From: a candidate division WOR-1 bacterium RIFCSPLOWO2_02_FULL_46_20 | GTDB taxonomy: Bacteria; Margulisbacteria; WOR-1; O2-12-FULL-45-9 | DNA length: 57,223 nt | Assembly: GCA_001771365.1 (NCBI GenBank) | Contig: METP01000048.1 | Coordinates: 1 to 57,223 of the forward strand | Reading direction: 5' to 3' | Shown here: piece by piece, positions 1-57,223 of the stretch | Layout of the letters: each line of letters opens with the position of its first letter | Position numbering within the stretch: position 1 is the first letter of the stretch | Notes under the pieces: generated by a model | Told to the model about the DNA's origin: nothing | What the model saw: only the letters and a program-made list of their open reading frames with translations | Databases searched by the model: none | Program-made: the position numbers and the translations under genes

Positions 1-2
1 TT

Positions 3-332
3 TTGGGTTATCCCGGGTTTAAAAAACAAGGTTTTAGCATTGGAGTGGCTTTTGATAATAGTGCAAGAAAGATTGGGAAAAAAATTCAAGAAATTAAAGT
101 CTGCAATCTCAAAGGTTTGCCGCTCGAAGTTGCCAGGAAAGAGATAAAGATTGCTTTTATCACTGTGCCTGCCGCGGCGGCGCAAGAGGTGGCCAATCTT
201 TTGGTTGAGGCAGGAATTCGCGCTATTATCAATTTTACCCCGGCTCGAATTTGGGTGCCGCCCAAAGTTATTCTGCGCCACGTTGATCTGACCCGTGAAT
301 TAGAGGTGGCTTCGTATTACCTGGGCAAGTGA
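3..332 (+). CDS. rex: Redox-sensing transcriptional repressor Rex, C-terminal part (partial at window edge)
   Basis: Only the last ~110 codons lie in the window and the frame is open to the left edge. The visible part is the end of the Rossmann NAD(H)-binding domain and the C-terminal swapped helix. The segments GYPGFKKQGF, AFDNSARKIG, ITVPAAAAQEVANLLVEAG and the VDLTRELEVASYYL tail are typical of Rex. Rex represses fermentative and respiratory genes when NADH/NAD+ is low and releases DNA when NADH binds. The next gene starts 286 bases downstream behind its own promoter, so rex ends its transcript here. The identification is firm; the DNA-binding N-terminal domain cannot be judged. Confidence 0.9.
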   Translation: MGYPGFKKQGFSIGVAFDNSARKIGKKIQEIKVCNLKGLPLEVARKEIKIAFITVPAAAAQEVANLLVEAGIRAIINFTPARIWVPPKVILRHVDLTRELEVASYYLGK

Positions 333-418
333 AATTTTTCCGCTAGATTGTTGTGAAGAACCTCTATTTTGGCCAAATGTGATGTTACTACTTTGGTGCT
401 ACATATCTAAAAAAGCAG

Positions 419-448
419 TTGACAGAACGAAAGGGGATATGTTAGTAT
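419..448 (+). promoter_or_regulatory. Sigma-70-type promoter of the Fur-box operon
   Basis: A perfect -35 TTGACA (419-424) is followed after 18 bp by TAGTAT (443-448, 4 of 6 bases of TATAAT). The predicted transcript starts near 455, directly in front of or within the Fur-like dyad. It would leave a leader of about 165 nt before the gene at 619. I see nothing clear in that leader apart from a weak GC-rich stem around 558-580 and a good ribosome site, AAGGAGGG, before 619. Confidence 0.6.
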
Positions 449-453
449 TTAAT

Positions 454-476
454 TATTGATAATGAGTATCAATATC
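454..476 (+). promoter_or_regulatory. Fur-box-like operator
   Basis: Bases 458-476 read GATAATGAGTATCAATATC, which matches 16 of 19 positions of the classical Fur box GATAATGATAATCATTATC. The stretch also contains a perfect 8-bp inverted repeat, TATTGATA (454-461) and TATCAATA (467-474), around a 5-bp centre. It sits just downstream of the -10 element, where bound Fur would block initiation. It predicts iron-dependent repression of the operon beginning at 619. No fur gene is in the window. Confidence 0.75.
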
Positions 477-618
477 AATAAGTAGATTGGGGTGGGTTGT
501 TTGAATAAATAAATAAAAGCAACCTCGATTTAGTGAAATTAAACATAAAAAGGGGGTGCGGCTAAATTTGCGGCCGTTGTTTTAGGCTGAAACTAAAAAT
601 ATTAAGGAGGGCAAAGTA

Positions 619-1344
619 ATGTTTAGAGAGATTTTGTTCAAAGTCTTCTGTTTTTCGGCGATCTTATCAGTTTTGACCTCGGCTTCTTTTGCCGATCGGC
701 GCTCTTATGTCTGGACATATGAATATGTCACGATGCCCCGCGGGATGGTGGAGGTCGAATATTACAATACGCTTGAATATCCCGACACGACCAACCCCAA
801 GGTCAATACCTGGAAGCACTGGGTGGAGCTCGAGTACGGCCTGACTGACAATTGGGATGTTAGCATGTACCAGACCTTCAAGCAGACCAATACCGCGGCG
901 GCCAACACGCTGTCGTATGACGGATTCAAACTGCGGACTCGTTACCGGCTGGGTGAAAGAGGGTCTAATCCGGTCGACATGCTATTGTATGCTGAATTGA
1001 TCGAGCCAAATGATCTAAGCAAAGCCGGCGTCTTCGAAGGTAAAGTCATCCTGGCCAAAGATATCCGGATGCTGAATTTCTCCTACAATTATATTATTAA
1101 GCGGGAGTTGACCGAGGCGGCCAAGACTGAGAACGAGTTCGCGGCCGGCGCCAGCGTCGAATTACGGCCGACTTTCAAAATCGGCCTGGAGGCCAAGGGC
1201 AATTATAGTACCGGCAAGCATTACGTCGGGCCGACGATTTCCTGGGCGCAGGAAAAATTCTGGCTGAATTTTGGCGCCGTAAGAGGCTTGGGCAATGGGG
1301 CAAATGATCTGCAAACGCGCCTGCTTATTGGTATTAATATTTAG
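619..1344 (+). CDS. Outer-membrane beta-barrel protein, function unknown
   Basis: The 241-residue protein starts with a signal peptide ending near SFADRRS. It continues as alternating short amphipathic strands rich in aromatic residues (VEVEYYNTLEY, WVELEYGLTDNWDVSMYQTFK), a pattern typical of a small porin-like barrel. The C-terminal strand ends in LLIGINI. The start has a strong site (AAGGAGGG). It is the first gene behind the Fur-box promoter and overlaps the next gene by 50 bases. It resembles uncharacterised outer-membrane families such as DUF6662, an assignment from memory only. A role in iron or heme handling, or in carrying electrons across the outer membrane, is inferred from context. 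Confidence 0.6.
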   Translation: MFREILFKVFCFSAILSVLTSASFADRRSYVWTYEYVTMPRGMVEVEYYNTLEYPDTTNPKVNTWKHWVELEYGLTDNWDVSMYQTFKQTNTAAANTLSYDGFKLRTRYRLGERGSNPVDMLLYAELIEPNDLSKAGVFEGKVILAKDIRMLNFSYNYIIKRELTEAAKTENEFAAGASVELRPTFKIGLEAKGNYSTGKHYVGPTISWAQEKFWLNFGAVRGLGNGANDLQTRLLIGINI

Positions 1345-1576
1345 TTCAGCTTTGCTGATCTCGGGCTGTGTTCCGGATGAGGAGCAGTCGGCGGCTTATA
1401 AGCTGTACAGCGCGAAGTGCAGTTCCTGCCACCGGCTGCTCCCGCCGGAGGATTATCCGCTGGAGAAGTTCGGTGAATATATCGAAAAATACGGCAAAGA
1501 GTTGACCCCGGAGGAGAAGACCCGGCTGCTTGATGGGTTGAGAGCCTATAAAAAGTTAAAGGAAGAACAAAAATGA
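1295..1576 (+). CDS. Monoheme c-type cytochrome lipoprotein
   Basis: The 93-residue protein has a lipoprotein signal with lipobox LISGC (Cys25) and one heme-c motif, CSSCH (residues 42-46). The start at 1295 is preferred because AAGAGG lies 8 bases upstream; the ATG at 1304 has no well-spaced site. After the heme motif there is neither Met nor His, so the usual sixth heme ligand of class I cytochromes is missing and the heme may be five-coordinate or Lys-bound. The gene overlaps the 3' end of the upstream barrel gene by 50 bases and the next barrel gene by 4 (ATGA). Tight coupling between two outer-membrane barrels suggests an outer-membrane electron-transfer or heme-related unit. That role is inference. 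Confidence 0.75.
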   Translation: MGQMICKRACLLVLIFSSALLISGCVPDEEQSAAYKLYSAKCSSCHRLLPPEDYPLEKFGEYIEKYGKELTPEEKTRLLDGLRAYKKLKEEQK

Positions 1577-2319
1577 AGCAATATGTGTCAACGATCATAA
1601 TGCTCTCTATGATCATCGCCCCGGCTCTGGCCTACCGGCCCTTCGGCACCGAAGACGCAGGTGTCGCCGGCAAAGGGGTGATCCAGTTTGAGGGAAGCTG
1701 GGATTATTTGCGCTGGAATGATGGCATGATCGAGAAGAATTATCTGTTCGTGCCGATCTACGGCGTGACCGATCAGCTGGAGCTGTCGGCGGAAATCCCG
1801 TACATGTATCATTATAACATTGGCGGTACATCCCCCAGTGGGGTCGGGGACATCAACCTGGTGGCCAAATATCTGCTGGTGGAGGAGGGGGTCAAAACTC
1901 CCGCTTTTGCACTGAAAGGGGTGGGCAAACTCGATAACGGTGATTTCAGCGCGGGACTTGGCAGCGGCGATAAGGATTGGAGCATTTTCGCGGTCGCGTC
2001 AAAAACTTTTGGGCGGGCGGTCCTGCATTCGCACGTCGGGTACACCTGGGTCGGCAAAAGCAAAGATGCGAATTTGCGCGACATTCCGCTCTTCGCGCTG
2101 GGCCTTGATTACGGCCTGACAGAACCGCTCCATCTGATCGCCGAAATTAACGGCAACCGCCATCCGGACAGCACGCAAACCGAATATCCCAGAAGCGCTC
2201 TTTTGGGGTTCACTTATAAAATATCAGAAAAGCTCATTTTTGACCTGGCCGGCAAGTGGGGGCTTTCAAACGCCAGCCCGGCCTGGGACGCGGCTTTCGG
2301 TTTTTCCGCGACGCTGTGA
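1573..2319 (+). CDS. Outer-membrane beta-barrel transporter-like protein
   Basis: A 248-residue protein with a clear signal peptide (cleavage after APALA) followed by YRPFGTEDAGV. The FGTEDA region and the repeated strand pattern VTDQLELSAEIPY ... GVGDINLVAKYLL match the large family of putative outer-membrane barrels annotated as meta-pathway phenol-degradation-like or transporter. The final strand ends in GFSATL. It is translationally coupled to the cytochrome gene through ATGA. The family name should not be read as a phenol function. Under a Fur site, a substrate or electron conduit linked to iron limitation is the more sensible reading. Confidence 0.65.
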   Translation: MKQYVSTIIMLSMIIAPALAYRPFGTEDAGVAGKGVIQFEGSWDYLRWNDGMIEKNYLFVPIYGVTDQLELSAEIPYMYHYNIGGTSPSGVGDINLVAKYLLVEEGVKTPAFALKGVGKLDNGDFSAGLGSGDKDWSIFAVASKTFGRAVLHSHVGYTWVGKSKDANLRDIPLFALGLDYGLTEPLHLIAEINGNRHPDSTQTEYPRSALLGFTYKISEKLIFDLAGKWGLSNASPAWDAAFGFSATL

Positions 2320-2342
2320 TATCATAATAAGGAGAATATTTA

Positions 2343-2738
2343 ATGCAAGAGTGCCACGGCAAAGTTAAGATAGATTTTTCGGGACTGAAGAAGATCTCCC
2401 TGGTCGGCAATCCCAACGTTGGCAAGAGCGTGATCTTCTCTCATCTAACAGACATTTACGTCACCGTTTCCAATTACCCAGGAACGACTGTTGAGGTTTC
2501 GCGGGGCGCCGGCACGATCGACCGCCAGAAGTTCGAAATCATCGACACGCCGGGCATGAACAATCTAATCCCGTCGTCCGAGGACGAAAAGGTGACAGTC
2601 GCGTACATTTTAACCCATAACCATCCGCGGCTGCGCAAGCTGATGTCGTTCGGCATCGCGCCGGGAGTAAAAATCCGCCAAACTGGCCGCATATCCCGGC
2701 GTGTCCCGGCCGCAAATTCCTGCTTGACAAAAGTTTAA
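2343..2738 (+). pseudogene. Truncated FeoB G-domain joined to a FeoA-like remnant
   Basis: The 131-residue frame starts behind AAGGAG. It carries the FeoB GTPase signatures in order: G1 GNPNVGKS (22-29), G2 YPGTTVE (45-51), G3 DTPG (68-71) and the switch-II-like PSSEDEKVT. At about residue 94 it changes abruptly to RLRKLMSFGIAPGVKIRQTG, which is the signature of FeoA, and then ends. The G4/G5 motifs and the whole FeoB permease are missing. Normal FeoB has about 600-750 residues, and FeoA normally stands before FeoB or at its N-terminus. The order seen here suggests an internal deletion that fused two feo pieces. It could be a dead remnant or a small free GTPase. Its last codons overlap the next promoter. 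Confidence 0.6.
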
Positions 2739-2766
2739 CATACTTTATAATATGACTAAATTAGTC
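2724..2766 (+). promoter_or_regulatory. Consensus promoter with IscR-type dyad for the heme-copper reductase genes
   Basis: TTGACA (2724-2729), a 16-bp spacer and TATAAT (2746-2751) form a perfect core promoter inside the 3' end of the FeoB remnant. Directly downstream, GACTAA-A-TTAGTC (2754-2766) is a perfect 6-1-6 dyad. It fits the core GACTRWWWYAGTC of the IscR type-1 consensus exactly, and about 18 of 25 positions over the full motif. An Rrf2-family Fe-S regulator is therefore the likely controller. Candidates in the window are the proteins at 4986 and 17110. Confidence 0.7.
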
Positions 2767-2790
2767 GTAAATAGCAGTGAAGGGGGAATT

Positions 2791-3348
2791 ATGAATGTTT
2801 TGTCGCTGGCCCTGTATCTTAGGATTTTTTACGCCGCGCTAGTTTTGATCGTTGTCTCCCTGATGGTTTTTTATGTCAGGGGCCTGACCACAAAAGGCGA
2901 AACATCGGGACGGCTCAAAGCCGTATTTTACGGTTGGCTCGGTTTTCTTGTCGCCGTCGCCATTCTTTTTCATCTTCTAACCGCCTGGCAGATACCCTGG
3001 GTGCGCTGGGAGATCAAACGGGCTGAAATCGTCCCCAACCGGGAATTCGCGCTCAACGCCAAACAACACCGGTTTACTTTGCCGGCCGGCGGCTTGAAAG
3101 TTCGTCAGGGTGAGGTGGTCAAATTTAAGGTCACTTCCTCTGACCTGACCTATGGCTTTGGCGTTTTTCATGAGAGCGGGGCGATGGAATTCCAGATGCA
3201 GGTCCTGCCCGGGCATTCTAACGAGATCATCTGGATTTTTAAGGATCCCGGTAAATATTCAATTCGCTCGACCGAATATGCCGGACCGGAAACCGAGCAA
3301 ATGTACCTGAAAGATTCCATAACCGTTCTGTCGGGGGAGGAAAAATAA
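2791..3348 (+). CDS. Heme-copper reductase subunit II, without CuA ligands
   Basis: The 185-residue protein has two N-terminal membrane helices (about residues 8-28 and 43-65) and a periplasmic cupredoxin-like domain. In cytochrome oxidase subunit II the CuA loop reads C-x-E-Y-C-x3-H-x2-M. Here it reads STEYAGPETEQM (160-171): both Cys and the His are gone and only the Met remains. The subunit therefore cannot hold CuA, as in quinol oxidases and several NO-reductase families. The ATG at 2752 lies inside the -10 element, so I place the start at 2791 behind GAAGGGGG. The stop codon directly abuts subunit I, so the two form one operon. Confidence 0.75.
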   Translation: MNVLSLALYLRIFYAALVLIVVSLMVFYVRGLTTKGETSGRLKAVFYGWLGFLVAVAILFHLLTAWQIPWVRWEIKRAEIVPNREFALNAKQHRFTLPAGGLKVRQGEVVKFKVTSSDLTYGFGVFHESGAMEFQMQVLPGHSNEIIWIFKDPGKYSIRSTEYAGPETEQMYLKDSITVLSGEEK

Positions 3349-4932
3349 ATGATTTCACTTAAAGAATTAAATCCTTTGCAGAAAGTCACCCTCCGTTTTG
3401 TGGTTATCGCGCTGTTATTCTACGGCCTGACTGTGATCGAAGGGATGATGATGCGCGCCGTTCAGGTCAATATTCCCTTGCTGGAAGCTGAACATTTTTT
3501 TGCGGTCCTAAACGCCCATCCCATTGTGGGGATCTTTGGCTACAGCTTCATGCTGGTCATGGGGGCGTTTTACTTTCTGGTGCCGACGTTCACGAAAAAA
3601 GAGCTCTACAGCGTCTTCCTGGCCGAGCTCAACTGGCTGGTCATGGCAGCCGGGACGGGCATCGTTTGGCTAAGCAGTTTTATTTTCCACTACAGCGCCC
3701 TTTACACTAATTACTGGCCCCTGCCGGTCATTGGCTCGACCGGCGTAAGCCTCGGGCTTTACGCTCTCGGCATCCTTTTGATCATGATTGGTATCCTCAT
3801 CTTTTGTTTCAATCTTTTCGCGACCGTCTTTCATCGCGAGCCGGGTGACAAGCCGCTTTCGACCCTTATCATTTCCGCTTTCGGTCTGGACGGCTTCGTT
3901 AATATATTCAACCGTTTCCGTGGCCGGCCGGATAAAGTTGTTGAGCCGGATGTGCCGCTGCCGATCGTGGCCATCTTTCGCGGGACGATCGATACCGTGC
4001 TCGACGCTCTGGTCCTGGGCTCGGTCGCGATCGTTTTCCTGGTCTACGCCTTTTTTAAGCTGAAGGGCGCTACTCTCCCCACAACCTGGCTTGATCCGCT
4101 CATTTATAAGAATCTTTACTGGTGGGGGCTCGATCTGATCGCCGATGGCCTTGTTTTGATTTATGTGGCTGGCACCTGGTATCTCCTGGCCATGATCATC
4201 ACCGGCCGGCAGATCTTTATGCAGAATTTCGCGCGGGCGGCGCTTTTTGTCGAGCTGGTCGTTTCCTGGTTCGTCTGGAGCCATCATCTCCTCTCCGACC
4301 AGACCCAGCCGGTCATGATGAGGATCTTTTCCGGCGAAATGATCACCGCTTTTGAACTGGTTACCTCCGGCATCGCCGTTTTCCTGACGCTGGCTACCCT
4401 CTGGCAGGCGCGGCCGCTCAAAATGACCATGCCGTTAAAATTTTTATTGGGCGGCATCGTTGGCTTTGGCCTGGGCGTGCCGGCCGGCATTCTGCAGGCT
4501 GATCTTGGCATGAATCGTATTCTTCACAATACCCAGTGGGTGATAGGGGCGCACGCGCACATGCAGATTTTGGTCGGGCTCTCCTGCACTCTTTTTGCCG
4601 CGCTGTACGCGATCTTCCCGATGGTGACGAAGAGAGAAGTGAAGAGCGAATTCTTGTCGAATGTCCATTTCTGGTGCCAGATGGTCGGCGGCATCGGCAT
4701 GTCGGTCGCCATGGGGTTTGCCGGCTTGAATGGAATGCTCCGGCGGACGCTTTATATGGGTGACCCGACTTATCTCCAAGAGATGTACTTCGCGGCTTTC
4801 TTCGGGACTATTTTAGCCATAGGATACTTGGTGATGATGTACAATTTGATTTCCACTATCGGGATCCCATCATTGATATCTTTGTTCATCAGGCTGCCGT
4901 GGTCAAAAACGCAAAGTAATATCGCCTCGTAA
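3349..4932 (+). CDS. Heme-copper oxidoreductase subunit I, NO-reductase-like with altered CuB ligand
   Basis: A 527-residue polytopic membrane protein. Conserved ligands are visible: the low-spin heme His57 (AHPIVGIFGY), the CuB pair His312-His313 (VWSHHLL) and His402/His404 (GAHAHM) for the high- and low-spin hemes. The third CuB ligand region, HPEVY in oxygen reductases or WWxxHLWVEG in NO reductases, reads WWGLDLIADG (258-267). The His is thus replaced by Asp262, and the Tyr of the His-Tyr crosslink is absent. This points to a NO-reductase-type enzyme, probably one of the newer families with remodelled active sites (eNOR, sNOR, gNOR, nNOR), rather than an O2 reductase. The subunit II without CuA and the NsrR-like gene next door agree. 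Which family it belongs to is unresolved. Confidence 0.75.
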   Translation: MISLKELNPLQKVTLRFVVIALLFYGLTVIEGMMMRAVQVNIPLLEAEHFFAVLNAHPIVGIFGYSFMLVMGAFYFLVPTFTKKELYSVFLAELNWLVMAAGTGIVWLSSFIFHYSALYTNYWPLPVIGSTGVSLGLYALGILLIMIGILIFCFNLFATVFHREPGDKPLSTLIISAFGLDGFVNIFNRFRGRPDKVVEPDVPLPIVAIFRGTIDTVLDALVLGSVAIVFLVYAFFKLKGATLPTTWLDPLIYKNLYWWGLDLIADGLVLIYVAGTWYLLAMIITGRQIFMQNFARAALFVELVVSWFVWSHHLLSDQTQPVMMRIFSGEMITAFELVTSGIAVFLTLATLWQARPLKMTMPLKFLLGGIVGFGLGVPAGILQADLGMNRILHNTQWVIGAHAHMQILVGLSCTLFAALYAIFPMVTKREVKSEFLSNVHFWCQMVGGIGMSVAMGFAGLNGMLRRTLYMGDPTYLQEMYFAAFFGTILAIGYLVMMYNLISTIGIPSLISLFIRLPWSKTQSNIAS

Positions 4933-4939
4933 AACCCTC

Positions 4940-4982
4940 TTGACAAAATTACTTAATCTGGTATAATAAATACCAGATTAAG
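4940..4982 (+). promoter_or_regulatory. Consensus promoter with a 31-bp perfect dyad, nsrR-like gene
   Basis: TTGACA (4940-4945), 16 bp, TATAAT (4962-4967). The -10 element is covered by a perfect 13-bp inverted repeat: left arm CTTAATCTGGTAT (4952-4964), centre AATAA, right arm ATACCAGATTAAG (4970-4982). A 31-bp dyad on the -10 is the expected layout of an Rrf2-family autoregulatory operator. The predicted transcript would have only about 12 nt before the ATG at 4986. The dyad sequence is different from that at 2754, so different or additional regulators may be involved. Confidence 0.75.
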
Positions 4983-4985
4983 CTT

Positions 4986-5384
4986 ATGAAACTAACCCTA
5001 GCGGCGGAAAACTCAATTATGATCCTCTACTTCCTGACCAGGGAAGGAAAGAGATTGACGGTGGCCGAGCTGTCGCAAAAACTCGGCACCCCGGCCAACC
5101 ACATATACAAGCTGGTTCAGTCCCTGGTGCGCGGGGGATACGTGCGATCCTTTCAGGGAAAAGTAGGCGGGGTGGAGCTTGCCGCTAATCCCCATAAAGT
5201 TACGCTCAGCGAGATAATCGAACATTTGGAAGGCCCGATCAATCTCTCAAACTGCATTTTCCGCGAGAAAAATTGCATCTTTATCAAGAATTGCGTTTTG
5301 AAAGGCAAGCTGGCTGCAGCGGCGCAAAAATTGGTTGCGGTGCTGCGGCGGACCACAGTGCAGGATCTGGTTAACGAAAAATGA
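4986..5384 (+). CDS. Rrf2-family transcriptional regulator, NsrR-like
   Basis: A 132-residue winged-helix regulator. Residues 1-70 are the Rrf2 HTH (LTVAELSQKLGTPANHIYKLV, then a wing with GGVELA). Three cysteines, Cys90, Cys97 and Cys103, sit in the pattern SNC-IFREKNC-IFIKNCVLKGKL, as in NsrR, whose [4Fe-4S] cluster senses nitric oxide. The end, TTVQDLV, matches the TLADL end of the family. There is no good ribosome site and the leader is very short. It sits between the NO-reductase-like genes and Nfu/hemerythrin, which supports a NO-sensing role. The alternative is a general Fe-S-status sensor. Confidence 0.75.
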   Translation: MKLTLAAENSIMILYFLTREGKRLTVAELSQKLGTPANHIYKLVQSLVRGGYVRSFQGKVGGVELAANPHKVTLSEIIEHLEGPINLSNCIFREKNCIFIKNCVLKGKLAAAAQKLVAVLRRTTVQDLVNEK

Positions 5385-5411
5385 GATTTAAAAAACAAAG
5401 GGGTGAAGCAA

Positions 5412-5654
5412 ATGGTAGAAGAAGATATTAAAAGCAGAATTATTCAATCTCTTGAGGGGATAAGGCCGGCTTTACAGTTTGATGGCGGTGACGTAGAATT
5501 GGTGGTGGTGGATGAGGTGGAAAAATCCGTCACAGTTCGGTTGCGGGGGGCCTGTGCGTGTTGTCCGGGCGCCCAGGCCACTTTGGAATACGGAGTAGCC
5601 AGGGCGATCAGGCAAGCGGTCCCGGAGATCAAAGAAGTAAAAGCGGTTATTTAA
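5412..5654 (+). CDS. NifU-like C-terminal domain (Nfu-type) Fe-S scaffold/carrier
   Basis: An 80-residue protein that is just the Nfu domain. It shows IRPALQFDGGDVELV, the cluster-binding CACCPGAQATLE with Cys48 and Cys51 as the CxxC pair, and a C-terminal VPEIKEV segment. Nfu proteins carry [4Fe-4S] clusters to target proteins. I place the start at ATG 5412 because AAAGGGGTG lies 6 bases upstream; a GTG at 5403 falls inside that site. It follows the nsrR-like gene by 27 bases and precedes the hemerythrin gene by 30, so one transcript is likely. Repair of clusters damaged by NO is a sensible inference. Confidence 0.85.
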   Translation: MVEEDIKSRIIQSLEGIRPALQFDGGDVELVVVDEVEKSVTVRLRGACACCPGAQATLEYGVARAIRQAVPEIKEVKAVI

Positions 5655-5684
5655 AATAGAATAATATATAAGAGGAGATTTATT

Positions 5685-6230
5685 ATGTTGCCGACAGAAA
5701 AATTGGAACAGGAACACGATGTTATTTTGAAGATGCTCAAAGTCATCCAGGCCGTATCCGGGAAAATTGAAGAAATCGATCAAAAAACCTTGAAGGATAT
5801 TATTGATTTCATCCGTACCTTTGCGGATCACTGTCACCATGCCAAAGAGGAAAAAATTCTATATGTTGAAGCGGAGAAACATGGTATCCCTAATGAGGGA
5901 GGGCCGATCGGAATGATGCTGGTCGAACATGATCAGGGGAGGGGTTATGTAAAAATGATGGATGAGGCTTTGCAGAAGGTTGGGAAAGGAGACAAAAAAG
6001 CGGCAAAACAATATAAAGAAAACGCCCTTCAATTCGTCGATCTGCTTGAACAGCACATCGGTAAGGAAAATCAGATTCTTTATCCAATGATTAATATGCA
6101 TCTCCCGGAAAAGCTGCAAAAGGTTATTTCTGATAGGTTTGAAAAGATGGAGAAAGAAGAAGTGGGGGAGGGAGTGCATCATAAGTATCACGCTTTGGTC
6201 GAGGAGATGGAGGTTAAGTTTTTGAAATAG
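5685..6230 (+). CDS. Hemerythrin-like HHE-domain protein
   Basis: A 181-residue all-helical cytoplasmic protein. Likely di-iron ligands are His11 (EQEHD), His49/His51/His52 with Glu55 (DHCHHAKEE), His82 (VEHDQGRG) and His124/Glu128 (EQHIGKEN). The pattern matches the HHE-type hemerythrins of anaerobes, which bind O2 or NO or deliver iron (compare YtfE/Ric). The start has a strong AAGAGGAG site. Its place after nsrR-like and nfu suggests NO or O2 defence. YtfE is longer with an N-terminal ScdA domain, absent here, so I do not assign that name. Confidence 0.85.
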   Translation: MLPTEKLEQEHDVILKMLKVIQAVSGKIEEIDQKTLKDIIDFIRTFADHCHHAKEEKILYVEAEKHGIPNEGGPIGMMLVEHDQGRGYVKMMDEALQKVGKGDKKAAKQYKENALQFVDLLEQHIGKENQILYPMINMHLPEKLQKVISDRFEKMEKEEVGEGVHHKYHALVEEMEVKFLK

Positions 6231-6274
6231 GAGGAGAGAGAAGTCAACCCAAAAACTCTGAACGACATCACGCC

Positions 6275-6302
6275 TTGACATAAACCTTACAAAGTTTATA
6301 AT
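6275..6302 (+). promoter_or_regulatory. Consensus promoter of the response-regulator/copper-efflux run
   Basis: TTGACA (6275-6280), 16-bp spacer, TATAAT (6297-6302). It is the third perfect TTGACA-N16-TATAAT promoter within 4 kb. A 6-bp inverted repeat, ATAAAC (6280-6285) and GTTTAT (6294-6299), spans the spacer and may be an operator, though this is weaker than the other dyads. The transcript would begin near 6309 and run into the gene at 6357. Confidence 0.7.
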
Positions 6303-6356
6303 ATTTATTGGAGTCGGGAATAAAAAAAAGAAATAAGGGGGAAACAAAGGAATAAT

Positions 6357-6782
6357 TTGTTTTTTATGCAGCCAAAAGGGGAGAGTAAAATAACTAAGCC
6401 AAAAATACTAATAATAGATGATGATGATGATTTAGTTGCGGCTATGAAGATGGTTTTGGAACATAATTCATACCAGGTTGTGTCGGCCTCTTCCGGGACC
6501 GAAGGGCTAATAAAAGCCAAGAACGGAAACCCTGATTTGGTTATTTTGGATGTAATGATGGAAACAAGTGACAGTGGTTTTGAAGTGGCGCGCAAGATAA
6601 GGGGAGAAGCGGGCATAGCAAAGGTGCCGATCTTAATGGTGACGGCGATCAAGGAAAAAACCGGTTTTGATTTTAGTAAAGAGGCGGGAGACAAGGCTTG
6701 GCTGCCGGTTGATAATTATTTGGAAAAGCCTATTCGTCCAGATGAGCTCGTGTCTAAGGTTGCCAAATTATTGAATAAATGA
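6357..6782 (+). CDS. Stand-alone response regulator (receiver domain)
   Basis: About 141 residues, a single CheY-like receiver. Acid pocket DDDDD (21-25), phospho-acceptor Asp65 (LVILDVMM), the switch Thr in MVTAIKE and the conserved Lys in YLEKPIRP are all present. It has no output domain. AAAGG lies 6 bases before the TTG at 6357 but 15 before the ATG at 6366, so I prefer TTG. It comes just before the copper-efflux genes. Whether it controls them is unknown, and no histidine kinase is in the window. Confidence 0.85.
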   Translation: MFFMQPKGESKITKPKILIIDDDDDLVAAMKMVLEHNSYQVVSASSGTEGLIKAKNGNPDLVILDVMMETSDSGFEVARKIRGEAGIAKVPILMVTAIKEKTGFDFSKEAGDKAWLPVDNYLEKPIRPDELVSKVAKLLNK

Positions 6783-6795
6783 GTAGGGATATGCT

Positions 6796-7128
6796 ATGAT
6801 AAGTTTAGTGAAAAAGTTATTAGCAATATTAATAATATCCTTAACAGTATTTAGCTGCAATGCAGCGTTGGCTAATTGTTGCGGTACAGCTTCTTCCTGT
6901 TGTGAGGGCAATCAGGCTTCCTGTCAGATTTCTCTGCCCGAAACGGCGGCAAGTTCCTTTAATCTAGAAGTTAAGCCTACGGTCTCAATTGCCTTTTTGC
7001 CTGCGATTAATGAACAACTTGAATTGGTCGATAATCTTAGAAAAACTGTCAGATTTTGTGATCTTCCGCCTCCGTTCCATCTTTTTGTTAACTTAACTAG
7101 TCAAATCCACGCTCCACCCGTTGCGTAA
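6796..7128 (+). CDS. Small secreted Cys-rich protein upstream of metal efflux genes
   Basis: A 110-residue protein with a signal peptide (hydrophobic 5-20, cleavage near ALA-N) followed by CCGTASSCCEGNQASC, five Cys in 16 residues. It ends in a proline-rich tail (DLPPPFHLFVN). Small secreted proteins with a PPP-containing tail are often seen just before CusCBA-type efflux genes, so it may bind or buffer metal in the periplasm. No known family is recognised with confidence. It lies 13 bases after the response regulator and 113 bases before the TolC-like gene. Confidence 0.5.
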   Translation: MISLVKKLLAILIISLTVFSCNAALANCCGTASSCCEGNQASCQISLPETAASSFNLEVKPTVSIAFLPAINEQLELVDNLRKTVRFCDLPPPFHLFVNLTSQIHAPPVA

Positions 7129-7241
7129 TCTTCCTGTTTCTACTTCATAAAGATTGGTTGAAAACTTGCGTGCGTAGTGTTATTCTTTCAGAAGGCAATA
7201 AAAAGGAAATCAAAGAATTAATTAATTTTTGGAGAATATAA

Positions 7242-8459
7242 ATGAAAAGATTTGGTGTTATTTTGTTGCTGGGCTTTTGGCTGTTGGGATTTGTTAAGCC
7301 GGTGTTCGCGCTGACGCTTGACGAAGCGGTCAGCCAGGCCAGGGAACACAATTCCGACCTCCTCTTTGCTCAAAAACAATGGGAATCAATAAGGGCAAAG
7401 GTTCCTCAAACTATTAGCCTGGCCGATCCCCGCGTCGGCGTGGAGTATGAACAAATTCCGTCTGGTTCGCGCAATCTCGAAGAGGGGATGAAAATGTATT
7501 CTTTTGAGCAAATGGTCATGTTTCCCGGAAAAATTTATGCCGAATGGCAGATGAGCGGAAAAGAAGCCGAAATGTTTTTCGCTCGCTACCAAGCGAAATT
7601 GAGAGAAATCATCAGCCAGGCCAAGGCCGCTTATTATGACTTATATTTGACTGATCGCTCAATTGCCGTTATGAATGAAGTTGCCGGTTTGTTGGATAAA
7701 ATTAAAAAGAGCGCCCAGGCAAAATATATGGTTGGGAGTGTTATGCAGATGGATGTCCTGCAGGCGAACATCGAATATCAATTAGTCAGCAATGACTTGC
7801 TGACCATGCGGCAGGAAAGAGGGGTTAAAGAAGCAAAATTAAAGGTGTTGCTTAGCCGAACAGATCATTCAACGATTGAAGTTGATCAGGATTTTTCTTT
7901 GCCCGCGACGATTGAGTCAGTGGAAAGATTAGAGAAAACGGCCAGCGCCAATCGGCCCGAATTGCTGGCCATGAAAGCCGAGCTGGAGATGAAGGATGCC
8001 GCCCACTTAAAATCAAAAATGGATTATTTTCCTGACACAATGCTGGGTGTCAAAAAACGGGTTGGAGATGGCTGGGATGCCATGTTCTCTTTTTCCCTTC
8101 CTCTATATTTCTGGAAACAAAGTTATGGGGTCAGTTCAATTGGGCTTGAACGCGAAGCCGCCAAGGCCGCTTTCTCTAACATGGAAAACATGACGCTCTG
8201 GGAAGTTAAAGAAGCTTATATTGCGGCGGACGCCGCGCGGCGAACTTATTTGCTTTACCAGGATAAAATTATTACTCAAAGCGAGCAAACCCTGAAGGCG
8301 GCTTTAAAAGCTTACCAGACCGGGACGGTCGATTTTCAGGCGCTTTTACTGGCAGAGAGAATGTATAAAGAAGCCAAGCTTAAGCTGTATGAGAACCAGG
8401 CGAACTATGGAAAGGCTCTGGCGGGGCTGGAGAGAATTATTGGCAAGGGGGTAAATTGA
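7242..8459 (+). CDS. Outer-membrane efflux protein, TolC/CusC family
   Basis: 405 residues: signal peptide to about FALTLDEAV, then the long coiled-coil helices of the TolC fold in two repeats, e.g. LREIISQAKAAYYDLYL and LWEVKEAYIAADAARRTYL. This protein forms the exit duct of a tripartite heavy-metal efflux pump. GGAG precedes the ATG. Only 1 base separates its stop from the adaptor gene start at 8461, and the RND pump follows, so the three are one operon of the CusCBA/CzcCBA type. Confidence 0.88.
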   Translation: MKRFGVILLLGFWLLGFVKPVFALTLDEAVSQAREHNSDLLFAQKQWESIRAKVPQTISLADPRVGVEYEQIPSGSRNLEEGMKMYSFEQMVMFPGKIYAEWQMSGKEAEMFFARYQAKLREIISQAKAAYYDLYLTDRSIAVMNEVAGLLDKIKKSAQAKYMVGSVMQMDVLQANIEYQLVSNDLLTMRQERGVKEAKLKVLLSRTDHSTIEVDQDFSLPATIESVERLEKTASANRPELLAMKAELEMKDAAHLKSKMDYFPDTMLGVKKRVGDGWDAMFSFSLPLYFWKQSYGVSSIGLEREAAKAAFSNMENMTLWEVKEAYIAADAARRTYLLYQDKIITQSEQTLKAALKAYQTGTVDFQALLLAERMYKEAKLKLYENQANYGKALAGLERIIGKGVN

Positions 8460-8460
8460 A

Positions 8461-9561
8461 ATGAAAAATCAGAAATCCGAATCCTCACCCCGTCCCTCGA
8501 CTCGCTTCGCTCGCTCGGGACACCCCTCTCCATCGAAGATGGAGAGGGGAATGAATTCTCCGCCGCAGGCGGAGAAGAAAGGGGTGAGGTGGGTTATTTT
8601 GCTTTGGGTTTTGGTCATTTTTGTTGCCGGCTGCGCCCCAACCCGGAAGACAGGTCATGAAGGCCATGAGCCGGGTAAGAAGATATTGTTTTACCGTAAT
8701 CCGATGAATCCGCAAATTACTTCACCCGTGTTCATGAAAGATTCAATGGGGATGGATTACGTGCCGGTTTATGAACAGGCCAAAGGAGCGGCAGAAGGTG
8801 AAATATCTATCAGTTCTGATGAGCAGAAGCTCATCGGAGTTAAAACCGAACGAGTGGGGCGGCGCCAACTTTATAAAGAGATTCGCACAGTTGGGACGGT
8901 GGCTTATGACCCGGAGCTTTACGTGGCGCAGGAGGAATATCTTGGCGCGCTTGGTTTGAGCGATGAAGCGCTTATTGAATCCGGCCAAAAAAGATTAATG
9001 ATATTGGGTTTGAATGATGAGCAGATCGGTAGGTTGCAGAAAGAGGGTAAAGCGCAGGAGAATCTTATTCTGCCTGAAGAAGAGACCTGGGTTTATATCA
9101 CGATCTATGAGAATGAACTGGGCTTGGTTAAGGCGGGCACACCGGTGGAAATTGACACGATTGCTTTCCCGGGTGAGGCCTTTTATGGGAAAATCGCGGC
9201 GGTTTCTCCGGTGCTGGATCCCATGACCAGATCAGCAAAAGCCAGAGCGGAAGTTCAAAATCCCGGCCAAAAATTAAAGCCGAATATGTACGCCAACGTG
9301 AAGATCAAGATTGATCTGGGCAGCCGGTTAGCGGTTGATGAAGAAGCGGTTATTAATACCGGTAAGCGAACCCTGGTGGTGGTGGCCAAAGGTTCCGGCA
9401 ATTATCTTAGCCGCGAGGTGAAGTTGGGACAGAAAGCTGATGGTTATTATGAAGTTTTGGGCGGGTTGAAAGAAGGAGAGATGGCCGTAACCACTGGTAA
9501 TTTTCTAATCGATTCGGAATCACGCTTAAAGTCTACTAGTGGTGGCGAACATCAGCATTAA
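8461..9561 (+). CDS. cusB: RND periplasmic adaptor (CusB-like) with heavy-metal-binding motif
   Basis: 366 residues. After an odd, basic N-terminus (residues 8-43, encoded by a palindromic repeat) come a hydrophobic segment and lipobox VAGC (Cys58). Then follow YRNPMNPQ ... KDSMGMDYVPVYE (78-105), the heavy-metal-binding domain seen in CusB-like adaptors, and the barrel-sandwich/beta-barrel core with PNMYANVKI. It links the RND pump to the outer-membrane duct and hands over Cu/Ag. The true start may be GTG 8584, preceded by GAGAAGAAAGGG, which would remove the repeat-encoded part and give a normal lipoprotein signal. Confidence 0.85.
   Translation: MKNQKSESSPRPSTRFARSGHPSPSKMERGMNSPPQAEKKGVRWVILLWVLVIFVAGCAPTRKTGHEGHEPGKKILFYRNPMNPQITSPVFMKDSMGMDYVPVYEQAKGAAEGEISISSDEQKLIGVKTERVGRRQLYKEIRTVGTVAYDPELYVAQEEYLGALGLSDEALIESGQKRLMILGLNDEQIGRLQKEGKAQENLILPEEETWVYITIYENELGLVKAGTPVEIDTIAFPGEAFYGKIAAVSPVLDPMTRSAKARAEVQNPGQKLKPNMYANVKIKIDLGSRLAVDEEAVINTGKRTLVVVAKGSGNYLSREVKLGQKADGYYEVLGGLKEGEMAVTTGNFLIDSESRLKSTSGGEHQH
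8483..8589. repeat. Palindromic repeat (CCTCACCCC type) at the start of cusB
   Basis: Outer arms CCTCACCCC (8483-8491) and GGGGTGAGG (8581-8589) are perfect complements. Inside are a perfect 12-bp stem, CCCCTCTCCATC (8523-8534) with GATGGAGAGGGG (8538-8549), and a perfect 8-bp stem, TCTCCGCC (8557-8564) with GGCGGAGA (8568-8575). The same outer arms occur in metH at 28388-28447. The 107-bp element is open in the cusB frame. Confidence 0.85.
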
Positions 9562-9564
9562 ATA

Positions 9565-12500
9565 ATGACGAAGCTAGTCGAATACATAATTGAGTTTTGC
9601 GCGAAGAACCGGCTGATAGTCCTTATCCTGGTCGGCGCTCTGACGCTGGGAGGGTTCTTTGCCCTGCGCCGCGTTCCCTTGGACGCTCTGCCGGACCTTT
9701 CTGACACGCAAGTTATTGTCTATTCCCAGTGGGACCGGTCCCCGGACATTATCGAGGACCAGGTAACTTACCCGATCATCACTTCACTCCTGGGCGCTCC
9801 CAAAGTCAAAGCGATCCGCGGGTTTTCTGACTTTGGCTTTTCCTATGTTTATGTAATCTTTGAAGATGGGACCGACATCTACTGGGCGCGCTCCCGCACC
9901 CTGGAATATTTAAACAAGATCGTTCCACTCCTTCCGGCGGGGGTCAAGACCGAATTAGGTCCGGATGCCACGGGCGTTGGTTGGATCTTCCAGTACGCAT
10001 TAGTTGATGAAACCGGCCAACATTCATTGGCTGATCTGCGCAGTTTCGAGGACTGGTACTTGCGCTATTATTTGCAATCCGTTCCCGGGGTGGCGGAGGT
10101 GGCTTCAGTCGGTGGTTTTGTCCGCCAGTATCAGGTCAATGTTGATCCTAGCGCTTTGCAAGCGTATAACATTCCCCTGATGCAGGTGGTTGAAAATATC
10201 CGTAAAAGCAACAATGATGTTGGCGGAAGATTGGTTGAATGGAGCGGGATAGAATATATGGTGCGGGGCCGCGGCTACATCAAAACCACGCAGGATATTG
10301 AAAAAATCGTCGTGGGCTCCGGCATGAATGGGGCGCCGGTCACGATTGGACAGCTTGGCCAGGTTACTTTGGGGCCGGAGATGAGGCGAGGCATTGCTGA
10401 ACTCAACGGCCAAGGGGAAGTGGCTGGCGGCATTGTGGTTATGCGCCACAAAGAGAACGCGCTGGATGTCATTAAGCGGATCAAGGCCAAGCTCAAAGAG
10501 ATCGAACCCGGGTTGCCTAAAGGGGTAAAGATCGTAACCACTTATGACCGCTCCGACTTGATCGAAGCCTCCATTGGTACCGTCCGCGACGCGCTTGTCC
10601 AGGAATTAATTATTGTCAGCTTAATGCTGATTTTCTTTTTATGGCATCTCCCTTCGGCCCTGATCCCTATCATCGGGTTGCCCATCGCGGTGCTGATCGC
10701 CTTCATTCCCATGAACTGGATGGGACTAACATCAAATATTATGTCGCTGGGCGGAATTGTGGTCGCCATCGGCGACATGGTGGACGCTTCGATCGTGCTG
10801 GTCGAGAATGTCCATAAAAGATTGGATGAATGGGCGAAGGGTTTGCGGAAAGGAACTCGTGAAAGCATTATGATCGGCGCGATGAAAGAGGTCGGCCCGC
10901 CGATCTTTACTTCACTCTTGGTTATGGCGATCGCTTTTATGCCGGTTTTTATGCTCGAGGCGCAGGAAGGGCGCCTTTTTAAGCCTCTGGCTTTCACCAA
11001 AAATTATTCTATTTTCTTTGCGGCGCTGCTGGCGATAACCTTGATTCCGGCGCTGATCATGATCTTTGTCCGCGGGAAGATAATCTCCGAAGATAAACAT
11101 CCGGTCAGTCAATTTTTGATCCGGCTTTATCGTCCAGTTGCCCTCTGGTCGATCAAGCACCGGAATCTGGTGGTAATAGGAGCGCTGGCCGGCATTCTGA
11201 TAACCGTGCCGATATTTTTAAAAATGGGTTCGGAATTTATGCCTCCTCTTTATGAGGGGAGCATTCTTTATATGCCGACGACACTGCCGGGGTTGTCGGT
11301 GACCGAAGCCTCCAGGCTGCTGCAGATTCAAGATAAGGTCTTAAAGTCTTTCCCTGAAGTGAATAGCGTTTTTGGCAAGGCGGGGAGGGCCGCGACATCG
11401 ACAGACCCAGCTCCTTTCTCCATGATGGAGACAACGGTGATCTTAAAAGATAAAAAACTTTGGCGCCGCGGGATGACCTACGAAAAACTTGTCGACGAAA
11501 TGGATAAAAAAATGAAAATTCCGGGAGTATCTAACGCCTGGACCATGCCCATCAAAGCCAGGAACGACATGTTGACGACTGGAGTGCGCACGCCAGTGGG
11601 TATCAAGGTCTATGGTTCCAATCTTGAAGAAATTGAACGCCTTGGTATGCAGCTGGAACAGGTTTTGAAAGAGGTCCCCGGAACGCGCAATGTCTTTGCG
11701 GAACGCGTGGCGGGCGGCTATTTCGTGGATTTTGATCTTAAGCGCGATCAGTTAGCGCGCTACGGCTTGACGGTTGACGACGCCAACATGATCGTTATGT
11801 CGGCTATCGGCGGTGAAAATGTTTCAACCGTCATCGCCGGCCGGGAGCGTTATCCGATCAACGTCCGCTACGCCCGGGAACTGCGGGGTGAGATCGACGA
11901 TTTGAGGCGGGTGTTGGTCCCCGTCATGAACGGGGCGCAAATCCCGATTTCCGAGATCGCGGACATTAATATCCGTTATGGCCCCGCTATGATCCGGGAC
12001 GAGAACGGACTGCTGGCCGGTTATGTTTATGTGGATATTGTCGGCCGCGACGTCGGGGGATATGTTAATGATGCCAAGAGAGCGGTGAGAGATAAAGTGA
12101 AATTACCTACAGGATATTCACTGGCCTGGTCCGGCCAGTATGAGTCGATGCAAAGGGTCGCTGACCGATTGAAACTCTTTGTCCCTTTAACTCTTTTCGT
12201 CATTTTCATCTTGTATTTCTTTACATTCGGCTCCATCATTGAAACCCTGATTATTATGCTTTCGGTCCCTTTTGCCCTGGTTGGCGGCATCTGGTATATA
12301 TATCTCTTGGGATACAATATGAGCATTGCGGTTTGGGTGGGGTTGATTGCCCTGGCGGGGGTGGCGGCGGAGACCGGCTCGATTATGATTGTTTACCTTG
12401 ATGAATCGTACGCCAGGCGTAAAGCAGAAGGAAAAATGAACAATCTGGCCGACCTTTACGAGGCGGTAATGGAGGGCGCTGTCCAGCGCCTGCGGCCGAA

Positions 12501-12699
12501 GCTGATGACGGTGGGGGCTAATATCTTCGGACTTATGCCGGTGATGCTGGCTGTGGGGATCGGTTCGGACGTGATGAAACGGATCGCCGCGCCGCTGATC
12601 GGCGGGCTGGTCTCCTCGACGATCTTGACGTTGGTCGTCCTGCCGGCGATCTATACCATCTGGAAAAACAAAACTGAAGTGCGAGGAGGTGAAGAATGA
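9565..12699 (+). CDS. cusA: Heavy-metal RND efflux pump, CusA/CzcA family (Cu/Ag-type)
   Basis: 1044 residues, the usual length for this family, with 12 predicted membrane helices in the 1+5+1+5 layout and two large periplasmic loops. Family signatures are visible: [14 protein letters not shown] near the start, [25 protein letters not shown] in helix 4 with its acidic proton-relay residues, and the porter stretch [21 protein letters not shown]. The last is typical of the monovalent-cation (Cu+/Ag+) branch. It exports metal from periplasm or cytosol by proton exchange. It starts 3 bases after cusB and overlaps the YHS gene by 4 (ATGA). Confidence 0.92.
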
Positions 12700-12977
12700 G
12701 AAATTTGCTTATTATTTTAATAGCGGGAATATTGTTGAGCGGATTAGCCTGGTACTTTATTGGTGGACACACAAACCAGCCGGCAACCATGCAAACGCAA
12801 AGTGAAATGTCTGGAGCGGCCGGGTCAGCAGGGACTGTAACCTGTCCGGTTACCGGGGGAAAAATTGAAGCGGCTAAGGCCTATGCCAAAACTGTTTATA
12901 AGGGGAAAACCTATTATTTCTGCTGTGCCGGCTGTCCGGAAGAGTTTAAGAAAAACCCGGAGAAATACGCTAAATGA
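12696..12977 (+). CDS. Membrane-anchored YHS-domain metal-binding protein
   Basis: 93 residues: N-terminal membrane helix (3-22), a flexible linker, then a YHS domain with TCPVTGGKI (Cys50) and [17 protein letters not shown] (Cys76, Cys77, Cys80). YHS domains bind copper or other soft metals and are often found with Cu ATPases and RND pumps. Here it is translationally coupled to cusA, so it probably collects or delivers Cu at the periplasmic face. Orientation (anchored, domain outside) is inferred from the single helix. Confidence 0.85.
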
Positions 12978-12991
12978 AGGGGAATTAAGAA

Positions 12992-13402
12992 ATGAAAAAA
13001 ACTATTTGCGGGATATTTATTGCGTTGCTCATGACCGCGGCCGGCTGGGCGGTGGATGTGACCAGAGAAGTTTCAATTATTGCCAGGCAATTTAACTTTC
13101 TGCCGGGTAAAATTGAAGTTGTCAAAGGGGTCCCCGTGAGGCTTTACCTGACAAGCTTGGATGTTACCCATGGCCTCTATATCGATAAGTTTAAGATCAA
13201 CCAGAAAATGGAAAAGGGTAAACTAACAGTTGTGGATTTTATCCCCGACGAAGCCGGGGAATATGAATTTAAATGTTCAAATTTCTGCGGGCTCGGGCAT
13301 GGCGGTATGAAGGGAGAACTGGTGGTGATTGAGCCGATGTCAGCAATGCCTAAAATGCCGGGGATGGAGGAAATGCAGCACAATATGCCAATGCATCATT
13401 GA
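12992..13402 (+). CDS. Secreted cupredoxin with a complete CuA site
   Basis: 136 residues, signal peptide to about GWAVD, one cupredoxin domain. The dinuclear CuA ligands are all present: His60 (DVTHGL), then Cys95, Cys99, His103 and Met106 in CSNFCGLGHGGM. The C-terminal 20 residues are rich in Met and His (MPKMPGMEEMQHNMPMHH), like copper-storage or chaperone tails. Such free CuA domains resemble the soluble part of cytochrome oxidase subunit II or nitrous-oxide reductase. No oxidase with a docking role is adjacent, and the subunit II at 2791 has lost its own CuA. Electron carrier or copper buffer are the two readings. Confidence 0.85.
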   Translation: MKKTICGIFIALLMTAAGWAVDVTREVSIIARQFNFLPGKIEVVKGVPVRLYLTSLDVTHGLYIDKFKINQKMEKGKLTVVDFIPDEAGEYEFKCSNFCGLGHGGMKGELVVIEPMSAMPKMPGMEEMQHNMPMHH

Positions 13403-13432
13403 AGCTGGTGAATAGAAAAGAGGGGATAATAC

Positions 13433-13765
13433 GTGATTGAAATGTTTCATGATATTATTGGGTGGACGACTTTTGTTTTGAATATAATTGGCGCGCTCAT
13501 TACGATTTGGGGGATTCTTTTAGCATTGCTTGAGTTTTTAGGAAAGGAGATTTTTAACCGCAAAGAAGCGATTGAGCTGAATGAAACCATTCGCTTGAAG
13601 CTGGGCAGTTATTTGGTACTGGCTCTTGAATTTTTTATTGCCAGCGATATCATAAAGACGGTAATTACTCCTACCTGGGAAAGCTTGGGAATTTTAGGGG
13701 TGATCGTTGCGGTAAGGACGGTGTTAAGTTATTTCTTGACTAAAGAACTGGAAAAGAAGCATTAA
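13433..13765 (+). CDS. DUF1622 family membrane protein
   Basis: 110 residues with three predicted helices. The segments IGALITIWGILLALLEF, LKLGSYLVLALEFFIASDI and GVIVAVRTVLSYFLTKELE are typical of DUF1622 (COG4828), whose function is unknown. GTG start at 13433, with AGAGGGG 7 bases upstream. It is the last gene of the copper-efflux run, 30 bases after the cupredoxin. Confidence 0.85.
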   Translation: MIEMFHDIIGWTTFVLNIIGALITIWGILLALLEFLGKEIFNRKEAIELNETIRLKLGSYLVLALEFFIASDIIKTVITPTWESLGILGVIVAVRTVLSYFLTKELEKKH

Positions 13766-13795
13766 GAAAGGAATAAAAAAGTGAAACATTTGTTA

Positions 13796-13826
13796 ATATC
13801 AACCAGAAAATTGAGAAAGGGAAAAT
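13796..13826 (+). pseudogene. Possible relic of a second cupredoxin copy
   Basis: The sequence ATCAACCAGAAAATTGAGAA and the bases after it closely match ATCAACCAGAAAATGGAAAA in the cupredoxin gene (from about 13195). In frame they read INQKIEKGK, against INQKMEKGK in the intact protein. The match stops after about 30 bases and runs into a hairpin repeat. It looks like a partial duplication or the scar of one. Chance cannot be excluded at this length. Confidence 0.4.
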
Positions 13827-13839
13827 GGGGCGAGAGGTG

Positions 13840-13877
13840 ACTACCCACCCCACCGCTTGTGGTGGGGAGTTAGGTAA
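13840..13877. repeat. Hairpin repeat in the gap before the ArsB-like permease gene
   Basis: ACCCCACC-gcttgt-GGTGGGG forms a strong stem, widened by partly paired flanks (CTACCC on the left, TTAGGTA on the right). There is no T-run after it, so it is a poor candidate for a terminator and more likely a dispersed palindromic element. The rest of the 132-base gap holds only the cupredoxin relic. Confidence 0.5.
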
Positions 13878-13897
13878 TTGAGAAGCAGTAAACAAAA

Positions 13898-15175
13898 ATG
13901 ATTAGCGCTAAGCTCGTTTCTTTGCTGATTTTCGTTTCGGCCTACGCCTTGTTCGTTTTCTTTCCCAGGAAAAGGATGCAGGTCGCTGTCATTGGGGCGG
14001 CGGCGTTGATTTTGACCGGGGTCCTTTCTGTCCCGGAAGCATTTTTAGCGATAAATTGGAATGTCATGGGGATCTTTGTGGGGACACTGGTGGTGGCGGA
14101 TATTTTTATGGTCAGCCGTGTTCCGGCGTATCTGGCGGAAATCATTGTGGACCGGGCCAGGAATACCGCTTGGGCGGTTTTACTGATCTGCGTTCTGACC
14201 GGGTTTATTTCCGCTTTTGTTGAGAACGTGGCCACGGTTCTAATTGTCGCCCCCATTGCTTTCGCGCTGGCAAAAAAACTTAAAATTAATCCCACCGCCA
14301 TGATGATCGGGATCGCCGTTTCCAGCAATCTGCAGGGAGTTGCCACCTTAATCGGCGATCCTCCGAGCATGCTTTTGGGCGGATTTGCTAAAATGAATTT
14401 TATGGATTTCTTCTTTTATCAGGGCAGGCCCAGCATTTTCTTTGCCGTGGAACTGGGCGCGATCTGCTCGTTTCTGGTTTTATATTTTATCTATCGGAAA
14501 CACCGGGAAAAGACGCAACTCCTGCGGGTGGAGAAAGTGAAATCCTGGATCCCCACCATCATTCTGGTCAGCTTAATCTTTTTGCTGGCGCTGAGTTCAT
14601 TCATAGACACGGGGTTTTCTTATACTGCCGGGCTGCTCTGTATGATATTCGGCGGAATTTCTCTGGTCTGGGCGAAGGCGCACAGCAATAAGTCTCTCTT
14701 CGAGAGTCTGAAACCGCTGGATTGGGAAACGACGCTTTTCCTGATGGGAGTCTTTATTCTGGTCGGAAGCATTACTTCAACGGGCTGGATTGCGGTGATT
14801 TCTGACTTACTGGCCGGGATGGTCGGAGGGAACATCTTTTTCGGCTATATAACAATCGTTTTTATTTCAATTATTCTTTCGGCTTTTATTGACAATGTTC
14901 CCTTTCTGGTCGCCATGCTGCCGGTGGCAATGTCGATGTCGGAAAAATTGAGCGTTAGTCCATCTCTTTTCCTGTTTGGTTTGCTCATCGGGGCCAGCCT
15001 GGGCGGGAACATTACTCCGATTGGCGCATCGGCCAACATCGTTGCCTGCGGTTTACTGAAAAAAGAAGGTTACGAAGTTAAATTCGGGGAATTTGCTAAA
15101 ATCGGCCTCCCTTTCACGCTGGTCGCGGTCGTCGCGGCCTCTTCATTTATCTGGTTTGTCTGGGGAGTCAGATGA
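13898..15175 (+). CDS. ArsB/NhaD-type ion permease
   Basis: 425 residues with about 11 membrane helices in two homologous halves. Conserved hairpin motifs are visible: SAFVENVATVLIVAP in the first half, SNLQGVATLIGDPPS next to it, and SAFIDNVPFLVAMLP plus GASLGGNITPIGASANIV in the second. The family covers ArsB arsenite pumps, NhaD Na+/H+ antiporters and related anion permeases. The substrate cannot be told from sequence. It overlaps the next Rrf2 gene by ATGA, so that regulator may control it. No arsC or arsR is nearby. Confidence 0.8.
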   Translation: MISAKLVSLLIFVSAYALFVFFPRKRMQVAVIGAAALILTGVLSVPEAFLAINWNVMGIFVGTLVVADIFMVSRVPAYLAEIIVDRARNTAWAVLLICVLTGFISAFVENVATVLIVAPIAFALAKKLKINPTAMMIGIAVSSNLQGVATLIGDPPSMLLGGFAKMNFMDFFFYQGRPSIFFAVELGAICSFLVLYFIYRKHREKTQLLRVEKVKSWIPTIILVSLIFLLALSSFIDTGFSYTAGLLCMIFGGISLVWAKAHSNKSLFESLKPLDWETTLFLMGVFILVGSITSTGWIAVISDLLAGMVGGNIFFGYITIVFISIILSAFIDNVPFLVAMLPVAMSMSEKLSVSPSLFLFGLLIGASLGGNITPIGASANIVACGLLKKEGYEVKFGEFAKIGLPFTLVAVVAASSFIWFVWGVR

Positions 15176-15588
15176 AATTTTCGATTAAAGTTCAATATGG
15201 TTTGCAGGCCATGTTGGATTTGGCGATAAAGTTTGGAGCCGGGCCGGTGCAAATAGCTGAAATTGCTAAAAACCAAAAGATTCCGGTTCGTTACCTCGAG
15301 CAGCTTATGCTTATTTTGAAGCGGAGGGGGCTGGTGGTCAGCTCACGAGGTAAGCATGGGGGCTATACAATAGTAAAGCATCCCAGTGATATTACGGTTC
15401 TGGAAATTATTGAAACTTTTGACGGGCCAATTGAGTTAACCAGCAAAAAGATGAAGATTATCCCCTTTTTGTATGAGATCTTTGAGAATATTCAAAAAGA
15501 TATTAATAAAGATTTGGCCGGCCTAACTTTAGAGGACCTGGTTTTTAAGAAAAGACAGAAAGAACGCTCTTATATTTACAATATTTAA
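15172..15588 (+). CDS. Rrf2-family regulator without cysteines
   Basis: 138 residues. N-terminal winged helix with VQIAEIAKNQKIPVRYLEQLM and wing SSRGKHGGYTIVK, typical of Rrf2/IscR. The cluster-binding loop is missing: the protein contains no Cys at all, and the region reads ELTSKKMKIIPFLYEIFENI. It therefore cannot ligate an Fe-S cluster in the IscR/NsrR manner and probably senses something else, as the cysteine regulator CymR does. It is coupled to the permease by ATGA. Confidence 0.85.
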   Translation: MKFSIKVQYGLQAMLDLAIKFGAGPVQIAEIAKNQKIPVRYLEQLMLILKRRGLVVSSRGKHGGYTIVKHPSDITVLEIIETFDGPIELTSKKMKIIPFLYEIFENIQKDINKDLAGLTLEDLVFKKRQKERSYIYNI

Positions 15589-15601
15589 AGATCGAAAAAC
15601 C

Positions 15602-15691
15602 ATGGAAGTGGCTTTTGATCCTGAAAAATGCACCGCTTGTGAGCTATGTGTTAGAGCCTGTCCGCCGCGTGCGATCGAGGTACATTTTTAG
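15602..15691 (+). CDS. 29-residue single-cluster ferredoxin-like peptide
   Basis: A short frame with FDPEKCTACELCVRACPPRA: the CxxCxxCxxxCP motif of a [4Fe-4S] ferredoxin, complete with the conserved acidic residue before it and a beta-strand at each end. It is half of a normal two-cluster ferredoxin. The frame differs from that of the Rrf2 gene, 13 bases upstream, and no good ribosome site precedes the ATG at 15602. It may be a mini-ferredoxin or the conserved remnant of a larger Fe-S protein. Confidence 0.55.
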   Translation: MEVAFDPEKCTACELCVRACPPRAIEVHF

Positions 15692-15745
15692 TAAATAGCG
15701 CAACTTTTCGCCTGCTTATTACGATAATATACCTGGAGGATTGCC

Positions 15746-16138
15746 ATGAGCAACAAGGTACGGATTATTATTCTAATAGCCATTTTTATGCTTCTGCTTT
15801 CCCTGTCGTCTTCGACCAGGGAAACCGGTTTATCTAAGTATATTATAGTGAGCAAAGGTACGGTTATGGCTACTGCTTACAACTCTATGGTTGGCCAGAC
15901 AGACAGCACCCCCTGGATTACAGCTTCAGGGACCAGATGCCGCGAAGGGGTGGTAGCTGCAAATCACTTACCTATTGGCACGAAAATATTAATTGCAGGC
16001 TTTGGCAATAAGGTTTTTGTTGTTGAGGATAGAATGAACCAGAGATATAAGAAGCGCATTGATATTTGGATGAAAAGTTATAATAAAGCCCGCCAGTTTG
16101 GCAAACGCGAAATTACCTATTACGTGTTAAAGACCTAG
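15746..16138 (+). CDS. Secreted or anchored 3D-domain protein (double-psi beta-barrel)
   Basis: 130 residues. N-terminal hydrophobic segment (5-24), then a complete 3D domain: MATAYNSMVGQTDSTPWITA, VAANHLPIGTKILI and VVEDRMNQRYKKRIDIWM, with the three Asp that name the family. 3D domains occur in lytic transglycosylases such as MltA and in YocH/YabE-type cell-wall proteins. Here the domain stands alone. GGAGG precedes the start at good distance. A role in peptidoglycan turnover is likely but not shown. Confidence 0.8.
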   Translation: MSNKVRIIILIAIFMLLLSLSSSTRETGLSKYIIVSKGTVMATAYNSMVGQTDSTPWITASGTRCREGVVAANHLPIGTKILIAGFGNKVFVVEDRMNQRYKKRIDIWMKSYNKARQFGKREITYYVLKT

Positions 16139-16143
16139 TCCTC

Positions 16144-16172
16144 TTGCTTCTTTTTTTCTCTTCTAGTATTAT
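16144..16172 (+). promoter_or_regulatory. Promoter of larE, leaderless layout
   Basis: TTGCTT (16144-16149), 17-bp spacer, TATTAT (16167-16172), then only 6 bases to the ATG at 16179. Transcription would begin at or next to the A of the start codon, and no ribosome site precedes it. Confidence 0.55.
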
Positions 16173-16178
16173 AGGGAT

Positions 16179-16997
16179 ATGTTACACAAGCTAAGTAAAC
16201 TGCGCAGCCTCCTCGGAGAGTATAAAAAAACCTTGATCGCCTTTTCCGGTGGGGTGGACAGCACCTTCCTACTTAAAGTTGCCAGGGATACGCTTGGTGA
16301 AAATGTTCTGGCTGTTATTGCTGAATCCCCAACCTATCCCTCCGCTGAGGTGGCCTGGGCAAAGAAAATAAGTTTGGAGTTGGGAGTTCGGAGTTTGGTT
16401 ATTCAGACAGACGAATTTTCTGACGCTAATTTTGTAAATAACCCTAAAGAACGCTGCTATTATTGTAAAGAGGAACTGTTTTCAAAACTCCTTGAAATCG
16501 CCAAAGCAAACAACCTCAATTATGTTTTAGACGGGTCAAACGCCGACGATAAGTCTGATTATCGGCCTGGGACGCAAGCGAAGAATGAATTAGGAATAAA
16601 AAGCCCTCTCCAGGAAATAGGTTTTACCAAAGATGAGATAAGAGCTTGTTCTAAGGATCTTGGTTTGCCTACCTGGGACAAACCATCTTATGCGTGTTTA
16701 GCTTCGAGAATTCCTTATGGAACTAAAATAACGGAGGCTATCTTGAAACAGGTGGGAGAAGGGGAGAAGTTTTTAAGAGCCCTGGGTTTTAGCCAATTAA
16801 GAGTGAGACATCACGGGCCGGTGGCGCGCATTGAAGTAGAGCCAGAGGCTATTGCCGATGTTTTGGCTGGTGACACGCGTGATAAAATCACGCGAAAGTT
16901 TGAATCTTTGGGTTATACGTATGTATCTTTAGACCTAAAGGGTTATCGCACCGGCAGTATGAACGAAGTAATAATCTCTAACGACTCGAATTTATAA
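16179..16997 (+). CDS. larE: ATP-dependent sacrificial sulfur transferase, LarE family
   Basis: 272 residues of the PP-loop ATPase type. The ATP motif is FSGGVDSTF (22-30). The conserved Cys173 in KPSYACLASRIPYG corresponds to Cys176 of Lactobacillus plantarum LarE, whose sulfur is donated to make the nickel-pincer nucleotide cofactor of lactate racemase. Cys93 and Cys96 (RCYYC) are additional; some LarE proteins use three Cys and an Fe-S cluster for catalysis. No larA, larB or larC is in the window, so the acceptor here is unknown. It lies next to the Fe-S/sulfur operon. Confidence 0.85.
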   Translation: MLHKLSKLRSLLGEYKKTLIAFSGGVDSTFLLKVARDTLGENVLAVIAESPTYPSAEVAWAKKISLELGVRSLVIQTDEFSDANFVNNPKERCYYCKEELFSKLLEIAKANNLNYVLDGSNADDKSDYRPGTQAKNELGIKSPLQEIGFTKDEIRACSKDLGLPTWDKPSYACLASRIPYGTKITEAILKQVGEGEKFLRALGFSQLRVRHHGPVARIEVEPEAIADVLAGDTRDKITRKFESLGYTYVSLDLKGYRTGSMNEVIISNDSNL

Positions 16998-17070
16998 TTC
17001 TATATCTCTAACCCCTCTCTAACTTTCTTCAACTAATCTAAAACAGTTAGTGTTGTTTGAAGTAATAATA

Positions 17071-17103
17071 GTAGTTGACAAAATCTGTCAAGTATATTAT
17101 GAT
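17071..17103 (+). promoter_or_regulatory. IscR type-1-like operator overlapping the isc promoter
   Basis: Bases 17071-17095 match the 25-bp IscR type-1 consensus ATASYYGACTRWWWYAGTCRRSTAT at 22 positions; the visible dyad is TTGACA-AAATC-TGTCAA. The first TTGACA (17075-17080) is also the -35 of a promoter whose -10 is TATGAT (17098-17103, 17-bp spacer). The -10 ends 6 bases before the ATG at 17110, so the mRNA may be leaderless. This gives direct autoregulation of the isc operon by the IscR-like protein encoded next. Confidence 0.75.
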
Positions 17104-17109
17104 GGTAGC

Positions 17110-17520
17110 ATGAAGTTATCAACCAGGGGAAGATACGCGGCGTCAGCCATGTTTGATATGGCTTGTTATGCCGGAGGAGAGCCTATAACCGCCGCGGTAA
17201 TTGCCGAAAGACAAAAAATATCTTTAACTTATCTTGAGCAGTTGCTGAATAGATTGAGGAAGAGCGGATTGGTTGAAACGGTGAGGGGGCCGTCCGGCGG
17301 ATATCTGCTGGCCAGGAAGCCGTCACAGATCAGTATTGGAGATGTTGTGAGAGCGGCTGATGGTCCCATTGCTTTGGCTGATTGTGTTGGTAAAGCAACC
17401 CATTGTCACAAAAGCGGTTGTTGCTCAACACGTTCTCTGTGGAAAACGTTAAGTAATAAAGTTTCCAAAGTTTTGGACTCAACAACTCTGGCAGATCTTT
17501 GTAAGGAGGCGAAAAGATGA
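17110..17520 (+). CDS. iscR: Fe-S cluster regulator, IscR-like (Rrf2 family)
   Basis: 136 residues. MKLSTRGRYAASAMFDMA is the canonical IscR/Rrf2 start, which fixes the start at 17110 rather than at an upstream codon inside the promoter. The wing reads RGPSGGYLLA. The cluster loop ADCVGKATHCHKSGCC contributes Cys92, Cys99 and Cys104 (Cys105 extra), in the spacing of IscR. The end reads STTLADL. It overlaps iscS by ATGA. With a [2Fe-2S] cluster bound, IscR represses the isc operon; the operator just upstream supports that here. Confidence 0.85.
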   Translation: MKLSTRGRYAASAMFDMACYAGGEPITAAVIAERQKISLTYLEQLLNRLRKSGLVETVRGPSGGYLLARKPSQISIGDVVRAADGPIALADCVGKATHCHKSGCCSTRSLWKTLSNKVSKVLDSTTLADLCKEAKR

Positions 17521-18704
17521 AAAGAATATACCTTGATTACGCAGCCACGACCCCGACTCATTCGGATGTCTTTGCCGCTATGGAGCCATATTTTGGGGAA
17601 AAATTTGGTAATCCTTCCAGCATTCACTCCTTTGGCAGAGAAACCCGCTCGGCGGTAGAAAAAGCCAGGGAACAAGTGGCCGCCTTGATTTCTGCCAAAC
17701 CAGAAGAAATAGTTTTTACCTCCGGCGGCACAGAATCAAATAACTTTGCTTTAAACGGCATAGCCGAAATTAATAAAACAAAAGGGAATCATCTTATTAC
17801 TTCACGGATTGAGCATCCGGCAGTTTTGGAGCCTTGCCAGCACCTGGAAAAACAGGGTTTTGTCGTTACCTATCTACCCGTGGATAAAGATGGCTTGATT
17901 AATTCGGATGATGTAAAAAAAGCGATTACTGATAAGACGATTCTTGTGTCGATTATGATGGCTAATAATGAGATTGGCGTGATAGAGCCCATTGAGGAGA
18001 TCAATCGGGTAATTAAGGATAAACTTGAGAAGCAGGGGCAGAAGATTTATTTTCACGTTGACGCGGTGCAGGCCTTTGGCGCGATTCCGATTGATGTCAA
18101 CAAGCTTGGAATGGATTTACTGTCCTGTTCCGGGCATAAGCTTTACGGGCCAAAGGGTGTCGGGGCTTTATATATAAGAAAAGGGACCCGTATTGCCGCT
18201 TTTATGCGCGGCGGACATCAAGAAAAGAATCGGCGCGCTTCTACTGAGAATGTTCCTGGCCTTGTCGGGTTTGGCAAAGCTTGCGAGCTGGCTTTGCGGG
18301 AGTTAGATTCAAGAGTAGAACATTTAACTGGTTTACGCGATAAGTTAATCAAAGGTTTGCTGGACAAAATTCCTGAGACACAATTGAATGGACACCCGAC
18401 CAGGCGTTTACCTAATAATGTGAATGTTTCTGTTAGATATATTGAAGGCGAATCTATGCTTTTGAACCTGGACATGGAGGGCATAGCTGCCTCAACCGGT
18501 TCTGCTTGCACTTCAGGCACACTTGATCCTTCACATGTGCTTTTGGCCATAGGGTTACCGCACGAAATCGCGCATGGTTCGGTTCGGTTCACACTCGGCC
18601 GATTAACAACACAAGAGGATATTGATCATGTTTTGGACGTTTTCCCAAAAATCGTAGAAAAACTTCGTGCAATGTCGCCGCTCTACAAAAAAGGGGGTAA
18701 GTGA
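17517..18704 (+). CDS. iscS: Cysteine desulfurase IscS
   Basis: 395 residues, class V aminotransferase fold. YLDYAATTPTH at the start, PLP-binding region SGGTESNNFALNG, HVDAVQAFG, the PLP lysine Lys208 in SCSGHKLYGPKG, and the catalytic Cys331 in STGSACTSG. It takes sulfur from L-cysteine as an enzyme persulfide. The acceptors are next door: IscU (directly downstream) for clusters, and MnmA for tRNA thiolation. Confidence 0.93.
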   Translation: MKRIYLDYAATTPTHSDVFAAMEPYFGEKFGNPSSIHSFGRETRSAVEKAREQVAALISAKPEEIVFTSGGTESNNFALNGIAEINKTKGNHLITSRIEHPAVLEPCQHLEKQGFVVTYLPVDKDGLINSDDVKKAITDKTILVSIMMANNEIGVIEPIEEINRVIKDKLEKQGQKIYFHVDAVQAFGAIPIDVNKLGMDLLSCSGHKLYGPKGVGALYIRKGTRIAAFMRGGHQEKNRRASTENVPGLVGFGKACELALRELDSRVEHLTGLRDKLIKGLLDKIPETQLNGHPTRRLPNNVNVSVRYIEGESMLLNLDMEGIAASTGSACTSGTLDPSHVLLAIGLPHEIAHGSVRFTLGRLTTQEDIDHVLDVFPKIVEKLRAMSPLYKKGGK

Positions 18705-18705
18705 A

Positions 18706-19140
18706 ATGGCTTCACCATATAGTGAAAAAGTAATGGATCATTTTCGTAATCCGCGGAATGTTGGGGAGATTGCCAATCCCGATGGGATAGGCAAGGTGGG
18801 CAACCCTGTTTGCGGCGATATTATGGAGATGTATATTAAAGTCAAAGATAACGTTATAACTGATGTAAAATTCAAAACCTTTGGCTGTGGCGCGGCTATT
18901 GCGACTTCTTCCATGGCAACAGAATTGATTAAAGGCAAAACTATTGAGGAGGCTTTGAACTTAACCAACAAAGCCGTGGCTGAAGCGTTGGATGGCCTGC
19001 CGCCGATTAAAATGCACTGTTCGGTCTTGGCCGAAGACGCGGTTAAAGGCGCAATAGATGATTATTTAAAGAAAACTACGGGCAAGGGGTTGCCAGGTTG
19101 GAAACCAAGAAACGAGGAAATACACGAGCATGGACATTAA
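18706..19140 (+). CDS. iscU: Fe-S cluster scaffold IscU/NifU-like
   Basis: 144 residues. Start at ATG 18706, one base after the iscS stop, with AAGGGGG as ribosome site. The scaffold ligands are Cys36 (NPVCGD), Cys61 (FGCGAAIA) and Cys105 (MHCSVLAED). YSEKVMDHFRNPRN at the N-terminus is typical. The C-terminal tail (GWKPRNEEIHEHGH) is longer than in E. coli IscU and resembles the form found in bacteria with isc systems of the Thermotoga/Deltaproteobacteria kind. It overlaps the permease gene by 11 bases. Confidence 0.92.
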   Translation: MASPYSEKVMDHFRNPRNVGEIANPDGIGKVGNPVCGDIMEMYIKVKDNVITDVKFKTFGCGAAIATSSMATELIKGKTIEEALNLTNKAVAEALDGLPPIKMHCSVLAEDAVKGAIDDYLKKTTGKGLPGWKPRNEEIHEHGH

Positions 19141-20032
19141 TGTTTTCTTTCAGACTATTGTTCACTATACTATAGATGTAGCGCCGGCTTTGGCGCTGGG
19201 TTTTTTTATTTCCGGTTTAATCCATGAGTTTTTGCCGGATGATTTTGTGGCTAAATATCTGGCCAAGAAGAATATTTTTTCAATCCTTTGGGCCACGTTG
19301 ATCGGCGTATTCCTGCCAGTTTGTTGCCTGGGCTCGCTGCCGGTCGCGGTTAGTTTTTATAAGAAGGGCGCGCGCTTGGGCCCAATCCTGGCCTTTATTG
19401 TGGCAACGCCAGCTACCTCGATAACAGCACTATTGTTGACTTATAAACTGCTCGGAGCAAAATTTACCGTGTTTATATTTTTTGCCGCAATTATTTTGGG
19501 CGTAATCATGGGGTTAATCGGTAATCTCTTTTCTTATGAGCCCAAAGCGGTTGGGAAAACAAAGAGCTGTTGCGTCGATGAATGTTCTGGAGATGTTTGT
19601 ACATGCGAGCGGCACCATTCGTTATTTAGTAAAATTAAATCTGTTTTTGTGTATGCTTTTTGGACAATGCCGCGAGATATTGGTAAGGAGATTCTTATCG
19701 GTTTATTCTTAGCTGCGCTGATTACTTCGATCGCGCCAATCGGCACACTTATTAAGCTTTATTTGGGCGGAGCTTTTGGTTATGTTTTTACCCTGGTGTT
19801 TGGTCTATTTATGTATTTGTGTTCAACCGGGTCTGTTCCCCTGGTTCATGCTTTTGTTAAGGCGGGAATGAATACAGGGGCTAGCATGCTGTTGCTCTTA
19901 GCCGGGCCGGTAACAAGTTTTGGCACAATGTTAGTGGTTAGAAAACAATTCGGTAATAAGATTTTGGCAGTTTATGTAATAACGATCTCTATTGTCGCCC
20001 TTATTTTGAGCTACGAGTTTTCGTTGATTTAA
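19130..20032 (+). CDS. Permease of the ArsP/SO_0444 (DUF318) family
   Basis: 300 residues with about eight helices in two repeats. The family motifs are VCCLGSLPVAVSFYKKGA and its second-half counterpart YLCSTGSVPLVHAFVKAG. The cytoplasmic loop carries SCCVDECSGDVCTCERHH (146-163), five Cys and two His, a probable metal site. Known relatives export organoarsenicals or are annotated as Cu/Zn efflux permeases. Its location inside the isc operon is unusual. It could protect Fe-S assembly from thiophilic metals, or move a sulfur or selenium species. Both are speculation. Confidence 0.75.
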   Translation: MDINVFFQTIVHYTIDVAPALALGFFISGLIHEFLPDDFVAKYLAKKNIFSILWATLIGVFLPVCCLGSLPVAVSFYKKGARLGPILAFIVATPATSITALLLTYKLLGAKFTVFIFFAAIILGVIMGLIGNLFSYEPKAVGKTKSCCVDECSGDVCTCERHHSLFSKIKSVFVYAFWTMPRDIGKEILIGLFLAALITSIAPIGTLIKLYLGGAFGYVFTLVFGLFMYLCSTGSVPLVHAFVKAGMNTGASMLLLLAGPVTSFGTMLVVRKQFGNKILAVYVITISIVALILSYEFSLI

Positions 20033-20033
20033 G

Positions 20034-21080
20034 GTGAAGACAAAAGTCCTCGTGGCCATGTCCGGCGGAGTAGATTCCTCAGTGGCAGCTGCGTTGTTAA
20101 AAGAGCAGGGGTACGATTTAGTTGGCGTGACGATGCAGGTGTGGCCCAACCAAGAGGCCTTTGGTGGTTGTTGTTCGCTGGAAGCGGTTGATGATGCAAA
20201 AGAAGTGGCGAATCGGTTGGAAATTCCTCACTACACCTTAAATTTTCGTGATATTTTTCAAAAACAAGTAATAGATAACTTTGTCGAAGAATATAAAAAC
20301 GGTAGAACACCCAACCCGTGCATTCGCTGCAACCAATTTATCAAGTTTGATTATCTAATGCAAAAAGCCAGAGAATTGGGGGCGAAAAAGGTGGCGACGG
20401 GGCATTACGCAAGAATAGAACGCAGGACGGATAAATATATTTTAAAAAAAGGAAGGGATCACAAAAAAGATCAAGCCTATGTTCTATATATGATGAATCA
20501 GAAAAGCCTGGCGCGGACGTTGTTTCCGCTAGGCGGGATGACCAAGGCTGACGTGAGAAAACTGGCCAAGAAAGATGGTTTGCCGGTGCACGATAAGGCG
20601 GAAAGTCAGGAAATCTGCTTTATTGAAGATGATAATTATGGCCGATTTTTAAAAGATGTTTGTCCTGAAGCAGTTAAGCCAGGGCCCATTGTTGATTTAA
20701 AAGGCAAGGTTGTTGGCCAGCACGAAGGAATTGCTTTCTACACTCTGGGGCAGAGGAAAGGAATTGGCGCGCATAAGGGTCAACCCAAGTATGTTGTGCG
20801 CCTTGATGTTCAAAATGATACCGTGGTCATTGGTGATCAAAATGATATTTTAGGCCGGGAGTTGCTGGCCACACAAGTTTCGTATGTGTCAGGGGAAGCG
20901 CCAGGCGAGCCTTTGCCGATTAAGGCGAAAATAAGATATAATTCACCCGAGGCCGAAGCGGTTTTATATCCAGACAATATGATTATATTCAAAGCCCCGC
21001 AGTTGGCGATAACACCCGGCCAGTCGGTGGTATTTTATAAAGGAGACGAAGTAATCGGTGGCGGAATCATTAGTTGCTAA
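20034..21080 (+). CDS. mnmA: tRNA-specific 2-thiouridylase MnmA
   Basis: 348 residues, GTG start one base after the permease stop with GGTG near it. PP-loop AMSGGVDSSVAAA (8-20); catalytic Cys96 (NPCIRC) and Cys195 (SQEICFIEDD); YTLGQRKGIG in the C-terminal barrel part. It puts sulfur on U34 of tRNA Lys, Glu and Gln, using sulfur relayed from IscS. Being in the same operon as iscS suits this. It overlaps nadA by 23 bases. Confidence 0.95.
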   Translation: MKTKVLVAMSGGVDSSVAAALLKEQGYDLVGVTMQVWPNQEAFGGCCSLEAVDDAKEVANRLEIPHYTLNFRDIFQKQVIDNFVEEYKNGRTPNPCIRCNQFIKFDYLMQKARELGAKKVATGHYARIERRTDKYILKKGRDHKKDQAYVLYMMNQKSLARTLFPLGGMTKADVRKLAKKDGLPVHDKAESQEICFIEDDNYGRFLKDVCPEAVKPGPIVDLKGKVVGQHEGIAFYTLGQRKGIGAHKGQPKYVVRLDVQNDTVVIGDQNDILGRELLATQVSYVSGEAPGEPLPIKAKIRYNSPEAEAVLYPDNMIIFKAPQLAITPGQSVVFYKGDEVIGGGIISC

Positions 21081-21975
21081 AATTCAAAAGCTTAAAAAGG
21101 AGCGCAACGCGGTAATTTTAGCGCACAATTATCAATTGCCGGAAGTTCAAGACATTGCTGATTATACAGGAGATTCTTTGGGTTTATCGATCGAAGCTTC
21201 AAAAACCAGGGCTGAGGTTATCGTATTTTGCGGGGTTAATTTTATGGCTGAAACCGCGGCTATTATCAGTCCCGGCAAGAAAGTTATTGTTCCGGAGATC
21301 AATGCCGGTTGTCCCATGGCGGATATGATTAATGTTGAAAAGTTAAAAGAGTTAAAAAATAAACATCCCAAGGCTAAAGTTGTCTGTTATGTTAATTCCG
21401 GTGCGGATATTAAGGCAGAATCAGATATTTGCTGCACTTCGGCCAATGCCGCAGAAATGGTTGACTCACTAAAAGATGCCAAAGAAATCATCTTTGTGCC
21501 GGATAAATTTTTGGGGCACTATATCTCAACCAGAGTAAAAGATAAGAAGTTTATCCTGTGGCAAGGGTTTTGTCCTACTCATGCCAAGATTTTGCCGGAA
21601 CATATTAAGGCAGCCAAAGAAGAACACCCTGATGCCGAAGTTCTAGTCCATCCGGAATGCCGGCCCGAAACAATTGCTTTGGCTGATCAAGCTTTATCAA
21701 CAGGTGGGATGCTTAAATATGTTAAAAAGAGCGGGGGAAAGGAATTTATCGTTGGGACTGAAGTCGGCATGCTTTATCCTTTACAAAAAGAAAGCCCGGT
21801 TAAAAGGTTTTATCCGGCATTAGAGCAAGCTATTTGCCCCAATATGAAGATGACTAACATGGAAAAGGTCTTATGGTCATTGGAGGACATGAAAACAGAG
21901 GTACAAGTACCAAAAGAAATCGCTGACAGGGCGCGTTTAGCAATCGATAGAATGCTTAGTGTATCGGGCCGATAG
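21058..21975 (+). CDS. nadA: Quinolinate synthase NadA
   Basis: 305 residues, GTG start inside mnmA. Repeated motif blocks of the three-fold NadA structure are visible: AHNYQLPEVQDIADYTGDSLGLS, INAGCPMADM, CCTSANAAEMV, HPECRPETIA and NMKMTNMEKV. The Cys in AGCPMAD, HPEC and ICPNMKM are the [4Fe-4S] ligands. NadA joins iminoaspartate and dihydroxyacetone phosphate to quinolinate in NAD synthesis. As an Fe-S enzyme needing ready cluster supply, it fits the isc operon. nadB and nadC are not in the window. Confidence 0.95.
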   Translation: MAESLVAKIQKLKKERNAVILAHNYQLPEVQDIADYTGDSLGLSIEASKTRAEVIVFCGVNFMAETAAIISPGKKVIVPEINAGCPMADMINVEKLKELKNKHPKAKVVCYVNSGADIKAESDICCTSANAAEMVDSLKDAKEIIFVPDKFLGHYISTRVKDKKFILWQGFCPTHAKILPEHIKAAKEEHPDAEVLVHPECRPETIALADQALSTGGMLKYVKKSGGKEFIVGTEVGMLYPLQKESPVKRFYPALEQAICPNMKMTNMEKVLWSLEDMKTEVQVPKEIADRARLAIDRMLSVSGR

Positions 21976-22378
21976 GTCCGCCGCTTTTCTTTTCTGTGCT
22001 GCGGGAACGTCTCTTTCTTAAGCCGCGTTCAACCAGCTCGTAAATCTCTTCCATTAAAAACGGTTTGCGCAGATATTCAAGAGCGCCCAGGGTAATGGCA
22101 TTAGCATGAGAAGATTCTGTGGCATAAGCAGTGACGATACAAACTTCAATAGTTGAATCAATTTCTTTGATTTTCTTTAAAACTTCAAGCCCATCCATGC
22201 CGGGCAGTTTATAGTCAACAAAAGCAAGATCAAACTGCTCTTTCTTTAGATTGGCAATGGCGGTGGGGCCATCCGGGAAAAGTTCTACTTCGTAATCCTT
22301 TATCATGAGAATCTGTTTGAATGATTCAAGTACTGAGGGCTCGTCATCCACGACCATAATTTTTACATTTTCTGCCAA
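21956..22378 (-). CDS. Stand-alone response regulator (receiver domain)
   Basis: 140 residues on the minus strand, TTG start at 22378 with TTGGAGG about 9 bases upstream. Acid residues VVDDEP (9-14), phospho-acceptor Asp55 (LAFVDYKLPGMDG), TAYATESS and the conserved Lys in YLRKPFLMEE are present. A basic C-terminal tail follows; no output domain. Its last 20 bases overlap the end of nadA in opposite orientation. The tail after about residue 126 (RRSRSTEKKSGGPIGPIH) is not part of the receiver fold. Confidence 0.85.
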   Translation of the reverse strand: MAENVKIMVVDDEPSVLESFKQILMIKDYEVELFPDGPTAIANLKKEQFDLAFVDYKLPGMDGLEVLKKIKEIDSTIEVCIVTAYATESSHANAITLGALEYLRKPFLMEEIYELVERGLRKRRSRSTEKKSGGPIGPIH

Positions 22379-22408
22379 AGTAACCAGCCTCCAAGATGTA
22401 TTTGTGAT

Positions 22409-22460
22409 ATTCTAGCACCGAGCCTATATTATTGCAAATAGATTTTAGTTATGTTATCCT
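22409..22460. promoter_or_regulatory. Two divergent promoters sharing one palindromic -35 hexamer
   Basis: TTGCAA at 22432-22437 is its own reverse complement. On the plus strand it is followed after 17 bp by TATCCT (22455-22460, with an upstream TG), 12 bases before the tRNA. On the minus strand it is followed after 17 bp by TAGAAT (22414 down to 22409, also with a TG one base upstream), which leads into the response regulator. Both promoters therefore have optimal spacing from the same six bases, so RNA polymerase can occupy only one at a time. Confidence 0.65.
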
Positions 22461-22472
22461 AAAAATCGTTAC

Positions 22473-22546
22473 GGCGGCATAGCTCAGCTGGTTAGAGCAA
22501 ACGGCTCATACCCGTTGTGTCCCTGGTTCGAATCCAGGTGCCGCCA
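22473..22546 (+). tRNA. tRNA with anticodon CAU (elongator Met, or Ile2)
   Basis: A complete 74-base cloverleaf without CCA: acceptor GGCGGCA/TGCCGCC (7 bp), D-stem GCTC/GAGC, anticodon stem AACGG/CCGTT with loop CTCATAC and anticodon CAT at 22507-22509, variable GTGTC, T-stem CCTGG/CCAGG with loop TTCGAAT, discriminator A. The G1-C72 pair excludes the initiator tRNA. Elongator Met and lysidine-modified Ile2 both have CAU. TilS, the enzyme that makes lysidine, is encoded 330 bases downstream, which makes Ile2 worth considering. Confidence 0.93.
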
Positions 22547-22558
22547 TTAGGAATTGTG

Positions 22559-22873
22559 ATGAAAGTAAGTATTGGCGATAGGTTGTTGTCAGCAGCGGCC
22601 TACCTTTTTGGTATTCCAGCTATGTATATTGTCTTAACTAAAAATAGGCAGCGCGGCTATGTGGGGTATCATGGGGCTCAGGCGTATCTGCTTTGGATTA
22701 TCTTTGTTCTCATTTTTTTTGTTACCAGAATAGGTATAGATTTGTTGTGGAGCCTGAAGTATCTACCGCAACTCGATTATATTGAAAGGGTTGCTGTTAT
22801 AATCATGGCTATTTATGCCCTGTCTCGCGGGTGGCAAAGTTTGTTGGGGAAGAACCTTAATATCCCGCATTAA
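22559..22873 (+). CDS. Small membrane protein, DUF4870/Tic20-like
   Basis: 104 residues starting at ATG 22559 (AGGA 7 bases upstream). The longer frame starting in the tRNA is not credible. The order is IGDRLLSAAAYLFGIPAMYIVL, a charged turn with GYVGYHGAQAYLLW, a strong helix IIFVLIFFVTRIGIDLLW and a last helix. The YHGAQA segment resembles the FHaxQa motif of DUF4870/Tic20-like small membrane proteins. Function unknown. Confidence 0.6.
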   Translation: MKVSIGDRLLSAAAYLFGIPAMYIVLTKNRQRGYVGYHGAQAYLLWIIFVLIFFVTRIGIDLLWSLKYLPQLDYIERVAVIIMAIYALSRGWQSLLGKNLNIPH

Positions 22874-22878
22874 TCTCC

Positions 22879-24252
22879 ATGATAAATAAACAGTTTTTAG
22901 ACACAATTAATGAATATAAAATGCTGCAACCCAAGGATAGGGTTTTGGTGGCTGTTTCTGGAGGAGCGGACTCAACAGCCCTGCTAAATCTCTTATATGC
23001 ACACAGGGACGAATTAAAAATCACTTTACATGTGGCACACTTGAACCACCTGATCCGCAAGAGTGATGCGGAGTTGGATGTCAGATATGTTCAGCAATTA
23101 GCCCAGAAATTAGATATTCCTGTCGCTGTTGAGTCTTTTGACGTGCAGGCGTATGCCAAGGAAGGACGGTTGGGGTTGGAGGTGGCCGCCAGGCAGATTC
23201 GTTACGCCTTTTTTGACAAAGTTGCCAAACAAATCGGCGCGAACAGGATAGCCATAGCCCATTCTGCCGACGATAATGTCGAGACATTTTTAATGCGACT
23301 GCTGCGTGGGGCAGGGCTTGACGGGCTTTGCGGCATTCCGCCCAGGCGGGGGATTATTATCCGTCCTCTGATCAAAATCTGGCGCAGGCAGATCGAAGAT
23401 TATATGGCAACCTTAAAGCTTGTGCCGCGACGGGATTATACTAATTTTGAATCAAGATACCAGCGCAACCAGGTTAGGTTGAAACTTATCCCCCAGCTTA
23501 AGCTGTACAATTTAAATATTAAAGAAATTATACTGCAAACGATATTACTCTTGACAGAAGACCGCGGGTACCTTGAGACAAAGGCAGAAGAGGCGCTATT
23601 TGAGACAATTAAATCTTTTAGTGATGATGAAATTGTCTTGCGGGTTGATAAACTGCAATCCTGGGAATATCCTATCCAGGGTCACTTATTAAGAAAAGCG
23701 ATAGAGAAAGTTAAAGGGAACTTGTCCGAGCTTACTTTTAAACATGTACGCAGTATCCTGGATAATCTTGAAAAAGATGAAAGATGGGAGATGCATCTGC
23801 CCGGAGAAATTTATGTTGTTGCCAGACAAAAAGAGTTGCTGATCAGTCGCGAAAAACCAACCCCTCTTAAAAGGATAGCCTATCGTTATACTCTGGCTGT
23901 CCCCGGGGTTGTTGAGATCAGGGAAATCGGCAAGAGAATAAGAACAGACATTTTGGACAGTGTCCAAATATCTGATTCACCCAATGTTGCTTGTATTGAT
24001 TTTAATGTGCTGGGTAAGAATGTTGTGGCGCGCAGCCGGCAAGACGGGGATAAATTTTCGCCTTTGGGGATGAGGGGGTCAAAAAAGCTACAGGATTTTT
24101 TTGTTGATGAAAAAATCCCAGTCCAGTTTCGTGACTCTATGCCTGTTATAGAAAGTGATGGGGTTATTGTCTGGGTCGGGGGCTTGCGTATTGATGAACG
24201 CGCCAGGGTTACCAAGAGGACAAAAAAAATTGTGAGGCTGGAACTATTATGA
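22879..24252 (+). CDS. tilS: tRNA(Ile)-lysidine synthase TilS
   Basis: 457 residues. The PP-loop is VAVSGGADSTALL (near residues 24-36). HVAHLNHLIRKSDAELD, AHSADDNVETFLMRLLRGAGLDGL and IIRPLI are TilS signatures. The C-terminal substrate-binding domain ends with the conserved FSPLGMRGSKKLQDFFVDEKIP. It converts C34 of tRNA-Ile(CAU) to lysidine so that AUA is read as Ile. It is followed by folP with a 4-base overlap. Confidence 0.95.
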   Translation: MINKQFLDTINEYKMLQPKDRVLVAVSGGADSTALLNLLYAHRDELKITLHVAHLNHLIRKSDAELDVRYVQQLAQKLDIPVAVESFDVQAYAKEGRLGLEVAARQIRYAFFDKVAKQIGANRIAIAHSADDNVETFLMRLLRGAGLDGLCGIPPRRGIIIRPLIKIWRRQIEDYMATLKLVPRRDYTNFESRYQRNQVRLKLIPQLKLYNLNIKEIILQTILLLTEDRGYLETKAEEALFETIKSFSDDEIVLRVDKLQSWEYPIQGHLLRKAIEKVKGNLSELTFKHVRSILDNLEKDERWEMHLPGEIYVVARQKELLISREKPTPLKRIAYRYTLAVPGVVEIREIGKRIRTDILDSVQISDSPNVACIDFNVLGKNVVARSRQDGDKFSPLGMRGSKKLQDFFVDEKIPVQFRDSMPVIESDGVIVWVGGLRIDERARVTKRTKKIVRLELL

Positions 24253-25448
24253 TTGCCAGAGTTATTGAGCTGGATAATCTATCAGAGGCCGGCAAAGAAA
24301 TGTTGGCTATTGGTTGTGATAAGGTTGGCGTGGAAATTATGTCTCATAAGGCGATTAGCCGAGTTATCAAGATAAAGAATGTCAGACCACCGGCCGCCAA
24401 TATTATTAAACAGGAAATGCTCTCTTTTGGCGGCGAAGCAGCTACTGCTCACGGAGCCATCGATCAATCCGTGGATACCACAGATCTGTTGATTTTTGGT
24501 ACGCTGAGACAAATTTCATTATTACTCAACAAATTAAAAATACATCAGTTTGGTTTGTCCCAGATCGGGGCTGAGATAAATATAGCCTTGGGAAATTATC
24601 AGGTGCGACCCGGACCAATTGCCAGGATGGACTTTGGTGAACGAACTTATATTATGGGAATTCTCAATGTTACCCCCGATTCGTTTTCGGATGGTGACAA
24701 ATTTATGGATGTGGCGACCGCTCTGGCTCATGCCAAAAAGATGGTTATGGATGGCGCTGACATTATTGATGTGGGAGGAGAGTCTACTCGTCCAGGCTCA
24801 AAAACTGTTTCAGCGGCAGAAGAAAAAAAAAGAGTTCTGCCGGTAATAGAAAAATTGGCCAAAGAGACTAAAACGCTTATTTCAATTGATACGACCAAGG
24901 CCGAGGTGGCCCAGGCCGCGCTGGCCGCGGGGGCGAGGATGGTTAACGACATTTCTGGTTTGCGATTTGATAAGAATATGGCCAAAGTTGTGGCCGAGGC
25001 CAGGGTGCCGGTTTGTCTTATGCATATGCAGGGAAATCCCCGAAATATGCAGAATAATCCGGTATATTCCGACCTGATGGATGAAATGCTAAATTATTTG
25101 CAGGAAGGACTTGAAATTGCCAAAGAGGCTGGTATACTACATGGGCAAATAATTGTTGATCCGGGGATTGGCTTTGGTAAAACGGTTGTCCATAATCTTG
25201 AAATCTTAAGACGGTTGAGAGAGTTGAAAATTTTGGGTTGTCCCATATTAGTTGGCGCATCCCGCAAGTCTGTGATTGGCCAGGTTTTGAATTTACCGGT
25301 TTCTGATAGGGGGGAAGGGACCTCGGCGACCATTGCCATATCCATTGCCAACGGGGCAAATATTATTCGTGTCCACGATGTGGCTGAGATGGCCAGAGTG
25401 GCCAAAATGGCCGATTCTATAGTTCGAAGGAGGAATGAAAATGATTAA
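24249..25448 (+). CDS. folP: Dihydropteroate synthase with N-terminal extension
   Basis: 399 residues. The catalytic barrel begins near residue 125 with YIMGILNVTPDSFSDG (pterin loop 1) and continues with DIIDVGGESTRPGS, SIDTTKAEVA, VNDISGL, VDPGIGFGKT and GASRKSVIG. It joins p-aminobenzoate to the pterin in folate synthesis. The first ~120 residues (including AISRVIKIKNVRPPAANIIKQEM) form an extra domain present in a subset of DHPS proteins, of uncertain role. It precedes folK; the pabA-like glutaminase gene is far away at 52307. Confidence 0.93.
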   Translation: MIARVIELDNLSEAGKEMLAIGCDKVGVEIMSHKAISRVIKIKNVRPPAANIIKQEMLSFGGEAATAHGAIDQSVDTTDLLIFGTLRQISLLLNKLKIHQFGLSQIGAEINIALGNYQVRPGPIARMDFGERTYIMGILNVTPDSFSDGDKFMDVATALAHAKKMVMDGADIIDVGGESTRPGSKTVSAAEEKKRVLPVIEKLAKETKTLISIDTTKAEVAQAALAAGARMVNDISGLRFDKNMAKVVAEARVPVCLMHMQGNPRNMQNNPVYSDLMDEMLNYLQEGLEIAKEAGILHGQIIVDPGIGFGKTVVHNLEILRRLRELKILGCPILVGASRKSVIGQVLNLPVSDRGEGTSATIAISIANGANIIRVHDVAEMARVAKMADSIVRRRNEND

Positions 25449-26097
25449 GAATAAAAAGAAAAAAATATTGTCCAGGAAAAAAAAGGTTGTGCTTAAAAAG
25501 AAAAAGGTTGCCGGCCCAAAAGTAAATAAGTTAAATAAACGTAAACCCAGTATTAACATCGCTTATTTGGGCCTGGGTTCAAATGTTGGTGATCGTGAAG
25601 AATACATTGAACAAGCGGTTTTTCTTATAGGTAAGCACCCCAAGCTTGAAGTCGCTCGTCATTCCACCAATTATGAGACAGAAGCAGAAGGTGGCGGTGG
25701 GAGTCAGCCTCCTTTTATCAATGCCGTGGTTGAGGTCAGAACCAAACTTTCGCCTCACGAGCTGCTGGATGCCTGTCACGAGATAGAGGCTACGTTGGGC
25801 CGCGAACGTGAAATAGAATGGGGTCCCAGGACTATTGATATTGATATTCTTCTTTATAATGACGAGGTTATTTCAGATGATAAGCTGCAAATCCCTCATC
25901 CCTTGATGCATGAGCGGGTTTTTGTATTAAAACCTTTGCGTGAGCTTGCGTCTCAGGTCATGCATCCGATTTTAGAGAAGAGTATTCAAAGTCTTTATGA
26001 AGAGAGAAAAACCGAGCTTGGAGAAAAATATGACGATGAATTGCCTGGGTTTAAGGAGATAAAGGGCGGGACTTACGACGACTACGAACGGTGGTAA
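25441..26097 (+). CDS. folK: HPPK (FolK) with lysine-rich N-terminal extension
   Basis: About 218 residues. The HPPK domain begins near residue 41: INIAYLGLGSNVGDREEYI, YETEAEG, ELLDACHEIEATLGRERE, WGPRTIDIDILLYND and PHPLMHERVFVLKPL, all with the usual Mg/ATP residues (DIDIL). It pyrophosphorylates the pterin for FolP. Before it are about 38 residues that are nearly half Lys. I prefer the ATG at 25441 (AAGGAGG 7 bases upstream) to that at 25435, which is too close. The basic tail may bind nucleic acid or be a slippage product of A-rich DNA. Confidence 0.9.
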   Translation: MIKNKKKKILSRKKKVVLKKKKVAGPKVNKLNKRKPSINIAYLGLGSNVGDREEYIEQAVFLIGKHPKLEVARHSTNYETEAEGGGGSQPPFINAVVEVRTKLSPHELLDACHEIEATLGREREIEWGPRTIDIDILLYNDEVISDDKLQIPHPLMHERVFVLKPLRELASQVMHPILEKSIQSLYEERKTELGEKYDDELPGFKEIKGGTYDDYERW

Positions 26098-26525
26098 TTA
26101 CAACCAAAAGTGCCGAGGCAACTGTTGAGTTAGGGAAGAAGATCGGTGCTTTTTTAGTGGCTAATGATGTTGTTTGTTTAACAGGCCGGTTGGGGGCAGG
26201 GAAAACCACTTTAATTCAGGGAATAGCCGAAGGTTCTGGAGTCAAAGATTACGTAACCTCGCCGACTTTTATTATCATTAACGAATATCAAGGCAAATTG
26301 CCATTCTTTCACGTTGATCTTTACCGTTTAGAAAATGTTGATGAAATTGAAGATCTGGGTATTGAAGAGTATTTTAACCGTGGTGGGGTTTGTGTGATTG
26401 AGTGGGCGGAGAAGTTAGAAGAATTAGAACCAAAATATTGTCACGAGATAAAAATTAAAGTTATATCGGAGACGGAAAGGGGAATATGCGTATCCTCGGC
26501 CTTAGCAGCGCGACTAAAGTCATAA
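26091..26525 (+). CDS. tsaE: tRNA t6A synthesis ATPase TsaE
   Basis: 144 residues, GTG start overlapping the folK stop. Walker A in LTGRLGAGKTTLIQGIA (P-loop 32-40), YVTSPTFIIINEY, HVDLYRLENVDEIEDLGIEEYF and VIEWAEKLEE are the standard TsaE blocks. TsaE works with TsaB and TsaD to place threonylcarbamoyl on A37 of ANN-decoding tRNAs. It overlaps tsaB by 40 bases, so the C-terminal end is not tightly constrained. Confidence 0.95.
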   Translation: MVITTKSAEATVELGKKIGAFLVANDVVCLTGRLGAGKTTLIQGIAEGSGVKDYVTSPTFIIINEYQGKLPFFHVDLYRLENVDEIEDLGIEEYFNRGGVCVIEWAEKLEELEPKYCHEIKIKVISETERGICVSSALAARLKS

Positions 26526-27106
26526 GTGTTGGTTTAATCGACGGAGATAAGGTCTTGGTCGATGCTACGGTTCCTGACATTCATTCTGAAATGATCTTGT
26601 CTTATATGGAAGAAGCTGGGATTAAATCAGAACAGATTGAAGGAATTGCCGTGGCTGATGGGCCAGGATCATATTCCGGATTAAGGGGAGGATTGGCAGT
26701 TGCTAAATCTTTAGCACATACTTTAAAAGTCCCGATTGTTGGAGTCTCGACCCTTGAAGCCATTGCCTATAACTTGGTTGATAAAGAGGGTACTATTGCG
26801 GTTTTACTGGATGCTAAGAGGGATGAATACAATTTTGCTTTGTTTAAAGCGTCGCAGGGTGAGCTTATTCGATTAACGGATGATTCTGTTATAAAACTTG
26901 AGGATTTAGATAAAAAGCTTGCTAATATTTATGGCAAGGTTCATTTGGTAGGGACTGATAAAGGGATTCAAGCAGATCCTTGTGGTATAAATGTGGCCAG
27001 GCTGGGTTTATTGAAAATTAAAGCAGGCGAGACTGTCGATCCCCTATCAATGGTACCCAAATATTCTCATAAACCAAACATTAGGGAATTCCACCAATCT
27101 CATTGA
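26486..27106 (+). CDS. tsaB: tRNA t6A synthesis protein TsaB
   Basis: 206 residues. ASKHA-fold N-terminus MRILGLSSATKVISVGLI, HSEMILSYMEE and VADGPGSYSGLRGGLAVAKSLA, the family hallmark, followed by VSTLEAIAYN and LLDAKRDEYN. AAAGGGG precedes the ATG at 26486. TsaB is the TsaD-like partner without catalysis. The tsaE-tsaB-rimI order is common in bacteria; tsaD is elsewhere. Confidence 0.95.
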   Translation: MRILGLSSATKVISVGLIDGDKVLVDATVPDIHSEMILSYMEEAGIKSEQIEGIAVADGPGSYSGLRGGLAVAKSLAHTLKVPIVGVSTLEAIAYNLVDKEGTIAVLLDAKRDEYNFALFKASQGELIRLTDDSVIKLEDLDKKLANIYGKVHLVGTDKGIQADPCGINVARLGLLKIKAGETVDPLSMVPKYSHKPNIREFHQSH

Positions 27107-27112
27107 TTATGC

Positions 27113-27118
27113 TATAAT
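27113..27118 (+). promoter_or_regulatory. Extended -10 (TGcTATAAT) 6 bases before rimI
   Basis: TATAAT with TG one base upstream lies in the 18-base gap after tsaB. Six bases separate it from the rimI ATG, so a transcript from here would be leaderless. No -35 is visible, as expected for an extended -10 promoter. Confidence 0.5.
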
Positions 27119-27124
27119 CTATTT

Positions 27125-27538
27125 ATGTTGAATATAGCGCCTCTAAAAGAAGAAGACATTGCGGCGGTGGTGGCAATTGAAAGCCTCTCTTTTAGCGCGC
27201 CCAAAGAAGAAGCTATCTTTAAAAGTGACCAAAACAAGTATTTGGTAGCCAGAGAAGATGGCGAAATTATTGGTTATATTGGCGTTGAAAAAATTTCCGG
27301 GGAGATTCATGTAATTAATATGGCCGTCGCCCCGGAACACCGAAACCAGGGAATAGGCAATAAGCTTATGGAAAAGATTCTTAATAATATTGATGTTTTC
27401 TTTTTGGAAGTGAGGGCTTCTAATCTTGCGGCGCAGGGGCTTTATGAGAAATTTGGTTTCAAGAAAGTGGGGGTCAGGAGAAGATATTATTCAAACAATG
27501 GCGAGGATGCTTGTCTTATGAGGAGAGAACCGAAGTGA
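27125..27538 (+). CDS. rimI: Ribosomal-protein-alanine acetyltransferase RimI-like (GNAT)
   Basis: 137 residues of the GNAT fold. The acetyl-CoA motif A reads VAPEHRNQGIGNKLMEKIL, followed by LEVRASNLAAQGLYEKFGFKKVGVRRRYY, the RimI pattern including the final Tyr. It follows tsaB as in many bacteria. RimI acetylates the N-terminus of ribosomal protein S18; the substrate here is assumed from family and neighbourhood. It shares GTGA with metH. Confidence 0.9.
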   Translation: MLNIAPLKEEDIAAVVAIESLSFSAPKEEAIFKSDQNKYLVAREDGEIIGYIGVEKISGEIHVINMAVAPEHRNQGIGNKLMEKILNNIDVFFLEVRASNLAAQGLYEKFGFKKVGVRRRYYSNNGEDACLMRREPK

Positions 27539-29988
27539 GCAAGTTTTTAGAAGAGCTGAATAAGAGAATATTGGTGATGGATGGTGCCATGGGTACACAA
27601 CTCATGGACAGAGGTGTGAGGCCGGAGGATTGTTTTGACGCGCAGAATTTAAAGAATCCGCGATTGGTTGAATCTGTCCATAAAGCCTATATTGACGCCG
27701 GCGCCGATATTGTTGAAACCAATACTTTTGGGGCGAATCGGATTAAGTTAGTTGATTATAAATTTGATAATAAGGCTGCTGAAATAAATATTGCCGCGGC
27801 CAAGATTGCCAGAAAAGCTGCCGGATCCAATAATTTTGTCCTTGGTTCAATTGGACCATTGGGGAAAATGCTCGATCCGCTGGGTAAAATCACTTTTGAT
27901 CAAGCTTATGAAGTTTTTGCTGAACAGGCCAGGGCGTTAGCCGAGGGTGGGGTTGACGCGATCATTATTGAAACCATTTCCGACCTTCAAGAAATGCGCG
28001 CCGCGGTTATTGCCGCGAAAAATAACACCAGATTGCCTGTTATTGCCAGCTTAACCTACGATGATGGCGAGAAAACAATTTACGGCACACCGCCTGAAGC
28101 GGCAGTTGTTGTCTTTGAAGCTTTAGGCGTTGATGTGATCTCAGCCAATTGTTCGACCGGGCCAGAGGGGATGCTAAAAGTATGTAGAAAGTTGTTAGCC
28201 GTAAGCAGTAAACCGATAATGGTCATGCCGAATGCCGGGATGCCTGAACTTATTGGCAATAAAGCTGTTTATAAGATGACGCCGGAAAAGTTCGGCAAGT
28301 TTGCGATCCAGTTCGCGAAATTGGGAGTGAGGATTGTTGGCGGGTGTTGTGGCACGGGGCCGGAACATATAAAGGCAGTAAGATTAACCCTCACCCCCAA
28401 CCTCTCTTCCCGAGGGAGAGGGGTGGCACGAAGTGGCGGGGTGAGGGGGGATTTTGCCAGCAGGACGAGGGTTGTTGAGGTTGAAGAAGGAAAAGTTTTA
28501 TTGGTCGGTGAAAGGATTAATCCTACGGGGAGAAACTTGCTTAAGGCAGAGATCCTGGCTGGCAAAACCCAGATTATACGCAGAGAGGCCGATGAGCAAA
28601 CTAAGGCCGGAGCAAGTCTTTTGGATGTGAATATTTCTATCGCGGATATTTCTGAGGCGGCGGCTATGCGGGCCGCGGTTAATGTCGTCCAGTCAACTTC
28701 GAATCTGCCCTTATCGATTGATAGCCCAAGTTTAGCCGGGGTTGAGTCTGGTTTGAAAAACTTTTGCGGTAGAGCCTTGCTAAATTCAGTCAATGGTAAG
28801 AATGAAAGTTTGGAGAAGGTTATTCCATTAGCCAAAAAATATGGGGCAGCTGTTATTGGCTTGGCCCTTGATGAACGTGGTATCCCCGCCACAGTTGAGG
28901 AGAGAGTGCGGATTGCCGAACGTATTGTCCGGACAGCAGAAGCAGCCGGGATTGCCAGAGAAGATGTATATATTGATAATTTGGTAATGACCGTTGGGGT
29001 TGGGATCCACGGAGCTCTTGATATTCTAAAAGCTATTTCCATGATCAAAGAGCGGCTGGGGGCCAAGACTATTTTGGGGATCAGCAATGTTTCGCACGGT
29101 ATGCCCAATCGCTCAAAATTAAATGCCTTGTATCTTCAATTGGCCATCACTTATGGGCTGGATGCGGCGATAGTTGATCCTACCGACAAAGAAATCCAAA
29201 AGGTTATTAAGGGTTCGTTAAGGCTCGTTAAGGCTAAGAAGGCTGAAGTCAGGGAGGGATTGATAAAGAAGTTTAGGGCTGAGGTGGATAAGGCGAGGAG
29301 ATCAGGGAAGCCGGCGGAGAAGAAGGGGGAAGCTGCGCTTCAGGAGATCCGGTTAACCGGGTATCCGGATATCCGGATTGCCGTTACTGATGGCGATGTT
29401 GATTTGGTTGAGGTTCTGGTAAAGCAGGCGTTGGAGAAAAAATATCCTCCCCAAAAAATAATTGATCAGGGTTTAGTGCCTGGTATGGCAGTGGTTGGCA
29501 AGAAGTTTAATCGCAAAGAATATTTTCTGCCCCAGGTAATCGAATCAGCCGAGGCCATGAGCAAAGGTTTTGAACTATGCAAGGCCAGGATACCAAAGGA
29601 GAAGACCAGGTCAGCGGGCAAGGTTCTTTTGGCTACTGTTAAAGGGGATATCCATGATATTGGCAAGAATATTGTGAAGATGCTCTTGGAAAACCATGGT
29701 TTTGAGATTATTGACCTGGGGAAAGATGTTGATCCCGAGGAAATTGTTAGCGTTGCCAAAAAAGCCAAACCGGACGTTATTGCTTTATCCGCACTGTTGA
29801 CTACGACCATGGTTGAAATGGGTATAGTTAACGATGAGCTGAAAAAAGCCAAACTTGATATTCCCCTCTTAGTTGGTGGGGCGGTGGTAACAAAGGGCTA
29901 TGCCGACAGAATTGGCGCTTCTTACAGCCTCGATGCGGTGGGGGCGGCGATGTTAGCCAAGAAAATTATGAAATCGGTCAAAAAATAG
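27535..29988 (+). CDS. metH: Cobalamin-dependent methionine synthase MetH, lacking the reactivation domain
   Basis: 817 residues, GTG start at 27535 coupled to rimI (GTGA; GGAGAG upstream). Domain 1 (to ~285) is the homocysteine-binding barrel: DGAMGTQL, ETNTFGANR and the zinc ligands VGGCCGTGPEH. Domain 2 (~305-570) is the folate-binding barrel from LVGERINPTGR. Domain 3 (~620-817) is the cap and B12-binding domain with DIHDIGKNIVKMLLENHGF, whose His binds cobalt. The C-terminal AdoMet-dependent reactivation domain of the ~1200-residue enzyme is absent, so another protein must reactivate it. Two repeat-derived inserts lie in the linkers (about 285-304 and 605-614). Confidence 0.93.
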   Translation: MSKFLEELNKRILVMDGAMGTQLMDRGVRPEDCFDAQNLKNPRLVESVHKAYIDAGADIVETNTFGANRIKLVDYKFDNKAAEINIAAAKIARKAAGSNNFVLGSIGPLGKMLDPLGKITFDQAYEVFAEQARALAEGGVDAIIIETISDLQEMRAAVIAAKNNTRLPVIASLTYDDGEKTIYGTPPEAAVVVFEALGVDVISANCSTGPEGMLKVCRKLLAVSSKPIMVMPNAGMPELIGNKAVYKMTPEKFGKFAIQFAKLGVRIVGGCCGTGPEHIKAVRLTLTPNLSSRGRGVARSGGVRGDFASRTRVVEVEEGKVLLVGERINPTGRNLLKAEILAGKTQIIRREADEQTKAGASLLDVNISIADISEAAAMRAAVNVVQSTSNLPLSIDSPSLAGVESGLKNFCGRALLNSVNGKNESLEKVIPLAKKYGAAVIGLALDERGIPATVEERVRIAERIVRTAEAAGIAREDVYIDNLVMTVGVGIHGALDILKAISMIKERLGAKTILGISNVSHGMPNRSKLNALYLQLAITYGLDAAIVDPTDKEIQKVIKGSLRLVKAKKAEVREGLIKKFRAEVDKARRSGKPAEKKGEAALQEIRLTGYPDIRIAVTDGDVDLVEVLVKQALEKKYPPQKIIDQGLVPGMAVVGKKFNRKEYFLPQVIESAEAMSKGFELCKARIPKEKTRSAGKVLLATVKGDIHDIGKNIVKMLLENHGFEIIDLGKDVDPEEIVSVAKKAKPDVIALSALLTTTMVEMGIVNDELKKAKLDIPLLVGGAVVTKGYADRIGASYSLDAVGAAMLAKKIMKSVKK
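28388..28447. repeat. Palindromic repeat (CCTCACCCC type) inside metH
   Basis: A 60-bp element with perfect 10-bp arms, CCCTCACCCC (28388-28397) and GGGGTGAGGG (28438-28447), and an inner CCTCTC/GAGAGG pairing. It is in frame and encodes about 20 residues exactly between the homocysteine and folate domains. It shares its outer arms with the element in cusB. Confidence 0.85.
29347..29376. repeat. 30-bp repeat (ATCCGGTTA type) inside metH
   Basis: This 30-mer matches 28 of 30 bases at 55199-55228 in murE, differing only at two positions. It contains the palindrome CCGGATATCCGG. In both genes it is read in the same frame, giving RLTGYPDIR here and RLPGYPDIR in MurE. In MetH it lies in the linker before the B12 domain. 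Confidence 0.85.
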
Positions 29989-29990
29989 GG

Positions 29991-29996
29991 TATAAT
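29991..29996 (+). promoter_or_regulatory. -10 element 6 bases before the aldolase gene
   Basis: TATAAT in the 14-base gap after metH, followed by AAATTT and the ATG at 30003. There is no clear -35 and no ribosome site. The layout is that of a leaderless start, as at several other genes in the window. Confidence 0.4.
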
Positions 29997-30002
29997 AAAT
30001 TT

Positions 30003-30944
30003 ATGTTCAGACCAGAAATAAAGGTTTTAGACTGCACCCTGCGTGATGGCGGGTTGATCAATGACCACTGCTTTGACGAAGGTTTTGTTAAGGCGGTGTT
30101 CAGGGCAACGGCGCTGGCCGGCATTGACTATGTTGAATTAGGTTATCGCGCTTCAAAAAAGTCTTTTTCTCCGGATAAATACGGCGAGTGTAAATTCTGC
30201 GATGAAGATTTTGTGCGTAAAGTTACCGACGGCGTGGACAATAAGCCAAAGATCTCTGTTATGGTTGATATCGGCCGCATTGACGAAGCGCAAATCCCGG
30301 ACAAAAAAGACAGTGTTGTTGATCTTGTCCGTGTGGCCTGCTATATCAAGGATGTTGATAAGGCGATTAAACTGGTCAACTTTTTCCATGATAAAGGTTA
30401 TGAAACCACCTGTAATATCATGGCTATTTCAACGGCGCTAATTCCGGATGTTGAAGAGGGTTTGGCTCAATTGGCCGAGAGCCCGGTAGGTACTGTATAT
30501 GTGGTTGATAGTTATGGCTCAATGTTTTCTGAGCAGATCCATTTTCTGACAAAATTATATGGTAAATATATGTGGCCCAAGAAAAAAGAAGTGGGCATGC
30601 ATGCCCATAATAACCAGCAATTGGGCTTTGCCAATACGATTGAGGCGGTTCGCATGGGAGCGAATTATCTCGACAGCACGATTTACGGCATTGGTCGTGG
30701 CGCCGGCAATTGCCCGACAGAATTGCTTTTGTCTTTTCTAAAAAATCCCAAGTTCAGGCTGGAGCCAATTCTTGAAGTGATTGAAAAAGAATTGGTTCCT
30801 TTGAGTAAACAAATAGAATGGGGCTATATTATTCCCTACATGATTACCGGAATCTTGAATCAGCATCCTCGCGCTGCTATTGCTTTGCGTGCGGGTAAAG
30901 ATAAAGATAAGTTTGCCCAATTTTACCGGGATATATTGATTTAG
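30003..30944 (+). CDS. HMG-CoA-lyase-like/DRE-TIM aldolase, substrate unknown
   Basis: 313 residues. The metal and catalytic motif LDCTLRDGGLIND (9-21) identifies the DRE-TIM metallolyase barrel; MHAHNNQQLGFANTIEA carries the two metal-binding His and the family's conserved Asn/Gln stretch, and GIGRGAGN the end-of-barrel loop. The closest described relatives are 4-hydroxy-2-oxovalerate aldolases (MhpE) and related lyases or synthases. No acetaldehyde dehydrogenase or catabolic genes are near, so the 4-hydroxy-2-oxovalerate function is doubtful. It stands between metH and the ABC exporter operon. Confidence 0.75.
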   Translation: MFRPEIKVLDCTLRDGGLINDHCFDEGFVKAVFRATALAGIDYVELGYRASKKSFSPDKYGECKFCDEDFVRKVTDGVDNKPKISVMVDIGRIDEAQIPDKKDSVVDLVRVACYIKDVDKAIKLVNFFHDKGYETTCNIMAISTALIPDVEEGLAQLAESPVGTVYVVDSYGSMFSEQIHFLTKLYGKYMWPKKKEVGMHAHNNQQLGFANTIEAVRMGANYLDSTIYGIGRGAGNCPTELLLSFLKNPKFRLEPILEVIEKELVPLSKQIEWGYIIPYMITGILNQHPRAAIALRAGKDKDKFAQFYRDILI

Positions 30945-30973
30945 GATTGATCTAATACCCGGGGAGGTGTTGG

Positions 30974-32299
30974 ATGAAGCGTCTGTGTGCCGGTTTGTTG
31001 ATTGTCTTATCGGTTGTCAGCAGCTCTCACGCAGAAACTCTCACGCTGGAACAAAATGTCAATGTCGCCCTGCAGAAAAATCCTTCGGTCCTTGCTTCCC
31101 AAAAGAGAGTAAATGCTGCCAATGCCAGGTTAGGACAGGCGTTAGGGGCTTTCTTGCCGAACATCCAACTAAGCGGCAATTACGGCCAGTCTTATGCCCA
31201 GCCTTCAACTGTTCAATTTACAACGCAAACCACATTGGGTGCTGTTACCCAAACGCTTACTTTTGGCACCGATGCTACGCAAACAACTAAAGGCTGGCAA
31301 GCTTCGCTAAATCAACCTTTGTTCGTGGCGGCGCTTTTTCCCGGTTATAAAATTGCCATCAATAGCCTTAACCTGGCCAAAGAAGATTTACGGAAAACAC
31401 AACTAGAGACTGCGTTTAATACTACCCAGGCTTATTTCCAGGTTCTGGCAGCGGAGCATCTGGTGGCGCTGGCCAAAGAATCAAAACAAATGGCGGAATC
31501 ACATCTGGCGCAAGTCAGGACAATGTATGCGGCGGGCGCTGCCGCGCAAACCGATTTGCTCCGCTCTGATGTCCAGGTCGCGAATGCCGAGGTAACGCTG
31601 ACCCGGGCTACTAATCAACTGGGGCTGGTCCGAGACTCTTTTAATAATGTGCTGGGCAGGGATCTTGAAGAAGAAGTTAATCTTACTGAAGAGGGTTTTG
31701 GTAAAACAATAGATGATATCCCGGGATACAAACAGCTCTTACAATTGGCAGAGGCCAACAGGCCGGACTGGCGCCAATTTATTTTGACCAAAGAGATCAG
31801 CGAAGAAAATCTGCGTGTGGCTCAAGCCGCCCGCTTGCCCACGCTGATGTTATCTGGAAAGTCCGGTAACCAGATAGTTGAATATCCGTCTTACAGTTCT
31901 GATGTTAATTCCTGGTCAGTAACCGGAGCTGCTTCCTGGACCTTGTTTGACGGCCTGGGGATACAGAACCGTATCCGTGAAGCAGCCGCCAATCTGGAAG
32001 AGCAAAGGGCCAGTGAGGCAGAGGTAAAGAACGGCATCGCTTTGGAAGTGCGCAATGCCTGCCTTAATCTCCAGAGTTTAACCGAAGCGTTGGGCTCAAC
32101 AAAAAAAGCGGTTGAGGCCAGCCAAGAAAATTATGCAGTCGCGACCCGGCGCTACAACTCCGGGGTGGGGACCAATAGCGAGGTTCTTGACGCACAGGTA
32201 ACCTTGACACAAGCCAGGATAAATGATTTGCAAGCCCGGTTTGATCTGGAAATCGCCAGGGCTAAAATAAATAAAGTGGTTGGGAAGGGAGTGCTTTGA
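30974..32299 (+). CDS. TolC-family outer-membrane efflux duct
   Basis: 441 residues: signal peptide to SSHAE, then TLTLEQNVNVALQKNPSVLASQKRV, long heptad helices and two beta-hairpin segments for the barrel. The second half repeats the pattern (VRNACLNLQSLTEALGSTKKAVEASQENYA). GGGGAGG precedes the ATG. It overlaps the adaptor gene by ATGA and belongs to the same exporter operon. It is distinct from the metal-type duct at 7242. Confidence 0.9.
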   Translation: MKRLCAGLLIVLSVVSSSHAETLTLEQNVNVALQKNPSVLASQKRVNAANARLGQALGAFLPNIQLSGNYGQSYAQPSTVQFTTQTTLGAVTQTLTFGTDATQTTKGWQASLNQPLFVAALFPGYKIAINSLNLAKEDLRKTQLETAFNTTQAYFQVLAAEHLVALAKESKQMAESHLAQVRTMYAAGAAAQTDLLRSDVQVANAEVTLTRATNQLGLVRDSFNNVLGRDLEEEVNLTEEGFGKTIDDIPGYKQLLQLAEANRPDWRQFILTKEISEENLRVAQAARLPTLMLSGKSGNQIVEYPSYSSDVNSWSVTGAASWTLFDGLGIQNRIREAAANLEEQRASEAEVKNGIALEVRNACLNLQSLTEALGSTKKAVEASQENYAVATRRYNSGVGTNSEVLDAQVTLTQARINDLQARFDLEIARAKINKVVGKGVL

Positions 32300-33177
32300 T
32301 GATAAAAAACAGAAAATGGTTATGGGTTATTCTGGGGGTTCTGGTGGTGTTACTGGCCGGCTGGATCGGCTGGCGCTGGTATAATCGTGGCGTGGTGACA
32401 GTTAAGAGCGCGGTGGTGACGCGTGGCACAATTGAAGCCGTGGTCTCTGCCAGTGGAATAGTGGACGCGCCGGTTTATGAGTTGAGCCCAAAGATGGGCG
32501 GCAGGATCATTACCATCAATGTAAGAGAGGGGGAGCGGGTAAAAGAAGGCTCAACTTTGGCAGAATTTGACGACACTACCCGCCTGGTAGCGCCTGCTAA
32601 CGGTATAGTTGCGAAAATTAACTACGATATTGGTGAAACAGTTACGCTGGGGCAGCCGGCGATTGTTGTCGTCAACTATGGTAATGTGTGGATTGACGCG
32701 CAGATTGACGAGATTGATATTGCCAGTGTCAAGATTGGCGATAAAGTAAAAATCTCATCTGATGTTTATCCGGACAAGGTGTTTGAGGGCCGCATTTACT
32801 GGCTTGCCCCGCTGGCAGAGCTGCGCAAAGTAGGCGGCCGGGTCAAGATGGACGAAGAATCGTATGTTTTCCCCTGTAAAATCAGAATACTGGGCAAGCA
32901 TGATGAATTAAAAGTCAATATGTCGGTCAATGTTGATATCATGACCAAGCGCAATCCCAGCGCGCTGATTGTGCCGCGGGAAGCCCTGTTTAGCAAAGAG
33001 GATGCTTCCTATGTTTATACGCTGGCAAAAAGCCGCGCACGTGAAGTAAAAATAGACATTGGGATTCGTTCTTACAGCAGCATTGAAGCGGTGGTCGGGT
33101 TGACAGAAGGGGAGATTGTGGCGACAACCAATGTCGCAAAACTAAAAGACAAGAGCAGGATAAAAATTGAAAGATAA
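32296..33177 (+). CDS. Periplasmic adaptor of an ABC exporter (MacA-like)
   Basis: 293 residues: N-terminal membrane helix (8-25), then a barrel-sandwich domain (VVSASGIVDAPVYELSPKMGGRI ... APANGIVAKINYDIGETV), a beta-barrel part and a membrane-proximal domain. The long alpha-hairpin of classical MacA/HlyD is nearly absent: the two lipoyl halves are joined directly (VREGERVKEGSTLAEFDDTTRLVAPANG). It is thus a compact adaptor that may contact TolC differently. It overlaps the ATPase gene by 11 bases. Confidence 0.85.
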   Translation: MMIKNRKWLWVILGVLVVLLAGWIGWRWYNRGVVTVKSAVVTRGTIEAVVSASGIVDAPVYELSPKMGGRIITINVREGERVKEGSTLAEFDDTTRLVAPANGIVAKINYDIGETVTLGQPAIVVVNYGNVWIDAQIDEIDIASVKIGDKVKISSDVYPDKVFEGRIYWLAPLAELRKVGGRVKMDEESYVFPCKIRILGKHDELKVNMSVNVDIMTKRNPSALIVPREALFSKEDASYVYTLAKSRAREVKIDIGIRSYSSIEAVVGLTEGEIVATTNVAKLKDKSRIKIER

Positions 33178-33871
33178 TGTTGTTGTCCGGATAACCGAGG
33201 TTAAAAGGTTTTACCAAATGGGGATGGTGGCTGTCCATGCGTTGGGTGGAATTAACCTCAAAGTTGAAAAAAGCGAATTTGTTTCGATCATGGGGCCTTC
33301 AGGTTGCGGCAAGTCAACCCTCATGCATATTATTGGCTGTCTTGATCGTCCGACGTCCGGCCATGTTCATCTTGATGAGGTAGACATAGACAAGCTGGAT
33401 GATAATGAGCTGGCGGCAATCCGCAACAAAAAGGTTGGATTTGTGTTTCAAACTTTTAATTTGTTACCCAAGCTAAAGGCGATCGAAAACGTGGAGCTAC
33501 CGCTTATTTATGCCGGTGTTGGGCTTCCGGCCAGGCGTAAAAAAGCGACTGAGCTGCTGGAAATTGTCGGGCTTAAGGATAGAATGTATCACCGGCCTTC
33601 CGAGCTCTCCGGCGGGCAGAGCCAGCGTGTGGCGGTTGCGCGAGCGCTGGCTAATAATCCATCCATTATTTTAGCTGATGAACCTACCGGCAACCTTGAT
33701 TCAAAAAGTGGCGAAGAAATTATTCGTCTTTTCCAGGAGCTTAACAGCCGCGGGATCACCTTGATTATAGTAACGCACGACCAGGAAATTGCCAACCACG
33801 GCAAAAGGATCATCCGGCTTAAAGATGGTCTGGTAGTAGCGGACGATAGAGTAACTGCCCGCTCGCGCTAA
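33167..33871 (+). CDS. ABC transporter ATPase, MacB/LolD type
   Basis: 234 residues, TTG start with AGGA 6 bases upstream. Walker A GPSGCGKST, Q-loop FVFQTFNLLPKL, signature LSGGQSQRVAVARAL, Walker B IILADEPTGNLD and H-loop VTHD are intact. It is the MacB/LolD subgroup, which drives mechanotransmission rather than substrate passage through the membrane. Here the ATPase is a separate protein, whereas in E. coli MacB it is fused to the permease. Confidence 0.93.
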   Translation: MKDNVVVRITEVKRFYQMGMVAVHALGGINLKVEKSEFVSIMGPSGCGKSTLMHIIGCLDRPTSGHVHLDEVDIDKLDDNELAAIRNKKVGFVFQTFNLLPKLKAIENVELPLIYAGVGLPARRKKATELLEIVGLKDRMYHRPSELSGGQSQRVAVARALANNPSIILADEPTGNLDSKSGEEIIRLFQELNSRGITLIIVTHDQEIANHGKRIIRLKDGLVVADDRVTARSR

Positions 33872-35067
33872 TGATGATAAACCTGATTGACCCGCTTAAA
33901 ATTGCTTACAATTCGATCCTGTCCAACAAGCTTCGTTCATTATTAACTACGCTTGGCGTGATTATTGGCGTGGCGGCGGTCATTACCCTCGTTTCCATGG
34001 GTGAAGGGGCTAAGAGCTATATTCTGGGTCAGATCGGCAGCTGGGGACTGGGAGCGAACAGTCTGGCCATCCATCCTGGCAAGGAGGAAGTAGCCTTGCC
34101 GGAACTGACGCTGACCTACGGCGACAATGAGGCTTTGCGGCAGAAGGTGGGCAATCTCCAATACCTGATGCCGGAGTTTGTCGGCCGCGGCCGACTGGTC
34201 TACGGCCATCGGGAATACCAGCCGGCTTACACCCTGGCTGTTTCCGCCGATTATCCGTTTGCCTACAAACAGCAGGCGGTTGTTGGACGATTTTTTAGCA
34301 GAGCCGAAGAAGAAGGGCGCCGGCACGTGGTGGTGATTGGCCGGACGGTTGTGGATAAATTATTCGGTGCCTATTCGCCTGTCGGAGAAAAGATCAAAAT
34401 CAACGGGGTTGGCTTTACCATTATCGGGATTCTCGAAGAAAAAGGGACGCTATTGTTCTATAACATGGATGACATAGTCCTGATCCCAACAACGCTGGCC
34501 GAGCAAGTGCTGGGAGTTACTAAAATTTGGGAAATATTCCTTACGGTTGAAAACGAAAAGGACGTGCCCCAGGCGATCATCGATATTAAGAAGACTTTAA
34601 TCGCCCGGCACCGGAAAGAAGATTTTCACATCCATACCCAGCAGGGCCTGATCGACATTATCAATAATATACTCAACGCGCTGACCGCCATTGTTTCGGC
34701 CATTGCCGCCATCTCACTTTTAGTCGGCGGGATCGGGATTATGAATATTATGCTGGTGGCGGTGACCGAGCGAACCAGAGAGATCGGTATACGCAAGGCG
34801 ATTGGCGCCAAGAACCGCGACATCTTTTTGCAATTTGTTTTTGAATCAATCTTGATTACTATGACAGGGGCGTTGTTTGGGATCATGATCGGCACCCTGG
34901 CGGCCTGGGGCATCATGTATTTTCTAAAAATGAGCGCGGCGATTGCCTGGGGAGCGGCCTACCTTGCCTGTTTTGTCGCCTTGTTGGTGGGCCTTTTTTT
35001 CGGAGTGTATCCGGCGATGCGGGCGGCGCGGCTTGACCCGGTCGAGGCCTTGAGGTTTGAAGTATGA
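33871..35067 (+). CDS. MacB-type ABC permease (first of two)
   Basis: 398 residues. TM1 with the preceding elbow (ILSNKLRSLLTTLGVIIGVAAVITLVSMGEGAK), a ~200-residue periplasmic domain, then TM2-4 with GGIGIMNIMLVAVTERTREIGIRKAIGAK, the family signature that contacts the ATPase. The ending DPVEALRFE is also typical. The start overlaps the ATPase stop. The gene is clearly homologous to the permease at 35918. The two could form a heterodimer or alternative homodimers. Confidence 0.93.
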   Translation: MMINLIDPLKIAYNSILSNKLRSLLTTLGVIIGVAAVITLVSMGEGAKSYILGQIGSWGLGANSLAIHPGKEEVALPELTLTYGDNEALRQKVGNLQYLMPEFVGRGRLVYGHREYQPAYTLAVSADYPFAYKQQAVVGRFFSRAEEEGRRHVVVIGRTVVDKLFGAYSPVGEKIKINGVGFTIIGILEEKGTLLFYNMDDIVLIPTTLAEQVLGVTKIWEIFLTVENEKDVPQAIIDIKKTLIARHRKEDFHIHTQQGLIDIINNILNALTAIVSAIAAISLLVGGIGIMNIMLVAVTERTREIGIRKAIGAKNRDIFLQFVFESILITMTGALFGIMIGTLAAWGIMYFLKMSAAIAWGAAYLACFVALLVGLFFGVYPAMRAARLDPVEALRFEV

Positions 35068-35090
35068 TCTGAATCAAAGGAGAATAAGCT

Positions 35091-35921
35091 ATGGATGAAA
35101 CACATATCGCAATATTTAGAGGTAAGGAAATTAGAAAAACAATCCACAAAAATGAATGGTGGTTTGTTGTCGCGGATGTTGTCGAGATGCTGACGGATAC
35201 GCCAAACGCCAAAGACTACATAACAAAAATGAGAAAGAGGGATGTCGAGCTCTCCCAAGGGTGGGGACAATTTGTCACCCCCCTTGAGATTAAGACAAAA
35301 GGCGGAACACAAAAGCTAAATTGTGCCAACACCGAAGGAATTTTCAGAATAATCCAATCAATCCCATCCCCTAAGGCCGAACCATTTAAACGCTGGCTGG
35401 CGAAAGTAGGTTATGAAAGGATCCAGGAGATTGAGGATCCGGAACTGGCGACCAAAAGAACCCGAGCATTGTATAAAGCGCAGGGTTACCCCGACGATTG
35501 GGTAGAAAAGCGAATACGTGGAATTGCTATTCGAGAAGAACTTACGGACGAATGGAACAAGCGAGGCCTCAGAGAAGAAAGAGAATATGCAATTTTAACC
35601 GCTGAAATCTCAAAAGCCGCCTTTGGCATGACCCCAGCCGAGTATAAAAAATTTAAGGATCTCAAACGCGAAAATTTAAAAGATCATATGAACGACCTGG
35701 AGCTGATTTTCTCTATGCTTGGCGAAGCGGCAACTACTGAGATAACAAGAGATAAAGACGCTCAAGGATTTCACGAAAACAAAGATGCGGCGCAACGAGG
35801 GGGGCGGATCGCTGGCGATGCCAGGGAAAAACTGGAGAAAGAAACCGGCCGGAGGGTCTCAACAAGAAAGAATTATCTGCCGGAGAGTAAAAGAAGGAAG
35901 GCCTTGGGCTCAAAACCATGA
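35091..35921 (+). CDS. Bro-N domain protein (phage-antirepressor-like) inside the exporter operon
   Basis: 276 residues. Residues ~5-110 are a Bro-N domain: IAIFRGKEIRKTIHKNEWWFVVADVVEMLTDT, TKMRKRDVELSQGWGQ and NTEGIFRIIQSIPSPKAEPFKRWLA. After this come a charged helical region and a conserved-looking tail (KDAQGFHENKDAAQRGGRIAGDAREKLEKETGRRV) seen in many chromosomal Bro-N/DinD-like proteins. Such genes come from phages or mobile elements and may act in DNA-damage or regulatory responses. AAGGAG precedes the ATG. Its stop overlaps the next permease start (ATGA), so it sits seamlessly between the two permease genes. Confidence 0.85.
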   Translation: MDETHIAIFRGKEIRKTIHKNEWWFVVADVVEMLTDTPNAKDYITKMRKRDVELSQGWGQFVTPLEIKTKGGTQKLNCANTEGIFRIIQSIPSPKAEPFKRWLAKVGYERIQEIEDPELATKRTRALYKAQGYPDDWVEKRIRGIAIREELTDEWNKRGLREEREYAILTAEISKAAFGMTPAEYKKFKDLKRENLKDHMNDLELIFSMLGEAATTEITRDKDAQGFHENKDAAQRGGRIAGDAREKLEKETGRRVSTRKNYLPESKRRKALGSKP

Positions 35922-37111
35922 TTTACTCCCTCTGGGAAGAAATGAAGCAGGCCTGGCGGGCCTTAATGTCGAATAAGGTAAGAAGCGCGCTGACCATGCT
36001 TGGTGTTATTATCGGTATTTTTTCCGTTATCACACTGGTGACGATCGGCGAGGGAGCCAAGGCTTACGTAACCGAACAGATCCAGAGCCTGGGCGCTGGC
36101 TATGACTCTTTTGTCATGGTGGCGGGCAAAGACCACAGTGTCCCGCCGACGCCCAAGTTTGTTTATGCTGATATTGCTTACATGGAGTTAAAGGTTCCCG
36201 AAATCCGTGATATTGTTGGACTCAATCCGGGTGGTGGCGAAGTCACTTATGGCAAAAAAACGATTAAGCCATCGCTGGTTGGCGGGGTAACGGCAAACTA
36301 CCTTGACCTTATGGGAGGGAAGGTGATAGAGGGGCGCTTTTTTACCGCAGCGGAGGTCGATAGCCGAAAAAAAGTTATGGTGATTGGTCCGACCATTGCC
36401 AAAGAATTTTTCGGGACGGGTCTGGCCGTGGGTGAGAAAATAAAATTGAGGGGTGACAGCTACCAGATTATCGGAGTAATGGAAGCGCGGGGGAGCGTTG
36501 GTCCGATGGATCTTGATAAGCGTGTGGTTGTCCCGATCACTATTTCCCAGAACATGCTGGGAACCGACAAGATTATGCGCTTTAACATTTTTCCGAAAGA
36601 CATCAGTAAGATCACGGAGGTACAAGAAAAAGTCAGGCAGGTGATGATGCGCCGAATTAGAAGCGATGATTTTAGCTTTATGACCCAACAGGGAATTTTG
36701 AGCATCGTCAACAATATTCTGGCGGCGTTAACTGGTTTTGTTTCTGGTATTGCCGCGATTTCCCTCCTGGTTGGCGGGATCGGGATCATGAATATCATGC
36801 TGGTGGCGGTTAACGAAAGAATCAGAGAAATTGGCGTACGTAAAGCGATCGGTGCCAAAAAGCGTGATATCGTACTGCAGTTTATGGTTGAAGCGATGAT
36901 GATCAGCCTGTTAGGCGGAATTATCGGGATTATTGTCGGCATCTTTGGGGCTTTTTTGATCATCTGGTTTATAAAAGGCAGTTTTGTTGTTGCCTGGTGG
37001 GCCGTGATTATGGCGACGGTAGTTTCGGCCTCCGTAGGTATTTTTTTCGGTGTGTACCCGGCCTTTCGTGCGGCTGAGCTTGATCCGGTAGTGGCCTTAC
37101 GGTACGAGTAG
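35918..37111 (+). CDS. MacB-type ABC permease (second of two)
   Basis: 397 residues with the same layout as the first permease: VRSALTMLGVIIGIFSVITLVTIGEGAK, periplasmic domain, GGIGIMNIMLVAVNERIREIGVRKAIGAKKRDI and the ending DPVVALRYE. Substrate specificity cannot be read from the sequence; relatives export macrolides, peptides or lipoproteins. The start is coupled to the Bro-N gene. The last 15 bases overlap the 3' end of the opposite-strand thioredoxin-like gene. Confidence 0.93.
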   Translation: MIYSLWEEMKQAWRALMSNKVRSALTMLGVIIGIFSVITLVTIGEGAKAYVTEQIQSLGAGYDSFVMVAGKDHSVPPTPKFVYADIAYMELKVPEIRDIVGLNPGGGEVTYGKKTIKPSLVGGVTANYLDLMGGKVIEGRFFTAAEVDSRKKVMVIGPTIAKEFFGTGLAVGEKIKLRGDSYQIIGVMEARGSVGPMDLDKRVVVPITISQNMLGTDKIMRFNIFPKDISKITEVQEKVRQVMMRRIRSDDFSFMTQQGILSIVNNILAALTGFVSGIAAISLLVGGIGIMNIMLVAVNERIREIGVRKAIGAKKRDIVLQFMVEAMMISLLGGIIGIIVGIFGAFLIIWFIKGSFVVAWWAVIMATVVSASVGIFFGVYPAFRAAELDPVVALRYE

Positions 37112-37597
37112 TTTTTTGATGTCTTTGGTGATGGCTTCTGCTACGTTTTGGTCAAAATCCACATAGAGGTTATTTATATTGCCTGCCTGGTCAAGCACAA
37201 AAAGGGTAGGGATTATGAGAATCCTGAAATCCTTTATTGTTTTGAGCTTTTTGTCGTGCAAAAGAGCAAAGGTGATCCCGTTTTCATTGATAAATGAGGC
37301 TAGATTTTCGAGCTTTCTGTCAAAAGAAATTCCGACAATTTCCAGGCCATCATTGTTGTATTCTTTATAAAGGTCTTTTAAGAATAAAACCTCATTTTGG
37401 CAGGACCTACTCCAACTGGTGAAAAAATATAGAACAGTGGCATTTTTACCCAGAACTTTATCAGAACTGACAATCTTCCCGTTAAGCGCGGGTAGTTCAA
37501 ACACGGGAACCGGCTCGCCAATTTCAAAACTCAATTTAGCCAGCACCGGAAAAGCCAACAACACAACAATAAGAATAACGATCGCTTTTCTAAGCAT
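37097..37597 (-). CDS. Thioredoxin-fold (TlpA/AhpC-like) envelope protein with a single active-site Cys
   Basis: 166 residues from ATG 37597: hydrophobic N-terminus (4-19, probable signal or anchor), then a thioredoxin fold with EPVPVFELPALNG, VLYFFTSWSRSCQNEVLFL, GLEIVGISFD and a cis-Pro segment IIPTLFVLD. The usual WCxxC motif is WSRSC, so the first, nucleophilic Cys is Ser. Disulfide reductase activity of the TlpA kind is therefore unlikely, though a one-Cys peroxidase or non-redox role remains possible. It lies directly downstream of the AEC transporter and trxB genes on the same strand. Confidence 0.75.
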   Translation of the reverse strand: MLRKAIVILIVVLLAFPVLAKLSFEIGEPVPVFELPALNGKIVSSDKVLGKNATVLYFFTSWSRSCQNEVLFLKDLYKEYNNDGLEIVGISFDRKLENLASFINENGITFALLHDKKLKTIKDFRILIIPTLFVLDQAGNINNLYVDFDQNVAEAITKDIKKLLVP

Positions 37598-37604
37598 TTT
37601 TTTA

Positions 37605-37632
37605 AGTATACTCTCCCAACCTAAATTGTCAA
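37605..37632 (-). promoter_or_regulatory. Consensus promoter of the thioredoxin-like gene, leaderless layout
   Basis: On the minus strand: TTGACA (37632-37627), 16-bp spacer, TATACT (37610-37605), then 7 bases to the ATG at 37597. Strong core, optimal spacing and no room for a ribosome site. It also overlaps the last codons of the AEC transporter gene. Confidence 0.7.
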
Positions 37633-38502
37633 CCATTTTAATATTAGTATTATCGTTGCGACTGAGATTAATGTACTTAAGGCAATGGTTGAGGCGATTA
37701 AATCACTGTCACGATCGTATTCTTCCGAGATGGCTATAGGCATTAGACCGGAGGCTAGCGAAGATAAAAGAATAACCATGTTAGCGGTTACTCCTTGCAG
37801 TCGCAAGAGAAAAACCGCCAGCAACCCTAGGCAGAAACCGAGACCAATGCGCAGGACTGAAGCTAGCAGCGGCAGCTTTAAGGAGTTGATCTTGGTTTTT
37901 GCCAGGCTGCTCCCCAGCATAAATATGGCTAAAGGGATAGTGGTGGCTCCCAGCAGGTAGAGAGGAGCATAGATAAAAGGGGGCAGTTTTAGCCCGGTTA
38001 GAGAGAGTAATATTCCCAGGACAGCCGCATAAATAAATGGTACTTTTAAGAATTGCCAGCGGTCTTTGCCCTGGCTGATAATATAAATTCCAACAGAGAA
38101 GACTAAAATGGCATTGGTCATATTAAATATGATTGCTTTACTTAGTCCTTCTCCGCCAAAGGCAAAGAGGACGAGGGGGTAGCCGATATATCCGGAGTTC
38201 ATAAACATAATTGGCAGATAAATGCCGTTGGGGACCGCTGTTTTTGTAATCTTGAACAAAAGCCAGGCAATCGCGCCCAAGCCTAAGATAATAAGTGCCG
38301 CTGACATGGAGATGGAAAATATTTCCGGAATAGTCATGTGCTGCATAGACAGTTGGGTGATGGCCAGGGCAGGGGATGCGATGTAGATAATGAAATCAGC
38401 CATTGACTTCAGTTCGGTTTTTTTTAGTTTGCCAAAGATAAAGCCAATTAGAGCAATAATGATAATAGGCAGAATAATTTTGGCAATTTGAGAGTAGAGC
38501 AT
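37621..38502 (-). CDS. AEC-family (auxin efflux carrier-like) transporter
   Basis: 293 residues, ten predicted helices in two repeats. LPIIIIALIGFIFGKLKKTELKSMADFIIYIASPALAI and the broken-helix segments MFMNSGYIGYPLVLFAFGGEGL and SLASGLMPIAISEEYDRD are typical of bacterial AEC permeases, such as malate or other organic-acid carriers. The substrate is unknown. Its ATG shares the A at 38502 with the trxB stop codon, so the two are translationally linked. Confidence 0.85.
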   Translation of the reverse strand: MLYSQIAKIILPIIIIALIGFIFGKLKKTELKSMADFIIYIASPALAITQLSMQHMTIPEIFSISMSAALIILGLGAIAWLLFKITKTAVPNGIYLPIMFMNSGYIGYPLVLFAFGGEGLSKAIIFNMTNAILVFSVGIYIISQGKDRWQFLKVPFIYAAVLGILLSLTGLKLPPFIYAPLYLLGATTIPLAIFMLGSSLAKTKINSLKLPLLASVLRIGLGFCLGLLAVFLLRLQGVTANMVILLSSLASGLMPIAISEEYDRDSDLIASTIALSTLISVATIILILKWLTI

Positions 38503-39464
38503 TATTGTTTTTCCTCAATATATTTTCGGGCCGATTCAGCCGCGATCGCTCCATCGGCCGCGGCTGTGACTATTTGGCGCAAAGATTTAGCGCGTATGTC
38601 TCCCGCGGCGAAAACGCCCTGGGTGGAGGTCTTCATGTCCTCGTCGGTGATAATGAAACCCTGTTTGTCGAGTTTTACCAAACCTTTGACAAGCGTGGAA
38701 TTGGGCTGGCTGCCGATATAGACAAATATGCCGTCAACCGGCACTTTAAACTTTTTATCCGTTAGCAGGTCTTTTACGGTGAGCTCATCAACTTTTTCCT
38801 GGCCGCCTATCTTTTCGGCTATTGAATTCCAGTAGAAATAAATTTTTTCATTCGCCAGGGCTCTTTCTCCCAAAATCTTATCCGCGCGCAGCTTGTCTCT
38901 ACGATGGACAACAGAGACTTTGCTGGCGTAGCGTGTTAAGAAGAGAGCTTCTTCTATCGCCGCATTGCCGCCGCCAATGACCATGACATTTTTGTCTTTA
39001 TAAAAAGGACCGTCACAGGTGGCGCAGTAGGAAACCCCCCGGCCTCTAAATTTGTCTTCCCCGGGAATGCCCAACTTGGTGGATTCGGTTCCTGTGGCTA
39101 TAATAATTGCTTTGGCGCTTAATGTTTTTCCATCCACCTGAACCTGGCGATCTTTTACCCTGGTGCTGTCGCCCCAAAGGATTTCCAGGTTCAGTTTATT
39201 GACTTGCTCTTGCAAGCGCTTACCGAGCTCCAGGCCGGATAAACCTTCTGGAAAGCCGGGATAGTTTTCTATTTGAAAGGTTGTGGAAGCGGCGCCGCCT
39301 AAAATCATTTTTTCAACAAGTAATACCTTTAGTCTTGCCCTCAGCGCGTAAAGGGCTGCTGTTAAGCCTGCTGGACCGCCGCCAATAATAATTAAATCCA
39401 AGGTCGAGTTTTTATCTGTTTTAACTGCTTTGGGTTTTGGTCTGGTTTTTAACTGAGTTGTCAT
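38502..39464 (-). CDS. trxB: Thioredoxin reductase TrxB
   Basis: 320 residues. FAD-binding IIIGGGPAGLTAALYALRA, redox motif CATCDGPFY (the CxxC at about 147-150), NADPH-binding VIGGGNAAIEEALFL with HRRDKLRA, and the FAD-closing GVFAAGDIRAKSLRQIVTAAADGA. A 24-residue basic N-terminal extension is unusual; an internal start is possible. It reduces thioredoxin, but no ordinary thioredoxin gene is in the window. It overlaps the LptC-like gene by 4 bases. Confidence 0.93.
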   Translation of the reverse strand: MTTQLKTRPKPKAVKTDKNSTLDLIIIGGGPAGLTAALYALRARLKVLLVEKMILGGAASTTFQIENYPGFPEGLSGLELGKRLQEQVNKLNLEILWGDSTRVKDRQVQVDGKTLSAKAIIIATGTESTKLGIPGEDKFRGRGVSYCATCDGPFYKDKNVMVIGGGNAAIEEALFLTRYASKVSVVHRRDKLRADKILGERALANEKIYFYWNSIAEKIGGQEKVDELTVKDLLTDKKFKVPVDGIFVYIGSQPNSTLVKGLVKLDKQGFIITDEDMKTSTQGVFAAGDIRAKSLRQIVTAAADGAIAAESARKYIEEKQ

Positions 39465-40393
39465 GGGGTAATTAAATCCTCCTCGGTGATAATAACCTTG
39501 CCTCTGCCGCGTACGGATATTTTTTGCTCTTTCAAAGAAACTATGACCTCATCTCCCTTGAGTTTATTCTCTCCTTGTTCGGCCCGGGCTTTTCCGGCCA
39601 AAATGATTGAGCCATCCTCTGGTTTGTATAAAGCGGTATTGCCCCAAGCCTGGATGTCTTTGTAATCAATGCCGACATCGCCGGCCAATTCAATGACATT
39701 ATTTTTTTGTTTGTATCGAATTTTGCCGCTATGAATTTTTGCTTCTCTCCAGGTTATCCTGGGGTTGCCTTTGGCTACAATTGAATTATCGGCGCTAATT
39801 ACTTCAAAGACATCTGCTTCTAATGTCAGGGTTGAAAAACCTTTGGGCGCAATAGTAATTTTGGGGTGACCCTGTAAAGTAATCGTTTCCAGGCCTACAT
39901 CGCTTTTTAACTCATCGGCATAACCAATTGCCTCGCCTCTATTTATGATTATCCCTCCTGAGCAGAATAATTTTTGGTCAGCCAATTTCCAGCTCAAGTT
40001 GTCGGCTTTAAATGAATAACCGGATCCCTGACCCAAGGGATTATCGAGCAGGATCTCTTTGGTCTTCATGTCCCATAAGGCAATAGGGGAGATGAAGGCT
40101 AAGACCGCCTTGCCATTCTTGAAAAATGTCCCGTTGACCTCTTTTAAGGTGGCCACTTCACTCGATTTGTTGACCATGGCGCTTTTGGCCTTAAGCTGCC
40201 AGTATTTAACCGCGGCCACAACTTCTTCAAACGTGACATCCTTGAATGATAAATCAGCCCTTTGTTCTTGTTCCTTTAGAGTTTGCTGGATACGGTTGGA
40301 AATCGTTTCTTTGGGGGCAAAAAGCGCCCACAGGAAAATACCGACTACAAATATAAGGGCAATAACCAGAATAACTTTATAAGTAGTTTTCAT
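39461..40393 (-). CDS. LPS-transport protein with LptC-like and LptA/OstA-like parts
   Basis: 310 residues: one N-terminal membrane helix (5-25), then two regions of repeating beta-strands. The first (about 60-190: GYSFKADNLSWKLADQKLFCSGGIIINRG) resembles the LptC fold, and the second (205-305: GNPRITWREAKIHSGKIRYKQKNNVIELAGDV ... GENKLKGDEVIVSLKEQKISVRG) the OstA/LptA repeat. In E. coli these are two proteins forming the bridge that carries LPS across the periplasm. A single polypeptide with both parts would be a natural fusion. It shares a strand with the heptose genes. Confidence 0.7.
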   Translation of the reverse strand: MKTTYKVILVIALIFVVGIFLWALFAPKETISNRIQQTLKEQEQRADLSFKDVTFEEVVAAVKYWQLKAKSAMVNKSSEVATLKEVNGTFFKNGKAVLAFISPIALWDMKTKEILLDNPLGQGSGYSFKADNLSWKLADQKLFCSGGIIINRGEAIGYADELKSDVGLETITLQGHPKITIAPKGFSTLTLEADVFEVISADNSIVAKGNPRITWREAKIHSGKIRYKQKNNVIELAGDVGIDYKDIQAWGNTALYKPEDGSIILAGKARAEQGENKLKGDEVIVSLKEQKISVRGRGKVIITEEDLITP

Positions 40394-41011
40394 TTAGAAC
40401 CCCAAACTTTTGAGTCTTACGGCTTCCAGTCTTTCTTTCCAGCCGCCCCAACTATCTCCTTTTTTAATATAGCCTTCACCCAAAAGGAGATGCAGCGCCG
40501 CTACGTTGCTGTCGATTGTTAAACCGGCCCGGGTTTTAGCTATGGCTTTGTCAACTTCACCCATTTCGCCATAGATAAGAGCAATATATCCATAAGCCCA
40601 AACATTATAAGGATCAAGTTTCAAGACATTTTCAAATTCTTTAATGGCCAGTGTTTTCATATCATTGAAATAATAGGCAAAAGCCAATCTGAAGCGCAAT
40701 CTCCAGTCGGCCGGTTTGGCTGTAACTTCCTCGACATACGTAGCGATGGCTTGATTTTTAAACTTTGGGTTGAGTTCCGGTATTCTTGAAATAGTTTTCA
40801 TGCCGTCAATAAGGTGATTGGTGTAAGCGTAAGTAACCGCCAAATCAAATTGGGTTACCGCGTCATTGGGGTTTGCCTTTACAGCGGCTTCTTTGACGGC
40901 CAGTTCTTGTTTGAGTTCCTTGGTGATACGCCAGGCATAAGCCGGGAAAAACCAATTAACAATTAACGATGACGCAATTAACAGTATTGTAAAATATATA
41001 TATATTTTCAT
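40394..41011 (-). CDS. TPR-repeat protein, membrane-anchored or secreted
   Basis: 205 residues: an N-terminal hydrophobic helix (4-26), then about four tetratricopeptide repeats, e.g. NPNDAVTQFDLAVTYAYTNH, WRLRFRLAFAYYFNDMKTLAIKEFENVLKLDPYN and VWAYGYIALIYGEMGEVDKAIAKTRAGL. TPR proteins are interaction scaffolds. In this operon it may help envelope assembly. It overlaps hldE by 4 bases and ends one base before the LptC-like start. Confidence 0.8.
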   Translation of the reverse strand: MKIYIYFTILLIASSLIVNWFFPAYAWRITKELKQELAVKEAAVKANPNDAVTQFDLAVTYAYTNHLIDGMKTISRIPELNPKFKNQAIATYVEEVTAKPADWRLRFRLAFAYYFNDMKTLAIKEFENVLKLDPYNVWAYGYIALIYGEMGEVDKAIAKTRAGLTIDSNVAALHLLLGEGYIKKGDSWGGWKERLEAVRLKSLGF

Positions 41012-42459
41012 TTTTTGTTTAGTATTCTTTCCACAATGTTTGTCGTAGATTTACCTTTAATGGGGGTGATGACCACAACTTTGCCCCCCAACGATTCGAC
41101 CAGTTTTTTTTCCGGTAGTCGATCAATTTTATAATCCCCGCCTTTAACGTGAATATCCGGCTTGACCAATTTAATTAAATTATCCGGCCTTTGTTCTGAA
41201 AAGATAGTGACATAGTCTACGCATTCAAGCGAAGCCAATATCTCTGCCCGTTCCATTTCCGATATATAGGGACGATCTTTACCTTTTAATTTGCGCACAG
41301 AATCGTCGCTGTTTAAACCAATAATCAGGATATCTCCCATTTTTTTTGCTTCGCGCAGATATCTCACATGTCCCAAGTGAAGCAAATCGAAACAGCCGTT
41401 GGTAAAAATAATCTTGGCTCCTTCGATTTTTAGCCTTTTGACAATGGCCGAGATTTCAAGGTGCAATTTTATTTTTCGGGTAATCGGTTCATGCCCTTCC
41501 AGCGCTTGTTCCAGTTCCTCGCGGAAGCAGGGGGCGGTACCGATTTTTTCCACCACAACCGAGGCGGCGGTGTTGGCTAACATGGCAGCATTAATAATGC
41601 CGGCTCCGGCACACATAGCCAGAGCCAGGGTCGCTATTACTGTATCTCCGGCTCCGGTAATGTCATAAACTTCTCGAGGAATTGCCGGAAGATATGTTAC
41701 ATTGTTCCTGGAAAATAGAGACATGCCGTCTCTCCCTCTGGTAATCAAGACATAATCTGCCCTGGCTAATTGGCGCAGAATTTTGCCGGTTTCAATTAAA
41801 CTCTTTTCGTTAATAACTATCCGGCGTGTGGCAATCGCGGCTTCACGCAGATTTGGCGTGATGATTGTGGCCCCGCTGTATTTTGAATAATTAACCCCTT
41901 TGGGATCAACCGCAACCGGTTTTTTATATTTACGAGCCAGACCAATAGCCAATTGGGCTGTTTTTTCGGTGATTGCTCCTTTACCATAGTCTGAAATAAT
42001 AATAGCATCAACCTTGGGGATTAGGTTCTGGAGGCGCCTGGCAATAGTGTTTATTGAGTCGGGGGAGAGTACGGTTCGATCTTCACGATCAATCCTCAGT
42101 AAATGTTGAGAGCCGGCGATGATTCTTGATTTTAATATAGTGGGGCGTTTTGTATCCACAATGATATGTTTTGTAGAAATCCTGGAAACAGCCAGTGCTT
42201 TGCGCAATTTATTGCCGGAGCTATCCCGTCCAATTATGCCTATCAGAAAGGGGCTGCCGCCAAGAGCGGCTACATTAGCGGCGACATTGCCGCAACCGCC
42301 GGGAACATGGTTTATATTGGAGACATCTGCGATAGGGACCGGGGCTTCAGGGGAGATGCGGCTGACCTTGCTCCAAACGTGTTCATCCAGCATCAGATCA
42401 CCAAAAACCAGAATCTTTTTACCCTTCAGACGAGGGATGAGCCGTTTCAGGTTATCCAT
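41008..42459 (-). CDS. hldE: Bifunctional heptose kinase/adenylyltransferase HldE
   Basis: 483 residues from ATG 42459 (MDNLKRLIPRLKGKKI). The N-terminal PfkB-type kinase (1-~320) shows GDLMLDEHVW, GGCGNVAANVAALGG and DITGAGDTVIA with the catalytic Asp. The C-terminal nucleotidyltransferase (from ~345) shows FTNGCFDLLHLGHVRYLREAK (HxGH), LNSDDSVRKLKGKDRP and ISTTNIVERI-like KSTTNIVERI. It makes ADP-heptose precursors for the LPS core. The upstream start at 42495 would place codons over the promoter, so I reject it. gmhB and gmhA adjoin. Confidence 0.95.
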   Translation of the reverse strand: MDNLKRLIPRLKGKKILVFGDLMLDEHVWSKVSRISPEAPVPIADVSNINHVPGGCGNVAANVAALGGSPFLIGIIGRDSSGNKLRKALAVSRISTKHIIVDTKRPTILKSRIIAGSQHLLRIDREDRTVLSPDSINTIARRLQNLIPKVDAIIISDYGKGAITEKTAQLAIGLARKYKKPVAVDPKGVNYSKYSGATIITPNLREAAIATRRIVINEKSLIETGKILRQLARADYVLITRGRDGMSLFSRNNVTYLPAIPREVYDITGAGDTVIATLALAMCAGAGIINAAMLANTAASVVVEKIGTAPCFREELEQALEGHEPITRKIKLHLEISAIVKRLKIEGAKIIFTNGCFDLLHLGHVRYLREAKKMGDILIIGLNSDDSVRKLKGKDRPYISEMERAEILASLECVDYVTIFSEQRPDNLIKLVKPDIHVKGGDYKIDRLPEKKLVESLGGKVVVITPIKGKSTTNIVERILNKK

Positions 42460-42465
42460 ACGTGA

Positions 42466-42495
42466 ATTATAGCTTATTATTGAAGAGCCAAGCAA
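42466..42495 (-). promoter_or_regulatory. Promoter of hldE, leaderless layout
   Basis: Minus strand: TTGCTT (42495-42490), 18-bp spacer, TATAAT (42471-42466), then 6 bases to the hldE ATG at 42459. It lies inside the last codons of gmhB. A promoter here would allow hldE and the envelope genes to be transcribed independently of gmhAB. Confidence 0.5.
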
Positions 42496-43027
42496 CTGCT
42501 TGCTTGAGATTTTCTGCGATATAGTCCGGTTTTTTTCTGAGCCGGTCTTTTTCCTTTTTTCCTTTGCCGGTCATGACAAAAACAGTCTTTGTTCCGGCTC
42601 TTTGACCGGCTTCTACATCGGTTGCTTTGTCGCCAATCATCCAGGACCGGGCTAGATCAATGTTTAGATCTTTCTCGGCCTTTTTAAATAAGCCAGGCTT
42701 TGGTTTTCTGCACTGACAATCTTGTTTATAAGGGTATAGCCCATGTTCTGGGTGATGAGGGCAATAATAAAGACCATCCAGGTAAGCGCCGCCGCTTAAA
42801 ATAAATTTTTGCAGAGTTTTATCAATGGTTTGCAGCATATCTTCGGAGATAAGACCTTTGGCAACGCCGGCTTGATTAGTAATAACCACAACTTTATAGC
42901 CAGCTTCATTCAGTTTCTTAATTGCTTCAATTGAGCCGGGGATAAATTGGAGTTGCTGTGGAGAATTCAGGTAACCAACATCTTCCACAATAGTGCCATC
43001 ACGATCAAGAAAGACTGCTTTATGCAT
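42467..43027 (-). CDS. gmhB: D-glycero-heptose 1,7-bisphosphate phosphatase GmhB
   Basis: 186 residues of the HAD family. Catalytic FLDRDGTIVED (6-16), VVITNQAGVAKG, the zinc-binding loop CPHHPEHG ... CQCRKPKPGL, and MIGDKATDVEAGQRAG. It removes the 1-phosphate in the heptose pathway between the two HldE reactions. It overlaps gmhA by 8 bases. Confidence 0.95.
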   Translation of the reverse strand: MHKAVFLDRDGTIVEDVGYLNSPQQLQFIPGSIEAIKKLNEAGYKVVVITNQAGVAKGLISEDMLQTIDKTLQKFILSGGAYLDGLYYCPHHPEHGLYPYKQDCQCRKPKPGLFKKAEKDLNIDLARSWMIGDKATDVEAGQRAGTKTVFVMTGKGKKEKDRLRKKPDYIAENLKQAVAWLFNNKL

Positions 43028-43595
43028 TAAGAAAGAGTGCCTCTTCTATTAACCCGCAGATAATATGGCCAATGGTAATGTGGCTTTCCTGTATCCGTGG
43101 AGTTGCTTTGCCGGGAACGATAATGGCCAGGTCCGCAGCTTTAGCATTTGGCCCGCCGTCATAGCCAAGCAATCCGATTGTTTTACAGCCAATTTCTTTA
43201 GCTTTGTTAAAACCTAGAGTAATATTTTTTGAATTACCAGAGGTTGAGATGCCAATGACAATATCTCCAGCCATGGCTAGCCCTTCAATTTGTCTGGCAA
43301 AAATGGTCTCATAACCAAAATCATTGGCTAAACAAGTTAAAATTGATGAGTTGGTTGTTAGGGCGATGGCCGGGAGAGCTTTCCTGTTCTTAAGAAAGCG
43401 ACCAATTAATTCTGCCGCCAGGTGTTGTGCGTCTGCCGCTGATCCACCATTGCCGCAAAAAATGATTTTATGGCCGGATTTTAGCGCTTCAATGCATAAT
43501 TGGGCCGCAGTTTCGATTTCCGGCAGGCACTTTTCAATAATCGCACTTTTTACCGCAATGCTCTCTTTGAGTTCTGCTTTAATTTTATTTCTCAT
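43020..43595 (-). CDS. gmhA: Sedoheptulose-7-phosphate isomerase GmhA
   Basis: 191 residues from ATG 43595 (MRNKIKAEL); the ATG at 43610 lies within the -10 element. SIS-domain motifs: IIFCGNGGSAADAQHLAAELIGRF, GISTSGNSKNI, TIGLLGYDGG and RIQESHITIGHIICGLIEEALF. First enzyme of ADP-heptose synthesis. With gmhB and hldE on the same strand, the core heptose route lacks only the epimerase HldD in this window. Confidence 0.95.
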   Translation of the reverse strand: MRNKIKAELKESIAVKSAIIEKCLPEIETAAQLCIEALKSGHKIIFCGNGGSAADAQHLAAELIGRFLKNRKALPAIALTTNSSILTCLANDFGYETIFARQIEGLAMAGDIVIGISTSGNSKNITLGFNKAKEIGCKTIGLLGYDGGPNAKAADLAIIVPGKATPRIQESHITIGHIICGLIEEALFLNA

Positions 43596-43608
43596 GATTA
43601 CATTTATC

Positions 43609-43631
43609 ATTATATCATATTGTGATATAAT
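43609..43631. promoter_or_regulatory. Back-to-back extended -10 promoters of gmhA and asd
   Basis: ATTATATCA (43609-43617) and TGATATAAT (43623-43631) are perfect inverted copies around TATTG. Each arm, read outward, is an extended -10 (TGaTATAAT), one for gmhA on the minus strand and one for asd on the plus strand. The gmhA leader would be about 7 nt and the asd leader about 30 nt. The same 23-bp dyad could also be a protein-binding site. Confidence 0.65.
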
Positions 43632-43668
43632 TTTGCATGGAAACCAGATTTAGGAGGCCAGGGAAGCC

Positions 43669-44682
43669 ATGTCAAAAAAATATAATGTTTGTGTATTAGG
43701 TGCGACCGGGATGGTCGGCAAAGAAATGATAAAGGTGCTGGAGGAAAGGAATTTTCCGGTCAACAAATTCCTCCCTTTAGCTTCGGAGCGCACCGCCGGC
43801 TCCAAGGTTAAATTTCAAGGCAAAGAATATACTGTGGGGGAAGCAACTCCTGAATCTTTTGAGGGGATGGAGATAGGTCTGTTCTCCGCCGGAGCCAAAA
43901 TATCAAAAATTTTCGCGCCCGAGGCTGCCAAAAGAAATTGCGTGGTTATTGACAACACCAGCCATTTTCGCATGGATCCGGAAGTACCGTTGGTGGTGCC
44001 GGAAGTTAATCCTCAAGCGATCAAAAGACATAAAGGGATTATTGCTAATCCCAATTGCTCGACCGCACAAATGGTGCTGCCGTTGAAACCAATTTATGAC
44101 GCGGTTGGGATTGAAAGAATTGTGGTTTCTACCTACCAGTCAACGTCAGGGTGGGGTAAAGAAGCGGTGGCCGAGATGTTTGAGCAGGCCAAAGCCTTGA
44201 TTGCGGATCCATACGCCAAAATTACCGCTAAATATATCTTCAAACAAATAGCCTTTAACCTGGTGCCGCAGATTGATGCTTTTACCGACAATGGTTATAC
44301 CAAAGAAGAAATAAAAATGGTGAATGAAACCAGGAAAATTTTTGAGGATGAGAACATCCAAATTTCCGCGACTTGCGTCAGGGTTCCTGTGGCTATCGGC
44401 CATTCGGAATCAGTTAATATCAAGACCAAAAAGAAAATCTCTGTGGCAGAAGTTAGAAAATTAATTGCCGGATTCCCGACCTGTGTAGTTCTTGACGATC
44501 CCGCCAAAGGAGAATATCCCACTCCCGTAGAGTGTGCCGGAAAAAATGAGACTTTTGTCGGCAGGATCCGCGAAGATATTTCACAGGCAAACGGCCTTGA
44601 CATGTGGATTGTATCTGATAACCTGCGCCGCGGCGCCGCGCTTAACGCGGTTTTAATCGCGGAAAAAGTAATCGGCATCTAG
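43669..44682 (+). CDS. asd: Aspartate-semialdehyde dehydrogenase
   Basis: 337 residues. NADP-binding LGATGMVGKEMIKVL (9-23), LFSAGAKISKIFAPEAA, catalytic Cys in ANPNCSTAQMV, and ATCVRVPVAIGHSESV with the catalytic His. It reduces aspartyl phosphate toward lysine, diaminopimelate, threonine and methionine, and so feeds MurE and MetH elsewhere in the window. AGGGA precedes the ATG. The stop codon overlaps that of the opposite-strand gene by 4 bases. Confidence 0.95.
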   Translation: MSKKYNVCVLGATGMVGKEMIKVLEERNFPVNKFLPLASERTAGSKVKFQGKEYTVGEATPESFEGMEIGLFSAGAKISKIFAPEAAKRNCVVIDNTSHFRMDPEVPLVVPEVNPQAIKRHKGIIANPNCSTAQMVLPLKPIYDAVGIERIVVSTYQSTSGWGKEAVAEMFEQAKALIADPYAKITAKYIFKQIAFNLVPQIDAFTDNGYTKEEIKMVNETRKIFEDENIQISATCVRVPVAIGHSESVNIKTKKKISVAEVRKLIAGFPTCVVLDDPAKGEYPTPVECAGKNETFVGRIREDISQANGLDMWIVSDNLRRGAALNAVLIAEKVIGI

Positions 44683-45305
44683 TTGTAATCTACAGGCAGT
44701 TCCAGTTTTTTCTTGAGTGAAAGATTATAAAAATCTATCTTTTCCTGAGCGTAGTCCGGTTGTATGTAGTGATCAGGGGAGCGGTTAAAGGCGTTAACAA
44801 AAAAGCCCAGGATCATCCCGAGCGCTCCGGCGGTGGTAACAGTTTGCCCCGCGGAGGTAGCCGCGCCGCCCAGCATAACCAGGAATCCGGTGCCGATGAT
44901 GAGATTGCCGGCATTTCTTGTGCCGGCTTTTTGAAATTCCAAATCACGAATCCGCACTAATTCATCCTTATCACCGATTAATTCGAGGAATTCCAGGTCA
45001 GAGAGCTTGCGCACGCCGCCCTTAAAAATATACCATTCTGTAATTTCTTTAACTTCTGATTGCGATAGAGAAGAGGTCGAAATATCCGTATTGCTGGTAC
45101 TGTAGGCTTCATAAGAGTAGGTGGTAGTGTCGATATCTGTGTGACCATAGTTCTTTCTCTCATCGATCAATCGTTTATTGATCACTAATTGCAGTTTGCT
45201 GTTTTTATAGGTGAGTTGATTTACGTATTCTTGCTCGGTTGGTGTTTCAGCCAATAACGGGGTTGCGGCTAAGATACAGATCAGGCCAACTGTTGTAAGT
45301 CTCAT
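44679..45305 (-). CDS. Secreted or membrane protein of unknown function
   Basis: 208 residues from ATG 45305 (MRLTTVGLICILAATPLLAE), a good signal peptide. The frame continues upstream to 45488, but those codons lie across a promoter and antisense to nothing conserved. The middle part (80-125) is Ser/Thr/Tyr-rich (TTTYSYEAYSTSNTDISTSS). The C-terminal third has a hydrophobic stretch (GNLIIGTGFLVMLGGAAT ... TAGALGMILGFFVNAF) that could be one or two helices. No family recognised. Confidence 0.6.
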   Translation of the reverse strand: MRLTTVGLICILAATPLLAETPTEQEYVNQLTYKNSKLQLVINKRLIDERKNYGHTDIDTTTYSYEAYSTSNTDISTSSLSQSEVKEITEWYIFKGGVRKLSDLEFLELIGDKDELVRIRDLEFQKAGTRNAGNLIIGTGFLVMLGGAATSAGQTVTTAGALGMILGFFVNAFNRSPDHYIQPDYAQEKIDFYNLSLKKKLELPVDYN

Positions 45306-45312
45306 TAAAGCA

Positions 45313-45318
45313 ATTATA
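45313..45318 (-). promoter_or_regulatory. Extended -10 (TGcTATAAT) 7 bases before the secreted unknown
   Basis: Minus strand TATAAT (45318-45313) with TG upstream, then TGCTTTA and the ATG at 45305. No ribosome site fits in the 7 bases. This also decides the start in favour of 45305. Confidence 0.55.
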
Positions 45319-45345
45319 GCACAAGCCCGAGCCTTGCCCCAGTTG

Positions 45346-45828
45346 CTAAAGTTGTTTTCCTTGCGGAGACGTTGGCGGGCTGATGATAGGCGTAAAGGCG
45401 GGAGGCTGGGTCTGCTTCGATATTTCAAGGTGATCACCACAGCCTTTAACCAGGAGCTGTTGTGCGGACGAAAAGCCAACGGCGGCAATTACTTCTTGTG
45501 GGATGACTACCCTGCCATTCGTATCAAATTCAAGTTCAAAAGTGGACGAGTAAAATGTTTTAATTTCATTAAAATTGCCGATGGTTTGTCGCAAAGCTTC
45601 CCACGCGGTTTGCGGGTAAAGATAGATCATCTTCGGATCTTTTGATTGTTCCCGTTGGATGATTACCAGCCGGAAGTTTGCCCCAAGCTGTTGGCGCCAT
45701 TTGCTTGGGATAACTACTCTCCATTTTGAATCAAGAGTGCGTGGGTGATAGCCAAAGAAGACCTCCGGCCCGTAAAATCGGGTTGCTTCAGTCGGTCTCG
45801 CTATTCTTGCTGATGTTAGGATTCTCAT
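45346..45828 (-). CDS. mraZ: Transcriptional regulator MraZ
   Basis: 160 residues with two SpoVT-AbrB-like repeats: FFGYHPRTLDSKWRVVIPSKWRQQL (24-48) and FELEFDTNGRVVIPQEVIAAVGF. These match the MraZ pattern of two DxxGR-type loops, though the first reads DSKWRV instead of DxKGRV. About 22 extra residues precede the usual start and a Pro-rich tail (PPAFTPIISPPTSPQ) follows. MraZ normally heads the dcw cell-division cluster as its DNA-binding regulator. Here no mraW/ftsL/ftsI follows, so it is separated from the cluster. A GATAAT lies 5 bases upstream of the ATG. Confidence 0.8.
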   Translation of the reverse strand: MRILTSARIARPTEATRFYGPEVFFGYHPRTLDSKWRVVIPSKWRQQLGANFRLVIIQREQSKDPKMIYLYPQTAWEALRQTIGNFNEIKTFYSSTFELEFDTNGRVVIPQEVIAAVGFSSAQQLLVKGCGDHLEISKQTQPPAFTPIISPPTSPQGKQL

Positions 45829-45870
45829 GCTTTATTATCTTCATATCCAATAGAAAATTTCATTTTTTAG

Positions 45871-45879
45871 TGATATAAT
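45871..45879 (+). promoter_or_regulatory. Extended -10 (TGaTATAAT) before the methyltransferase gene
   Basis: TGATATAAT lies 11 bases before the GTG at 45891 and divergent to mraZ. It has the same nine bases as both arms of the gmhA/asd promoter dyad. No -35 is obvious. Confidence 0.5.
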
Positions 45880-45890
45880 TTTACAAAATT

Positions 45891-46538
45891 GTGGCTGGAA
45901 AACAAAAACAAATAGAGTATTTTGAAAATCTGCTGGCAAAACACGGGGAGAATTATCTGGCCCTTGACTGGAACAACACTGAGGGGCAGAAATTAAGATT
46001 TCAAATTCTGGCCGAAATTCTTGTTTTTGGCAAAAAATCGGTAAAGGTCTCTCTTTTGGATGTGGGGTGCGGCTTTGGCGATCTTTACGCTCTTTTTAAA
46101 GAAAAGGGGATGTTGGCCAGCCATCGTATCAATTATACCGGTTTTGATATTTCTCCCGGGATATTGGAGGTTGCCAAAAAGAAGCATCCGGAAGCCAAAT
46201 TTGAGCTGAAGGATATCCTGGAAGAACCAAAATGCCCAAAGTTTGATTATATTTTCTGTTCCGGGGTCTTTAATATCAGGACGGCTGACAAGGAAACACA
46301 TCTGGCGTTTGTAAAGTCGATGCTGGTCAGAATGTTCGAGCTGGCTCATTGCGGTGTGGCAGTGAATTTTTTGAGTGAAGGGATTTTACCCATTTGTAAC
46401 CGGGAAGATTTAAACTCAGGGAGATATTTTATCTTTAACCCGACCGAGATCCTTGATTTTTGCCGTTCTATTTGCGGTCGATATATGTTAAGGCATGATT
46501 ATCATCTCGGCGATTTTAGTGTATACTTATTAAAATGA
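45891..46538 (+). CDS. SAM-dependent class I methyltransferase, substrate unknown
   Basis: 215 residues, GTG start. SAM motif I LLDVGCGFGDLYALF, motif II GFDISPGILEVAKKK, then FELKDIL and FDYIFCSGVFNI. The fold is clear, the acceptor is not. It overlaps the channel gene by 4 bases (ATGA). Start position is uncertain, since no ribosome site precedes 45891 and the gap to the -10 is only 11 bases. Confidence 0.75.
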   Translation: MAGKQKQIEYFENLLAKHGENYLALDWNNTEGQKLRFQILAEILVFGKKSVKVSLLDVGCGFGDLYALFKEKGMLASHRINYTGFDISPGILEVAKKKHPEAKFELKDILEEPKCPKFDYIFCSGVFNIRTADKETHLAFVKSMLVRMFELAHCGVAVNFLSEGILPICNREDLNSGRYFIFNPTEILDFCRSICGRYMLRHDYHLGDFSVYLLK

Positions 46539-47533
46539 TAAACCCATTGGCACGTCTGGTGCCGGCGTTGATAGCTTTGTTAATAATTGTCGCGGCCGGA
46601 GTGACCGGGTACCATTTTATAGAAGGCTGGCCGTTTTTTGATTCCATTTACATGCTGGTTATCACTCTCTTTACGGTTGGCTTCGAAGAAGTTCAGCCTC
46701 TCTCAGACTCGGGCAGGCTGCTTACTATGGTAATTATCATATCTGGCGTAGGTACCGCCATATATGCGGCAGGCCAGTTGGGCGAAATGATTATCGAGGG
46801 ACAAATTTTTGGCTACAGGAGGAGAAGAAGAATGGAAAAAAAGATAAGGGAGCTAAAGGATCACTACATTATCTGTAGTTTTGGGCGGGTAGGGCACAAG
46901 GTGGCGCAGGAATTTGAAACAGCCAAGATCCCTTATGTTGTTATTGATTCCAAGCCGGAAACTGCTGTTGAACTGGAACCCAAGGGGACTCCTTATTTGG
47001 TGGGGAGCGCAGCCTCTAACGGGGTCCTGAAAGAGGCGCAAATAGAAAAGGCTAAGGGGCTGATTGCCTGCGCGGATTCGGACATGGAAAATGTGTTTGT
47101 GACCCTTTCGGCGCGTTCAGCTAATAAAGACATCTATATAGTGGCGCGGGCCAGCGGCCAGGACGCTGAGGATAAGCTAAAAATGGCCGGAGCCAACAGG
47201 ATCATTTCCCCTTATTTCATTTCCGGCAGGCGGATGGCGGCTTTGGCCATCAGGCCGGTGACCAGCGATTTTCTCGATACGGTTATGCATGGGGAACACC
47301 TGGAATTTAATTTGCGGGAAATTGAAGTGCCGGAAAAATCTTTTGTGATCAATAAAACTTTGGAAGAGGCCCAGATCAGGCAAAAATCAGGCGCTAGTGT
47401 TTTGGCTATTCATAAGCCGGACGGTGGTTTTAATTTGCAACCTTTGGCAATTTCTAAAATTGAATGCGGCGATATCTTAATTGTGATCGGAACGCAAGAG
47501 CAATTAGACCTGCTGGAGAGAATGGTAAAATGA
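46535..47533 (+). CDS. Two-TM potassium channel with RCK (TrkA) domains
   Basis: 332 residues: TM1 (9-28), pore segment FDSIYMLVITLFTVGFEEVQPL with filter TVGFE, TM2 (about 65-90), then an RCK domain with HYIICSFGRVGHKVAQEFE (Rossmann) and a C-terminal TrkA-C part ending CGDILIVIGTQEQLDLLERM. The layout matches MthK-type gated channels. The filter has F in place of Y and E in place of D of TVGYGD, which occurs in some K+ channels of this family. TATACT lies 7 bases before the ATG, inside the previous gene. Confidence 0.88.
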   Translation: MINPLARLVPALIALLIIVAAGVTGYHFIEGWPFFDSIYMLVITLFTVGFEEVQPLSDSGRLLTMVIIISGVGTAIYAAGQLGEMIIEGQIFGYRRRRRMEKKIRELKDHYIICSFGRVGHKVAQEFETAKIPYVVIDSKPETAVELEPKGTPYLVGSAASNGVLKEAQIEKAKGLIACADSDMENVFVTLSARSANKDIYIVARASGQDAEDKLKMAGANRIISPYFISGRRMAALAIRPVTSDFLDTVMHGEHLEFNLREIEVPEKSFVINKTLEEAQIRQKSGASVLAIHKPDGGFNLQPLAISKIECGDILIVIGTQEQLDLLERMVK

Positions 47534-48033
47534 ACGTAGTGGAGCAAGTCGCGGAACTAATGCGTGTGGCGGCGCGCACCGCTCCTAAAGCCCGAGGGAT
47601 TGATCTGCTTGAGATTAAAGTTATTAAGGGCGAAACTATCAAAAAGCTTTCGAAAAAGATGCTGCAGATTGGCAAAGCGGCAAACAATAATACGTTTTTG
47701 CGGGACGGCGAAAACATTTTAAAAGCAGAGGCGATTGTTCTGCTGGGCACGGTAAGCAGATATTTGGGATTAAGATTGTGCGGTTATTGCGGTTATGCCA
47801 ATTGCGCGGAAGCGGAAAAAGCCAAATTGATGTGCGCTTTAAATACAGGAGATTTGGGTATCGCTATTGGTTCCGCGGTTTCTGTGGCCATGGATCATCG
47901 GATTGATAATCGGGTTATGTATTCGGTGGGTAAAACCGCCCTGGAGATGGGCTTGCTGGGCAAAGAGGTTGTGGCAGCGTACGGAGTTCCTTTGTCGGCA
48001 ACAGGCAAGAATCCATTTTTTGATCGCGATTAG
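47530..48033 (+). CDS. DUF2148 ferredoxin-domain protein
   Basis: 167 residues from ATG 47530 (overlap ATGA with the channel). The Cys motif LCGYCGYANCAEAEKAKLMCAL (CxxCx4Cx8C) is that of DUF2148, annotated as an uncharacterised ferredoxin-domain family. The segments RTAPKARGIDLLEIKVI and DLGIAIGSAVSVAMDHRIDNRVMYSVG are typical of it. Probably a cytosolic [4Fe-4S] protein; function unknown. Confidence 0.88.
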   Translation: MNVVEQVAELMRVAARTAPKARGIDLLEIKVIKGETIKKLSKKMLQIGKAANNNTFLRDGENILKAEAIVLLGTVSRYLGLRLCGYCGYANCAEAEKAKLMCALNTGDLGIAIGSAVSVAMDHRIDNRVMYSVGKTALEMGLLGKEVVAAYGVPLSATGKNPFFDRD

Positions 48034-48053
48034 TACTTCGACAAGCTCAGTAC
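48033..48053. repeat. Short palindromic element before cysE
   Basis: GTACT-tcgacaagctc-AGTAC, arms 48033-48037 and 48049-48053. The core TTCGACAAGCTCAGTACGA is of a kind often dispersed in bacterial genomes. It is followed at once by GAGGAGG, the ribosome site of cysE. Confidence 0.55.
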
Positions 48054-48065
48054 GAGGAGGAGATA

Positions 48066-48671
48066 ATGTTTAACGGAATAAGAACAATATTTGAAAAAGA
48101 TCCGGCGGCGGCCAATATCTTTGAAGTGTTGCTGTACCAGGGATTGTGGGCCATGTTTTTTCATCGTGTAGCGCATTGGCTTTATTCGATAAAGATTCCT
48201 GTTCTGCCGCGTTTGATTTCACAAATTTCGCGTTTGCTGACCTTAATTGAGATCCATCCCGGGGCCAAAATCGGCAGAAAGTTTTTTATTGACCATGGTA
48301 ATGGGGTAGTTATTGGCGAGACCGCGGTTATTGGTGATGATGTCGTTATTTATCAGGGTGTTACTTTGGGGGGTACGGGCAGAGAACAGGGGAAACGTCA
48401 TCCTTCCATTGGTGATAATGTGGTGATAGGTGCCGGAGCGATTGTTTTGGGTAATATTAGTATTGGTGATAATTCCCGCATCGGGGCCGGCTCTGTGGTG
48501 ACCAAGTCTATTCCGCCCGACACAACTGTCGTGGGCAACCCTTCGTGGATAATTAGGCGTGAAGGTAAAAAATTAGCTCCGCTTGAACACGGCTCATTGC
48601 CCGATCCTGTGCACAAAGCCTTTGATGAACTAAATAATCGCATAAAAGCGTTGGAAGAAAAATTAAAGTAA
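48066..48671 (+). CDS. cysE: Serine O-acetyltransferase CysE
   Basis: 201 residues. Short N-terminal helical part with RVAHWLY, then left-handed beta-helix hexapeptides: IEIHPGAKIGRKFFIDHG, GVVIGETAVIGDDVVIYQGVTLGG, HPSIGDNVVIGAGAIVLG, with the catalytic His in DHG. It acetylates serine for cysteine synthesis. GAGGAGG precedes the ATG. The stop abuts cysS directly, a common pairing of cysteine supply and its tRNA synthetase. Confidence 0.95.
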   Translation: MFNGIRTIFEKDPAAANIFEVLLYQGLWAMFFHRVAHWLYSIKIPVLPRLISQISRLLTLIEIHPGAKIGRKFFIDHGNGVVIGETAVIGDDVVIYQGVTLGGTGREQGKRHPSIGDNVVIGAGAIVLGNISIGDNSRIGAGSVVTKSIPPDTTVVGNPSWIIRREGKKLAPLEHGSLPDPVHKAFDELNNRIKALEEKLK

Positions 48672-50105
48672 ATGCCCCTCAAAATCTATAACACCTTAAC
48701 CAAACAAAAAGATGAATTTCAACCCCTGGACCCGCCCAACGTTAAAATGTATGTTTGCGGTATTACTCCGTATGATGAAACTCACTTAGGTCACGCGCGG
48801 GCTTATGTGACTTTTGATGTTATTCGGAGATATTTGGAAGAATTGGGCTATAGGGTTGAGTATGTGCAAAATATAACTGATGTTGATGACAAGCTCATTA
48901 AGAAATCTCAAGAGAGCGGAGAGACGGTTGAATCAATTGCTGCCCATTTTACTGATTCTTATAAGTCGGTGATGAAAAAACTCAATATTCTCGATCCGAC
49001 ACAATATGTGAAAGCTACAGATCATATTCAAGAGATGGTCAAGTGGGTCAAAAGGTTGATTGATAAAGGCTTTGCTTATGAGATAGAGGGTGATGTCTAT
49101 TATTCAGTGGAGAAATTTAGAGAATATGGCAAGCTTTCAAAGAGAAAAATTGAAGACATGGTGTCCGGCGCAAGAGTGGCTGTTGATGAAAGGAAAAAGA
49201 ATCCTTTGGACTTTGCTTTGTGGAAAACGGCCAAAGAAGGAGAGCCTGCCTGGGGTTCGCCGTGGGGAAAGGGTAGGCCGGGCTGGCACATTGAATGTTC
49301 AGTGATGTCAACAAAGTATCTTGGCGAGCAATTTGACATCCATGGCGGCGGGCTTGATCTTGTTTTTCCTCACCATGAAAACGAGATTGCCCAGACAGAA
49401 GCGGTGACCGGCAGATCGCCCTGGGTTAAATATTGGGTCCACAACGGGTTTGTTAATGTTAATAAGCAGAAAATGTCAAAGTCATTGGGGAATTTTTTTA
49501 CTTTAAAAGATATTTTTAAGCAATTTGAGCCCATGGCCGTGCGTTTATTTATTTTGCAGACCCATTACCGCGGGCCGATTGATTTTAGTGATCAGGAATT
49601 GGAAAAATCTAATACTGCTTATGGAAATTTGTGTAATTTTGTTGATAATGTAAACTCCATTTTGGAAATAGGATCAAAAGATATTCCCAGAGTAAGAGCT
49701 CACTTTGATGATGAAGTTAAGGGCAAACTAGAAAACTTTGAAAAGAGATTTAGAAAAGAAATGGATGATGATTTTAATACTGCTGCCGCTTTAGCCGTTG
49801 TTTTTAAGGTGATTAGCTTCTTTTATTCTAGCTTAAAGGAAAAACAAATTGATTTGGTTGACGTCAAAAAGATAAAAGAAATGGTATCAGGTTTTTCTGC
49901 GATTTTAGGGATTAATGTTAGGGAAACGAAATTGGACGACGAGTCAAAACGTTTGGTCCTGGATTTAGATAGGGCACGATCGAATAAAGATTTTGCCACG
50001 GCAGACCAAACAAGGTTGGCATTAGAAAAGATGGGGTATAAAGTGAAAAATACCAAGGCAGGGACTGTGTTGACAAGGGCTGCGGCATGGCTGCCAAAGT
50101 TATAA
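48672..50105 (+). CDS. cysS: Cysteinyl-tRNA synthetase
   Basis: 477 residues. YVCGITPYDETHLGHARAYV holds the zinc Cys and the HxGH ATP site; WHIECSVMSTKYLG and GGGLDLVFPHHENEIAQ complete the zinc and cysteine pocket; KMSKSLGNF is the class I KMSKS loop. The C-terminal DALR domain follows, ending in the LDLDRARSNKDFATADQTRLALEKMGY motif typical of CysRS. It starts at the codon after the cysE stop. Confidence 0.97.
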   Translation: MPLKIYNTLTKQKDEFQPLDPPNVKMYVCGITPYDETHLGHARAYVTFDVIRRYLEELGYRVEYVQNITDVDDKLIKKSQESGETVESIAAHFTDSYKSVMKKLNILDPTQYVKATDHIQEMVKWVKRLIDKGFAYEIEGDVYYSVEKFREYGKLSKRKIEDMVSGARVAVDERKKNPLDFALWKTAKEGEPAWGSPWGKGRPGWHIECSVMSTKYLGEQFDIHGGGLDLVFPHHENEIAQTEAVTGRSPWVKYWVHNGFVNVNKQKMSKSLGNFFTLKDIFKQFEPMAVRLFILQTHYRGPIDFSDQELEKSNTAYGNLCNFVDNVNSILEIGSKDIPRVRAHFDDEVKGKLENFEKRFRKEMDDDFNTAAALAVVFKVISFFYSSLKEKQIDLVDVKKIKEMVSGFSAILGINVRETKLDDESKRLVLDLDRARSNKDFATADQTRLALEKMGYKVKNTKAGTVLTRAAAWLPKL

Positions 50106-50116
50106 GTGTTTCATGT

Positions 50117-50145
50117 TTGACCCCCTAATTTTTATTGTGTATACT
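50117..50145 (+). promoter_or_regulatory. Promoter of the MNT/HEPN-serS operon
   Basis: TTGACC (50117-50122), 17-bp spacer, TATACT (50140-50145), with a TG just upstream of the -10. The 29-base leader carries GAGGAG twice before the ATG at 50175. Because serS starts one base after the HEPN stop, this may be its main promoter as well. Confidence 0.6.
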
Positions 50146-50174
50146 TGAAATATTACAAGAGGAGTTGAGGAGAT

Positions 50175-50474
50175 ATGAGCAAATTAACAACAGAAAAGAT
50201 TATGGCTTCTTTGAAGAAAAACAAAGAAGTTTTAAAAAAACATCTTGTCAAGAGGATTGGCTTGTTTGGTTCTTATGTCAGAGGAGATGAAAACGAGAAA
50301 AGCGACATGGATTTTTTAGTTGAGATGTCAAGGCCTTCATATGAACATTTTTTTGATCTCGCTACTTATTTAGAAAATCTTTTTGGGAAAAAAATTGAAT
50401 TGATTACGCTGAAAGGAATGAGTCCTCACATCTGGCCATATATAAAAAAGGAGATCAAATGGTATGAAACATGA
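50175..50474 (+). CDS. mntA: Minimal nucleotidyltransferase (MNT), MntA-type antitoxin
   Basis: 99 residues. The nucleotidyltransferase motif GSYVRGDENEKSDMDFLVE contains GS (32-33) and the DxD pair Asp44/Asp46. In characterised MntA/HepT pairs, MntA blocks the toxin by adding AMP groups to a Tyr of HepT. It overlaps the HEPN gene by 11 bases. Both halves look intact. Confidence 0.88.
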   Translation: MSKLTTEKIMASLKKNKEVLKKHLVKRIGLFGSYVRGDENEKSDMDFLVEMSRPSYEHFFDLATYLENLFGKKIELITLKGMSPHIWPYIKKEIKWYET

Positions 50475-50805
50475 TGGCGTTTATCTGCGGCATATTCTTG
50501 ATGAGATCGTTTATCTGGTCAATGAATCTTCAACAATAAGTCCAGAGGAATTTTTAAAGAATGAAACATTAAAAAGAGCGTTTTCCCGCAGTCTGGAAAT
50601 AATTGGAGAGGCAGCAAAGCACCTGTCTTCTAGTTTAAGAGAAAAGCATGCAAAAGTAGAATGGGGCCAAATTACTGGTTTGAGAGATAAGCTTATTCAT
50701 CATTATTTTGGTGTTGATTGGGATTTGCTCTGGGATATTGTCAGAAATAAACTGCCCGAATTTCGACAACAAATCGAATCTATCTTAAATGAGTTGACGG
50801 AGTAA
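50464..50805 (+). CDS. hepT: HEPN-domain protein, HepT-type RNase toxin
   Basis: 113 residues, all helical. The RNase motif R-x4-H-x-Y is present as RDKLIHHY (Arg74, His79, Tyr81), the last being the residue AMPylated by MntA in known pairs. FSRSLEIIGEAAKHLSSSL is the typical dimer helix. The gene runs into serS with no gap (stop 50803-50805, serS ATG 50806). Confidence 0.88.
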   Translation: MKHDGVYLRHILDEIVYLVNESSTISPEEFLKNETLKRAFSRSLEIIGEAAKHLSSSLREKHAKVEWGQITGLRDKLIHHYFGVDWDLLWDIVRNKLPEFRQQIESILNELTE

Positions 50806-52080
50806 ATGCTTGACCCAAAACTAATCAGAAACAATCCGGACGCCGTTAAAAAAGGCTTAAAAAATCGCAAAGCCGATACTTTTCTGGTTGAGCGCTTTTT
50901 GGCCATTGACGAAGAATGGCGAAAATTAATTATTGAAGTTGATGAGCTGAAAGCCAAACGCAACACGGTTTCTGATCAGGTTGGTAAGATGAAGAAGAAT
51001 GGCGAGGCGGCGGACGATATTATTGCTGAAATGAAAGGGTTGTCCACCAAAGTCAAAGAACTTGATGAAGAACAAAAGAAGGTAGAGCAGCGGCTAAATG
51101 CAATTAGCCTGGAGATGCCCAACACCCCGCATATCTCCGTTCCTGTTGGCATTGATTCCCGTGATAATCTTGAAGTGAGGACTTGGGGTGATAAACCAAA
51201 ATTTAAATTTAAGGCCAAAGCACACGACGAAATCGGGAGAAATCTGGGCGTGCTAGATTTTGAACGAGCAGCTAAAATTTCCGGCGCCAGATTTGTTGTT
51301 TACAGGGGAATGGGGGCGGCGCTTGAACGAGCCTTAATCAATTTTATGCTCGATATTCATATAAAAGAACATGGCTACACGGAAGTATTGACCCCTGTCC
51401 TGGTTAATGCAAAAAGCATGTTAGGCACCGGCCAGCTGCCAAAGTTTGCCGAAGACTTGTTCCGCTGCAAAGATGACGATCTTTATTTAATCCCTACGGC
51501 AGAAGTTTCCGTAACAAACCTTCATGCTAACGAAATTGTCCAGGCAAAAGATTTGCCAATTCAATATGTTTGCTATTCCCCTTGTTTTAGAAGAGAAGCC
51601 GGTTCTTATGGCAAAGATGTTAAGGGGATTATCCGCCAGCACCAATTTAATAAGGTTGAACTGGTAAAATTTGCCGAGCCGGACAAGTCGTATGAAGAAT
51701 TGGAAAAGCTGACTCAAGAGGCAGAAAAAATATTGCAGAGATTGGGACTGCCATATCGGGTAGTTGAACTTTCTACCGGCGACCTTGGTTTCGCTTCCGC
51801 TAAAACCTATGATCTTGAAGTCTGGTTCCCGTCAGAAAATAAATATCGCGAAATTTCTTCCTGCTCAAATTTTGAGTCTTTCCAGGCTCGTCGGGCAGGG
51901 ATCCGTTTCCGCTCAGGCCTTAATTCAAAACCCGAGTACCTGCATACTTTGAATGGTTCTGGCCTGGCGATTGGGAGGACCTTTGCCGCTATCCTTGAAA
52001 ATTTTCAACAAGAAGATGATTCGGTGATTGTTCCTGAAGCGCTGCGGCCTTATTTGCACGGGACAAAGGTAATAAATTAG
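50806..52080 (+). CDS. serS: Seryl-tRNA synthetase
   Basis: 424 residues. The N-terminal coiled-coil arm (about 30-100) follows [18 protein letters not shown]. Class II motif 2 is [25 protein letters not shown] and motif 3 is [37 protein letters not shown] is the serine-pocket signature. It starts one base after the HEPN toxin stop without a separate ribosome site beyond GAGT, so its translation seems coupled to the toxin gene. Confidence 0.97.
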
Positions 52081-52083
52081 ACA

Positions 52084-52392
52084 ATGCCGCTTTATGATTA
52101 TAAATGCGCGAAGTGCAGTCATGTTTTCGAAGTCGTGCAGAAAATTTCAGAAGAGCCGCTGAGATATTGCCCGCAATGCAAGGGGCCGATCAAGCGTTTA
52201 ATTTCCGCGGCGGGGATTATTTTTAAAGGTTCTGGCTTTCACGTAACTGATTATGGGAAACGAGGGACGAAGGACGAAGGACGAAAGACGGAGAAAAAAA
52301 CAGACGTTAAAGAGACAAAAAGTTCGCCAGAAGCTGCTTCCCCGCCGAAGTCAAAATTGACTCAGGGTGGAACTGAACCCCCTCCAAAATAA
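52084..52392 (+). CDS. FmdB-family zinc-ribbon protein
   Basis: 102 residues. The zinc ribbon [19 protein letters not shown] ... [15 protein letters not shown] (four Cys) is FmdB. After [10 protein letters not shown] the protein normally ends or has a short polar tail. Here the tail continues for 45 low-complexity residues, first through a 7-bp tandem repeat (GGACGAA units, about 52265-52292) and then antisense to the end of trpG for 86 bases. The tail is probably recent. Function: possible regulator; unknown. Confidence 0.8.
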
Positions 52393-52870
52393 ACTTCTTG
52401 TGTCTGATCCCCATAATCTCGTCTTGATCGGTTGTCGCGCTGATTTCAAAACAATCCGGCAGGCTTTCCTTTTCCACGATCAATGAGTGGTAGCGCGTGG
52501 CGGTAAAAGGATTGGGGAGATTTCTAAAAATAGTCTTGCCATCGTGTTTGATCTCCGAAGTTTTACCATGCATTAGTCTTGCCGCTCGAATTACTTTGCC
52601 GCCAAAAACCTCGGCAATTGATTGTTCACCCAAACAGACGCCTAAAATCGGGATTTTACCGGCAAAATGTTTAATGACTTCTTTGGAAATGCCGGCATCT
52701 TTTGGCTCGCCTGGGCCGGGAGAGATGACGATGCTTTTGGGTTTAAGTTTTTCAATCTCTTTGATGCTTATCTTGTCATTGCGGAAAACTTGCAGATCTT
52801 CACCCAGCTCGCCCAGATACTGGACAAGATTATAGGTAAACGAGTCATAGTTATCGATCATTAAAATCAT
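52307..52870 (-). CDS. pabA: Glutamine amidotransferase, TrpG/PabA type
   Basis: 187 residues of the class I glutaminase family: [31 protein letters not shown], catalytic Cys in [17 protein letters not shown], and the His-Glu pair in GVQFHPES. The usual CLGHQ reads CLGEQ, a change close to the nucleophile. It supplies ammonia to a TrpE or PabB partner for anthranilate or aminodeoxychorismate; no such gene is in the window, so trpG versus pabA cannot be decided. Its 3' end overlaps FmdB in antisense. Its ribosome site, GAGGAG, lies in the repeat upstream. Confidence 0.85.
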
Positions 52871-52940
52871 TCTTCGACTCCTCCTCGACTCACTTCGTTC
52901 GCTCGGAGTCGCTCAGAATGATCCTGAGCGAAGCCGAATG
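52869..52940. repeat. Palindromic element in the trpG/femX divergent gap
   Basis: CATTCT-t-CGACTCC (from 52869) pairs with GGAGTCG-ctc-AGAATG (52905-52920) around a GA/CT-rich centre, followed by CTCAGAATGATCCTGAG, a second small dyad. Words such as CTTCGACTC and CCTGAGCGAAG are common in dispersed repeats of bacterial genomes. The element runs up to the trpG start codon and supplies its GAGGAG ribosome site. Confidence 0.6.
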
Positions 52941-52944
52941 GATC

Positions 52945-52962
52945 ATGTTATAATTATAACAT
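52945..52962 (+). promoter_or_regulatory. Extended -10 within a perfect 18-bp palindrome, femX promoter
   Basis: ATGTTATAATTATAACAT is a perfect palindrome. It contains TGtTATAAT (TATAAT 52949-52954), 10 bases before the femX ATG at 52965. A dyad centred on the -10 suggests a repressor site, or simply a promoter active in both directions, since the other strand reads the same. Confidence 0.55.
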
Positions 52963-52964
52963 AG

Positions 52965-54017
52965 ATGAAGAGCAGACTAATAACATATACCGAAAGAGAA
53001 ACTTGGAATGATTTTGTGTCGCGGTCAGCGGAATGCCCAGTGCTGCAATCTTTTGAGTGGGGAGAATTAAAAGCCAATTTTGGCTGGCAACCGCTCAGAC
53101 TAGCCATTGAAGCTGAAGGGAAATTCATAGCCGGCATATCAATTCTAAAAAAGAAAATGCCTCATCTGCCTTATTCATTATTTTATGCTCCCCGCGGACC
53201 TATTGTTGATTATAACAATAGGGAGGTGTTAGAGTGTCTCCTGCATGCCGTGGAAAAAGAGGCGGATAAACATCATGCTGTTTCCCTCAAAATAGATCCG
53301 GCTGTTCTTGAGCCGGGGCTCTTGCCTGCTTTAGGTTTTATCAAAGCGGGCAAACAGATCCAGCCACGCGCCACAATCATTTTGGATTTAACCAGAGAAA
53401 AAAACGAAATCCTGATGAGTTTTGAAGAGAAGACCAGATATAACATTAGACTGGCAGCCAAAAAAGGGGTCGCGATCAAAGAAAATCTATCGGATAAAGG
53501 CCTCAGTGAATTTTATGAATTATATAAAGGGACGGCCGCCCGGGATAAATTTCTTATTCATCCGGTGACTTATTATCAAAAAATTAGAGAGATTATTTTT
53601 GAAAATGGTTTAGGCAGTAATTTTATCGCTTACTATAACGAAAAGCCGATTGCCGCGGTAATCGTTTTTTGTTTTGGCTCAAAAATCTGGTATATGTACG
53701 GAGCTTCTTCTTCGGAACACCGCAATCTGATGCCCAATCATCTGCTGCACTGGCAGATTATCCAATGGGCCATGGAAAAAAAGTATAAAACCTATGATTT
53801 GTGGGGAATCCCGGCTAATCCGCATGAAGGTCATTCGCTGTGGGGAGTTTATCGGTTTAAAAAAGGTTTTAATGGTGAGACGGTAAAATATATTGGAGCT
53901 TATGATTTTCCATATATCCAATTATTTTATAATGTTTTTGAGCATGGGGTGAGGTGGTTTCAAAACTTTCGCAGTTTTATGATTAAAGGCAAAGTAGAGG
54001 ACTCACTATCAGAATGA
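52965..54017 (+). CDS. FemAB/FemX-like aminoacyltransferase of cell-wall synthesis
   Basis: 350 residues with two GNAT-like halves. CPVLQSFEWGELKANFGWQPLRL in the first, LFYAPRGPIVDY, and SFEEKTRYNIRLAAKKGVAIKE are typical of the Fem family; the second half shows YDLWGIPANPHEGHSLWGVYRFKKGFNGE, the conserved end. Fem proteins add amino acids from aminoacyl-tRNA to the peptidoglycan stem peptide. Coupled to murE by ATGA, it probably modifies a cell-wall precursor. It is also found in lipopeptide or EPS systems, but the neighbour favours peptidoglycan. Confidence 0.88.
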   Translation: MKSRLITYTERETWNDFVSRSAECPVLQSFEWGELKANFGWQPLRLAIEAEGKFIAGISILKKKMPHLPYSLFYAPRGPIVDYNNREVLECLLHAVEKEADKHHAVSLKIDPAVLEPGLLPALGFIKAGKQIQPRATIILDLTREKNEILMSFEEKTRYNIRLAAKKGVAIKENLSDKGLSEFYELYKGTAARDKFLIHPVTYYQKIREIIFENGLGSNFIAYYNEKPIAAVIVFCFGSKIWYMYGASSSEHRNLMPNHLLHWQIIQWAMEKKYKTYDLWGIPANPHEGHSLWGVYRFKKGFNGETVKYIGAYDFPYIQLFYNVFEHGVRWFQNFRSFMIKGKVEDSLSE

Positions 54018-55411
54018 CTATTACCTACGATTCGAGAAAAGTTAGGCCCGGAGACGTGTTTGTGGCAATCCCGGGGTTCAAAGTTGACGGAACAGATTTT
54101 ATCCGTCAGGCTATAGCCAACGGAGCTAAAGTTATTGTAGCCGAAAATGAGGTTAAAGTTCCGGCTGGGGTAAAGTTTGAAAAAGTCCCTTGTGCCCGCA
54201 AAGCTTTGGCCCGTCTGGCCAATAAATTCTATGATTATCCTTCTAAAAAGATAAAATTGATCGGTATAACCGGCACTAATGGGAAAACCACGACCTCGTA
54301 TCTTATAGCTTCAATTCTCAAAAAAGCCGGTTACAAGGTTGGAGTGATTGGGACGATCAACGGTGGTTTAACTACGCCGGAGTCGCTCGATTTGCAGGAA
54401 ATGCTGGCGGATATGGTTGAGCAGGGGATAACCCACGTGGTGCTGGAGGTCTCTTCGCACGCTTTGGCTTTGGATCGGGTGTCCGGTTGTGATTTTGATA
54501 TTGCCATTTTTACCAATTTGACTCACGATCATTTAGATTTTCATAAAACAAAAAAAGAATATCTGGCGACCAAGCTAAAACTTTTCGAGAATCTCAAACA
54601 AGATGGGGTTGCCATCGTGAATGTTGATGACCCGGCCAGTAAAGATATTTTTGAGGTAGTTCAAGGTGAGATTGTGACCTATGGAGTGGGTCAGGCCAGG
54701 CATGAACTGCGCAGCACCAAACATAATGAGTTTGATACTAAGGTTTCCGGAATTGCCATAAGACAAGATTCCATGAGCTTAACAATTAATTCGCGGGAGC
54801 TGCGCACCCCATTAATAGGTATACCCAATGTCTATAATATAGCAGCGGCCTATCAATGCGCCTTAGTTCTGAATATTCCGCAAATGATAATTAAAAAAGG
54901 GATTGAGGCTTTGCAGGGTGTGCCAGGCCGAGTTGAGCGTATTGATTTTGGTCAGCCATTTTCGGTTGTCGTCGATTTTGCTCATTCCCCGGATGCTTTG
55001 CAAAAATTAATCGAAACTTATCGACCGTTAACCGAAGGAAAAATTATTCTTGTCTTTGGTTGTCCTGGGGATCGAGACAAAGACAAGCGACCGGTGATGG
55101 GGGGGATTGCGGCGAAGCTGGCTGACGTTTCTATTATTACTACTGATGATCCGCGTAGTGAGCATCCTGCAAGTATAGTGGATAATATTGTCGCGGGTAT
55201 CCGGTTACCCGGTTATCCGGATATCCGGGACCGCTGCCGCATAATTATCGACAGACGGGAGGCTATCAGGAAGGCTTTGGAACTGGCCGAAAAAGGAGAT
55301 ACTGTGCTTATAGCGGGACGGGGTCATGAGAAGTATCAGGATTTTAATGGTAAAAAAGTGGAGATTGATGATAAGATTGAAGTTGGGCGAATATTAAATG
55401 CGCACAATTGA
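54014..55411 (+). CDS. murE: UDP-MurNAc-tripeptide synthetase MurE
   Basis: 465 residues. YDSRKVRPGDVFVAIPG at the start, ATP loop GITGTNGKTTTSYLI, LEVSSHALALDRV, FTNLTHDHLDFHKT, VVDFAHSPDAL and the C-terminal TTDDPRSEHP with the Arg that selects diaminopimelate (DNPR-like; Lys-adding enzymes lack this Arg), then LIAGRGHEKYQ. It adds meso-diaminopimelate to UDP-MurNAc-L-Ala-D-Glu. Residues about 395-405 (RLPGYPDIRD) come from a repeat shared with metH. It overlaps mtnA by 14 bases. Confidence 0.95.
   Translation: MTITYDSRKVRPGDVFVAIPGFKVDGTDFIRQAIANGAKVIVAENEVKVPAGVKFEKVPCARKALARLANKFYDYPSKKIKLIGITGTNGKTTTSYLIASILKKAGYKVGVIGTINGGLTTPESLDLQEMLADMVEQGITHVVLEVSSHALALDRVSGCDFDIAIFTNLTHDHLDFHKTKKEYLATKLKLFENLKQDGVAIVNVDDPASKDIFEVVQGEIVTYGVGQARHELRSTKHNEFDTKVSGIAIRQDSMSLTINSRELRTPLIGIPNVYNIAAAYQCALVLNIPQMIIKKGIEALQGVPGRVERIDFGQPFSVVVDFAHSPDALQKLIETYRPLTEGKIILVFGCPGDRDKDKRPVMGGIAAKLADVSIITTDDPRSEHPASIVDNIVAGIRLPGYPDIRDRCRIIIDRREAIRKALELAEKGDTVLIAGRGHEKYQDFNGKKVEIDDKIEVGRILNAHN
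55199..55228. repeat. 30-bp repeat (ATCCGGTTA type) inside murE
   Basis: Partner of 29347-29376 in metH with 28 of 30 bases identical and the same reading frame (RLPGYPDIR). It contains CCGGATATCCGG. In MurE it falls in the loop between VDNIVAGI and the conserved RIIIDRREAI. Confidence 0.85.
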
Positions 55412-56348
55412 ATGGAAAAATAACAAAGTTAAAATAGTTGACCAGACACTTTTGCCTAATCGCTTAAAGTTTATTCACTTAAAGAACCTCTCCGAAGTTG
55501 TTCGTGCCATCAAAATCATGCAGATACGTGGCGCGCCGGCTTTGGGAGCGGCGGCAGCCTTTGGGCTGGTGTTGGGAGCCGCCAATCTTAAGAGAGCGGC
55601 TAGAGATCTGTTAAATTCCCGCCCTACGGCGGTAAACATCAGGTGGGCGGTGGAGCGGATGCTCAAAGTTCCTAACCCCAATAAAAAATCTTTGTTAGCG
55701 GAAGCTTTGAAAATTGCCGAAGAAGATGTGGAGATCAATAAAAAACTGGGGGCTTATGGAGCCAGGTTGATAAAGTCGGGTATGAAGATCCTGACTGTTT
55801 GCAATGCCGGGGCGCTAGCCACGGTTGATTATGGCACAGCAATTGGTGTGATTAGAGCGGCCCATGACCAGGGCAAAAAAATACATGTCTATCCAGCTGA
55901 GACCCGGCCCAGACTGCAAGGAGCCAAATTAACGGCCTGGGAGCTTAAACAAGCCAAAATCCCCTTCACATTAATTACCGATAACATGATTGGTTATCAT
56001 ATGCAAAAGGGATTGATCGACGTAGTGGTGGTGGGGGCTGATAGGATAGCCAAAAATGGTGATACAGCCAATAAAATCGGCACTTACGCGGCGGCCGTTC
56101 TGGCCAAAGCGCATGGTATCCCTTTTTATATTGCCGCTCCGTTTTCAACGGTTGACCTTCAAACAAAAACAGGCAGCGATATCGTGATTGAAGAACGAAC
56201 TCCTGCTGAGGTGACTGATATTGGCAAGACAAGAATAGCACCCAAAGGAATTAAAGTTGCCAATCCGGCTTTTGATGTTACCCCGGCCAGGTTAATCAAA
56301 GGGATAATAACAGAAAGGGGAATTTTTAAACCGGGCACTATCCGTTAA
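55398..56348 (+). CDS. mtnA: Methylthioribose-1-phosphate isomerase MtnA-like
   Basis: 316 residues of the eIF2B-alpha/MtnA fold. IMQIRGAPALGAAAAFGLVLGA, the catalytic Cys in VCNAGALATVDYGTA, YPAETRPRLQGAKLTAWEL and the catalytic Asp in VVVGADRIAKNGDTANKIGTY are all present. In most MtnA proteins the Cys is preceded by TH; here it is TV. It isomerises methylthioribose 1-phosphate in methionine salvage. No other mtn genes are nearby, so a related sugar-phosphate isomerase role remains possible. It overlaps murE by 14 bases. Confidence 0.9.
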   Translation: MRTIEWKNNKVKIVDQTLLPNRLKFIHLKNLSEVVRAIKIMQIRGAPALGAAAAFGLVLGAANLKRAARDLLNSRPTAVNIRWAVERMLKVPNPNKKSLLAEALKIAEEDVEINKKLGAYGARLIKSGMKILTVCNAGALATVDYGTAIGVIRAAHDQGKKIHVYPAETRPRLQGAKLTAWELKQAKIPFTLITDNMIGYHMQKGLIDVVVVGADRIAKNGDTANKIGTYAAAVLAKAHGIPFYIAAPFSTVDLQTKTGSDIVIEERTPAEVTDIGKTRIAPKGIKVANPAFDVTPARLIKGIITERGIFKPGTIR

Positions 56349-57222
56349 ATCTATAACTGAGGGTTTCTGTGTCAGATTCGTCGATCTCAATCATAGTGTA
56401 GGGAAAAAAAACATTGGTGTCGGTTTCTCGGACGTTTAAATCTTCTAATCTTACTTCCAGATGAACATCGGCCGGGAGCACCATTAAATCGTTGGACTTT
56501 CCGCCAGCCATGGGCTGTGCCCAATTTTTAATTATACGGCTGATAATTTCCCGCCTGCCGGAAAACTCTTCGCCAAACTCGGTTAAAATTGCCAGAAGTG
56601 GTTTGCCGAGCCTGGCTTCCTTGATAAGATTGATGGAGCCGGACATTCCAAGATGCTGGCTTAATAATTTCCCTTCCTCTTTTTCTACCGAGCCAATGTT
56701 GAGCAGCAATACCTGGCACTCTTTATATTCTCGTCCCAGGCCTGCCTCGTAGCGGCTGTCGCCGGTTATGCCAATATTTAAGCAGCCGCCGTTTTTGCAA
56801 TCAGGGATCCTGGTATGGATTACCAGACCGACAGATGATTCCTGGTTGGTCCAGCGCTCTATGTGATATGCGGGTTTAATTGACAGGGTAAAGCCCTGTT
56901 TTTCCATTAAAGAGAGCCCTTCGATCTCAGTGATCTCCGCGCCCGGGACCAGTAATTTGAAGTTTATCTCGCGGTTGCCAAATAGATCGGTAGCAGAAAG
57001 TAAACCATGGAATTTTAAGAGTGTGCCGGAAGAGCCAAAAATATCAACAACCTTGGATTTTCTCTGTTCATTATGGTCGTTGTATTTGGCTAAAAGCGAC
57101 AGGATCCCTTCGACTGATTCTGTATGGTCATCATGATCATGGGTGATGATAATGGCATCAATATCGGCGATCCCCAGACCCAAATCCCTAAAGATGTCAA
57201 AAAAATCATAACCCGGGTCAAT
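56338..57222 (-). CDS. Metallo-beta-lactamase-fold hydrolase (partial, N-terminus beyond window)
   Basis: 295 codons are visible on the minus strand, open to the right edge; the first visible residues are IDPGYDFFDIFRDLGLGIADID. The metal motif is ITHDHDDHTE (HxHxDH), with further ligands in NIGITGDSRYE (Asp) and VLPADVHLEVRL (His). After the metal motif are family-typical loops and a C-terminal extension. No RNase-J or glyoxalase signature is seen, so the substrate is unknown. Its 3' end overlaps mtnA by 11 bases. Confidence 0.8.
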   Translation of the reverse strand: MDPGYDFFDIFRDLGLGIADIDAIIITHDHDDHTESVEGILSLLAKYNDHNEQRKSKVVDIFGSSGTLLKFHGLLSATDLFGNREINFKLLVPGAEITEIEGLSLMEKQGFTLSIKPAYHIERWTNQESSVGLVIHTRIPDCKNGGCLNIGITGDSRYEAGLGREYKECQVLLLNIGSVEKEEGKLLSQHLGMSGSINLIKEARLGKPLLAILTEFGEEFSGRREIISRIIKNWAQPMAGGKSNDLMVLPADVHLEVRLEDLNVRETDTNVFFPYTMIEIDESDTETLSYRFNG

Positions 57223-57223
57223 G

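Follow-up and report, generated by a model that had tools for sequence, protein, structure and literature searches.

A probable gNOR-type nitric oxide reductase with aspartate at a CuB histidine position in a Saganbacteria (WOR-1) genome

The window, meaning the whole stretch of 57,223 nucleotides analysed here (contig METP01000048.1 of the candidate division WOR-1 bacterium RIFCSPLOWO2_02_FULL_46_20), carries two adjoining genes for the subunits of a heme-copper (HCO) enzyme, followed by genes for a regulator, a scaffold protein and a hemerythrin-domain protein (Table 1). The start of the subunit II gene was corrected to 2791, following GGGGGA; the ATG at 2752 chosen by the ORF caller falls inside a palindrome. 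The subunit I gene has a G+C content of 52.7%, compared with 45.6% for the window, and may have been acquired horizontally. A short ORF at 2343-2738 joins the N-terminus of a FeoB GTPase to a FeoA-like piece and resembles a remnant or a fusion.

Table 1. Coordinates of the genes, codons and regulatory sites described in the text (window numbering)
Feature	Position	Strand	Remarks
Sigma-70 promoter of the gNOR operon, TTGACA-16-TATAAT	2724..2751	+	12/12; same architecture before the gNOR operon of G056
Palindromic operator-like site ATGACTAAATTAGTCGT	2752..2768	.	Directly after the -10 box
Subunit II, NorH/CoxB-like cupredoxin with TM helices, no CuA Cys/His ligands	2791..3348	+	CoxB TIGR02866, 1.5e-7
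Subunit I, gNOR-type heme-copper NO reductase (probable)	3349..4932	+	527 aa; Pfam COX1 full match, E=2.7e-53
Asp262 codon, first CuB histidine position (ba3 His233)	4132..4134	+	From alignments
Asp266 codon, i+4	4144..4146	+	Column of the A/B-oxidase cross-linked Tyr and of cNOR Glu211 (FeB ligand)
His312-His313 codons, the two remaining second-metal histidines	4282..4287	+	From alignments
Glu336 codon	4354..4356	+	Column shared only with cNOR/qNOR (Glu280, P. aeruginosa NorB)
Promoter TTGACA-16-TATAAT and overlapping inverted repeat CTTAATCTGGTAT..ATACCAGATTAAG	4940..4984	+	Upstream of the Rrf2 gene
Rrf2-family regulator, NsrR/IscR-like	4986..5384	+	Three conserved Cys, C-x6-C-x5-C
NifU-like Fe-S scaffold protein	5403..5654	+	NifU also after gNOR in the relative G056
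Hemerythrin-domain protein, weakly like YtfE/RIC Fe-S repair proteins	5685..6230	+	69% identical copy in G056

An earlier note, made from the letters of this DNA, had listed His57, His312-His313, His402 and His404 of subunit I as retained, and all of them are indeed there, in the columns that hold the low-spin heme, CuB and heme ligands in every other HCO class. The distinctive region is TM VI, with the sequence YWWGLDLIADG. When 13 family sequences are used as a profile, the best solved-structure match is the B-family enzyme Thermus ba3 (3.5e-12), in an alignment that is gapless across TM VI and pairs FWWGLDLVADG with FWWTGHPIVYF (the ba3 motif in most of the chains shown). Because there is no gap, Asp262 corresponds to His233 and Asp266 to Tyr237 of ba3, which we take to be a CuB ligand and the cross-linked tyrosine, respectively; ba3 also differs in having CuA and in being without Glu336. 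The replacement of a CuB histidine by Asp262, as claimed in the earlier note, is thus borne out, but in sequence order the position is that of the first CuB ligand, not the third. The likeness drawn there between WWGLDLIADG and the WWxxHLWVEG of NO reductases holds for the exchange of His for Asp and fails for the spacing, the distance from WW to the ligand being one residue shorter than in cNOR. In an alignment of 37 sequences, the CuB column contains Asp only in the window family; all rows of the A, B, C, cNOR, qNOR and sNOR-like groups have His there, and cNOR and qNOR do keep three histidines, as had been stated. A histidine brought to the CuB position from elsewhere was looked for, and none of the histidines invariant across 32 family sequences (49, 57, 312, 313, 393, 402, 404 and 440 only) is a replacement entering the second-metal site. 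An AlphaFold model of subunit I, built from two sequences, reached a pLDDT of 46 and was too poor to view the site.

The His-Tyr cross-link motif is missing from both known positions, in agreement with the earlier reading: residue 266, at the A/B position, is Asp in the family, and the C-family position in TM VII (HH-6) is an invariant Ser306, with Tyr in 6 of 6 C-type rows. Asp262, Asp266, His312-313 and Glu336 are invariant in all family rows covering the site (32 rows, including the Saganbacteria copies), which excludes chance or sequencing error for the two aspartates. The window family and cNOR/qNOR are the only ones with acidic residues in columns 266 and 336; in P. aeruginosa NorB these are Glu211, bound to FeB, and Glu280, part of a proton relay (PMC10256718, PMC6713497; the role of Glu280 is described in the latter). 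The same positions separate subunit I from the other classes. A/B oxygen reductases combine the CuB His with HxxxY in TM VI, where Asp262 and Asp266 stand here, and the C family (cbb3) has the TM VII tyrosine in place of Ser306. Proteins of the cNOR/qNOR type (NorB/NorZ) share the two carboxylate columns but differ in HLWVEG, in their three histidines, in NorC or a fused cytochrome-c-like domain, and in forming a separate, long-branched clade. The TM VI residue is Asp rather than the Gln of the H...Q pattern of eNOR, a class whose reference is absent from the tree described below, or the Asn of the H...N pattern of sNOR, the sNOR-like proteins L064 and L065 reading HTLVN on a separate branch. 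These sNOR-like proteins (L014/L064 and L065) occur in two genomes, carry the motif FGHTLVN and are 75% identical to each other.

Full-length homologues of subunit I with 52-57% identity (E 1e-166 to 1e-190) were found in 26 genomes of one other phylum, by inference Campylobacterota, which we take to be recognisable from the CcoN of these genomes; a UMP kinase from the same phylum has its best match in structure 4a7w, presumably the H. pylori UMP kinase. Closer orthologues, at about 90% (89-90%) and 83% identity, belong to WOR-1/Saganbacteria, the former to WOR-1 RIFCSPHIGHO2_01_FULL_53_15, and such an HCO is present in only 3 of 74 genomes of this phylum. In a maximum-likelihood tree, the window family is a single clade with 100/100 support, distinct from the A, C, cNOR/qNOR and sNOR sequences, and so falls outside the ordinary oxygen reductases. 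Saganbacteria make up their own sub-clade, sister to Campylobacterota, and the deep join of the family with ba3, sNOR and A-type rows is poorly supported and long-branched. Named gNOR sequences are absent from the rows of the tree, as are nNOR, eNOR and bNOR; the NorB references came from plasmid records, and the pSymA and pHG1 stretches contained no NorB.

In the classification of Hemp and Gennis, gNOR has the active-site residue D and is listed for Sulfurimonas, Sulfurovum and Persephonella (PMC8756737, Table A4). Subunit I matches this description in having Asp266 at the Tyr/Glu/Gln/Asn position of TM VI, together with Asp262 at the CuB His, and in sharing a clade, with support of 100/100, with homologues from the presumed Campylobacterota, a gNOR host group. 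It is most likely a new member of this already proposed family, a label founded on the published host genera and on the recognition of the phylum rather than on a named gNOR sequence. The earlier note had left the choice between a recently described NOR family and a new branch; the former agrees with residue set and clade, and the latter is ruled out because homologues at the identity given above are spread through another phylum. The gNOR (NorGH) of Campylobacterota and Methylomirabilis would share with the window protein the aspartates at the CuB His and at i+4, Glu336 and the other histidines, a likeness read from the Campylobacterota homologues, with Methylomirabilis sequences outside the comparison. 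The sNOR-bearing genome G294 was examined for a Methylomirabilota gNOR, and none was found in it; this genome belongs to another group. A placement in nNOR or in another undescribed sister family is very improbable: the lack of nNOR, eNOR and bNOR references in the tree and the separate Saganbacteria sub-clade would allow it, but the identity level and the same residue set in proteins from the phylum of documented gNOR hosts argue for gNOR proper.

Subunit II is of the cupredoxin type rather than a cytochrome c and is encoded directly upstream of subunit I, as in the Campylobacterota homologues. Its CuA motif CSExCGxxHxxM is replaced by STEYAGPETEQM, and STEYxGP stands where CSExCG would be across the family. 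The loss of CuA is common to every alignable family subunit II (the ORF upstream in L041 was mis-framed, and L006 and L042 yielded none). This loss fits the description of gNOR, encoded by norGH, as quinone-oxidising (PMC8906906), and entry of electrons from quinol would therefore be expected. Asp266, Glu336 and the CuA-less subunit II, all overlooked in the earlier note, are as diagnostic as Asp262.

The palindrome that follows the -10 box of the operon, for which 0.06 matches are expected per shuffled window, recurs with the same promoter before four other units: the gNOR operon and a DUF2249 unit of G056, nifU of G057, and a YgbA_NO gene on contig C64 of the window's own genome (G000). With the reversed pattern as control, G000, G056 and G057 gave no match, and G049 and G047 a single match each; the pattern match in G047 lacks an adjacent promoter. 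A different palindrome precedes the Rrf2 gene beside gNOR. The YgbA_NO gene of C64 adjoins another Rrf2 gene, whose product (L108:1843-2193) is the strongest candidate for the protein that reads the operator of gNOR, ATGACTAAATTAGTCAT. The C64 cluster (L108, 57-2193) also encodes a sulfite/nitrite-reductase-like half domain and TusA. In G056, the gene order is gNOR, DUF2249, NifU and hemerythrin. In E. coli, ygbA and ytfE are members of the NsrR regulon, which responds to NO (PMC5320621). The context of shared palindrome, NifU, hemerythrin and DUF2249 points to NO detoxification, and the promoter palindrome shared with YgbA_NO and Fe-S repair genes is independent regulatory evidence for a gNOR acting on NO.

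Among the Campylobacterota homologues, the gene lies beside heme d1 synthesis genes (NirJ, SUMT, CysG, Crp/Fnr) in L089, adjoins NarK in L088 and an Rrf2 gene in L087, and has as neighbour in L090 an MFS protein by Pfam that resembles the NarK of L088. Unlike these loci, Saganbacteria operons carry NifU, hemerythrin and either Rrf2 or DUF2249, and not a protein of about 200 aa. Of 27 Campylobacterota loci, 23 have the latter after gNOR (L020-L045; for example L088:9571-10173 and L089:7317-7907); it matches nothing in Pfam, in the window or in the tested Saganbacteria contigs, and it is possibly an assembly factor or a third subunit.

The gene pair at 2791-4932 thus very probably encodes a two-subunit, quinol-dependent NO reductase of the gNOR family that serves NO removal. 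What the sequence itself displays is the family membership, the ligand set, the loss of CuA, the shared operator and the gene context; NO as the substrate, quinol as the donor, iron as the second metal and the identity of the repressor are deduced. In subunit I, His57 and His404 would bind a low-spin heme and His402 a high-spin heme, with the second metal held by His312, His313 and Asp262; Asp266 may be a further ligand or a proton relay, and Glu336 would lie in the second shell. Electrons would enter from membrane quinol, subunit II keeping the cupredoxin fold without CuA, and two NO molecules bound at the pair of heme and second metal would be converted to N2O and water. Iron seems a likelier second metal than copper, since the site is rich in carboxylates (up to two of them, beside two histidines), and the Asp/Asp/Glu site gives a clear prediction about metal identity. 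A heme/non-heme-iron reductase with a 2-His-2-carboxylate site, an origin in the oxidase lineage separate from that of cNOR/qNOR and a reaction other than simple NO reduction is quite unlikely. The chance that the same fold performs neither NO nor O2 reduction (acting, for example, on another N-oxide or in NO dismutation) is slighter still: the biochemically characterised NORs listed are only cNOR, qNOR, bNOR and eNOR, with no gNOR (PMC11388526), and the proposed NO dismutases suggest that HCO sites can be re-used (PMC6094997), but gene context points to NO removal and NOD is a relative of qNOR, in a different clade from the window family. For the gNOR enzyme, the operon would be switched on together with Fe-S repair genes from the shared-palindrome promoter, the palindrome presumably being read by an Fe-S Rrf2 (NsrR-like) repressor.

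The role of this gNOR in the Saganbacterium would be NO removal rather than O2 respiration or denitrification. The host genome is 1.37 Mb in size and 86% complete; the window protein is the only HCO found in it, and no molybdopterin oxidoreductase (nitrate reductase included), no Cu-oxidase_3 domain (as in NirK) and no cytochrome bd was found, so neither denitrification nor O2 respiration is obvious in the host. Given the absent nitrate reductase and Cu-oxidase_3, the NO would come from outside or from a source not recognised in the genome. Matheus Carnevali et al. (2019) described the HCO of Saganbacteria as a putative O2 reductase of a novel type, near an M. oxyfera HCO of unknown type (PMC6349859). 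Their 'novel type' quinol oxidase HO1A/LO2A comes from the same candidate phylum and is the same type of protein, and we infer that the RIFCSPHIGHO2_01_FULL_53_15 ortholog is HO1A or LO2A; the difference lies in the reading, O2 reductase there and gNOR here. M. oxyfera has a gNOR, DAMO_1118-1119 (PMC6094997), which may be that neighbour. A new type of quinol-dependent O2 reductase would explain how O2 is reduced in a genome where nothing else found would do so, but it would have lost one CuB His and the cross-link tyrosine at either known position, and would have acidic residues at 266 and 336 as in NORs, NO-stress genes nearby and homologues in a nir/NarK context; the 2019 paper itself calls O2 use uncertain (PMC6349859). 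This reading is improbable and is rejected on ligands and gene context. The published putative novel O2 reductase is thus reread as a likely NO-detoxifying gNOR in a lineage sibling to Cyanobacteria, and one argument for O2 respiration by these Saganbacteria is removed.

As to the supply of hemes and electrons, one gene of the genome codes for a MenA-like protein (scoring above the cut-off of TIGR00751), and its neighbours for a polyprenyl synthase and a FixC-like oxidoreductase. Neither of the genome's two UbiA-family genes was recognised as a heme O synthase, which weakly suggests, in a genome that is incomplete, that only b-type hemes are used. At 12992-13402, next to a metal efflux set of the CusCBA type, the window encodes a secreted, stand-alone cupredoxin whose CuA motif is complete (H...CSNFCGLGHGGM); as a candidate for the missing electron donor it was not supported, being found in several Saganbacteria without gNOR and not in the gNOR-bearing G056. 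In the second ortholog locus (L003, 1979-6028), gNOR is followed by genes for a multiheme cytochrome c, a ferredoxin, NrfD and a cytochrome b, which would provide an alternative electron route.

Follow-up and report, generated by a model that had tools for sequence, protein, structure and literature searches.

The window, by which we mean the whole 57,223-nucleotide stretch analysed here, comes from a MAG of 1.37 Mb (86% complete) whose closest named relatives are Candidatus Saganbacteria / WOR-1 of the phylum Margulisiibacteriota. It carries a metH gene that is interrupted, in frame, by a nested palindrome of 60 bp (Table 1). The palindrome amounts to 20 codons and adds neither a stop nor a change of frame. 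A sequence-only reading had placed it at the linker between the homocysteine and folate domains, and this placement is borne out by the Pfam borders, since the palindrome falls between S-methyl_trans (residues 13-283) and Pterin_bind (326-548). Model confidence is low in the middle of the insert (pLDDT below 50 at residues 292-303 in AlphaFold2 with a 20-sequence alignment; mean pLDDT 86). The insert is thus predicted to be a disordered peptide joining two well-folded barrels. As RNA, the palindrome folds with -50.3 kcal/mol (z = -4.9 against shuffles), and a search of the window for known RNA families (Rfam) returned a tRNA only. The arm sequence CCTCACCCC occurs five times in the window against 0.47 expected, a count reached in 0 of 100 shuffles, and the fifth match (53946), a lone arm in an unrelated context, is probably due to chance. 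Separately, 8-bp repeats (ATCCGGTTAACCGGGTATCCGGATATCCGG) lie near the second metH linker at 29339-29384 (peptide EIRLTGYPDIR) and recur in another gene at 55191-55236; relatives have ATCAGGTTATCAGGATATCAGG (LSGYQDI) at the second-linker site.

Table 1. Features of the window that bear on the palindromic repeat.
Feature	Position	Strand	Basis
metH (homocysteine, folate, B12 domains; 817 aa)	27535..29988	+	ORF + Pfam
Palindromic repeat of family A within the Hcy/Fol linker of metH, in frame; encodes roughly TLTPNLSSRGRGVARSGGVRG	28388..28447	+	
Outer arm CCCTCACCCC of the metH copy	28388..28397	+	
Inner hairpin CCTCTCTTCCC-GA-GGGAGAGGGG of the metH copy; CCTCTCC..GGAGAGG core copied imperfectly	28401..28423	+	
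Nested mini-palindrome GGCACGAAGTGGC in the metH copy, one mismatch; perfect in the truB copy (GGCACTTCGTGCC)	28425..28437	+	
Outer arm GGGGTGAGGG of the metH copy	28438..28447	+	
cusB-like efflux adaptor ORF	8461..9561	+	ORF + Pfam
Copy of family A at the cusB N-terminus, ahead of the lipoprotein signal peptide, containing two additional nested palindromes; GTG at 8584 a possible real start	8483..8589	+	

The cusB-like ORF contains another member of what we call family A. Its outer arms had been taken to equal those of the metH copy; they are indeed shared, over 9 bp rather than 10 (TCCTCACCCC...GGGGTGAGGT in cusB). That this copy is coding is uncertain: because it sits at the extreme N-terminus, ahead of the signal peptide, it may lie upstream of the true start, and the GTG within its right arm is in frame. 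The cusB copy may therefore be untranslated. About six further family A copies in one relative, genome G001, come right after a start codon and ahead of a signal peptide, and these too may be upstream of their genes, the right arm GGGGTGAGG offering an in-frame GTG start as in cusB. The same caution about start sites has been voiced for REPs (PMC3733652). A family A copy is found between the first codons and the signal peptide both at 8461-8600 of the window and at the G001 loci L130, L135, L137, L142, L165 and L167; judged from the sequence, the arm GGGGTGAGG, read in frame as GTG AGG, may give exported proteins their start codon and first Arg.

Family A is not restricted to metH and cusB. 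The source genome holds six copies, in metH, truB, tgt and the cusB N-terminus and at two intergenic sites. The truB copy occupies a loop ahead of the MYSAVK segment and the tgt copy is short and degenerate; both proteins are otherwise normal, judged by NCBIfam and by alignments to solved structures in which the insert falls in a variable stretch. The core CCTCTCC-N0-14-GGAGAGG is present in 43 of 57 related genomes at 0-69 copies per genome (reversed control, 0-1), the highest count being 69 copies in 1.1 Mb. Within a genome the copies resemble each other in loops and spacers (CCTCTCCCnnnGGGAGAGG in G001, with a full element of 56-80 bp; CCTCTCCATCnnnGATGGAGAGG in G028, often with a second core at a distance of 50-95 bp), a likeness that suggests recent amplification. 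On contigs C3, C4, C5 and C9 of G028, the loops of core pairs 50-95 bp apart differ, one being of the GATGGAGAGG type and the other of the CACTTCGTG type, and the arrangement resembles that of paired triplex motifs in E. coli. Contig ends in G001 (C9, C12, C92, C106, C111) often lie within 100 bases of family A copies, so the repeats are likely to interrupt the assembly, and the copy counts should be read as minima.

How many of these copies reside inside genes was measured on genome stretches, with a copy counted as genic when at least 60 codons inside an ORF; G001 was examined in full, and arbitrary first copies were taken in other genomes. Eight of the 40 copies in G001 lie that deep, in Lnt, NadB, lipoate ligase (LplA), LeuRS, MetH, PriA, a surface protein and one unknown protein, and RsmH has a further copy nearer the gene start. 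The copies in Lnt, PriA and MetH fall between two Pfam domains, that in NadB separates the FAD domain from the C-terminal domain, and that in LeuRS is in a variable loop where the anticodon-domain helices begin. In G028, 4 of 35 copies pass the same rule, and one of the four separates domains I and II of a phosphoglucomutase. Given that most of a bacterial genome is coding, genic copies are fewer than random insertion would give, and this depletion, together with the in-frame state of the copies that survive, is the expected remainder after selection against gene breakage.

An alignment of MetH from 30 Margulisbacterial genomes reveals that the linker is a site where such repeats recur. In 24 of the 30 proteins the linker looks repeat-derived, and the repeats belong to unrelated families: family A in 6 genomes, family B (GGAACCGCG..CGCAGGTTCC) in 2-3 genomes and in one more alongside A, family C (AT-rich 7-bp arrays, CGAAATN) in about 10, and other hairpins or repeats in several, with the labels given partly by eye for class C and some of the other hairpins. 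Ordinary sequence occupies the linker in six genomes, mostly the more distant ones, and the peptide encoded by the palindrome is absent from MetH of distant taxa. Strict hairpins (at least 9 bp) occur at 3.72 per kb in the first metH linker (8 in 2,151 bp) and at 0.07 per kb elsewhere (4 in 58,248 bp), an excess of about 50-fold (Fisher p = 1e-9). The LeuRS and TruB loops show the same excess (p = 0.003 each), and some of the remaining LeuRS and TruB hairpins are again copies of A or of a further family, D, at a second loop. A single ancestral insertion in MetH was considered and is not supported by a tree built without the linker, in which the six A-type linkers require six changes, of which well-supported branches force three; this count is weakened by long branches and open forks in the tree, and the insertions in G000 and G001 are possibly not independent. 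One MetH (G009:C22:120568-123024; L048, L061) has a partly duplicated GGCCGT-type motif (GGCGGTGPEHIHQVSIIGGCCGTTPDHI) right before the linker.

Measured from GGCCGT to the next SR, the linker spans 28-40 residues when it contains repeats, whatever their family, 31-35 residues when it does not, and 33 residues in the MetH of the window. Because the length is nearly constant, the repeat DNA appears to have replaced the native linker rather than lengthened it. The earlier reading of an in-frame insertion in MetH is supported, with the qualification that the linker gained no net length. No exact empty site was found at the nucleotide level, the nearest MetH genes being about 70-74% identical, and an order of insertion followed by deletion is what the lengths suggest. 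In every MetH linker examined the frame is kept and free of stops, over an aligned stretch that varies from 147 to 189 bp, and the frame is likewise kept at the LeuRS, TruB and MutS sites. The repeats themselves are permissive: stop-free frames number 4 of 6 for A, 4-5 of 6 for B and 6 of 6 for C.

Families B and D have the features of another type of repeat. Family B occurs in 18 of 57 genomes, with no matches to the control, and the two sides of its stems change in concert (GAC/GTC, GGC/GCC, GAA/TTC, GAG/CTC). Of 30 copies examined, 18 pass the 60-codon rule and 15 lie within enzyme bodies, after three were left out, namely L258, whose ORF is likely a spurious antisense frame, and the N-terminal copies in HemW (L255) and a BtuF-like protein (L276). 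The 15 are in MoeA, MiaB, LeuRS (2), MetH (2), BioF, ValRS, LarB, ProRS, a copper ATPase, MutS (3) and Lnt; the two copies of the source genome are in LeuRS and Lnt. In G007, G009 (two copies), G012 and G021, family B is found no more than 450 bp from a Y1_Tnp (RAYT) gene, and family D (CCCCACA..TGTGGGG) stands on both sides of RAYT genes in G011, G023 and G025. Family D is also found inside MutS of the source genome, G011, G014 and G017; MutS sites hold B, D or neither, depending on the species. B and D thus fit REP/RAYT systems that are here largely intragenic. The distinct arrays of family C number 37, and a comparison of positions by hand puts about 9 of them in ORFs for MetH or large class I tRNA synthetases. 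A RAYT gene is located beside or near mutS at G009:C16:21335-23877, G011:C11:34480-36993, G007:C85, G018:C1, G010:C1 and G012:C34, in several cases near truB; this looks like a vertically kept locus whose neighbour mutS carries REPs. Three MutS proteins from three genera (L265 in G007, L274 in G013, L275 in G018) each have two separate REP-derived loops, at the same two sites.

Why would a palindrome reside in the MetH linker? In our view it is probably one copy of a dispersed, non-autonomous repeat of a selfish kind: such repeats would land widely, the in-frame copies in tolerant linkers and loops would survive, and the native sequence would be displaced. Families A, B/D (REPs tied to RAYT) and C (AT-rich arrays) would insert throughout Saganbacteria genomes and gene-breaking copies would be lost, leaving copies that are either intergenic or open and in frame in a flexible linker or loop. 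Coding copies would survive because most of their frames are free of stops and encode a polar, disordered peptide. Flanking native linker would be deleted over time, restoring the usual length in a sequence made of repeat, and the same linker could later be recolonised by other families, with each replacement close to neutral and the host protein expected to work normally. The data are MAGs throughout, and translation of the insert is presumed.

The part of this account with the least direct backing is the mobility of family A, for which the case is indirect. It is possible, if rather doubtful, that family A is not transposed at all and owes its origin or spread to gene conversion, replication slippage or triplex-induced repair. 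In E. coli, triplex motifs have been linked to rearrangements and to no known mobile element (PMC4666352). No family A copy is adjacent to a RAYT gene in 32 RAYT loci, the nearest being about 0.7 and 0.9 kb away, and no target-site duplication was seen in the flanks of A or B copies. A RAYT as mobiliser of family A is indeed unsupported, since Y1_Tnp was detected in none of the high-copy genomes G001, G014 and G028 and RAYT genes are not flanked by A. However, G028 keeps about 21 family B copies without a detected RAYT in an incomplete MAG, so the absence of RAYT from single MAGs is weak evidence, and elements of the IS200/REP type normally lack target-site duplications as well. The species-specific versions of loop and spacer, and copy numbers of up to 69, look like bursts of amplification.

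Three further scenarios were weighed. It is improbable that the peptides themselves are useful, with repeats co-opted to diversify linkers and repeat-built linkers favoured by selection. The repeated use of the same sites by different families and the conserved linker length would fit such a role, but the families and frames share no peptide, relatives have the same sites without repeats, and tolerance alone accounts for the pattern. Less probable still is that the hairpin is kept for a role in mRNA or DNA, either slowing the ribosome at the domain boundary while the first domain folds or serving as a processing site. The metH palindrome is placed exactly at a domain boundary and folds very stably, and the copies in Lnt, PriA and phosphoglucomutase are also between domains. 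Such a role is nevertheless unlikely because structure-poor AT-rich arrays occupy the same MetH linker in many relatives, while distant ones have no repeat there; moreover, in the metH copy the inner stem is decayed, and the copies in TruB, Tgt, RsmH and MoeA are in loops within a domain. Finally, although mobile hairpins that ribosomes skip are known in other systems, it is hardly credible that the repeat is removed from the RNA or bypassed to give a protein without the peptide, because the frame is kept at the MetH, LeuRS, TruB and MutS sites examined and all MetH linkers among them are stop-free, neither of which excision or bypass would need.

If the selfish-repeat interpretation is taken one step further, it is tempting to propose, tentatively and as something we would not yet bet on, that the interdomain linkers and variable loops of conserved enzymes in Saganbacteria are a standing habitat of mobile repeats. 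Unrelated families (the triplex motif, two RAYT-linked REPs and the AT-rich 7-bp arrays) would overwrite one linker time and again without altering its length, and much of the linker sequence would be of mobile-DNA origin. This would be a distinct and ongoing mode of protein-linker evolution rather than a series of rare accidents. Until now, palindromic repeats within coding genes have mostly been viewed as a peculiarity of Rickettsia; in the present genomes they turn up throughout a class related to Cyanobacteria, in enzymes of metabolism, translation and repair, and a motif known as intergenic becomes coding. About 30 species can be compared at the same site, which makes it testable whether recurrence reflects the target choice of the element or the tolerance of the protein; that unrelated families share one linker favours tolerance. 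MetH, LeuRS, TruB and MutS offer natural libraries of linker replacements of near-constant length.

As to known systems, a literature search with the sequence CCCTCACCC returned nothing relevant, and sequences related to family A also occur in plasmids of cyanobacteria and Proteobacteria. The closest likeness is to the triplex motif (TM / TM-ECO; Holder et al. 2015, PMC4666352), whose plan, CCCTCTCCC-loop-GGGAGAGGG-short loop-GGGTGAGGG, is that of family A. Read on the minus strand, the metH copy is CCCCTCTCCC-TCG-GGAAGAGAGG-TT-GGGGGTGAGGG, which follows the triplex layout of a pyrimidine arm, a loop, a purine arm, a loop of 1-6 nt and a third purine strand, with TCG and TT as loops and an imperfect purine arm; in the C50 copy the core is clean and the third strand carries a single change. 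Among the copies read in G001, only about 10 have a second loop of at most 7 nt and most have 14-21 nt, so family A agrees with the layout in part. By sequence, family A appears to match the G/C-rich intrastrand triplex motif, with the differences that most copies have a 14-21 nt spacer before the third strand and that some copies contain nested mini-palindromes; it may be either a composite form or the parent of that motif. The triplex motif is found in many phyla, and its E. coli copies are always intergenic (PMC4666352), whereas family A occurs in frame within genes for conserved enzymes; 8 of the 40 copies of G001 are genic, as are those in metH, truB and tgt of the source genome.

The palindromic elements of Rickettsia are likewise in-frame palindromes in many conserved genes, including truB, and about half of their copies are genic (PMC10969869, PMC3733652). 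The parallel that the sequence-only reading drew to them in an unrelated lineage is supported, on a larger scale than the window alone can show, and intragenic palindromes outside Rickettsia were known before from Opitutus, Thauera and Xanthomonas (PMC3733652). RPE-4/6 end in CGTC, unlike the family A arms CCCTCACC/GGTGAGGG, and in Saganbacteria unrelated families share one linker across species with net length kept. Families B and D work like the intragenic GTAG/CGTC REPs of Opitutus terrae, Thauera, Xanthomonas and Stenotrophomonas (PMC3733652), from which family A differs in having neither a GTAG tag at its ends nor a RAYT. Those REPs were reported in coding regions of repair genes, tRNA synthetases and truB, with flexible linkers and loops proposed as the tolerated sites, and different REPs at about the same protein site were reported only for recB of two Xanthomonas species (PMC3733652). 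Bacterial MITEs such as ERIC and Correia are also short, non-autonomous inverted repeats able to fuse in frame, but they have terminal inverted repeats with TA target duplications (PMC2229807), of which none was seen here. What is new is the lineage, the coding form of the triplex motif and the reuse of one linker by unrelated families with its length kept.
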